Translations under genes and position numbers: made by a program
Source: Candidatus Gracilibacteria bacterium CG12_big_fil_rev_8_21_14_0_65_38_15
GTDB taxonomy: Bacteria > Patescibacteriota > Gracilibacteria > BD1-5 > UBA2023
Reading direction: 5' to 3'
Assembly (NCBI GenBank): GCA_002771035.1
Contig: PCUR01000060.1
Location: forward strand, 1 to 34,710
DNA: 34,710 nucleotides
Shown: piece after piece, positions 1 to 34,710 of the stretch
Numbering within the stretch: the first letter of the stretch is position 1
Layout of the letters: every line of letters starts with the position of its first letter
The notes under the pieces: model-generated
What the model saw: the letters and a program-made list of their open reading frames with translations, nothing else
Databases searched by the model: none
What the model was told of the DNA's origin: nothing

Positions 1-50
1 TTATTTTAGCCACACACTATTTTCTATTATGCCTAAACTCTCATAAGTTC

Positions 51-914
51 TTATTGTTTATTGAAAATACTGTATTTCAAGATATCGAAAAGCTGGGAAC
101 GGTTTTCTTGAAAATCGATATTCTGTTTACTTTTTCCGACAGTACTGGAAGCAATAAAGGATCGTTCTGGAAGTGTAAATCCATCAGAACCAGAAATATG
201 ATAGGTAATAGGATTATCGGAAATATTGGAAAGAATGAGATAGTTGTTTTCATAAGTTGCAAGAAAATGATCAATCATCTGCGTATTTGCTGTCATAAGA
301 TTATTTGTATTTATTTGTTTGCTGAAGCCTTTTTTGAAATAGGCATTCGAATCATTTCCGAAACTTTGATTCACACCTCCTGTTCCAGCAATTCCATATG
401 TCTTTCCAGTCGAATCATTTCCGATGATATTCCAGGCAAGATTTCCATCCTGCGAAACGATAAAAGAAATAGTTTTTATAATAGCGGAGGTGTCTTTGTT
501 TGGATTCTTAGCAGAACTTTGGATACGTTCCCCTTTGTCATAAAAGAGCGGTATGAGTTCGAAATTCCCTGGTGCGATAGTTCCTGTATAGCTCGTATCG
601 GAAGCTCGAAGTATACTAGAAATAGAAGTTTTCTTCTTGGAAGAAATACTTTGGAGTAATTCTGATTCCTTATCGGAATCTGTTATAATATCCGAGAAGC
701 CCTCGCGATGATTGGAACTCTTGAGGAGACTGTATTCCAGAGCTCATTCGGCGCTCATATAAGCAGATACCCCATCCGAAAGAAAGTGATTCATTTTATT
801 TTCTACCATAAAAAGATTCAAAATACCCGCTGAAAGAATCGTGAGAAAAGCAGTTAAGAGAATCGCAATAATAGTGGAAAAACCAGATTTATTTTGAAGA
901 GGGGAGTATATCAT
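51..914 (-). CDS. Minor pilin of the PilX/GspK type
   Basis: A 287-residue protein when TGA is read as Gly; the one in-frame TGA is at 744-746. The N-terminus has a short basic leader, a candidate prepilin peptidase site (SG|FST) and a hydrophobic helix over about residues 10-32. After the helix comes an MSAEGALEYSLL stretch resembling the AEAGLEYA segment of PilX/GspK proteins; its Gly is the UGA codon. As in that family, Glu5 of the mature pilin is missing. The rest is a Ser/Thr/Gly-rich globular domain without a family I recognise. It is last in a four-gene minus-strand operon of prepilin-like genes, so it probably helps prime or tip a type IV pilus or DNA-uptake fibre. The ATG at 914 is chosen because it precedes the leader; no Shine-Dalgarno is visible. 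Confidence 0.72.
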
Positions 915-950
915 TTTTCTAAAGCTTGGAAATAAACAGTTCGAATAACC

Positions 951-1613
951 TTAGTTTTTCTTATAAACTTTTTCGCTTATGGTTGTTTCTATGGACATAT
1001 GGGAATTTTTCGCGATTTCACTACTAACACCGGCTTTGTTTTCGATTCCGAGAGAAAGTACAATAGTTACTTTCCCTTCCTGTGATAGATTGGTTACTGA
1101 CGATTCACCAGTGTTTCCCGAGAGAAAAAAACGGATATTTTCAATACGAACACGATCATCGGAGACGGCTTTTCTATTTCCGGAAATATCTTCTTTTCCT
1201 ATATAACAATGGATTTTCATATCTTTCTGATCCGTTTCGCTACAGAGAATCGGTCCACTGACACTGTCTTTCATCGGATAGTATTTATCTCCTCATTTGA
1301 TGGCGAGAAGAATATTCCCATTCCCCGTATAATTATTGGTTTTTTCTGGAGAAAATCCATCATAATAAGTAAAATCGATTCATTTTTCCCGAATATCGCT
1401 CGCTATCTGTTCGGTGATATTTCGGACATTTTCCTGAATTGTTCGCATTACTTCCAATCGTTTGTTGATCTGTAATATATTGCTGTAAATCTCAAATACA
1501 GCAAGCATTATCACTGAAAGAATCGTGATAGAGACGATAAGTTCTATAAGTGTAAAAGCTGTACGATTTTTGACCGTAGATGTTTGTGTTTTACAGAAAA
1601 ATGATTTGTTCAT
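951..1613 (-). CDS. Minor pilin/pseudopilin of the PilW/GspJ type
   Basis: A 220-residue protein with two in-frame TGA codons read as Gly (near 1375 and 1290). The N-terminus carries a class III prepilin signal, RTA|FTLIELIVSITILSV, with Ala rather than the usual Gly at -1, Glu at mature position 5 and a hydrophobic helix after it. A helical stretch follows (around IQENVRNITEQIASDIREK), then a Gly-rich domain. The length and the helix after the pilin motif fit PilW/GspJ-like minor pilins; this subtype is inferred from size and gene order. It lies 36 bases upstream (in transcription order) of the PilX-like gene and 18 bases after the PilV-like gene. No Shine-Dalgarno precedes the ATG at 1613. 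Confidence 0.75.
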
Positions 1614-1631
1614 AAAAAGTAATAATGGGAA

Positions 1632-2261
1632 TTATTGATTCTTCCAATCAGTGATAATCGTACTCATACTCTGAATACGGTATCATTTAGCAAAACTTAC
1701 GAAAAAAACCGTAACTTTGTAAGCCTTTTCTACCGGAATGGAAACGTTCGTATTGGTATTTTGGGTTACAAGAGGCTCAAGAAACAAGAAAGATGCAAAA
1801 TTTGTTTTGGTATTGGAGGTATTACAATCGTGAGTATATCGTCCAAGAGAATCTATACAAAGACGAATGGAAGTATTTGTTTTCTGGAATTCGGACAAAA
1901 TGGAATTTTGTTCATTGGAAAAATTGATGAGCTTTTTAATACGTATGTTTTTTTCTCAGGAAAAATTATTTTCTATAGTATAGTAAGTATTCGTTTTGAG
2001 AGTTGTATCCATCTCGATCGGAAGTTTCGCAAGTTCTATGGAATTCCAATTCTTGAATTGTATCCAATTGGTATCTCGAAGATTCTTCAGAAGCTCTATC
2101 TGTTCCCGCATAATATTAGATCCGATGATTTCGTCTCTCGATTGGAGAGAGACGCTGTTCGCACTCTCTATAAGAAGATAAGCCCCGAGAAAACCAAGAG
2201 TGAAGATTACTATCCCTACCATGAGTTCCAATACGGTAAATCCTTTGGAATTTTTTCGCAT
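1632..2261 (-). CDS. Minor pilin of the PilV/GspI type
   Basis: A 209-residue protein. The class III signal is MRKNSKG|FTVLELMVGIVIF, with canonical Gly at -1 and Glu at +5. The segment after the helix (SLQSRDEIIGSNIMREQIE) resembles the region after the helix in PilV/GspI proteins. TGA codons at 1956-1958 and 1683-1685 are read as Gly; under the standard code the gene would be broken into pieces. It ends in TAA at 1632-1634. Gene order in transcription is H-like, I/V-like, J/W-like, K/X-like, the usual order of minor pseudopilins in type II secretion and type IV pilus clusters. The subtype is inferred; the prepilin nature is seen directly. Confidence 0.78.
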
Positions 2262-2285
2262 ATGTTCAGTATTTGGTTATATAAA

Positions 2286-2813
2286 TTATCTCTCTATTTT
2301 TATTGTTTTATACAATGCTCCATTCGTTGTAGTTTTCCATCCGATTCCTATCTCAAAGTTTGCTCCGGTTTCCGTCATATTTCTATAGATTTCCATTTCG
2401 CCTTTCGGCGCGCTGAATTCCACAAAGATTTTATCATTATCCGGAGAAAAAGTTGTTATATTTACTCCGTCTTCCAAATGGAAAGTATTAAGAATCTCCG
2501 TATTTTCATTTTCTGTTATAGAACGGGTTCCAGGAATAAATGCAAACATACGGACAACGTTTGAATGTTTTTCGAAAAGGACTCAAACATTCGCATTTTT
2601 CGACGTTCCCGAGAAAATTAGTCCATTTTGTGCGAGAAGTTTTGCATTTTCCAATGTCTGATGGACTCTCTCTGCCGAGATTCGTACTTTTGAGAGTCTG
2701 CTGTAATAATCGTAAGGAACATAGGATCCGACAAAAAGAATGCCGATTATGGTTATAACTACCATAAGTTCTATGAGAGTAAAACCGTTCGTTTTTCTGG
2801 TAAAATGAAACAT
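2286..2813 (-). CDS. Pseudopilin of the GspH/FimT type
   Basis: A 175-residue protein and the first gene of the pilin operon. The N-terminal KTNG|FTLIELMVVITIIGIL is a textbook class III prepilin signal with Gly(-1) and Glu(+5). The following ERVHQTLENAKLLAQNG segment matches the helix of GspH/FimT-like proteins. One TGA at 2583-2585 is read as Gly. The C-terminal half is predicted to be beta-rich. The gene is divergent from rplS with about 190 bases between them, which must hold both promoters. It ends 24 bases before the next pilin gene. Confidence 0.78.
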
Positions 2814-2948
2814 AGGGGAGTAAAGAGGATTATATGTCTCGGATTGTACGATTTTTTTGCTTCAAATCAAGTATTTTACAAGAAGCAGTGAACTTTCCCA
2901 GGATTGACAGATAAAAAACAAAACTAAATTTGCTTTTTCTATTTTTTC

Positions 2949-2956
2949 TATATACT
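2949..2956 (+). promoter_or_regulatory. Putative -10 element TATATACT upstream of rplS
   Basis: TATATACT preceded by a T-rich tract lies 48 bases before the rplS start. The same octamer occurs at 20178-20185 and 24577-24584, in each case 27-29 bases before a gene with no Shine-Dalgarno. This is a motif-level inference; no clear -35 is seen. Confidence 0.35.
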
Positions 2957-3004
2957 TCTCCCGTTCGTGAATTACACATTTTTATTTTGTTTATTACATA
3001 CATT

Positions 3005-3355
3005 ATGGACGCAAAACTTATTCAAACTATCCAACAAGATTCCATTAAGGATGAAAGAGCAGAAATTACTACTGGTATGGAAGTGGAAGTATATCAGATA
3101 ATCAAAGAAGGTTCAAAGGAACGTATTCAGAGATTCAAAGGTCTTGTTATTAAGACTCATGGAAAAACAACTCTTGATAAAACTATTACTGTTCGTAAAG
3201 ATGTTGACGGTGTAGGAATTGAGAAAATCTTCCCAATCTATTCCCCAGGAGTTTCCAAGATTGAAATTCTCCGATCTTTCAAGGTTCGACGAAGCAATAT
3301 TGCTTTTATTCGAGGATTGAAAGGAAAAGCTGCTCGTCTCAAAGAAGTTCGATAA
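3005..3355 (+). CDS. rplS: 50S ribosomal protein L19
   Basis: A 116-residue protein of normal L19 length (about 115). L19 binds 23S rRNA at the interface with the small subunit. Recognisable family segments are VEVYQIIKEGSKERIQRFKG near residues 27-46, the IEKIFPIYSP segment and the basic C-terminus RRSNIAFIRGLKGKAARL. The ATG at 3005 is chosen because the protein then begins at the usual L19 position (MDAKLIQTIQQDSIK); an upstream in-frame ATG would add 25 hydrophobic residues not found in L19. No in-frame TGA. A strong terminator follows directly. Confidence 0.97.
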   Translation: MDAKLIQTIQQDSIKDERAEITTGMEVEVYQIIKEGSKERIQRFKGLVIKTHGKTTLDKTITVRKDVDGVGIEKIFPIYSPGVSKIEILRSFKVRRSNIAFIRGLKGKAARLKEVR

Positions 3356-3365
3356 TTTCATATAT

Positions 3366-3407
3366 AAAATCGCATATTTTGGTAATTTCCAGATATGCGA
3401 TTTTTTT
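3366..3407 (+). terminator. Rho-independent terminator after rplS
   Basis: An 11-bp stem, AAATCGCATAT (3367-3377) with ATATGCGATTT (3393-3403), is followed by a T run. It starts 11 bases after the rplS stop. The next 216 bases before dnaA are AT-rich; I see no TTATNCACA-type DnaA box or other clear element there. Confidence 0.85.
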
Positions 3408-3623
3408 GATTTTTTTTGGCGATTTTTCCGAGTCTTTTTTCTCAGAAAAATGTCCCGAAAATCGTTTGTTTTTACCTTAACAAAGGGAAGAATTTCATTA
3501 ACGAATAAATAATGTATACAACTTTCCGTGTCAAGTGAATTTTATCTTTTGACATTGAGAGGAAAATGAATAAACCTAACACATCAACGACTCTATTTTA
3601 CGAAAAAATTTCCAACAAAATTT

Positions 3624-5048
3624 ATGCCTCAGGAAAATATAGACGTTTCTCTTCTCAGGGAGATTATCAAAGAACTTACGACCACCCTCAGAAAACAGGA
3701 TTTCCTCACGTATTTCAAAAGAATATCTCTTTTGGAACAAACTCCGGAAAAAATTGTTTTTTGAGTGGTTTCGAGTTTTATGCGAGACAATCTTGCACAT
3801 AAGTTTTTTAATGAAATCCTCTCTGCTTCCAAGAAAATCAGTCCAACAGTTTCCGTTATAGATTTCTGTGTAGATAAGAATATAGACAATCCATCGAACA
3901 GCAGTGTTATAGATTGTGCCGTAGAATACAAAGAACTTACCTCCAAAAAGAAAAAAGAAGAGATTCCTGGTACTGAAATGGTAGAAGGAATCAATAGTCG
4001 AATTATTAATAGTAAATACCGTCTCGAGAATTTCATTATCGGACCATCTAATCAGCTTGTTCATGCTGCTGCCGAAGCAGTCGTTCGTCGTCCAGGAAGC
4101 GCGTATAATCCACTTTTTGTCTACGGAGACGTTGGACTCGGGAAAACCCATATCCTCCAAGCAGTTGGTAATGCTATCAAAGAACGATACAAAGATAAGA
4201 AAGTTATCTATACAACGGCAGATAGATTCTTGAGCGATTATATCGAGAGTGTAAAGAAACGAACCGTGGATCGTATGAAGGAAAAATACCAATCCATTGA
4301 TGTTCTCATTATCGATGACGTGCAGTTTCTCGCTGGAAAAGATCAGACTCAGACAGTGCTTTACAACATCTTCAATACACTGTACGAAAACAATAAGCAG
4401 ATTATCCTCTCAGGAGATAAACCACCAAAGGAACTCACTGCATTAGAGCCACGACTCAGAAGTCGTTTCGAATGGGGAATCATCGTCGATATCGGAATCC
4501 CAGATTTCGAGACTCGTCTGGCTATCCTTCAGGAAAAAGCTCGCGCACGAGAATTTATCCTCCCCCAGGAAGTAGCCGAATTCATCGCCTATAACCTCGG
4601 TGCGAACGTTCGAGAGATAGAAGGAGTGCTCAATCAGATAATCGCCGAATACGAGCTTCATAATATCCCTCCAACGATTGATAATGTCGCACGACGACTC
4701 AATAAACTTTCCATTACCGATTCTCTCATCGGAAATTCCACCAAGAAGATGGCAGCTTCCATCAAGACCTATGAAGAACTCCTCGATGCGGTTGCCGGAC
4801 ACTTCGGTATAGAGAAGAGAAATATTCTCTGAGATGATCGTAAGAAAGAAAATATGATTCCACGTCAGGTGGCTATGTATCTCCTCAAGAATCGGATGAA
4901 TTATACCTATGAACGTATCGGAAATATCTTCTCCGGACGAAATCATAGTGCTGTTCTCTACTCATGCAAGAAACTTGAAACTATTCTCAAAAAAGATCAA
5001 AATCTTTTTTATGAGATTAATATACTCCGTGATAAACTCGGAATTTAA
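3624..5048 (+). CDS. dnaA: Chromosomal replication initiator DnaA
   Basis: A 474-residue AAA+ protein that binds and melts the replication origin. Domain I occupies about residues 1-75. Domain III has Walker A GDVGLGKTH near 168 and Walker B LIIDDVQF near 230. Domain IV (about 410-474) has the helix-turn-helix with YERIGNIFSGRNHSAV, which corresponds to the family signature GGRDHTTV but with Asn, Ser and Ala substitutions. TGA is Gly near residues 47 and 403; the second joins the ATPase and DNA-binding domains, which the standard code would separate. The ATG at 3624 gives an N-terminus (MPQENIDVSLLREIIKELTT) of DnaA domain I type. No Shine-Dalgarno. It is flanked by its own terminator. Confidence 0.96.
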
Positions 5049-5051
5049 AAC

Positions 5052-5085
5052 AAAAAAATAGCCAACGAAAGTTGGCTATTTTTTT
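5052..5085. terminator. Bidirectional terminator between dnaA and rsmE
   Basis: A perfect 15-bp stem (5052-5066 with 5071-5085) closes on a GAAA tetraloop, with A7 before and T7 after. It can stop transcription from both convergent genes. Confidence 0.92.
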
Positions 5086-5087
5086 GT

Positions 5088-5789
5088 TTACTTCTGCATC
5101 AGGAAGAACGCAACGACGAGTCCTGTTGTCTCGGTTCTGAGGATTCGTTCTCAGAGATGAATCCGTTGAACGTCTTTTTCTTCAAAAGAAGAAATCTCTG
5201 CACTTGACCATCCGCCCTCGGGTCCGATGAAGATGTTGATTGGCGAATTCTCCGTACCAATATCGCGTAAATGTTTACTGTTTTTACCTTCTGTATGAAG
5301 TACATAGGATTGTCCATCTTCTGGAATGGGAGTTTTTTCCTCGAGAAAAGATATACTTGGAAGTTTATTTGCTCCGCATTGTTCTGTCGCCTCGCGGACT
5401 ATTTCCCGGAATCGTTCTATTTTCCTCTCATTCATCAAAAGTTTCTGACTTCTCTCTGACCGAAAGAATACGAATTCCTGTATTCAGACTTCCACTCATT
5501 TCTGGAGAATATACTCGATTTTCTCATATTTATTGGGCATTGCCTGATAGAGTCGTATAGAAACTCCCGAATCGCACGTATTTGTAGAAGATTTCTCAAA
5601 TACCAATCCTATTTCTTTCTTGGTTATAGAATCAATCCGGTACTCGTATTCCTGTCCATCGCCGTTAAACAGAATAATACAATCTCCGACACTTGACCGA
5701 AGAACCCGTGAAATCTGATGAACAAAAGAATCTTCCTGGATAACGATATTTTTTCCAAGCGGGAGATTTGAGAAGAAAAAGCGTTGCAT
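5088..5789 (-). CDS. rsmE: 16S rRNA (uracil1498-N3)-methyltransferase RsmE
   Basis: A 233-residue SPOUT-class enzyme that methylates U1498 of 16S rRNA using S-adenosylmethionine. Family marks seen are the N-terminal MQRFFF start of a PUA-like domain, the segment EFVFFRSERSQK, IGPEGGWS near 188-195 (the knot loop that binds SAM) and LGERILRTETT near the end. TGA is Gly at three places, including the first residue of LGERILRTETT. The start at 5789 is chosen because RsmE proteins begin with this MxRFF motif; a longer in-frame extension exists but looks non-coding. Convergent with dnaA and divergent from mtnN. The SAH produced by such methylases is the substrate of the next locus. Confidence 0.92.
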
Positions 5790-5949
5790 AATAGTAGGGA
5801 AGAGTAAGACTATAATGAAGATAGTGTATGAAAAACAAGAGAATTTCAAAATATATTCTCTCGCTTCCTGTATTTTTTGATAAAAAAATGACTTTTTAGG
5901 AAATCTCCGTACAATCGGCGAGAATTTTATTTTATATTGATATTTTGTT

Positions 5950-6609
5950 ATGAAAATAGCCATTATTACTGCTATGAAAGAAGAAGCGGATCATATTATA
6001 AAACAATATAATCTCCAGGAAGTGAAGAGATTTCATACACTCTCTATTTATGAAAATGAAACTATGGTTCTTGCTCTTGCTGGTATCGGGAAGATTCAAG
6101 CAGCGCTTGGTACAGCATATGTTTTGGAGAATTATCAAGTAAGCAATATGATAAATATCGGAATTACTGGAAGTCTTCTCGGAAATGAAGCAAAAATCGG
6201 GGATGTTTTTTTTGTTTCCAAGATAGTTCAGCACGATATGTATCTTCCGTTCGATGGACCACATCTGGATTACGCTAAAAAAGAAATTATACTTTCTCCT
6301 CAAAATTACAGTATTGATTGATTTGATTTTTCCGTATCTAATAATGCTTTTTGTTTGACGGGAGACCAGTTTATCGACGATGCACAAAAAGTTCTGGAAC
6401 TCAGAGAGAAATTTTCCGCTCATGTTATAGAAATGGAAGCATTTGCCATCGCTTCTATAGCTCGAGAATACAATATGCTCGATAAATGTATTTTTATAAA
6501 AGCCATAAGCGACGGAGCTGATAATGATGCGATAGATGCTCATATGGGAAATCTCGATTTCGCCATGCAGAACAGCCTGAAAGTTTTAGAAAAAATATTG
6601 TTAAAATAG
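5950..6609 (+). CDS. mtnN: 5'-methylthioadenosine/S-adenosylhomocysteine nucleosidase
   Basis: A 219-residue PNP/UDP-phosphorylase superfamily enzyme. It hydrolyses SAH to adenine and S-ribosylhomocysteine, and MTA to adenine and methylthioribose. Residues matching the family are Glu11/Glu12 in MKEEAD, the AGIGK loop, Met162-Glu163 in IEMEA and the general acid Asp188 in AISDGAD. The single TGA (Gly124) lies mid-protein. The length is close to the usual 230. Its position directly before luxS and apt supports the SAH role over other nucleosidases of this fold. No Shine-Dalgarno at the ATG. Confidence 0.93.
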
Positions 6610-6666
6610 GAATTATTCCTATAATCAATTTCATTGAAAGAATTTTAAATTTTAATACTCGTAAAT

Positions 6667-7146
6667 ATGGAAAAAATAGCAAGTTTTATGATAGATCATC
6701 TCCGAATGTTTCCAGGAGTATATGTATCTAGAAAGGATAATGTCGGAAATAGTACTGTTACTACTTTTGATATTCGGATGACGAAGCCGAATTTTGAACC
6801 GGTTATGAATACTGCCGAAATGCATGCAATCGAACATCTCGCAGCAACATTTCTCAGAAATCATACAGAATTTGGTTCCAAGATAGTATATTTTGGTCCT
6901 ATGGGATGTAGAACAGGATTTTATTTACTCTTGAATGGAGATTTTTCTTCAAAAGAAATTGTTCCACTATTGCAGGAATTATTTGCATTCATAAAGGATT
7001 TCGAGTGATATATACCTGGACAGAGCGCCAAGGATTGCGGAAATTATCTCGATATGAATTTGCCTATGGCGAAGTTTTTAGCAAATAAATATCTCAATGA
7101 AATTCTTCTTGATATCAAGGAACAAAATCTTGTATATCCGAGTTAA
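6667..7146 (+). CDS. luxS: S-ribosylhomocysteine lyase LuxS
   Basis: A 159-residue protein, typical for LuxS. It converts S-ribosylhomocysteine to homocysteine and DPD, the precursor of autoinducer-2. The metal ligands are visible: His53 and His57 in HAIEH, and Cys124 in KDCGNY. Cys81 in GCRTGFY corresponds to the catalytic Cys. One TGA (Gly114) precedes the YIPGQSAKDC segment that holds the third metal ligand, so the standard code would remove it. It follows mtnN by 57 bases. Whether the product serves signalling or only methyl-cycle detoxification cannot be told from sequence. Confidence 0.96.
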
Positions 7147-7180
7147 AGTTTTTTTAATTCTTATTGTAAAATAATTTCAT

Positions 7181-7687
7181 ATGGATTATAAACAGCATAT
7201 ACGAGAAGTCATAGATTTTCCAAAACCAGGAATAAATTTCAAAGATATCACGACTCTTATACAGAAACCCGAAGTTTTTCGGGCTTGTGTGGATGAATTG
7301 GCTCTTCTGATTCAGGACGCAGATGTCATTATCGGACTTGATGCACGAGGATTTCTTTTTGCTGGAGCACTTGCATATAAACTCAATAAACCGCTTGCGG
7401 TAGTACGAAAAGCCGGAAAACTTCCATATAAAACCATATCGATCGATTATGAGTTGGAATATGGAAAAAACACTTTCGAACTTAATATCGATGCAGTAAA
7501 ACCCGGAGATAAAGTTGCTATTATCGATGATCTTCTAGCCACTGGATGAACAGCTCGAGCAGCTTGTGAACTTGTCAAAAGACTTGGATGAGAAGTTTCT
7601 TCTGTAAATTGTGTCGTGAATCTTCCATTTCTTTTCGGTGAGGAATTTCTCAAGGAATACACAGTAAATTGTTTGGTGAGATATTAG
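7181..7687 (+). CDS. apt: Adenine phosphoribosyltransferase
   Basis: A 168-residue type I phosphoribosyltransferase making AMP from adenine and PRPP. The N-terminal IREVIDFPKPGINFKDITTL is typical APT. The PRPP loop VAIIDDLLATGGTA lies at about 112-125; its second Gly is a UGA codon. A second UGA (LGGEV) follows. It sits 34 bases after luxS, so the adenine released by MtnN can be salvaged by the third gene of the cassette. Confidence 0.95.
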
Positions 7688-7699
7688 GGTTTTAAATTT

Positions 7700-7727
7700 T
7701 TTCTTTCCTTTTTCCGTTTTTTTCTTT
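7700..7727 (+). repeat. 28-nt pyrimidine-tract repeat, copy 1
   Basis: First of five near-identical copies of a tract reading TTTCTTTCCTTTTTCCGT followed by TTTTTTCTTT. Only one C per copy is followed by G and there are no A residues. Copy 1 lies 12 bases after apt. Unlike copies 2-5, it has no hairpin immediately before it. Confidence 0.85.
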
Positions 7728-7741
7728 AGGTCAAAACATAT

Positions 7742-7775
7742 AGTGGGTTCCATTAACTGGCAACCCACTTTTATT
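7742..7775 (+). promoter_or_regulatory. Hairpin between apt and the 101-residue gene
   Basis: An 8-bp stem, AGTGGGTT (7742-7749) with AACCCACT (7762-7769), can be extended inwards by CC/GG. A short T-rich run follows and the next start codon is at 7776. It could be the apt terminator or a structure controlling initiation of the next gene. Confidence 0.5.
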
Positions 7776-8081
7776 ATGGTATACAAGGAAGGATTCAAGA
7801 ATCCGGAAAAACTCGTGAAATTCATACGTGCTCAGACGAGAACCGATCTGCGAGCGCTTATGAAATGAATCGCAAATGAGCTCATCGAGGATTCGAACGG
7901 CGATATGCGCACAACTTATGACTACTTCAGTTCGGTATTCGACAGTCTGTATCATGATCTTATTTTCAACAAAATTGCGATTCAGGAGGAAACGAAGCAG
8001 CTTCTCGAGATTCTCGCAACTCCTATTTTCCGTAAAACTCCCGAAGAACAGAAAAAAATCATCGACGAGTATATTCTCTAG
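7776..8081 (+). CDS. Uncharacterised 101-residue protein
   Basis: I do not recognise this family. The protein is mostly charged and helical (starts MVYKEGFKNPEKLVKFIRAQ and ends TPEEQKKIIDEYIL), with no signal peptide or membrane segment. One TGA (7863-7865, MKG) is read as Gly, so it is decoded by the host code. The ATG at 7776 lies 6 bases after a hairpin and has no Shine-Dalgarno. It is followed after 38 bases by the large membrane protein gene, with no promoter or terminator visible between, so the two are probably co-transcribed. Confidence 0.6.
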
Positions 8082-8119
8082 CTATTCAACATATACTATC
8101 TATTCATAATTCATTCACT

Positions 8120-10549
8120 ATGAAAAATAATACAACTGACATCGATTCTCCAGCGATTGCTTTGGAACAAATCAAGAACATCGATAAGATGCTTGAAAGA
8201 CAGGAACAAAAAAGTTCCGCGGTCGTTTACGACAGATTCAAAACTCTCTGGAACAAACATAAGATTGCAAGATTCGTGACCGGTATAGCACTTGCCGGAG
8301 GAGCAATTGCAGCGACCGCTACGGGAGCTACTGTTGTTGCAGGAGGATTTATCGCAACCAGAGCTATTCTCGGAGCGCTCGGTGGTTACATAGCCACGGA
8401 TGCCGCTTTGGATATGGCAAATAATAAACTTACGAAAAATAAATTAGAAAAACTTGTTTCTAGAATCGATTCAGGAGAATCGACACAGGATCTAGAGAAT
8501 GAATTTCGGAATATTCATAAGGAATTGAGCGAGAGTTTGACTCAGGAAGATATTGAGCAAGAAATGGAAAAAGCGAAAAAATCCAACCAAATAAAAAAGA
8601 CTGCGAAGAAAATCATTGCAGGAGTGGTTGGTATAGGAATTGGGCTCATCGGTGGAACTCATGCCGTAGAAGCCGCTACTAATAGCAATGAAACAATGAG
8701 TCTCGTAAAATCGAAAGTGGCAAATATTTTGGATAATACTCCGACTTCCTCAGCTTATATGTGCATTGCAAAACCTTTCATACAGAATATATTCGATGAT
8801 ATCAAAGCGGATTATCCGAAGCAAGGATATATAACACTGGAACAGGCAGTACGAAGAGTTGAAGGACTCAAACAGGGCATCGATTTAGATCATTCCAGTC
8901 TATTAAAAAAGCTCAATACTTCCGTATATGAACTCGTTCGTAATCCGGACGGTGCTATCGTCCAGACGATGAAAGATATGAATCTGCTCACCGAATGACA
9001 AGGAGTTGATTCGGTTGCCTGACATCTCACCGAATGACAGATTGCCGAGATATTACAGAAAACGTACGGTACGGAATTCTCAGTAAATGGAACTTATATT
9101 TCTGAGCCTTTGACAAATATTCCAGAAATTGGACCCGCAACAGTCATGTCACCTCAGATTCCAACAGAAGTTGTTCCAGAGTCCAATGGATTCGGATGGG
9201 TGAAAGGATTAGGTGTAACCATCGCAACCGGTGTACTCGCTTGGTTCTGATGGACGAAATTCAAAAATAAGAAAGTTTCACCAGAAACTGTTCCTGCTTC
9301 CTCATCGGAAACCGTTCAATCACGAGAAACAACCATAGGCCCTGCTCCAGTACCGGAATCCGGACCTTCTTCTACGGAAAAACAAGTTCCTGTTTGAGAG
9401 ACGAGACCGACACAGGTATCCGAGATTATATGTTATCCGGATTCTGGTCAGAATAATAGTGGATCAACTCCGGAACAAACGATAAGTACTCCTAAAGTAG
9501 CCGAAGTACCAACGGAAGAAGTCGAAAAGAAACTTACGAATGAAGAGGAAGAACGAATGAATCGTTTCGTTACTTTTACAAGAGTAACACAGACTCATTT
9601 TTGATTTACAGTCATCGAAAATGAATCAAAACTTTCAGAAGATATCTTCTGAAAAGTTATCTTCAGGAAAAAGACTCTCGGCTGAGAATTCATCGCCTCC
9701 TATGAACAATCTCCTGGAAGAGATTGAAAAATAGAACTTTCTTGGTTTGATAACAAAAAGAAAAAATCCACTATTACCGAGACTTTGACATCACCAGAGA
9801 AAACGGCAATCGTCTTCGAGAAAATGTTCATAGAAACTCTCAAGAAAAGGGATGAGATAAAGAATCAAGAGATGCTCACACTTCATACGATTGAAGTGAA
9901 TGAACAGGATTTAAAGAGTATGTACCAACAGCTCGAACATCCGTATGTACTTGAGAATAATACGGAAACTGGAGGATATTGGTTCCAGAGCTGTTATGGA
10001 TTACAAGATGGAATTCTTCGATTTGAAAACCTTGTAAATCCGACTATGGAGGAGATGACTCTTACCGGTGGTTCATTTTCAATAAAATCGCCAGATTATA
10101 TATTAAGGAACAAAACTTCTTTTTTTAGAACAAAATTTGACATATTTGAACGAAAATATATAGCTGAAATTCATAATAAGACCGTAGATGAATCGAGAAT
10201 AATATGACAAGAGAAATTAACGATGACAGGTGTTACAAATTATTATAACTATCATAAACATCCAGGATATCTGAATCATCCGAGTTCAATGGATCTGAAT
10301 CATGAAAGTGCTGCCATAGGAAGATTTGAAAGAGAGGTGAATACTTGTGTACTGACATGGTTTATAATCAACGAGCTTCCATCGAATATCAACGAGTCCA
10401 ATAAACCGAGAAATTCCTATATTCTTAGAAGAAGTTGATACGGATGACAGAGGGATTACATTGTTTCCTTCTGGAAAGTACATCGTAATGCAACAAATAG
10501 CAACTATCGAATTTCAGATTGCATTCCTCTTCAGTATAGAATTATATAA
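8120..10549 (+). CDS. Large (809-residue) membrane protein of unknown function
   Basis: The open frame is continuous only if about twelve TGA codons are read as Gly; it ends in TAA. The N-terminal region (about 1-50) is charged and helical. Ala/Gly-rich hydrophobic helices follow near 52-95, then a helical segment, another hydrophobic stretch near 172-190 (IIAGVVGIGIGLIGG) and a third near 375 (GLGVTIATGVLAWFGW). After that comes a long Pro/Ser/Thr/Glu-rich linker, then a C-terminal globular part of about 330 residues. No enzymatic motif is evident. It is downstream of a pyrimidine repeat and the 101-residue gene, and ends before a strong terminator. A membrane-anchored surface or envelope role is only an inference. 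No Shine-Dalgarno at the ATG. Confidence 0.72.
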
Positions 10550-10570
10550 TTCTCGTTCCTTTATTTTTAG

Positions 10571-10603
10571 AAATCCCTCAAATTATTGTAATTTGAGGGA
10601 TTT
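10571..10603 (+). terminator. Terminator after the 809-residue gene
   Basis: A 14-bp stem, AAATCCCTCAAATT (10571-10584) with AATTTGAGGGATTT (10590-10603), runs straight into pyrimidine repeat copy 2. Confidence 0.88.
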
Positions 10604-10628
10604 CTTTTCTTTTTCCGTTTTTTTCTTT
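10601..10628 (+). repeat. 28-nt pyrimidine-tract repeat, copy 2
   Basis: Differs from the other four copies by one C-to-T change. It is fused to the 3' side of a terminator hairpin. From here through the start codon at 10698 the sequence is almost the same as 14304-14404, so the whole promoter/leader is duplicated. Confidence 0.88.
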
Positions 10629-10665
10629 CCTGAAAGTTCTATTATAACATCGCAAAAATAAAATC

Positions 10666-10676
10666 TGCTCTTTAAC
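10666..10676 (+). promoter_or_regulatory. boxA-like motif in the leader of the first E2-like gene
   Basis: TGCTCTTTAAC lies 21 bases before the ATG and 9 bases before the AAGGAG. It matches the core of the E. coli rrn boxA antitermination signal (known to bind NusB-S10). The function here is inferred. An AT-rich possible -10 (TATTATAAC) lies about 30 bases upstream. Confidence 0.5.
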
Positions 10677-10697
10677 TTTCATACGAAGGAGAATATT

Positions 10698-11144
10698 ATG
10701 TTACAGGCTTATTCGTCTGATCTTTTGCCTAATTGGGTAAAAGAGGATAGGAATCAGGAATCCAGGTTGCATCGGGAGATTGCCAATCTTCAGAAACGAT
10801 ACGAAGCATTTCATTTCTATATCGATCGGAGTGAAGAGAATGGAACTTTGTATGCTCATGGCACTCTTTTTACCGCGAGTGAAAATGCGTACAAAATCCG
10901 TCTCTATTTTCCGGAAATTTATCCAAACTGCCAACCACTCCCTGTTGTTATGGACGATGATATCATTCAGGATTATCGCAACAGAACCTATGATTTTCCG
11001 AGTAATTTCGGGCTTCAGAAACAGGGCGTAGCAATGCGAATCACGGATATAGGGGAAAAGTGGAAAACAGATCATCTTGCTACCACTGCTCTGGATTCCG
11101 CTGTTATATGGCTTCATAAATATGAAATTTGGAAAAATCAATAA
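10698..11144 (+). CDS. E2-like (UBC-fold) protein lacking the catalytic Cys
   Basis: A 148-residue protein homologous to the 171-residue E2-like protein encoded at 12485. Shared blocks are FxFYID, LYFPEIYPNCQPLPVV (the E2 FPxxYPxxPP motif), NFGLQKQGVAM and the C-terminal ATTALDSAVIWLHKYEIW. Where the other copy has GVALC, this one has GVAMR, with Arg114 at the candidate catalytic position. It is therefore probably inactive as a ubiquitin-like carrier and may act like UEV proteins (Mms2 type) as a partner. An AAGGAG at 10686-10691 and a boxA-like leader precede it. No TGA codons. It is the first gene of the island and is followed by its own terminator. Confidence 0.72.
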   Translation: MLQAYSSDLLPNWVKEDRNQESRLHREIANLQKRYEAFHFYIDRSEENGTLYAHGTLFTASENAYKIRLYFPEIYPNCQPLPVVMDDDIIQDYRNRTYDFPSNFGLQKQGVAMRITDIGEKWKTDHLATTALDSAVIWLHKYEIWKNQ

Positions 11145-11160
11145 TTCGTTTTATCGATGA

Positions 11161-11193
11161 AACTTTCCGGCAGTAATTATTTCTTGGAAAGTT
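11161..11193 (+). other. Hairpin in the 3' region of the first E2-like gene
   Basis: AACTTTCC (11161-11168) pairs with GGAAAGTT (11186-11193) across a 17-base loop. No T run follows, so it is not a terminator by itself; it may be a 3' UTR structure. Confidence 0.4.
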
Positions 11194-11214
11194 CTCGATT
11201 CTTTAGAAACACTG

Positions 11215-11240
11215 TCCCAGACTTCGGTCTGGGATTTTTC
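11215..11240 (+). terminator. UUCG-loop terminator after the first E2-like gene
   Basis: TCCCAGAC and GTCTGGGA form an 8-bp stem around a TTCG tetraloop, followed by TTTTTC and merging with pyrimidine repeat copy 3. Confidence 0.92.
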
Positions 11241-11264
11241 TTTCCTTTTTCCGTTTTTTTCTTT
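11237..11264 (+). repeat. 28-nt pyrimidine-tract repeat, copy 3
   Basis: Identical to copies 1, 4 and 5 over all 28 bases. It sits directly 3' of a terminator hairpin and about 100 bases before the MORN lipoprotein start. Confidence 0.88.
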
Positions 11265-11320
11265 GTATTAAAAAATACACTCCCAACAAGTTCATTCAAG
11301 TAATTGATTGGATGAAATCG

Positions 11321-11330
11321 GCTCTTTAAC
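11321..11330 (+). promoter_or_regulatory. boxA-like motif in the leader of the lipoprotein gene
   Basis: GCTCTTTAAC followed by ATT lies 31 bases before the ATG at 11362. The upstream sequence here differs from the other two leaders, so the motif is conserved beyond simple duplication. A role in antitermination is inferred. Confidence 0.5.
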
Positions 11331-11361
11331 ATTCTTACAAATACAGCAAAGGAGAAATATC

Positions 11362-11772
11362 ATGAAAATCTTTATCTTGCTCGTACTCGTCTTGATACTT
11401 TCTGGATGTTCCTCCATGGAACAGAAAAAAGTATCTTCCGATGTTTCTTGTGTTTCTGGAAACTGTATCAACGGTTACGGAACAATAATATACAGGAAGA
11501 ATGACAGTCGTTATACGGGAAACTTCTCAAGAGGTTATCGTCATGGAGAGGGTACGCTTGCTTGGAAAAATAGAACAATGCTTTTCGGTACATGGGAAAA
11601 CAATGAACTGAACGGCAGATGTCAGCGTCGTGAAGGAAATGAATCATGGATATCGGGAACATGTAAAGAAGATAACAATAATATTGTTTTTTCCAAGGAT
11701 TCCACGAAACAAAAGAGGGAAGTTTCTCGGCAAAAAGCCCAGAATCTTCTCAGATCGATACAATCTATGTAA
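11362..11772 (+). CDS. Lipoprotein with MORN-like repeats
   Basis: A 136-residue protein. The signal peptide MKIFILLVLVLILSGC ends in a lipobox (LSGC), predicting lipidation of Cys16 and anchoring outside the cytoplasmic membrane. The mature part has MORN-like repeats: GYGTIIYRKNDSRYTGNF, GEGTLAWKNRTMLFGTW and NGRCQRREGNESWISGTC. The tail is basic and helical. MORN repeats often mediate membrane or protein contacts. Start chosen at 11362 because AAAGGAG lies at 11348-11354 and the signal peptide begins here. It has 12 Gly codons and none is UGA. Followed after 27 bases by the next gene of the island. Confidence 0.82.
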   Translation: MKIFILLVLVLILSGCSSMEQKKVSSDVSCVSGNCINGYGTIIYRKNDSRYTGNFSRGYRHGEGTLAWKNRTMLFGTWENNELNGRCQRREGNESWISGTCKEDNNNIVFSKDSTKQKREVSRQKAQNLLRSIQSM

Positions 11773-11799
11773 TTCATCAAATTTGAAAGGAGAAACATC

Positions 11800-12447
11800 A
11801 TGACTCGGAATACATTATCAAAATACATCGTATCTTGTTTTCTTGTCTTCGTATGTTTTTCCTCTCATTTCGCATTGGCAGCATCCTCGATGGATTCTGT
11901 TGATGACGTGCAGGGATTGGAAGCTATGAAGATACAGGAGAAAAACAGGGCGGAACAGCTCGTTTCGCAGATTGATACGGCCGAAGATCCAGAGCAAATC
12001 GTACGCGAATTGGAAATAATTCAAAATAATATCCAAGAGTACAATCTTCGCCTGGAAAGACTTCGGAAAATAGAAGTAGCCGCTCCTGCTCCTGCTGTCG
12101 CAGAAATCATAACCGAAGCACCAGATACGAATAATGGTTCATTGTTCTGGAAAGTGATGATTATTATAATCATCGGTGGAGTGATTTTTTTAAGCAATGA
12201 GGATTCTTCTTCAAGCAGTTCTTCCACTGTAGTCAGCAGATATGAAAATGTAGTACAAACTGAATTACCACGTCGTACTTTTGCACAGAGTACTCCGGTA
12301 AGGACTGAAAGTTCATCGCAACCTTCGCCTAGTCCAAATCGAGGAAATCTTAGAAATCTCGTGAATGAAGGAGTTGAACGTCTTGTTGATCCGAATTTCT
12401 TACGATCACAGGATGCTCAGGATGGAAAATCACCAGGACGTCGTTAA
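11800..12447 (+). CDS. Secreted/membrane protein with coiled coil
   Basis: A 215-residue protein of no family I recognise. It has an N-terminal signal peptide ending FALA|ASS (about residue 27). A charged helical coiled-coil region spans 35-92, followed by an Ala/Pro-rich hinge. One membrane helix lies near 114-131 (WKVMIIIIIGGVIFL), then a Ser-rich linker and a basic C-terminal region rich in Arg, Pro and Ser. If the signal is cleaved, the coiled coil is outside and the tail inside. AAAGGAG (11786-11792) precedes the ATG. No UGA among 8 Gly codons. It lies between the lipoprotein and the Cys-containing E2-like gene with no terminator, so it is likely co-transcribed with both. Confidence 0.75.
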   Translation: MTRNTLSKYIVSCFLVFVCFSSHFALAASSMDSVDDVQGLEAMKIQEKNRAEQLVSQIDTAEDPEQIVRELEIIQNNIQEYNLRLERLRKIEVAAPAPAVAEIITEAPDTNNGSLFWKVMIIIIIGGVIFLSNEDSSSSSSSTVVSRYENVVQTELPRRTFAQSTPVRTESSSQPSPSPNRGNLRNLVNEGVERLVDPNFLRSQDAQDGKSPGRR

Positions 12448-12484
12448 TTCTTTTATGACTATCTTTTTTTGAAGGAGAAATATT

Positions 12485-13000
12485 ATGGCTCAGCTCTCAA
12501 AGGAAATTTTGGAGTTTGTTTTTCGATATATAGATACTCGTCCTGAATTACTCAATGCAAATTGGGTAGTTTCTCGCGGGGAAAAAGGGATAAAAGACCT
12601 TGCTTATGAAATCGGATTGATGAAGTCAAAATATCCTCAATTCGATTTTTATATCGATAAACAAGACAATGCTCTTTATGTTGATGGTTTTCTCATTACG
12701 CACATCGGGAATGTTTATCATGTCCAGATTTATTTTCCCAGTAGTTATCCGTATTATCCACCACTTCCTATAGTTCTGGACAAAGAAATAGTACAGAAGT
12801 GTAAATCGGAAAGTATTCCACATAATCGTGGGATTCAAAGAAATGGCGTAGCGCTCTGTGTTATCAAACCAGACGACACAGTAGGGCAACCATGGACACC
12901 AGATCTCTCCTCTACTACCATCGTAAATACGGTTGCGAAATGGCTTCAAGCGTATGAGTTGTGGCAGAAAACAGGAAAGTGGTGTCTGCGGGAAGTATAA
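12485..13000 (+). CDS. E2-like ubiquitin-conjugating (UBC-fold) protein with candidate catalytic Cys
   Basis: A 171-residue protein with bacterial E2 hallmarks: YFPSSYPYYPPLPIVL near 83-98, then NGVALCVIKPDD with Cys125 as candidate thioester residue. The C-terminal helices carry the WLxxYELWQKTGKW pattern typical of E2 domains found with bacterial E1 partners. An E2 would take a modifier from E1 and pass it to a target. A helical N-terminal extension (1-40) precedes the UBC fold. AAGGAG is at 12472-12477 and no Gly is UGA. It is followed by the small helical gene and the E1-like gene. The E2 assignment rests on motif and neighbours; the substrate and modifier are unknown. Confidence 0.83.
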   Translation: MAQLSKEILEFVFRYIDTRPELLNANWVVSRGEKGIKDLAYEIGLMKSKYPQFDFYIDKQDNALYVDGFLITHIGNVYHVQIYFPSSYPYYPPLPIVLDKEIVQKCKSESIPHNRGIQRNGVALCVIKPDDTVGQPWTPDLSSTTIVNTVAKWLQAYELWQKTGKWCLREV

Positions 13001-13053
13001 CAAGTATCTGTTTTTTTTAAATTGCAATACTTTTATCTTAAAGGAGAATTATC

Positions 13054-13299
13054 ATGAGTTACGATGAAAAAGCATTAAAAGATGCGGGTCTTGGTGTTTC
13101 CGGTGCAAGGAAGACTATGACCAAAGCAAAGGAAAATGAGCTTGTACAGATGTTGGAGCGGGCAAAAAATGGAATGGGACAGCTTATGATTGCGCCAACA
13201 GGGACAATCTATGATGCTGATTCCGAAGCAGTACGAACCGCTCCGAAAGAAGTTCAAGATTCACTCAATCATACAAGTACACTTGAGCAGTCGTTCTAA
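13054..13299 (+). CDS. Small (81-residue) protein between E2-like and E1-like genes
   Basis: I do not recognise the family. The N-terminal half is basic and probably helical (KTMTKAKENELVQMLERAKN). The middle GQLMIAPTGTIYDADSEAV may form a beta hairpin, and the C-terminus is acidic/polar. It does not end in Gly-Gly and does not look like a beta-grasp fold, so I do not call it a ubiquitin-like modifier. Its place between E2 and E1 still makes it the best candidate for a modifier, substrate or adaptor. AAGGAG is at 13041-13046. No UGA. Confidence 0.68.
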   Translation: MSYDEKALKDAGLGVSGARKTMTKAKENELVQMLERAKNGMGQLMIAPTGTIYDADSEAVRTAPKEVQDSLNHTSTLEQSF

Positions 13300-13300
13300 C

Positions 13301-13346
13301 AAGATAAGTCCTCAATAAAGATTAATCTCTCTTGAGGACTTATCTT
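13301..13346 (+). promoter_or_regulatory. 15-bp perfect hairpin between the small gene and the E1-like gene
   Basis: AAGATAAGTCCTCAA (13301-13315) pairs with TTGAGGACTTATCTT (13332-13346). It begins right after the stop codon and ends two bases before the AAGGAG of the E1-like gene. It lacks a T run, so it is probably an mRNA processing, stability or translation-control element and not a terminator. Confidence 0.7.
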
Positions 13347-13359
13347 ATAAGGAGATATC

Positions 13360-14223
13360 ATGAAAAACAAACAAAAAATTCCGAAAGAGGATGTATATGA
13401 GGCGTCAAAAAATCCGCGCACCAACACTCTCTACGGACAAATCGACAAAACAGTGACTATCATCGGTCTCGGCGGCGGTGGGGAAATCGCTCTCCATCTC
13501 GCTCGTTCCGGTGTACGTCGTCTAAATCTCATCGATTTCGATACGCTGGAAGTCGGAAATCTGGTGCGTCATGCTTGCGGATCGAAGTACATCGGCCAAA
13601 ATAAGGCCGAAGCAGTACGGGATTTGCTCGTGGAACACAATCCTGTGTGTAAAGGAAGCATTCTCGCTTACAACTGGGATATTTTCAAACATCGGGAAGA
13701 GTTTCAATCGATTGTTTCTACTTCGGATGCAGTCATTATCGCAACCGATACGGATTCATCCCGTTTGTTTATCAATGATGTATGTGTGGAAACGAACACT
13801 CCGGCTGTATTTGTAACAATGTTCCCGAAAGGAGTTGGAGGACAAATTTTCTCTTATCTTCCATGGGCTGCTTGTTATGGTTGTTTTGCACATCATGAAG
13901 GACGCCAAGGATTCATACAAAAATATGTGGACACCTTGGAAAAAATAGACTGCGCATCCGACAGAGATGTTCGTTCTATGCCAGGGCTCGGCATCGATCA
14001 AAGTTTTTTGGCAGCAATTGCTGCTCGGAAAACACTCGATATCCTTCTCTTGGATCAAGAACATTTACTTCCTTCTCTCGGCAATGAAAATCGTATCGTC
14101 TGGTCGACTTCAGGGATTCCGCGAGTAATTAGTAAACCGCTTACATCCGCATCAGAGGATGTTCCAAAACATGAAGAATGTTACTCATGTGGTAATTCAC
14201 AAAAAATACAAACCAATCTCTAA
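13360..14223 (+). CDS. E1-like ThiF/MoeB-family adenylating enzyme
   Basis: A 287-residue Rossmann-fold protein. The nucleotide loop is VTIIGLGGGGEIA (33-44). The acidic end of strand 2 is LIDFDTLEVGNLVRH (57-71), matching the E1 D-x-D...N-x-x-R pattern. Lys82 in GQNKAEA and ATDTDSSR (128-135) match further ATP/Mg sites. Two Cys pairs, CYGC (172-175) and CYSC (274-277), form a likely zinc site as in MoeB/ThiF/E1 proteins. Cys198 (IDCASD) is a candidate transfer Cys. Such enzymes adenylate the C-terminus of a ubiquitin-like protein. It follows the E2-like and small genes. AAGGAG at 13349-13354. All 22 Gly codons are GGN. No JAB-type peptidase is encoded nearby. Confidence 0.88.
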   Translation: MKNKQKIPKEDVYEASKNPRTNTLYGQIDKTVTIIGLGGGGEIALHLARSGVRRLNLIDFDTLEVGNLVRHACGSKYIGQNKAEAVRDLLVEHNPVCKGSILAYNWDIFKHREEFQSIVSTSDAVIIATDTDSSRLFINDVCVETNTPAVFVTMFPKGVGGQIFSYLPWAACYGCFAHHEGRQGFIQKYVDTLEKIDCASDRDVRSMPGLGIDQSFLAAIAARKTLDILLLDQEHLLPSLGNENRIVWSTSGIPRVISKPLTSASEDVPKHEECYSCGNSQKIQTNL

Positions 14224-14271
14224 ACAGAAATTTCCCGTTCGATTCACTTCGAATCTGGAGATTCATCACTC

Positions 14272-14305
14272 ATAAAGGACCGCGCAATGCGGTCCTTTAT
14301 TTATT
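14272..14305 (+). terminator. Terminator after the E1-like gene
   Basis: Stem ATAAAGGACCGC with GCGGTCCTTTAT around a GCAAT loop, followed by T-rich sequence. Confidence 0.85.
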
Positions 14306-14331
14306 TCTTTCCTTTTTCCGTTTTTTTCTTT
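14304..14331 (+). repeat. 28-nt pyrimidine-tract repeat, copy 4
   Basis: Identical to copies 1, 3 and 5. It stands between the terminator of the E1-like gene and the leader of the next membrane protein gene. Confidence 0.88.
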
Positions 14332-14368
14332 CTGGAAAGCTCTATAGTAATCTCGCAAAAATAAAATC

Positions 14369-14379
14369 TGCTCTTTAAC
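14369..14379 (+). promoter_or_regulatory. boxA-like motif in the third island leader
   Basis: TGCTCTTTAAC lies 22 bases before the ATG at 14402. About 70 bases of leader match that of the gene at 10698 with only a few changes. A possible -10 (TATAGTAAT) lies upstream. Confidence 0.5.
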
Positions 14380-14401
14380 TTTCTATACGAAGGAGAATAT
14401 T

Positions 14402-14926
14402 ATGTCGCAATTCAAAAGCTATTTGCAGGCAGGAATACTTACCGAACTGTTCGAGAAAGCTTTTCTGTCCGGAAAATTTTCCAAAACATTGGCAATCACA
14501 GCTTTCATTTTCATCGGAGTATTCTGGGTAGGAAAGATAATTTTCAAGGGAATATTCTTTATTTTTTCGGCACCTTGGAATACCCAAGCGGACGAGACGT
14601 ACCGTTCGCTTAAAAAAGTCGCAAACGACGCGGTGGTTTCCGGAAAAACCATTAATTCCATAGAAAAAAATATGGATTGGATGGAAGGGAAGTGGCATTC
14701 GTTGAACTTTCGTAACACGAATGGACGGGGACAAATAAGCGAAGTTCTTTTCTTGGTTCATGCCAAGCTCGGTTATATGCGAATTTTCATATATTCCGAG
14801 TCCGGAGAAACTCTAGAACTTCTCTGGGAACACCTGCATAAGTTCACCGGCATTCCGGAAAATTGCGATCTGAAGATCGAGAATCTTTCGGAAATATACC
14901 ACAAAATGTACCTGAATCTTCTGTAA
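14402..14926 (+). CDS. Membrane-anchored protein of the ubiquitin-like island
   Basis: A 174-residue protein that I do not recognise. One or two hydrophobic helices lie near 28-60 (LAITAFIFIGVFWVGKIIFK, then IFFIFSAPW). A cytoplasm-sized domain of about 115 residues follows, with alternating hydrophobic strands in the middle (SEVLFLVHAKLGYMRIFIYS) and a helical C-terminus. It has an AAGGAG at 14390-14395 and a leader nearly identical to that of the first E2-like gene, so the two should be co-regulated. No UGA among its 12 Gly codons. A membrane partner or target of the conjugation system is possible but unproven. Confidence 0.75.
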   Translation: MSQFKSYLQAGILTELFEKAFLSGKFSKTLAITAFIFIGVFWVGKIIFKGIFFIFSAPWNTQADETYRSLKKVANDAVVSGKTINSIEKNMDWMEGKWHSLNFRNTNGRGQISEVLFLVHAKLGYMRIFIYSESGETLELLWEHLHKFTGIPENCDLKIENLSEIYHKMYLNLL

Positions 14927-14939
14927 AAAAGGGAATAAA

Positions 14940-15218
14940 ATGTTTACTTTTCTCATTCTTAAATATTTCGGTATTTCTATCGGAAGTTTTCTCTTCTGTA
15001 TCTGGTTTGTACTAATAATCCTGGATTATTTCCATGGCGTGCCGGTATGAATCCCGATAAAATATTCATCGTTAAACATAAATAAATCTCTCTGAAATTT
15101 CCCGTTCGATTCACTTCGAATCTGGAAATCTCTCCTCCAAATAGGATCGCGCAATGCGGTCCTATTTTTATTTCTTTCCTTTTTCCGTTTTTTTCTTTCC
15201 TTGAAAAAGTATAAGTAG
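14940..15218 (+). CDS. Small membrane peptide ORF with doubtful 3' end
   Basis: An ATG 13 bases after the preceding stop, with a weak AAAGGGA before it, opens a frame encoding one hydrophobic helix (start MFTFLILKYFGISIGSFLF). After 36 codons there is a TGA at 15048-15050. With the standard code this is a tidy 36-residue membrane peptide. With UGA as Gly, the frame runs on through the palindrome, the terminator and pyrimidine repeat copy 5 to TAG at 15216-15218, giving 92 residues with a meaningless tail. The peptide start looks real; the read-through part does not. This may be the trace of a gene taken from a standard-code genome. Confidence 0.4.
15094..15198 (+). repeat. Duplicated 3' UTR: palindrome, terminator and pyrimidine tract, copy B
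   Basis: Second copy of the 14227-14331 unit. Its terminator stem (15140-15150 with 15156-15166, GCAAT loop) swaps an A-T pair for T-A relative to copy A and has one G-T wobble. Pyrimidine repeat copy 5 is at 15171-15198. Confidence 0.82.
15171..15198 (+). repeat. 28-nt pyrimidine-tract repeat, copy 5
   Basis: Identical to copies 1, 3 and 4. It is the last copy in the window and precedes the PKD-like surface protein gene by 47 bases; no copy is seen beyond it. Confidence 0.88.
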
Positions 15219-15245
15219 CATACTTTAAATTATATACATTTTTCT

Positions 15246-17789
15246 ATGTTCTTTTCTTTTATTAAAAATAAACTTTTCTCTAAAAAAGGAATATTTATTT
15301 TCCTCTTTTTCTCGTATCTTTTGTTACCGCTTTTTGCTTCGGAGAGCACTGTTCCCGATATCGTTTTCACTTTCCAACAACCGACATATCTCACGGACAA
15401 AAATCCTCTTCTTTCGGAATTTACCTGCGATATTACAAAATCTGAATGTCGGGTAAATTTTGATTTATCACTATCTTTTACTGGTTCGTTTCATTCGTCT
15501 GATTTTGTTTGTTTACTTGATTTCGGACTCGGAAATCTGACCGGAGAAGAAGCGAAATGTAATCCAAACACGGTTATTTTTACTGGTAGTTCCGATTATA
15601 CCGTGCGCTTTAAGATAATTCAAAAAACTGATCCGAATATATTCTTGGAAAGAGTTTTGATTATTCATTCGTGATATCTTTCAACGGAAACTTTCTCGGG
15701 AATTTTAAGCGATTCGGGAACCATTACAGATTCGGGAACTTTGGACAATTCTGGAGTTCTGATTGAAACAGGAGCTCTCGATAATTCCGGAGTTCTGATT
15801 GAGACAAGTTTCCTTGTTTCTTCAGGAAATATCTTTTCCATCACTGATGATAGCGCTGTTCTTTCAGGTATCATCCTTTCTTCTACAAATTTGACTGGTA
15901 CTGTATATTACGGAACTGGGGAGTTGATTTTAACAGATGTCGTTTCCTTTCCTTCATTTACATTCTCTGGGCTTCTCTCAGATATGGATTACTCATATCG
16001 TATAGGTTTTGTCCCATTAGTATGATCTGGGGAAATCCTTTCTGATACGGGAACTTTTCGTACATTATCTCCACCAAAACCCGTTCCGGATATCATCTTT
16101 TCTCTTCAACAACCGAGTTATTTCACCGATAAAAATCCTGTTTTGTCCGAATTCATGTGTGATATCACCGAATCGGATTGTAAAGTAAATTTTGATTTAT
16201 CCCCATCTTTTACCGGTTCATTCCACTTATCCGATTTCCTTTGCTCGATCGATTTCTGACTTGAAAATCCGACTGGAGAAGAGGGGAAATGTAATCCGAA
16301 TACAATTGTTTTTACTGGAAGTTCCGACTCTATCGTTCATTTTCGGATAATAAAAAAGACGGATTCCAGTATTTTTTCGGAAAGAACCATTGTAATCCAT
16401 CGATGATTTGTTCAACTAAATACTTCTTCATGAACATTGAGTAATTCGGGGATTTTGGATAATTCCTGAGTTACTATGAATACCGGTACTTCTTTGATTA
16501 TTACCGAACCAGAAATCGTTATCCAATCGTGAATCGATTCCGGTTTCAAATGTACAAAAATAGATTGTATTATAAATTTGGAATATATTCCAAAAGATTC
16601 AAAAGAGATGTGTTTCTGGAGTTTTTCCGGCGGAACTTACAGTGCCGGAACGGAAAATAATTGTAATCCAGGATATATTCATTATCCGGTCGGAAACTTT
16701 ATTATCACGCTTCGTGTATATGAAAAAGGGAATACGATTAATTTTCGTGAAAAAACACTTCCTTTTACGAATACTTTACCAATAGCTTCTTCTGTCAAAT
16801 GAGGAGGAATATCATCTTCTAGTAGTGTTACTTTGCCTGTATATATTACTGATCCTACCATCGTAGTTCAGTCCGGACTTGATGAAATGAATTATTGTAT
16901 AAAAACAAATTGTTCCATAAATCTCGAATACAAAGTCCTTGGATCGAAGGAAATGTGTCATTGGGATTTTCCGGGCGGTTCCTATTCGTCGTGAACTGAG
17001 AATAAATGTAATCCATGATATGTTCGCTATCCAATCGGAGAATTCCTGGTAAAACTTCGAGTATACGAACGGGGAAATATTTTCAATTATCGCGATAAAA
17101 CTTTAGGATTTTCAAATAGGGTCTCTGCCGAGATATACGATACGAAAACGAATTCTTGAAATAATCTGGTTAAAAGAAAGAAAATCGTGGTAAAATCTCT
17201 GGATACTGATATTTTTTCCATAAAAACCATAAATGAAAATATTCTTTCGTCTGCTGAAAATAAAGAAAAAACTTCGTTCGATTCAATAAAGATTACTCTC
17301 CAATGAGCTCTTTCCAAGAATCGTCAACTTGTAGGAGATGCTTTTTCTTGCCAGACGAAAACGACCTGCAGTGTGAATTTTACCGCCGGGAAAATTCGGA
17401 AAAATACTGTTTATTTCTGGGATTTTTGAAATGGCGAAACTTTCTATGGAGCGAATCCGTTATCTCAGAAGTTTCTCATAGGAAAATACAACGTGATGCT
17501 CAGGATTCTTGATACGAAAACTTTTGATGTTCGTGAAGAATATTTTCCGATTACAGTCAGTAAACTCGGAAACATAAAGAATACGAAAACTCAGAAAATA
17601 ACTTCCGTAAAAACCGAAAAACCATTGGTCATAAAATGACAAGATTTTTCTCGTTCGTCAGCAGATTCCGAATCCTCCAAGATTTCTCCTATGCAGGTTT
17701 CGATTTTAGCCGGAATCCTCGGGTTTATATTCTTTTGAGGAATATATATAATCGTTCGGAGAAAATGAATTTTCTTAAATAGGACCTAG
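15246..17789 (+). CDS. Surface protein with tandem PKD-like, Cys-pair domains
   Basis: An 847-residue protein, continuous only with many TGA codons as Gly. The N-terminus has a basic region and a signal helix ending LLLPLFASES. Two near-identical domains begin VPDIVFTFQQPTYLTDKNP and VPDIIFSLQQPSYFTDKNP. Three related PKD-like domains follow, recognisable by WSFSGGTYS, WDFPGGSYS and WDFGNGETF. Each domain carries conserved Cys residues that could form disulfides. Between the first domains is a Ser/Thr/Gly repeat (SGTLDNSGVLIETGALDNSG). A C-terminal helix, SILAGILGFIFFGGIYIIV, with a basic tail anchors it in the membrane. It is probably displayed outside, for example in adhesion. Ends in TAG; no Shine-Dalgarno. 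Confidence 0.82.
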
Positions 17790-17869
17790 GAATAATTTAA
17801 AGAAAAATTAAGTTTTAATAAAGATTATTTTATATTTTATATTTTTGTGGGCTAATGACTGTGCCTTTT

Positions 17870-17897
17870 TTGACAAAAAAATCATTTTGTATATAAT
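17870..17897 (+). promoter_or_regulatory. Sigma-70-type promoter for the DUF342 gene
   Basis: A perfect TTGACA (17870-17875) and TATAAT (17892-17897) are separated by 16 bases. The -10 ends 39 bases before the ATG at 17937. This is the clearest promoter in the window. Confidence 0.85.
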
Positions 17898-17936
17898 GAA
17901 TGCTTATCTAACATATTTATTTAGTTTTATAAAAAT

Positions 17937-20096
17937 ATGAATCAAGAAACAGATAATCAAAACATACCTATTTTCTCAGAGGAAAAAATAGTAACATCTG
18001 TGGATGCGATAAGTAATAGCACTGTTGAATCTACGAATAATCAAGTAAAAAACATCTTATCTGAGGAAATATCTGAAGATTTACGACTTCCGAGTTTTGT
18101 TGTACAAAAAGAAAATGGAATATTTGTGAATATCGAAAATCTTGTGAACCGTGAAATTTTCTTTACTTTCTTAAATTATATATTTGAGAATGGACATTAT
18201 TTCAGAGATACTAACTATACACTTATTTCGAATCTTCTCTATAGCTTCGAAAAAACCAAGAAATTTGTTCTTGAAAATATAAAAAATACCAGTGGATCTG
18301 CTGAAATAAAAATCGCTTCCAGTATTGAAAAATTCGATGAAAAAAGAATCTGACTGTATCGAGAAGTAAAAGTAACAGAGGAAATGAGTGCAGAATATTC
18401 TTTTGGTCCAGCCTTTCTGGAAGAGGTTTGAGAGAATGGGAAAATAACAGAAATTCCAGCAAAAATCGATATTGATGAATTTATCGCTGCTATTTGGAAT
18501 CAGAAAATCCGATTTGGATTGAAGATTAAAGATATACAAAAAGCGATAGATGAGGATAAAGCAGCTCGTGTGATAGTAGCAGAGGGAATGGAACCAACTC
18601 CTGGAACTGATGCAAGTTTAGAAGAAGTAGTATTTTTTGGTCAGAAACTCGGAATCAAGAATACCGGTCCGAGAGTTGATCTTCAGGTATATGAGCAAAA
18701 TTGTGCACAAGTCAACGAAGGCGATGTTATATATAAAAAAATACCGAGAAAAGATGGAGAAAACGGATGGTCTGTTCATGGTGATCAAGTGGATCCAGAA
18801 GTGCCGAAAGATTTTTCTATCGAATCGTATGTCGGTATCGGGGTAGAGGTGAAAATGATAAACGGAGCAAGCTCCCTTGTGGCTATTTATGATGGTTTTC
18901 CTTTGAGAGAAGGCGATGTTATTAATTGAAATGAGGATGAATGGAGTACTTTTGTGGATGGAAAGAAAACAAAACGATTACGTAAAATTCATGTCAATAA
19001 AGAACAAGTTTTTGCTGATGGAATCAATATGAAAGAATCAGGAAAAATCATAGATTCCCAACGCGCATATAATTCTGGATCCGATGTTCTCTGTAATACA
19101 GAAGCCAAAAAAATGACTATTGACGGAAATGTTGTAGCAAATGTACATAGTCTAGAAGGAGTATTTGTGGGTGGAAATGTCATAGGAAATAGCCGAAGTA
19201 ATCCATTTTGTATAAAAAATGAAAAGTTCGGCGGAGAGCCTCAGGGGCGCGTTGTTACTGCTGATGGTGATATTACCGTCGAATGACACGCTCATAGTGC
19301 ATATCTGGAGGCAAAAAAAGGAATTGTGAGGATTCCAAGAATCACTAATTCGATTATCGTTGCGAAACGTGTTGAAATTACCCAAAGCGTATTTAATTGT
19401 ATTATTATTGCCGACGAGATTGTTATAACAGGGAAAGTTATTGATTGTAAGATGATTTCTTCTGGTAAAATCTCTATAGAAGAATCTACGGAAAAAGGAA
19501 GTTTTGAAAATACTTTCAGTCTTTTTTCTCTGGATTTAACAAAATCTATCGAAATGAAAAAGAAACTCCTTGAAGAAGAAGAAAAAACTCTTATTGGAAA
19601 ACAAGAAAAAATAGATGATGACTTGGTAAAGATTTCAAAAATGTCGACAATTATTCCTGACAGAGAGCGAAGAGTTGGTATAACGAAATCTCTCATAGAA
19701 ATAGGAGAAAATCCAGAACAGACAGAAGGGAAGGATGAAAAGGTACTTGCCCTTTTCAAGGCAATGAAACCGTTTTTAGCAAAAGTGAATGTTGATTGGA
19801 AAAAGTACAAGAAGATACAATCCTCCATAAAGATTCTCACTGAGGAAATTGAAGCAGAGACTATAGCCCATGAAGCAGCTGAAAAAGATCTTCATTTGGA
19901 AATAAAAAAGATAGAGTGTCCGACATATGTTCAGCAAATTAAATTTACTGAAAATAGAAAGCTTCTCGACTTTACAAACAATCAGATGGAAGACCTTTAC
20001 ACATTATTGATGGGATTAGACATTCCTCCTGTTTTTAAAGTAGAAAAAATGGATGTTCCTTTTACTGGTCAATTTTATTGGCCCGAATCAAACTAA
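17937..20096 (+). CDS. DUF342/FapA-family polymer-forming protein
   Basis: A 719-residue protein; four TGA codons are read as Gly. The N-terminal 180 residues are polar and helical. The FapA/DUF342 core follows: DIQKAIDEDKAARVIVAEGM with EPTPGTD, then repeated short beta strands of the right-handed helix (MTIDGNVVANVHSLEGVFVGG, split by Gly and Val repeats). A coiled-coil segment comes next (MKKKLLEEEEKTLIGKQEK), then a C-terminal tail. FapA is linked in other bacteria to polar assembly and signalling of flagella or surface machines. No flagellar gene is seen here, so a role in envelope or pilus organisation is an inference. It is a single-gene unit with its own promoter and terminator. Confidence 0.83.
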
Positions 20097-20124
20097 GAGA
20101 TAGAAGTGAAATAATGTATGTCAT

Positions 20125-20157
20125 AAAATCCTTTCGTAATTCACGGAAGGGTTTTAT
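20125..20157 (+). terminator. Terminator after the DUF342 gene
   Basis: A 13-bp stem, AAAATCCTTTCGT (20125-20137) with ACGGAAGGGTTTT (20143-20155), contains two G-T wobbles and closes on an AATTC loop. Confidence 0.8.
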
Positions 20158-20177
20158 TTGAATTTTCTCATTCTTTA

Positions 20178-20185
20178 TATATACT
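20178..20185 (+). promoter_or_regulatory. Putative -10 element TATATACT
   Basis: The same octamer as before rplS and yebC, here 27 bases before the start at 20213 and preceded by T-rich sequence. Confidence 0.35.
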
Positions 20186-20212
20186 ACTTAGGTATTTTTT
20201 AACTTACCTACT

Positions 20213-21874
20213 ATGAGTATTTTTCAAAAAAACATTTCTATCTTTCTTATCGGTGGGATTCTCTGTTCTTTTTCCACCTCCTTTGCTCTGACTAATAAAG
20301 AATCGGTTACTGTCTCCATAAATACTCTCAATACTTCAATTACTGCAAGTATAGTTCTCAAAGAAAAAACTCTTTCTGATCGTGCCAATGAGTTAGGGAA
20401 TCGATATGATGCGACTATTAAATCTCTCTGATTTCAGCCAGATGAGGTAGAAGCCCTGACAAGTATCAAGAAACTCGCTGTTCCGTCTTTCCGTCAAGAT
20501 ATCGCTCAGGCGTATCTCGATCTGAAACAGAATATATTACAAGACATAAAAACTTCTCAGACATCACTCGCTACTCTTCGTGATGAAGTTGCACTTGGGT
20601 ATACAACACTCTCCGATGCGCAGAAGCAATCGTATGATGCAAAAATCGCAGATATACGGAATACGTATACGGCATTTCTTAGTGGAAGCAGTTCTTCCAT
20701 AGATTCTTTCACTACTACCTTCTCTGGACGTATTCTTTCTGATACTGAACTTGTGAAAAAAATGATGCAAGATAACGGGGAATATATTCTCTTTATTCGT
20801 GATATTCGTTCTATATACGGTAAATTGGAAGGAAATAAAGCACAACTTCTTCTCAATAAGGAAACACTTGATAAACAGATACTTCCAAAGATTCAAGGTG
20901 GTTTTTCTGTATTTAGTGCTAATAAGAAAATGTTTACCGATGTGATTCGTAATGATCTTACGAGCGGTCTTGTAAAAGCCATGGTAGCACAAGAGCGTAT
21001 AAAAAAACAAGAAACAGAACTTCGAGCTTATATTGAAGATATCATGAATAAATGGAATGAATATCTTGCAAAAAACTTCTGACAGGATGAAGAGCTTCTT
21101 AGTGCGACTAAAGATACGGAAAATATTCTTGTTCTTGAAAAAGAACTTCATGATAAGATATATGACTCTGCTGGGAATATCCAATCTCTCAATATATTAG
21201 GAAGTGGTGCTCTTCTTGCGGATATCGCAAAAATAAATTCCAATCTTGCAAATGTTTCCGCGATTCTAAGTTCACTTATCGCTACATATGGCACAGGAAA
21301 TACTCTTGGTTCCCTCAATGATAAACTCACTACCGCATACAAAGCACAAATTCTTGCATATCGCGCAGATTTTACAAAACTTCTCGAAAATAGACTCAAT
21401 AATGTACTTCTTGATGAGAAAAATCATTCTCAAACACTTACTCTTATTGATCAGGAAGAGCAGATTCTAAAACAGAATCTCTGAGCGGTTGTGAGCGCAG
21501 ATTTTACTGAACAACTCATAAAAAGTTTCAATACAAAAATTCTCGCTCTTGCAAAAACCGATGGAAGATCCGATACTTTAAAGAAAGTTCAGATGCTTAT
21601 GTATCGATATAATCGAATCGTAACTCAGAAGAAAATCGATAGCACAACACTTATTCCATACTATGGAATAAGAGCTTCCCTTGATAGTACACTTGGTAAT
21701 ATTTTTCTTTCTCTTGAAAATAAAGTAGGAAAAGATGTGCTTCTTGTGAAATTTCCTCTTATTTCCGATAAAATCAATGTTCTTCTTGGAACCAATCTTT
21801 CTGCCAAGAATCGATACACTCTCCTTGTAGTGCAATCCAATATCCTCAAATATCTCGAAGATGCGACAAAATAA
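20213..21874 (+). CDS. Secreted, largely helical protein of unknown function
   Basis: A 553-residue protein. The signal peptide MSIFQKNISIFLIGGILCSF ends near FALT (about residue 26). The mature part is almost wholly helical and rich in Lys, Glu, Asp, Leu and Thr, with no Cys-pair or enzymatic motif, so it may be a coiled-coil or rod protein. TGA is Gly at three places (20429-20431, 21080-21082 and about 21482-21484); the protein would otherwise be cut into pieces. The stop overlaps the start of the next gene by 14 bases, so the two are translationally linked. The partner has a prepilin-like start, suggesting a shared role at the cell surface. Confidence 0.75.
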
Positions 21875-22538
21875 AAAAGGTTCCATTCTTCTTTATGTTT
21901 TGTTTTTATCCTCTTTTTTGGTGCTCTTTTTCGTCTCTTTTCAGTGAGAATTGGAAAAGATGCTCGGACGAGCGAGGGATTCCGAACAAAGTATCCGAGA
22001 CCAATCCGATAAACAAGATACTCTGACACTTTTGAGGAATGCGCCGACTAGTATAAAAACCATCGATTCAAACTCGAATCTCACGTTCGTTTCACTTCAT
22101 CAGAACGGTACGGTATTTTCGGGGGCACTCGGCTGAAGCGGTTCGGAAGAATATTGGATAACTTCTACTGGATGAACAAATTCCATATCGCTCAATATTA
22201 CTCAATGATGACCAGTTTCCTATCATCTCGCTGTATTCAATTCAGGTTTTGAGGCATCTTCTGTACTTATTTCCTCAGGAATTGTTATGACAACGAATAC
22301 TATGAATCTTTCGCCTTCGCTCAATACACATATTCTTGTTATAGAATCACTCGGTGTTAATGTCCAATACACACTCGATGTAAATGCCGCCACAATCATT
22401 CCGACAATGAGTTCGTATCGATTGGAACGTGATATAAACGGATATAAAAAAGACGAATGAATATATGACATAATAAATTTTCAACTGAAATCCCGAGCGG
22501 GTTTTGATTATAAAAAAATGGGAATGTATCTGAAATAA
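21861..22538 (+). CDS. Membrane-anchored, GspK/PilX-like protein
   Basis: A 225-residue protein. The start MRQNKKGSILLYVLFLSSFL has a basic leader, a candidate prepilin site after Lys-Lys-Gly and a hydrophobic helix to about residue 29. As in GspK/PilX, Glu5 is absent. The remainder is a Ser/Thr-rich, beta-rich external domain. At least six TGA codons, including two adjacent ones (ITQGGPVS), are read as Gly. It overlaps the preceding gene and is followed by recG after 21 bases. Assignment as a pilin-like protein is tentative; a simple N-terminal membrane anchor is the alternative. Confidence 0.68.
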
Positions 22539-22559
22539 TAATCATTTATTTTCACTGTA

Positions 22560-24554
22560 ATGACACTTCTCAATAAAACACTTCTCCATACGACCGATTC
22601 GTATATAAAACGCCTTCAAAAAGGCGGGATTTCGACGGTGGAGGACCTTATCGGACATTATCCGCGGACATATAAGGACAAATCCGATGTATTAGAACTT
22701 TTTAGTTATGTAAATATAAAAGAGCCGAATACGCTCCGGGTCAAGATAGAATCTCTCACCACCGAGCGAACCAGAAACGGAAAAGAGCTCAGTAAGGCGG
22801 TTCTCGCCGATAAAAGCGGATTCCTTTCGGAAGCCGTATGGTTCAATAGAAAATATATGCTCCAGAAGTTCCATGCGGGCGATACGGTCAAAATCTACGG
22901 GAAACCGAAATACGAATACGGAAGACTTTCATTCCCGAGTCCCGATATAGAATTCGCCAAAGACGAAGGTTCTTCAATCGTGCCCGTATACCCAGAATGT
23001 AATTATATTCCATCGGCGTGGTTCGAGGGAAAAATGGTGTGTATTCGGGAATATATTCGAACGATACCCGAAGTACTTCCCGAAGAAATCCGTAAACAAA
23101 AAGGATTTCGAACCAAGGCGGTAAATATTACCGCGATTCATTTCCCGACCTCGAAAGCAGATTTCGAACGAGCGAGAACCGAACTCGCGTACGAGGAACT
23201 TTTTTCCCTTCAGTACGAGGGGATTATGCGAAAAAAGAGTGGAGAAGAGGCGAGTGCTGGACGAGCAATTCCTATTCCTATGAATCCGGAAACGGTGAAA
23301 GAGATTATTTCCAAACTTCCATTTCCTCTGACCAATGGTCAGAAAGTGGTTCTTTTCCAGATCCTCAAAGATATGGAACGACCGTTTGCGATGCAACGCC
23401 TGCTCCAGTGAGATGTTGGAACCGGAAAGACGATAGTCGTGATGATTGCAGCGATTCACGCCATACTGGAGAGTCGAAAAATACCATGAAATATTCCTAT
23501 TCAAGTCGCTATTCTTGCTCCGACAGAGATTCTCGCTCGTCAGCATTTCGCGAGCTCTATGAATCTGCTTTCAAGCTTCTGAATCACTTCCGATTTCTTA
23601 GTCGGAGGATTGACTTCTAAACAGAAAACCGACGTGAAAGCTCGGCTTAAAAACGGAGATTTGTCAGTCGTTATCGGAACTCATGCACTCATAGAAGATA
23701 CGGTGCATTTTGAAAATCTTGCTCTGACCATCGTGGATGAACAGCATCGATTCGGGGTGGAGCAACGTCGTGCATTGGAACAGTACAGTTCACACAAAAC
23801 ATGATGACTTCCACATGTTCTGAATATGACCGCTACACCGATTCCTCGAACTCTTTCTCTGACCATCTATGGAGATCAGGATATATCGGTACTTTCCGAG
23901 TATCCAGTCGGACGATTGCCGATTCATACGAAAGTACTCTCTGAAACGGAGCGAAACGAGGCGTACAATTTCATCGCAACCGAAGTGCAAGCAGGTCGTC
24001 AAGTGTACTGGATATCTCCACTCGTCGAGGAATCCGAGACGCTCGATATCGCGAGCGCGGTCAATATGCAAGAGATTCTCCAGAGCGTATTTCCTACTTT
24101 CCGCGTAGGACTCATCCATGGGAAAATGAAAGCCCGGGAAAAAGATGCGATTATGCAGGCTTTTTACGAACGAAAAATCGACATACTTTCCTCGACATCG
24201 GTCGTGGAAGTAGGAGTGGATAACCCGAATGCTTCGGTTATCTGTATCGAAGCGGCGGAACGTTTCGGACTCTCACAACTTCACCAGTTCCGAGGGCGTG
24301 TCGGACGTGGAAAAGACCAATCGTATTGCTATCTTTTCACTACGAAATCGTATACTGGAGAACGACTCCGAGCTATGGAGCGCACCAATGACGGATTCGA
24401 GCTCTCAGAAATCGATCTTGAACTTCGAGGTCCCGGAGAAGTTTATGGAGTTCGTCAGAGCGGAGTTCCCGAGTTCAAGATTGCAGATCTGAAAGATCTC
24501 GAACTCGTGAGCGAGATACGAGAGGATATAGAGGAATACATGATAAAGAAGTAG
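22560..24554 (+). CDS. recG: ATP-dependent DNA helicase RecG
   Basis: A 664-residue superfamily 2 helicase that remodels stalled forks and branched DNA. The N-terminal wedge/OB-fold domain covers about 55-150. Walker A is GDVGTGKT (284-291), whose first Gly is UGA-encoded. The Walker B/DEQH box DEQHRFG (near 393), MTATPIPRT and GRVGRG near 580 (helicase motif VI) follow, and then the RecG C-terminal segment DLELRGPGEVYGVRQSG. Five TGA codons are read as Gly, two adjacent after SSHKT. Slightly shorter than typical RecG (about 690). It lies 21 bases after the prepilin-like gene and ends in TAG. Confidence 0.96.
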
Positions 24555-24576
24555 ATTTGATTTTTCTTTTTCTCTC

Positions 24577-24584
24577 TATATACT
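24577..24584 (+). promoter_or_regulatory. Putative -10 element TATATACT upstream of yebC
   Basis: Octamer TATATACT after a T/C-rich tract, 29 bases before the yebC start. Confidence 0.35.
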
Positions 24585-24613
24585 ACATACCTTATTATTT
24601 CGTTTTTTAAATT

Positions 24614-25393
24614 ATGTGACGATGACCAGTAGTTGGACCAAAAAAAACTCTTAGCGATAATGCTCGCGGAAAAGTATTTGCTATTCACGCGAAACTTATT
24701 TCTCTTGCTGCTAAATCCGGAGGGGATCCGGCGATGAATCCGACTCTCTATGATGCTCTCGAAAAAGCCCGTAAAGCCAATGTGCCAGCCGACAATATCG
24801 AGCGGGCAATCAAAAAAGGAACCGGAGCGGACAAGGATTCTGCAGAAATCGATGAGATTATTTACGAAGGATATTCTCCGGGAGGAGTGGCGATTGTCGT
24901 AAAAACATTGACTGATAATCGAAACCGAACAGCAAAAAATATGCGTCATACTTTTTCCCAGTACGGAGGAAATCTTGGGGAAACTGGTTCCGTATCTTCA
25001 TTTGCTTTTAAATACCAAGGATATATAGAAGCTCCTGTTGGAGCTTATTCCATAGACCAATGGGAAGAATGGATCATAGAATCAGGAGCGAGTGATTATG
25101 AATTCCTGGAAAACAATACCAAAGTTCGTATTTCCACGGAACGAACTGATCTTATGGGAGTAGTAAAATTCCTCAAAGGACAAGGGATTGTTTTTGATAA
25201 TTACGGACTCGAATATGCAGCAACGAATCTGGTAAATCTCGATGACTCAGAGAAGATACTCAAACTCTATGCACTTCTTGCTGACTTCGAAGATGATGAT
25301 GATGTGGAGCAAGTCTGGCATAATGCGGAAATTGATCCGGAACTCTGGCAAAAGGCGGAAGAAGCAATGAGTAAAACTCGTTTTCGTACCTAA
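24614..25393 (+). CDS. yebC: YebC/PmpR-family translation/regulatory protein
   Basis: A 259-residue protein of the YebC family (about 240-250 residues), whose members act on ribosomes at difficult sequences or as transcription regulators. Family segments are DNARGKVFAIHAKLISLAAK, GGDPAMNPTLYDALEKARKA, NVPADNIERAIKKGTG and YEGYSPGGVAIVV. The gene starts ATG TGA CGA TGA, that is Met-Gly-Arg-Gly, where most YebC proteins have MAGHSKW. The start is thus decoded only with UGA as Gly. No other TGA occurs. A single gene after recG, with a possible promoter just upstream. Confidence 0.94.
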
Positions 25394-25459
25394 TGAGATT
25401 TTGACAAAGATACTAAAATCCATACACTTACGCACATACTATTTTTTCATACTTTTTTT

Positions 25460-25855
25460 ATGTCCGATTCTCCCGTAGCCACTTCCCAAACAGCCACTCT
25501 TTTCGCGGAACTTACATCAGTTCATCCTCTTTCTACGTTTGATGAAGGAATATTTCTTGATCTTCTTGAACATTCTCTTTCACTTTCCGTGAGTGAAAAG
25601 AAACGAGTAATTGATGCAATCCCAACTCTTTCTCAGTTCCAGATCGACGAACTTACGAAGGTATTTACTGATGAACGCGAAGAATTTAAAAAACTCCTTT
25701 CCAAGGAAGGGGATACTATTAAAGAACTCGTTGTAAAAGCGCGTGAAGGATGGAATCAACTCGGAGAAATATATATTCAGGAGCGAGCACAAAAAGAGAA
25801 ACAAGGAGAAGACCAAAATAAAATCGATGATTTGAAGAAAAGTCTTGGGATTTAA
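25460..25855 (+). CDS. Uncharacterised 131-residue helical protein
   Basis: No family recognised. The N-terminal 20 residues are Ser/Thr/Ala-rich. The remainder is predicted helical and charged, ending with a Lys/Glu/Gln-rich stretch (ERAQKEKQGEDQNKIDDLKK). No signal peptide or membrane helix, so probably cytoplasmic. No TGA codons. The ATG at 25460 follows a T-rich tract; upstream TTGACA at 25402-25407 could be a -35, without a good -10. It ends before a palindromic repeat element. Confidence 0.65.
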   Translation: MSDSPVATSQTATLFAELTSVHPLSTFDEGIFLDLLEHSLSLSVSEKKRVIDAIPTLSQFQIDELTKVFTDEREEFKKLLSKEGDTIKELVVKAREGWNQLGEIYIQERAQKEKQGEDQNKIDDLKKSLGI

Positions 25856-25860
25856 ATATA

Positions 25861-25960
25861 ATTTGTCATTGCGAGGTACGAAGCAATCTAGGTTACTTAT
25901 TCCATTTTTATAAGGAATTATTTAATCTGGATTGCTTCATTTTATTCGCAATGACAAAAT
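25861..25960. repeat. Palindromic intergenic element with CATTGCGAG core
   Basis: A 100-base nested palindrome. The outer stem is TTTGTCATTGCGA (25862-25874) with TCGCAATGACAAA (25946-25958). The inner stem is GAAGCAATC (25880-25888) with GATTGCTTC (25930-25938). A central small stem is ATTCC with GGAAT. The GTCATTGCGAG...GAAGCAATC sequence resembles a palindrome I know as scattered through many unrelated bacterial genomes. It lies between an unknown gene and cysS. Confidence 0.85.
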
Positions 25961-25993
25961 CATTAATATTTTTATTTTTAGTTAGTACATTCC

Positions 25994-27451
25994 ATGTCCC
26001 TCTCTCTCCAAAATACCTTTACTCTCACAAAAGAACGTTTTAAACCTATTCGTCAGGAACTCGTGAAGGTGTACTATTGCGGACCGACTCCGTACAATTT
26101 TGCGCACATTGGGAATCTCCGTGCGTATCTTTTCTCGGACTCGGTAGTTCGGACACTCCGGTATCTCGGGTACAAGGTACAGACGGTTATGAACGTGACC
26201 GATATCGATGATAAAACGATTCGTGATAGTCAAAAAGAAGGCGTATCGCTTCAGGAATTCACCGAGAAATATACGGGACTTTTTCTCGAAGATATCAAAC
26301 ATCTTGGAATCATTCCTGCCGACATGATTGTACCGATTTCAACTGCAATCGACACAATGGTGGAGATTATCCAGAAGCTTTTAGATAAAGGATATGCGTA
26401 TCTTGCGGATGATGGAAGTATCTATTTTTCTATCAAGAAATTTCCGAAATACGGGCAGTTGGCTCATTTGGATATAAAGGGAATGAAATCGAGCGTGCGT
26501 ATTAATAACGATGAATACGAGAAGGAAAGCGTTGCAGATTTTGCACTCTGGAAAGCATATGATGCAGAAAAAGACGGACCGAATTTCTGGGGTGCAAAGT
26601 TTATAATTGACGGTAAGGAAATTTTAGTGAGCTGAAGACCTGGTTGGCACATAGAATGTAGTGCCTGCAATCTCAAGCACTTCGGTCCAGAAATCGATAT
26701 CCATATGGGAGGAATCGACAATATTTTTCCACATCACGAGAATGAAATAGCTCAGAGCGAAGCGTATAGTGGTAAGAAATTCGCCCGATACTGGATGCAT
26801 TCTGGACATTTGCTCGTGGAGAATAAAAAGATGGCGAAATCGGCTGGTAATTTCTACACACTCGCGGATATCGTTGCAAAAATGCCAAACGAAAAACCGG
26901 AGATAGTGTACCGAGGATTTCGGCTTATGAATCTCCAGACCCGCTATCGAGAGAGTTTTAATTTCACTTTTGACCGACTTACAGCAGCGATTGCGACTGT
27001 GAAAAGTTTCGATGAAGTTTTGAAACGCCTCAAACATTATACTCCGGAATCTGGGAAAATATTTCGGGATTTTAGAGAAAAATTACAAGAATATATCCAA
27101 GCATACATTGAAAAACTTGAGGATGATATAGGAACTCCAGAAGCTCTCACAATCGTATTCGATTGTTTCGGATTTATCAATAGTGGAATCGACAGTAATT
27201 CCTTTTCTCTTGAGGAAAAGAATGCAATTATCGATCTACTTCATTCCTTCGATGAAGTTCTCGGACTTTTTGACTTTTCTCTTCTGGAGTCTACCGAAAT
27301 TCCAGCGGAAATAGAACTCCTTCTTATGCAACGCAATAAGGCGAAAGCACAAAAAAACTATTCGCTTGCGGATAGTTTGCGTGCTCAAATAGGGGAGGGT
27401 GGGTACAAAATCGTAGACGACAAAGGTGGAAGTCACGTAGAAAAAGTCTAG
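25994..27451 (+). CDS. cysS: Cysteinyl-tRNA synthetase
   Basis: A 485-residue class I synthetase charging tRNA-Cys. Zinc ligand Cys29 is in YYCGPTPYN. The HIGH motif appears as HIGN (38-41). HIECSAC near 217-223 supplies another zinc Cys, [13 protein letters not shown] near 244-256 gives His/Glu ligands, and KMAKS near 279-283 is the KMSKS loop. The single TGA (26633-26635) encodes a Gly just before RPGWHIEC. Length is normal (about 460-490). The stop overlaps by 4 bases the stop of the convergent LemA-like gene. Confidence 0.97.
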
Positions 27452-27963
27452 GAACTTGTTCTCATCCGTTTCTTGAAGAAGACGAAAAGACCGACAATCG
27501 TAAGGTCTTTTTTTTGTAAAAGACGGTTATATCGTTCTATGTCGCTATTGAGAAAAAGCATTTCCTTAGAAATTGTATTCTCGTAGAATATGATGAAATT
27601 TCGGATATAGAGGAAATTCCCGTTGGTGTTCAAATCGCGCATCCGTGCGGAGACTTTCATGAGGAAAAGAAATTCACGATGTATACGACTATTATTCTCA
27701 AGTATATCGTAAATACTTCAAATATTGGAAATGATAGCAACTTTATGGAGATGGATAATCTCGAGGAATATATCTTTATAGGCAGTCTTTTTGGACATTA
27801 TCTCTATAAATGCGGGAATCTTGTCTATCTTTTCCTTATAGAGCGAGATAATTTTTTGCTCTCGTCTTTTTATGCTTCTTCCGAGAAAAATGATCTGAAA
27901 AGAGAAGACTATAAAAACTATAGAAAGAAGACTTACAACCGCGAGGAGGATATTTACATACAT
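27448..27963 (-). CDS. LemA-like membrane-anchored protein
   Basis: A 171-residue protein with an N-terminal membrane helix (MYVNILLAVVSLLSIVFIVF) followed by charged helices. The order resembles LemA: helix, a KIPAFIEIMSKK segment like the LIPNLVEIVK of LemA, and a SDIERYNRLLQKKDLTIVG segment like the YN...FPSNLVA region. TGA at 27718-27720 is Gly. The resemblance is weak, so other single-pass helical proteins are possible. A possible -35 TTGAAA and -10 TATAAC lie upstream on the minus strand (28071 to 28043). Confidence 0.58.
27485..27515 (+). terminator. Terminator for cysS inside the convergent LemA-like gene
   Basis: AAAAGACC (27485-27492) pairs with GGTCTTTT (27504-27511) and is followed by more T. 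It lies within the 3' coding end of the minus-strand gene, 34 bases past the cysS stop. Confidence 0.65.
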
Positions 27964-28107
27964 AAATGGAGAAATAAAATTATATTTCCAAAACTTGAGT
28001 ATATGGAAAAGCAGAAATTTTGGAAATATTTTTTCTTTTTGTTATATTTTCCGTATACTCATTTTCAATATAATACCAAATTAAGCTAATTTCAATTCCT
28101 TATTTCC

Positions 28108-28144
28108 TTCCTCTCCTCTAAAAGGAGAGGGGCTGGGGGTGAAG
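28108..28144. repeat. GGAGAGGGG-CTGGGGGTGAAG intergenic motif
   Basis: The hairpin CCTCTCCT (28110-28117) with AGGAGAGG (28123-28130) is followed by GGCTGGGGGTGAAG. This matches a motif that I recall as common in intergenic regions of many bacteria. It is much richer in G than its surroundings. Confidence 0.6.
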
Positions 28145-28185
28145 TGAAAGATACGAGAAATCAAGTTAATTTCGTATAATAGGAA

Positions 28186-28212
28186 AATCCTGAAACAAGT
28201 TCAGGATGACGA
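28186..28212. repeat. TCCTGAAACAAGTTCAGGATGAC intergenic palindrome
   Basis: TCCTGAA (28188-28194) and TTCAGGA (28200-28206) flank ACAAG, followed by TGACG. This is another widespread palindromic motif. It lies between a possible -10 (TATAAT, 28175-28180) and the start of the sugar transferase gene, so it would be in that gene's leader. Confidence 0.7.
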
Positions 28213-28243
28213 TTAAATATATATAAACTGAGCCATTGTTTCT

Positions 28244-29665
28244 ATGAAACGTCATGAACTTTTTTTCTGAATTATTAAAGTACCTATTGAGGCAGGTATT
28301 ATTTTCCTTGCATTTTTTCTCGCTCGTGATATCCGTCTCGTGACTGATCTCATACCAGACGTACATCTGCCTGTCCAGACGGTGAGTACAGAAAGTCTTG
28401 TAAATTTTGCTTTGGTCGGAGCTCTCGTGTATATACTTCTCTCGGCATTTTCTGGACTTTATAAGATGCGAATATATCAATCAAAAATTCAGGAATTTCA
28501 GGATATACTTCTTATTTCGCTGTATTGGTTTTTTATTTATATCGCTATACTTTATCTCTCTTTCGGATTCATTTATACTGAGCAGATTCCTCGTTTGATT
28601 GTATTGTTTTCAGTTATAATCAGTACAGTGCTTGTTATACTCGAACGAAGTATTTTGAGCAAGATTGAAACAAGTCTCATACAAAAATGAATACTTGAAA
28701 AAACCAAGATTCTTCTCATTGTTCGAACAAATGAGAAAGATATTATCGAGACTGTTCGAGAATCCGCAATGTACGAGATTTTCGGATATGCTCAGAAAGA
28801 AAAAATCGATGGTCTGGATATTCCTTATATCTCTTGAATAAAACAGGTAATATCCGCTATTCAATCACATAGAATCGATGAGATTCTCGTCGTGCAAAGC
28901 GATTTTACACGGGAAGAAATGCAGGAGATATTCGAGTATGCCCGAATATACGGTGTGCGCTACCGTTATATCGCCAATTCTTTCGAAACGACTAAAATCA
29001 ATACCGAGATTTCTTTTCTCGGAAAGATTCCCGTGATTGAGATAAAAAACATAGGACTTACTCCGTGGTGACGGATATGGAAAAGAGTATTCGATATTAT
29101 TTTTTCTTTCATCGCTCTTATTTGTCTTTTTCCGGTTTTTCTCATAGTTGCTGTCATTATCTATTCACAAGATAGACATAATCCTTTCTACAAGAGTCAG
29201 AGAGTTGGAAAAAACGGTGAACTGTTTCAGATGTATAAATTCCGTTCCATGCAGATAGATGCAGAAAAAGAAAAACGAAAATTGCTTTCGAAAAATGAAC
29301 GAAAAGACGGACCTCTTTTTAAGATAGAAAATGATCCGCGAATTACAACGTTCGGAAAATGGATTCGAAAATTTGATATCGATGAACTTCCACAGCTCTA
29401 TAACGTTCTCATTGGAAATATGAGTCTCATAGGTCCACGACCACACTTGAAGGATGAAGTAAAACTTTATAAAGAATACCAGAAACGAGTACTGACACTC
29501 AAACCAGGAATCACCGGAATGGCGCAGTCTCACGGACGACACGAGAATACTTTCGATGATGAAGTACGTCTCGATACTTTCTATATAGAAAACTGGAGTT
29601 TACTTCTGGATATGAAGATACTCTTTAAAACCATCGGTGTCGTACTTGGAAGGAAAGGAAGATAA
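28244..29665 (+). CDS. Undecaprenyl-phosphate sugar-phosphate transferase (WbaP/WcaJ type)
   Basis: A 473-residue polyprenol-phosphate hexose-1-phosphate transferase that would load the first sugar onto undecaprenyl phosphate for exopolysaccharide or glycan synthesis. The N-terminal half has about four membrane helices, then a nucleotide-binding-like domain (DEILVVQSDF), then another membrane helix (DIIFSFIALICLFPVFLIVA). The C-terminal catalytic domain has YKFRSM, DPRITTFGKWIRKFDIDELP, MSLIGPRP and LKPGITGMAQ, all diagnostic of the bacterial sugar transferase family. Four TGA codons are Gly. The sugar specificity cannot be told. Ends in TAA. Confidence 0.92.
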
Positions 29666-29725
29666 GAAAAATCTCTAAATTTTTAGTAAAATTCATCATT
29701 TATTATATTTTCTATTTTTATTTCT

Positions 29726-29914
29726 ATGTGAGCCTGAGATTATACTCCGTCCGCGTCTGGTCGTGCAAAACCCATAACCAAAGCTCAGCTTCGTAAAATG
29801 CAGGAGGATTACGCCCGTGCCGAAGCACTTTCGAAAGAAGCTCTGGAACAGGAAAAAAAGGAAAAAGAAAAAGCAAGTCATGAGATGAATGACTTGCTTG
29901 GAGATGTGTTTTAA
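29726..29914 (+). CDS. Small (62-residue) helical protein
   Basis: The ORF starts ATG TGA GCC TGA, giving Met-Gly-Ala-Gly-Asp, so it is invisible with the standard code. Beyond the start is a short Ser/Gly segment (PSASGRAKPITKAQLRKMQ), then a highly charged helix rich in Glu and Lys and a C-terminal NDLLGDVF. No membrane segment. I do not recognise a family. Support is the clean open frame, helical composition and its position 60 bases after the sugar transferase gene. Confidence 0.65.
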
Positions 29915-29916
29915 GC

Positions 29917-30036
29917 GAGATATGAAATAACTTCAGACTTTGCGTTCAAAACTCCGTTTCTTCACTCTCCGTACAAGTCGTACGGTTCGCTTTGATACTT
30001 GTTTTTCACACAAATTCTATCATTCTTTCATATCTC
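29917..30036. repeat. Nested palindromic element between convergent genes
   Basis: The outer arms are GAGATATGAAA (29917-29927) and TTTCATATCTC (30026-30036). An inner hairpin is CCGTAC (29969-29974) with GTACGG (29980-29985). No T run. It may be a MITE-like or REP-like element or a structured RNA. Confidence 0.6.
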
Positions 30037-30100
30037 ATAACCTTCCTTGAAAAGAAATTGGAGATTTAAGCTCAATTTTTGAAGTTATCTCATAGCTTGA

Positions 30101-30892
30101 CTACCAGTCTTTCTTGCTATCATTGGTTGGTAATATATCTTGGAAAAACGAGTCATTTCCAAAGAAGTTGCGTATCTGGTCAGAAATACTTCCTGCTTCT
30201 CCTGGTTTCTCAGGATTCAGGAATTTCCCGTTCTGTTTCTCGAATTGTTTCAAGTGTTCAAGATATTTCTGTACCTCCTGTCGATCCTCATCGGATAGAG
30301 GTATATCATTGTTCGTATTCTGTCATCCGACAGGATTGTAGCTTCCTCCGTTCGACCAATTCTGTCCAGATTGTGTTTGAGTTTTTCCGCTTCCTGTTTC
30401 AGGTTTTTCCGCTTCTTCTTTATTTTCCTCTCCGGAACCGGTCGTATTTTCTGTTTGATTCGGTTGTTTTTCCGTTCAGGAACCAATTTTTTCATCTTCT
30501 TTCTTCTCTTCTTCCTGCTCTCTTTTTTCTTTTTGAAGTTTCTCTTTCACAAAAGCGAGATTTTCTTCCGTTTCGGAATCGGTGCGAATAGCGAGTGATT
30601 TCGTATAACTACCAATTGATTTTTCCCAGAGATGTATTCGTTTTTCGTTTTGTTCTAGTTCGCCAAGTCGGTAGAAAGTATTTCCTAGATTATAGAGTAT
30701 ATCGGCAGAGAGAAGTGTATTTCCAGAAGAGTTTCTGAGTACTTCCGTATAGTGTTTTTCCGCGTCTAATAGACTATTCTTTCGATACGATATATCACCG
30801 AAAGTTCCTCGCAAGGAACCGTAAATCGCCCCAGTGTTATAGAGGAGAACAAAGAGAATGAGAATAAAAAGAAAAATTATAAGACGTTTCAT
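30101..30892 (-). CDS. TPR-containing membrane protein of a Bat-like operon
   Basis: A 263-residue protein with an N-terminal helix (MKRLIIFLFILILFVLLYN). TPR-like repeats lie in 35-105 (DAEKHYTEVLRNSSGNTLLS; ADILYNLGNTFYRLGELE; SIGSYTKSLAIRTDSE). A long Lys/Glu-rich stretch and a Gln/Asn/Gly-rich linker follow, then a C-terminal helical part. TGA at 30476-30478 and one more are read as Gly. The start overlaps the end of the upstream VWA gene by 16 bases, giving translational coupling. TPR plus VWA membrane proteins are the hallmark of BatABC (aerotolerance-related) loci. Function here is inferred from this layout. Confidence 0.75.
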
Positions 30893-31887
30893 CGTTTCAA
30901 AAAAGAAGAAGGAAATAATAGGAATACGAGGAAAAAGAAAAAACTTATCATAACAAGTACTGGTACGGTTTTATCATTCGTATTATCTCATGAAACAGCT
31001 ACGTTGTGGCGGGTAATGGAATTGAGAGAATTTCCTAAATCTTTTTCTAGGGAAGTTCCTTCTATATAAGTTCACTTTCCCACATCGGCGAGATTCCTAA
31101 GACTTTCTCTATTCAGACCCGAAAGAACTATTTCTCCTCCGAATTTTTTATAAACCGTATCTCCGAAAGGATTTGTTCCAATGGGAATAGGTGAAGGTTT
31201 GGTTTTCCCGATTCCGACAGTCGAGAGGATAATATTTTCCTCTTGCAAGACACTTTTTATCGAACTCATATTGGGCGAGTCTTCCATATCTCCACCATCG
31301 CTCAGAAGCACTATGGCATGAGTAGTATTATCCTTGGTTTCGAATCTCTCTGTAGCGAGTTTGAGAGCATCCAAAAAATCGGTTCCACCGGTCGAAATAC
31401 TCCTAGAATCTATACTTGCGAGAAAAGTAAGTAGGGAAGAGTGGTCGGATGTAAGCGGAGAAACGAGTCTCGATGCTCCAGCGAAAATAATAAGTCCATA
31501 ACGATTCTCAGGATGAGAAATCATAAAGTTCTCTATCACGGATTTCGACCGGGCAATTCGGGAAATGGTAGTACTATTTTCGGATACATCACGAACGTCC
31601 ATACTTGTCGAAACATCTAGAAGCCAAACACAATCAATTCCATCGGTCGAAGTGGATGAATTTCTCATAAGTCCTACAGGTCCGAGAAAAACGATACCGA
31701 TGAGGAAAATAGAAAGAATAAGACTTATGAATCGTATGAGAGTAAATCGTTTATTGATACTATAATTGGTAGCTTTTTCATGAGCAAGAAAATATTTTCT
31801 CGATCGAAAAAATATCATCCAAAAAACTATTAGAAGAAAGGAAGAGACGAAAAATATATGAGGGAAGTCGAAAGACGAAAAATACAT
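30877..31887 (-). CDS. VWA-domain membrane protein (BatA/BatB type)
   Basis: A 336-residue protein. It has two N-terminal membrane helices (about 8-28 and 52-72), then a von Willebrand A domain with the metal-binding MIDAS motif DVSTS (Asp91, Ser93, Ser95). A Thr in STGGTDF and Asp in LLSDGGD complete the site. A C-terminal membrane helix lies near 308-325. Two TGA codons (31072-31074 and one downstream) are Gly, and without them the C-terminal helix would be lost. This topology is that of BatA/BatB proteins. It is transcribed with the TPR gene; no MoxR ATPase is in the window. Confidence 0.87.
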
Positions 31888-31905
31888 AAAATGAGATACG
31901 ATTTT

Positions 31906-32280
31906 TTACATAAAACCAAGAAAACTAACATAACTTCCGAGAGCGAAACAAAGAATCCCCGCGATTCTAATAATGTTTTCACTGAAATTTATTTTCTGAA
32001 AAGTTTGTATTGTCCATTGAGGGAAGATAAGTATCAAGATGCCTTTGATAACTGCAATATAACCGAGAATAGTAATCACGAGAAATGTATTTTGACTTTC
32101 GAGAATCAAAAGTCCCATAAGAGCTGCAAGAAATCCTCATATATAAAGTGTCATCATATTTTTCGAAATATCTCGTATCATGGCTCTATATTCATGAGCA
32201 TGGAATAAAAGTCCGATACTTATTATAATAAAAAGGGGTCATATAACCCGAGATATAAAAAGAGCTGTTTCCATAAGCAT
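31906..32280 (-). CDS. Small integral membrane protein
   Basis: A 124-residue protein with about four membrane helices. Two TGA codons (VIGPLF and YIGGFL) are read as Gly. There are two in-frame ATG codons close together (32280 and 32274); either could be used. No family is recognised with certainty. It precedes the VWA gene by 18 bases on the same strand, so it is likely the first gene of that operon. Confidence 0.65.
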
Positions 32281-32475
32281 AAAATGTTATGAATAAAAAT
32301 CGCTTTCAAGCATTAATTATAAGCAAATCTCCAAAATAGCAAATATTATTCAGAGACATATACAGAGCCGATTTCCCACTGAATTCAGAGAGCAAATATC
32401 TTTTTTTGAAATTTTTTTTGACATTCCAGGCTTTTTCTATAATATACGCGGGCTTTCTTTTTCAGAAAGATATAT

Positions 32476-32560
32476 TCCTGAGATAGCTTCAGTGGTAGAG
32501 TCCGCCCAGGCGGATTAACCGAAATACTCGGGACATCAGTTCGAATCCTAAGAGATTCGA
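32476..32560 (+). pseudogene. Degenerate tRNA-like sequence
   Basis: It shares TATTCCT, TAGCTTCAGTGGTAGAG, TTAACCG and GTTCGAATCCTA with the adjacent tRNA-Asn. However, its acceptor arms do not pair, the T stem has mismatches, no 7-base anticodon loop can be drawn and no CCA follows. It could be a decayed tRNA copy or a recombination product. Confidence 0.45.
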
Positions 32561-32587
32561 TATAAAATAAAACACGACATAATATAT

Positions 32588-32662
32588 TCCTCGGTAGCTC
32601 AGTGGTAGAGCAAACGGCTGTTAACCGTTGGGTCATAGGTTCGAATCCTATTCGGGGAGCCA
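32588..32662 (+). tRNA. tRNA-Asn (GTT)
   Basis: A full cloverleaf. The acceptor stem is TCCTCGG with TCGGGGA (G-T wobbles included). The D arm is GCTCAGTGGTAGAGC, the anticodon arm AACGG-CTGTTAA-CCGTT with anticodon GTT, and the T arm ATAGG-TTCGAAT-CCTAT. Discriminator G and an encoded CCA complete it. The 3' end is two bases from the stop codon of the convergent serine recombinase gene. Confidence 0.95.
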
Positions 32663-32664
32663 TT

Positions 32665-34356
32665 TTAATTCAAGCCAGAAATCTCAGGTAATTCCTGGGA
32701 TTTTTGTTTTGTCAAATTTGCATTCGCTATTGTGGCAAAGGGTTCTTGCCACTCTGGTATAATTTCCCCATCGATAAATTTAAGGTTCGAAAACATCGAA
32801 AGTACCAGTCTGCGTTTTGGTTCGAAACCTATATCATAACCAGGTGCGAATACTGTTTTGGCTTGTAATAGCACATTTAATGCCTGCCACGCTTTTTCAA
32901 ACCCCTCCTCGTCTTCTTCTCGGAGTTCATTGATCTCATCTTCTATGGTGTGAATATCTTGTGTGATATCTGAAATACTCCCTTCCAGATCTACTTTCTG
33001 TTGGTCGTTCATATTTTCTGAGAATAGTGACTCATTGAGTTTCCTTCTTTTTTCTTCTTGCTTTTCTATATCTTTTCTTTTAGTGGATACTTTTTTCTTG
33101 GTTATATCCACTTGCTCCATCCAGAGGGTGTAGAGTTGTTTCTTAAATACCTGAAATAACCCCTCAGATATCTGTATCTTGCTGATATGCTCGTCGATAA
33201 GGTGTTCTATAAGGGAAGCCTCGAAACTTCCTTTATCCGTTGTTTTTCCTGTTTCTTTGTCATAGACGGTGTGTGTGGTGCCACGGACATCAAAAGTCTT
33301 TCTGATATGTATATTTTTATATTCCTCTAATTTATATACTTTCCCACAAGTCGGACAAGCTTTCGGTCCACCTGCTGAATAATATCTTCCAGAACAATTT
33401 TTTGTGGGACAATAGTATCGTGTTTTTACATTCACATAGAAAGGATTCCCTGTTTTTCCACAAATAAGCACTTCTTTGAGAAGATTTTCATAGCTCACAT
33501 TCTCGATTTCTTTGGAGTGTTTCCATCCTGTTTTCTGGAGAATAACTTGAGCAGTCTCAAACTCTTCTTTACTCACCATAGGCTTATGCGATCAAGGGGC
33601 TCATTCTTTTAGAATACCCATATAATAAGGATTCCTGAGTGCTTCACGGAATGCTCCTTGACTTGGTACCTCTCGTCTCTCTCCACGCTTGTATCCAGCA
33701 ATTCTCGTGAATCCTTGCTTAACGGCTTCATCGTATAATTCTGATACTTTATATCTTCCTGTTTGAAGTTTCTTCCATGTATTTTGAAAGATATCAAAGT
33801 TTTCTCCGTCAGGTTCGACCGAACGGTTCCCTTTATGTTCTCATATGTTTCTATAGCCCATATTAGCAATATTTGTAGTTGCTCATTGGGCTTTTCGATT
33901 CGCCATTCCTGATTTCGTATTTTGTGCCCGTTGATCGTTCTCATATTTCGAGATACTCAAAAAGAGACCGAGTGTAAATTTCTCAGTGGAAGAATTGGAC
34001 GCGTAACTATTGGATATTGTTCGTATGCATCTGATATATTCCTCATCCATGACATGAATAAGCATCCCGGTATCGAGAGGATTTCTTGAGAGTCTCGATG
34101 CTTCTGTACAAAGGAGAACATCATATTTCCTCTTTTTAATAGATTCCATCATCTTATTAAATACCACTCTTCCTGGCTTCTTTGCTGATTGCTGTTCTCG
34201 AAAAGTATCTTTTATATCCAATCTTTCACTAAAATCCACTGTTGAATTATACCTCTCAAGAAACTCTTTTATATCCCGTTCCTGTCGTTCTATCGACTGA
34301 GCTTGTTTATCCTCTGTTTCAGAAGATTTGCGAATATATACAACGGTTCGAAGCAT
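32665..34356 (-). CDS. Large serine recombinase/integrase
   Basis: A 563-residue site-specific recombinase. The N-terminal resolvase domain has VVYIRKSSETEDKQAQSIE with catalytic Ser11 (Y-x-R-x-S), and LLCTEASRLSRN around residue 80-92. A recombinase domain follows (FDIFQNTWKKLQTGRYKVSE). A zinc ribbon with Cys pairs (LICGKTGN, YYCPTKNC, KACPTCG) and a coiled coil (KRKDIEKQEEKRRKLNES) complete the large-serine-recombinase layout. Four TGA codons are Gly, so the element is adapted to this code. It ends at TAA two bases from tRNA-Asn. No Shine-Dalgarno at ATG 34356. It probably drives integration or excision of an element extending beyond the window. Confidence 0.9.
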
Positions 34357-34403
34357 AATATAATAGATGAAGTACTAAAGAGATTGCTTTAAATAAATGG
34401 TTC

Positions 34404-34436
34404 AAAAAATATGTCCATTATATGGACATATTTTTT
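34404..34436. terminator. Bidirectional terminator between the recombinase and the next gene
   Basis: A 15-bp perfect stem (34404-34418 with 34422-34436) with a three-base loop, A6 before and T7 after. It overlaps the stop codon of the gene at 34436. Confidence 0.85.
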
Positions 34437-34669
34437 TATTGCAAGAACTTCGAACATATATTTTTGATTTCTTCTCAGATTTTCTGAATTTTATCAGGAG
34501 AAAGGGTTATATTATAATCCTCTAAAAATACACGCTCGATATCCTTTTGGTATTCTTCTTGATTTTTATATCAGGAGAATATTTCGGATTTCTGAGATCA
34601 GGGCATATATCCAAATTCCTTGCAGTGTGGTGCCGGGAATTCCACTATGTCTTCTTTTGTTAGTAGCAT
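34436..34669 (-). CDS. Small (77-residue) protein upstream of the recombinase
   Basis: The frame is open only with three TGA codons as Gly and ends in TAA inside the terminator hairpin. The protein starts MLLTKEDIVEFPAPHCKEFG and is otherwise charged and helical; no family is recognised. It lies 79 bases upstream of the recombinase start on the same strand. A GAGGTA/TACCTC inverted repeat (34678-34697) precedes it and could be an operator. It may be an accessory gene of the mobile element. Confidence 0.58.
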
Positions 34670-34677
34670 TATATTTA

Positions 34678-34697
34678 GAGGTAATATTGTATACCTC
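34678..34697 (-). promoter_or_regulatory. Inverted repeat upstream of the small gene
   Basis: GAGGTA and TACCTC are separated by 8 bases, directly upstream of the start at 34669. This is a possible regulator-binding site; nothing else supports it. Confidence 0.35.
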
Positions 34698-34710
34698 CGT
34701 ATATAAGAAG

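Follow-up and report, generated by a model that had tools for sequence, protein, structure and literature searches.

Type II CBASS encodes conjugation parts in the form of Cap2, an E1-E2 fusion, or a stand-alone E2, together with the JAB peptidase Cap3. In eukaryotes, Ubc13/Uev1 (Mms2) places an active E2 beside an E2-fold partner which lacks the catalytic cysteine. For type II CBASS, one study describes the CD-NTase itself as the conjugated protein, so that no separate ubiquitin-like protein is needed (PMC10097602). The bacterial ISG15-like operon BilABCD brings E1, E2 and JAMM together (PMC11354881).

Here, we analyse a locus of a Gracilibacterium which uses genetic code 25, in which TGA encodes glycine. 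The window, i.e. the whole stretch of 34,710 nucleotides under analysis, belongs to a chromosomal contig which bears dnaA. The organism carrying the operon is a tiny, parasitic-type bacterium. Between positions 10698 and 14926, seven genes lie on the same strand (Table 1). The initial annotation had seen in them a distinct, membrane-associated E1/E2 conjugation module, a view which the E2 profiles and the co-occurrence of the genes in other genomes support. Judged from sequence, the full set is an E1-E2-UEV-like module with HEL, three membrane or lipoprotein partners and a membrane-anchored JAMM protein, conserved in one code-25 family of Gracilibacteria. JAMM, membrane/lipoprotein partners, E2, HEL and E1 occur together in seven genomes (six genera), a patchy distribution among the 27 genomes of the family.

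Table 1. Genes and candidate expression signals of the locus, in window coordinates
Feature	Position	Strand	Remarks
T-rich promoter-like element, copy 1	7700..7727	+	element, ~11 nt, then -10-like box
101-aa gene, first after element copy 1	7776..8081	+	code 25, 1 TGA; no assigned function
TM-JAMM, 809-aa membrane protein, C-terminal JAMM/MPN+	8120..10549	+	code 25, 12 in-frame TGA=Gly, no SD
T-rich promoter-like element, copy 2	10601..10628	+	
boxA-like GCTCTTTAAC	10667..10676	+	followed by strong SD (GAAGGAGAA)
UEV-like E2 homologue, 148 aa, without catalytic Cys	10698..11144	+	standard code, SD
T-rich promoter-like element, copy 3	11237..11264	+	
boxA-like GCTCTTTAAC	11321..11330	+	
MORN-repeat lipoprotein, 136 aa	11362..11772	+	start corrected; standard code, SD
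MEM1, signal-peptide/TM protein, long disordered-looking tail	11800..12447	+	
E2 conjugating enzyme, 171 aa, putative catalytic Cys125	12485..13000	+	standard code, SD
HEL, 81 aa, conserved family encoded between E2 and E1	13054..13299	+	standard code, SD
E1-like adenylyltransferase, 287 aa, MoeB/ThiF/UBA5 fold	13360..14223	+	standard code, SD
T-rich promoter-like element, copy 4	14304..14331	+	
boxA-like GCTCTTTAAC	14370..14379	+	
MEM2, N-terminal TM and soluble domain, 174 aa	14402..14926	+	standard code, SD
T-rich promoter-like element, copy 5	15171..15198	+	
PKD surface protein, 847 aa	15246..17789	+	code 25, 16 TGA; promoter element upstream

Components of the module and comparison with known systems

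The ThiF/MoeB-type E1 proposed at first is borne out by the Pfam ThiF model (1.7e-28) and by a structure model which matches MoeB, ThiF and UBA5. The glycine-rich nucleotide-binding loop and the conserved Arg, Asp and Lys residues are all present, as are a CxxC…CxxC arrangement and an invariant Cys198. Profile comparisons place both proteins previously called E2-like in the UBC/E2 superfamily, one with and one without the catalytic residue. The E2 encoded next to HEL matches the CBASS E2 model (3.5e-15), and its family profile retrieves the bacterial E2 8hsb (7.7e-5), then UBC enzymes. It retains a putative catalytic Cys125, aligned in every E2 but the two UEV-like ones. The first gene of the module encodes a homologue of this E2 (35% identity) with weak matches to E2 models and an arginine in the catalytic position (GVAMR versus GVALC in the E2 family). 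A relative at locus L012 lacks the cysteine as well. Since this residue is missing, the protein is UEV-like, a presumably inactive partner; it is seen only in the window and in one relative (G011).

The small helical protein of the initial annotation proved to be a conserved family, HEL, fused to the N-terminus of E1 in two genomes; its structure is modelled with low confidence (pLDDT 58). The model is not a β-grasp and no convincing match was found in Pfam, NCBIfam, PADLOC or the PDB, so that neither supports HEL as a β-grasp ubiquitin-like protein. As reported before, no ubiquitin-like protein is recognisable among the cluster proteins. The MORN lipoprotein and both membrane proteins were correctly recognised, and MEM1 relatives share a conserved C-terminal end, G-x-[VI]-P-x-[DS]-x-x.

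A JAB peptidase had been declared absent. The adjoining upstream gene, read in code 25, is a single gene with transmembrane segments and a C-terminal JAMM domain; it was missed because its twelve in-frame TGA codons were read as stops and the reading ended at the first of them. For the same reason, a standard-code module inside a code-25 genome was overlooked. Profile support for the JAMM is by itself weak. Residues E616, H712, H714, S722 and D725 (E, HxHx7SxxD) are invariant in seven proteins, and TGA encodes glycine even within the motif.

A ThiF-fold E1, an E2 with its putative catalytic cysteine and a JAMM motif are what the locus has in common with bacterial E1-E2-JAMM systems at large. 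With type II CBASS, it shares the E1 adenylation domain, the CBASS-type E2 and the JAMM. However, it has no CD-NTase: no cyclase model matched any of the eight cluster proteins, apart from a weak hit between the E2 and the terminal part of one such model. Moreover, E1 and E2 are separate and joined by a UEV-like partner, the JAMM is fused to a multi-TM protein, membrane and lipoprotein partners are present and the genetic code is split. The set of E1, E2 and JAMM is common to Bil, but a recognisable β-grasp BilA is lacking here, the E1 consists of a single ThiF domain (287 residues) whereas BilD has two domains with a Cys domain, and TM-JAMM, MORN lipoprotein and UEV-like protein are absent from Bil. 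No NCBIfam PRTRC model matched, and the contig is chromosomal. The pairing of an active E2 with a cysteine-less homologue recalls Ubc13/Uev1 (Mms2), a likeness confined so far to gene pairing, with a UEV-like partner seen in only two genomes. With its membrane JAMM and such a partner, the locus would add a conjugation system to those known.

Two genetic codes side by side

At eight loci, the module genes contain 538 GGN codons and no TGA read as glycine. Given the genome-wide shares, log10 P for this absence is -58 (-33 for genome G016 alone). Their stops, counted in 44 genes, are TAA (27), TGA (14) and TAG (3), and 42 of 45 genes have a Shine–Dalgarno (SD) sequence. Eleven of the TGA stops fall in alignable families (E2, HEL, E1, MEM1, MEM2) at homologous C-termini. 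To judge by these counts, the module is written for ribosomes that use the standard code and SD sites; in its genes, TGA is never glycine and is often a stop. The JAMM genes (six loci) carry 110 TGA among 326 glycine codons, end in TAA or TAG only and have no SD; by their codons, they are written in the code of the resident ribosome, code 25. In the literature searched, we found no description of a conserved gene neighbourhood divided between two genetic codes.

The background was drawn from sampled stretches of the genomes. Ordinary resident genes use TGA freely for glycine (up to 76%), as the JAMM genes do, and almost never an SD: SD-led genes are near chance level (1/67; 4/274, two of these four being edge artefacts; 4/376 in G016). 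In eight of nine genomes a single release factor was found, which scores below the prfB cut-off; the release factors inspected carry the PxT motif of RF1 and lack SPF, and no type other than RF1 was found.

Resident genes under strong expression might account for this pattern if promoters, boxA and SD marked a surface or stress operon in which the rare TGA-Gly was avoided for efficient translation. Ribosomal proteins, RpoA and EF-Tu are indeed almost free of TGA in G000 and G014, and a boxA-like sequence occurs in the rRNA leader of G011. In G016 and G011, however, TGA is used in highly expressed genes but not in the module, which rejects avoidance through expression level for these two genomes. 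In G016, EF-Tu, RpoA, S4, S9, S11, L13 and L17 together have 50 GGN and 62 TGA; with such codon use, the 54 GGN and no TGA of the module have P ~1e-19. Furthermore, readthrough at the 14 TGA stops would lengthen the proteins by 2 to 361 residues. With these stops and the counts for G016, the explanation is largely refuted, and we regard it as very improbable.

The code split also suggests an alarm logic. The JAMM would hold the module in check in the epibiont until RF2 from a standard-code phage cuts the TGA-rich JAMM short while the module is correctly terminated, and conjugation would then act as abortive infection. Most of the bacterial E1/E2 systems known act against phages. Gracilibacteria spacers target code-11-compatible phages (PMC10746230), but the targeted phages are described as compatible with both codes (PMC10746230), and the SD sites and the chemoreceptor and desaturase genes of the same signature are left unexplained. 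We hold this alarm to be improbable. Like the module, the code-11-compatible phages of Gracilibacteria and Absconditabacteria (PMC10746230) are associated with code-25 cells and yet have no in-frame TGA. In contrast, the module is chromosomal, lies beside TGA-rich genes and uses TGA as stop; no phage genes were seen in the loci examined.

Origin and expression signals

The conjugation genes may instead form a mobile defence operon, acquired again and again from standard-code bacteria, and keep the code and SD of their donor; any function they have would then be exerted in the epibiont, as CBASS- or Bil-like defence. The models nearest to the E1 and the E2s are those of CBASS (Cap2-type and E2), the distribution is patchy, module GC3 is slightly raised with fewer AGR and ATA codons, and other SD-led standard-code genes, scattered in the genomes (among them three chemoreceptors, a desaturase and lipoproteins), are of commonly transferred kinds. 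Recent acquisition of an ordinary kind could account for these single genes. For the module, however, GC3 follows each resident genome (0.34 to 0.71), which argues against fresh transfer and for long residence; the congeners G013 and G022 keep 65-71% protein identity at GC3 of 0.71 versus 0.41. Outside Gracilibacteria, collections of GTDB, viral, phage and plasmid sequences yielded no close relatives, and E1 searches of viral contigs and phages gave none either. The GC3 trend and the lack of donors in these searches both weaken the case for fresh horizontal transfer. In addition, the code-25 JAMM is conserved alongside, E1, JAMM and RF1 identities co-vary, and the promoter elements belong to the resident's own type. 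Such an acquired defence operon appears rather unlikely to us.

The shared expression signals noted in the initial annotation are real. The T-rich element TTTCTTTCCTTTTTCCGTTTTTTTCTTT has five copies in the genome, every one within 7700-15198, and the boxA-like GCTCTTTAAC precedes three units, although this 10-mer alone is not rarer than chance. Homologous units at other loci have boxA-like boxes upstream too. A similar box in the G011 rRNA leader led us to drop boxA as proof of a proteobacterial host. In a scan of 27 genomes for TTAAC-SD-ATG against a control, G016 (7 versus 0) and G000 (6 versus 2) stood out while most genomes showed no excess; since the box is itself a selection criterion of the scan, its single-gene hits lend boxA no independent support. 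The PKD surface protein was not seen at the other loci and is hence only a neighbour, despite the common promoter element.

Where the module might be translated

The operon looks as if its tagging enzymes were meant for the ribosomes of another bacterium. In the reading we favour, the module would be productively translated in a standard-code partner cell, most probably a bacterium which the epibiont attaches to as its host or prey, after transfer of DNA or RNA, and the JAMM would be made in the epibiont as deconjugase or for self-protection. We consider this a serious possibility, if slightly short of an even chance. The E1 would adenylate a C-terminal tail, for which the conserved MEM1 tail or HEL are our best guesses, and the E2, helped by the UEV-like partner, would couple this tail to its membrane targets. 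On a standard-code ribosome, the JAMM would break off at the first TGA (residue 293 in the window), leaving the deconjugase to the epibiont alone, where it may serve self-protection or recycling.

Chemoreceptors, a desaturase and lipoproteins are among the scattered genes with the code and SD of the module. A complete apparatus for motility and chemotaxis is lacking in CPR bacteria (PMC11974145), and hosts infected by Vampirococcus swim faster and turn more (PMC8080830); we count all this for translation in a partner. Against it counts that no delivery system came to light at the locus. TGA-free highly expressed genes in G000 and G014 also count against it. The 16S tail of these two genomes retains CUCCUU, and the window SD (AAGGAGA) fits this tail at least as well as it fits the canonical tail. 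SD pairing is therefore possible within the epibiont, which softens the SD as proof of foreign ribosomes. As all seven stops are TAA in the window, the module of this genome could also be made at home. Since the T-rich element also precedes code-25 genes, transcription probably takes place in the epibiont; the RNA would then have to move, or the promoter to work elsewhere as well.

T-DNA of Agrobacterium is carried by one organism with expression signals fitting another, while the other genes of the carrier are in its own language. The module likewise has expression signals foreign to its carrier, but both partners would be bacteria and expression in the host is so far a proposal; no border repeats, transfer or relaxase genes were identified at the locus. 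More tentatively, and with doubts outweighing confidence, a whole gene set in host language (tagging module, chemoreceptors, desaturase, exopolysaccharide and lipoprotein genes) might be delivered to and expressed in the host, the deconjugase staying home in its private code. If so, one bacterium would genetically manipulate another, and the genetic code would enforce who makes what. The signature (no TGA-Gly, TGA stop, SD) would help to find the genes which uncultured epibionts direct at their hosts, a question that has long stood open for CPR bacteria. Lastly, LspA was found in eight of nine genomes, which rules out an epibiont without lipoprotein processing.

Conjugation genes and the adjoining JAMM gene

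The seven-gene set reported in the initial annotation (here named UEV-like E2 homolog, MORN lipoprotein, MEM1, E2, HEL, E1 and MEM2) is present as described, and only the lipoprotein start is moved, to 11362. E1 matches the Pfam ThiF family (1.7e-28) and, in profile comparisons, MoeB (3e-17), UBA5, Cap2 and MccB. Its predicted fold, modelled on the L017 fusion of E1 with HEL (an 81-residue protein), matches MoeB, ThiF and UBA5. The E2 encoded at 12485 matches the PADLOC E2 model (3.5e-15) and the bacterial E2 8hsb (7.7e-5). The protein at 10698, described as a second E2-like protein, is homologous to it but carries arginine in place of the catalytic cysteine.

The initial annotation recognised no JAB peptidase. 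However, once TGA is read as glycine, a gene upstream of the module encodes one protein of 809 residues, TM-JAMM, with hydrophobic segments at ~49-79 and ~165-183 and, judged by eye, a weaker third near 358-375. Its C-terminus holds a JAMM motif, E616 followed by HKHPGYLNHPSSMD (HxHx7SxxD), whose residues are invariant across seven relatives. As profile scores alone are weak (Prok-JAB 0.23; Mov34/MPN 2kcq 1.2), the identification relies on motif, conservation and genomic place. The positive-inside rule suggests a cytoplasmic JAMM domain. The related genome G014 also encodes a second TM-JAMM.

Together, module and JAMM resemble in their working the bacterial E1-E2-JAMM systems (CBASS Cap2/Cap3, Bil). 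However, the CD-NTase that defines CBASS is not in the cluster and no BilA-type tag is recognisable, hence we consider it a relative rather than a member of either. MEM1 evolves fast, yet its C-terminal G-x-[VI]-P-x-[DS]-x-x is kept in 7/8 proteins, and -SF is a frequent HEL C-terminus; speculatively, the activated tail could be the C-terminus of MEM1 or of HEL.

Two codes within one cluster

The window (contig C55) belongs to a 1.01-Mb, 98%-complete genome in which long frames open only with TGA as glycine; most related records are Candidatus Gracilibacteria MAGs. In ordinary genes, TGA accounts for 12-13% of glycine codons in this genome (G000), 24% in G011 and 75% in G016. In eight of nine genomes a single release factor was found, scoring below the RF2 cut-off, and the RF1 motif is present in those read (the G011 copy gave no clean read). 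The 16S 3′ end reads GGACTATCTCC... in place of GGATCACCTCC...; Shine-Dalgarno (SD) sites are absent from ordinary genes and SD-led genes are rare genome-wide. The window also holds two type IV pilin-like genes close to dnaA.

Across eight loci, the 45 module genes contain 538 GGN and no TGA glycine codons; SD sites precede 42/45, and TGA is the stop in 14/44. Genes were cut at the first TAA, TAG or TGA, which could by construction conceal internal TGAs. Nevertheless, the resulting C-termini align between genera and the cuts fall at homologous ends (E2 ...W-x-LPE, HEL ...SF, MEM2, E1, MEM1), so these TGAs act as stops, less certainly in the three lipoprotein cases. The JAMM genes (6 of 8 loci) have no SD and use 110 TGA among 326 glycine codons, some inside the JAMM motif itself. 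At the TGA shares of these genomes, log10 P for a module free of TGA is -58 (G016 contributing -33), a measure rather than an exact probability because module genes are related.

High expression of the module genes is a rival explanation. In G016, TGA occurs even in the genes for EF-Tu, RpoA and ribosomal proteins (50 GGN and 62 TGA, summed). For G000 and G014, where the counterpart genes do not use it, a lack of TGA is by itself weak evidence. In most genomes, the module makes less use of AGR and ATA and more of CGT/CGC and GGT/GGC.

A T-rich 28-base element occurs five times in G000, always within 7700-15198, with -10-like boxes ~11 nt downstream. Its G016 version lies upstream of standard-code module genes and code-25 genes alike, from which we infer transcription in the epibiont, the resident Gracilibacterium cell. 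In several genomes, boxA-like boxes precede the first genes of module units.

At the level of sequence, we regard the conjugation enzymes, their conservation, the two codes and the two initiation styles as demonstrated. The module would be productively translated by a standard-code ribosome, most simply in a host or prey cell; such a cell could not read the JAMM gene, whose product would be of use to the epibiont. A phage-triggered code switch is a rival reading. No two-code split of a cluster was found in the literature searched, which took in few subscription papers and preprints, so this novelty is provisional; the closest publication deals with code-11-compatible phages (PMC10746230).

Conservation and origin

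Seven of the family's 27 genomes carry an E1 relative in this gene neighbourhood; among 353 genomes of the class, none beyond these seven exceeds the generic ThiF level. Elsewhere the order is TM-JAMM, MEM2, lipoprotein, MEM1, (UEV), E2, HEL, E1. In G016 the JAMM lies between HEL and E1, in G013 and G022 HEL is fused to E1, and G014 has an extra module copy split across two contig ends. The short G023 contig stops before the position where a JAMM could be seen.

Repeated transfer of the module is a further rival. Module GC3 tracks the resident genome (0.34 to 0.71; background 0.29 to 0.67), with the biggest excess in G011 (0.45 vs 0.29), and the E1 and E2 proteins of the congeners G013 and G022 are still 65-71% identical, although GC3 differs strongly between the two. 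In plasmids and phages, nothing closer was found than generic ThiF relatives (<=38% identity), and viral contigs gave no relative. By these sequence measures, the module is unlikely to be a fresh import. On a Mesorhizobium plasmid, pMspAR10a (L115), ThiF and E2 genes cluster with a gene for a patatin-like phospholipase; this is probably a further operon of the E1/E2 defence type.

Other standard-code, SD-led genes

Most SD-led genes are also TGA-free (~540 kb of G016, ~380 kb of G000), a MORN protein gene among them. The chemoreceptor gene of G000 has 43 GGN and no TGA, and its flanking genes use TGA; one of the two G016 MCP genes has TGA as its stop codon, and 75% of the glycine codons in that genome are TGA. 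Upstream of the L119 zinc-finger-like gene lie the T-rich element and a boxA-like box. Some of the genes listed came from a search pattern that includes the box. A sigma-70-like promoter (TTGACA...TATATT) precedes the L186 membrane protein gene.

Coordinates of the features discussed
Feature	Location	Strand	Remarks
Module	window 10698-14926		seven genes
TM-JAMM	window 8120-10549		C-terminal JAMM
MEM1, MEM2	window 11800-12447, 14402-14926		membrane proteins
Type IV pilin-like genes	window 951-1610, 2286-2921	both -	N-methylation motif
Second TM-JAMM, G014	L014:1812-3881	-	no conjugation genes adjoining
16S rRNA 3′ ends	L082, L083, L084, L086		anti-SD region changed to GGACTATCTCC/T in the Gracilibacteria family studied
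Aer-like chemoreceptor (PAS + MCP + CZB), 683 aa	L171:2580-4628	-	own genome, contig C38; SD-led
Two MCP chemoreceptors, G016	L168:2434-4143, L130:11857-13482	both -	SD-led, TGA-free
Fatty-acid desaturase, G026	L174:6430-7611	-	SD-led, TGA-free, code-25 genome
HlyD-like + glycosyltransferase pair, G004	L176:1066-4237	-	SD-led, TGA-free, code-25 genome
Lipoprotein, G010	L175:4628-5128	-	SD-led, TGA-free, code-25 genome
Zinc-finger-like paralogs, G016	L119:11240-12028, L167:3057-3326	-, +	SD-led, TGA-free
Membrane protein, 115 aa	L186:3640-3987	-	own genome, contig C64; SD-led, TGA-free

Full motility and chemotaxis machinery is missing in CPR (PMC11974145). Vampirococcus is a related epibiont that also uses code 25, and the hosts that carry it swim faster and turn more (PMC8080830); a link between the standard-code chemoreceptors and such changes in host swimming is suggestive only.
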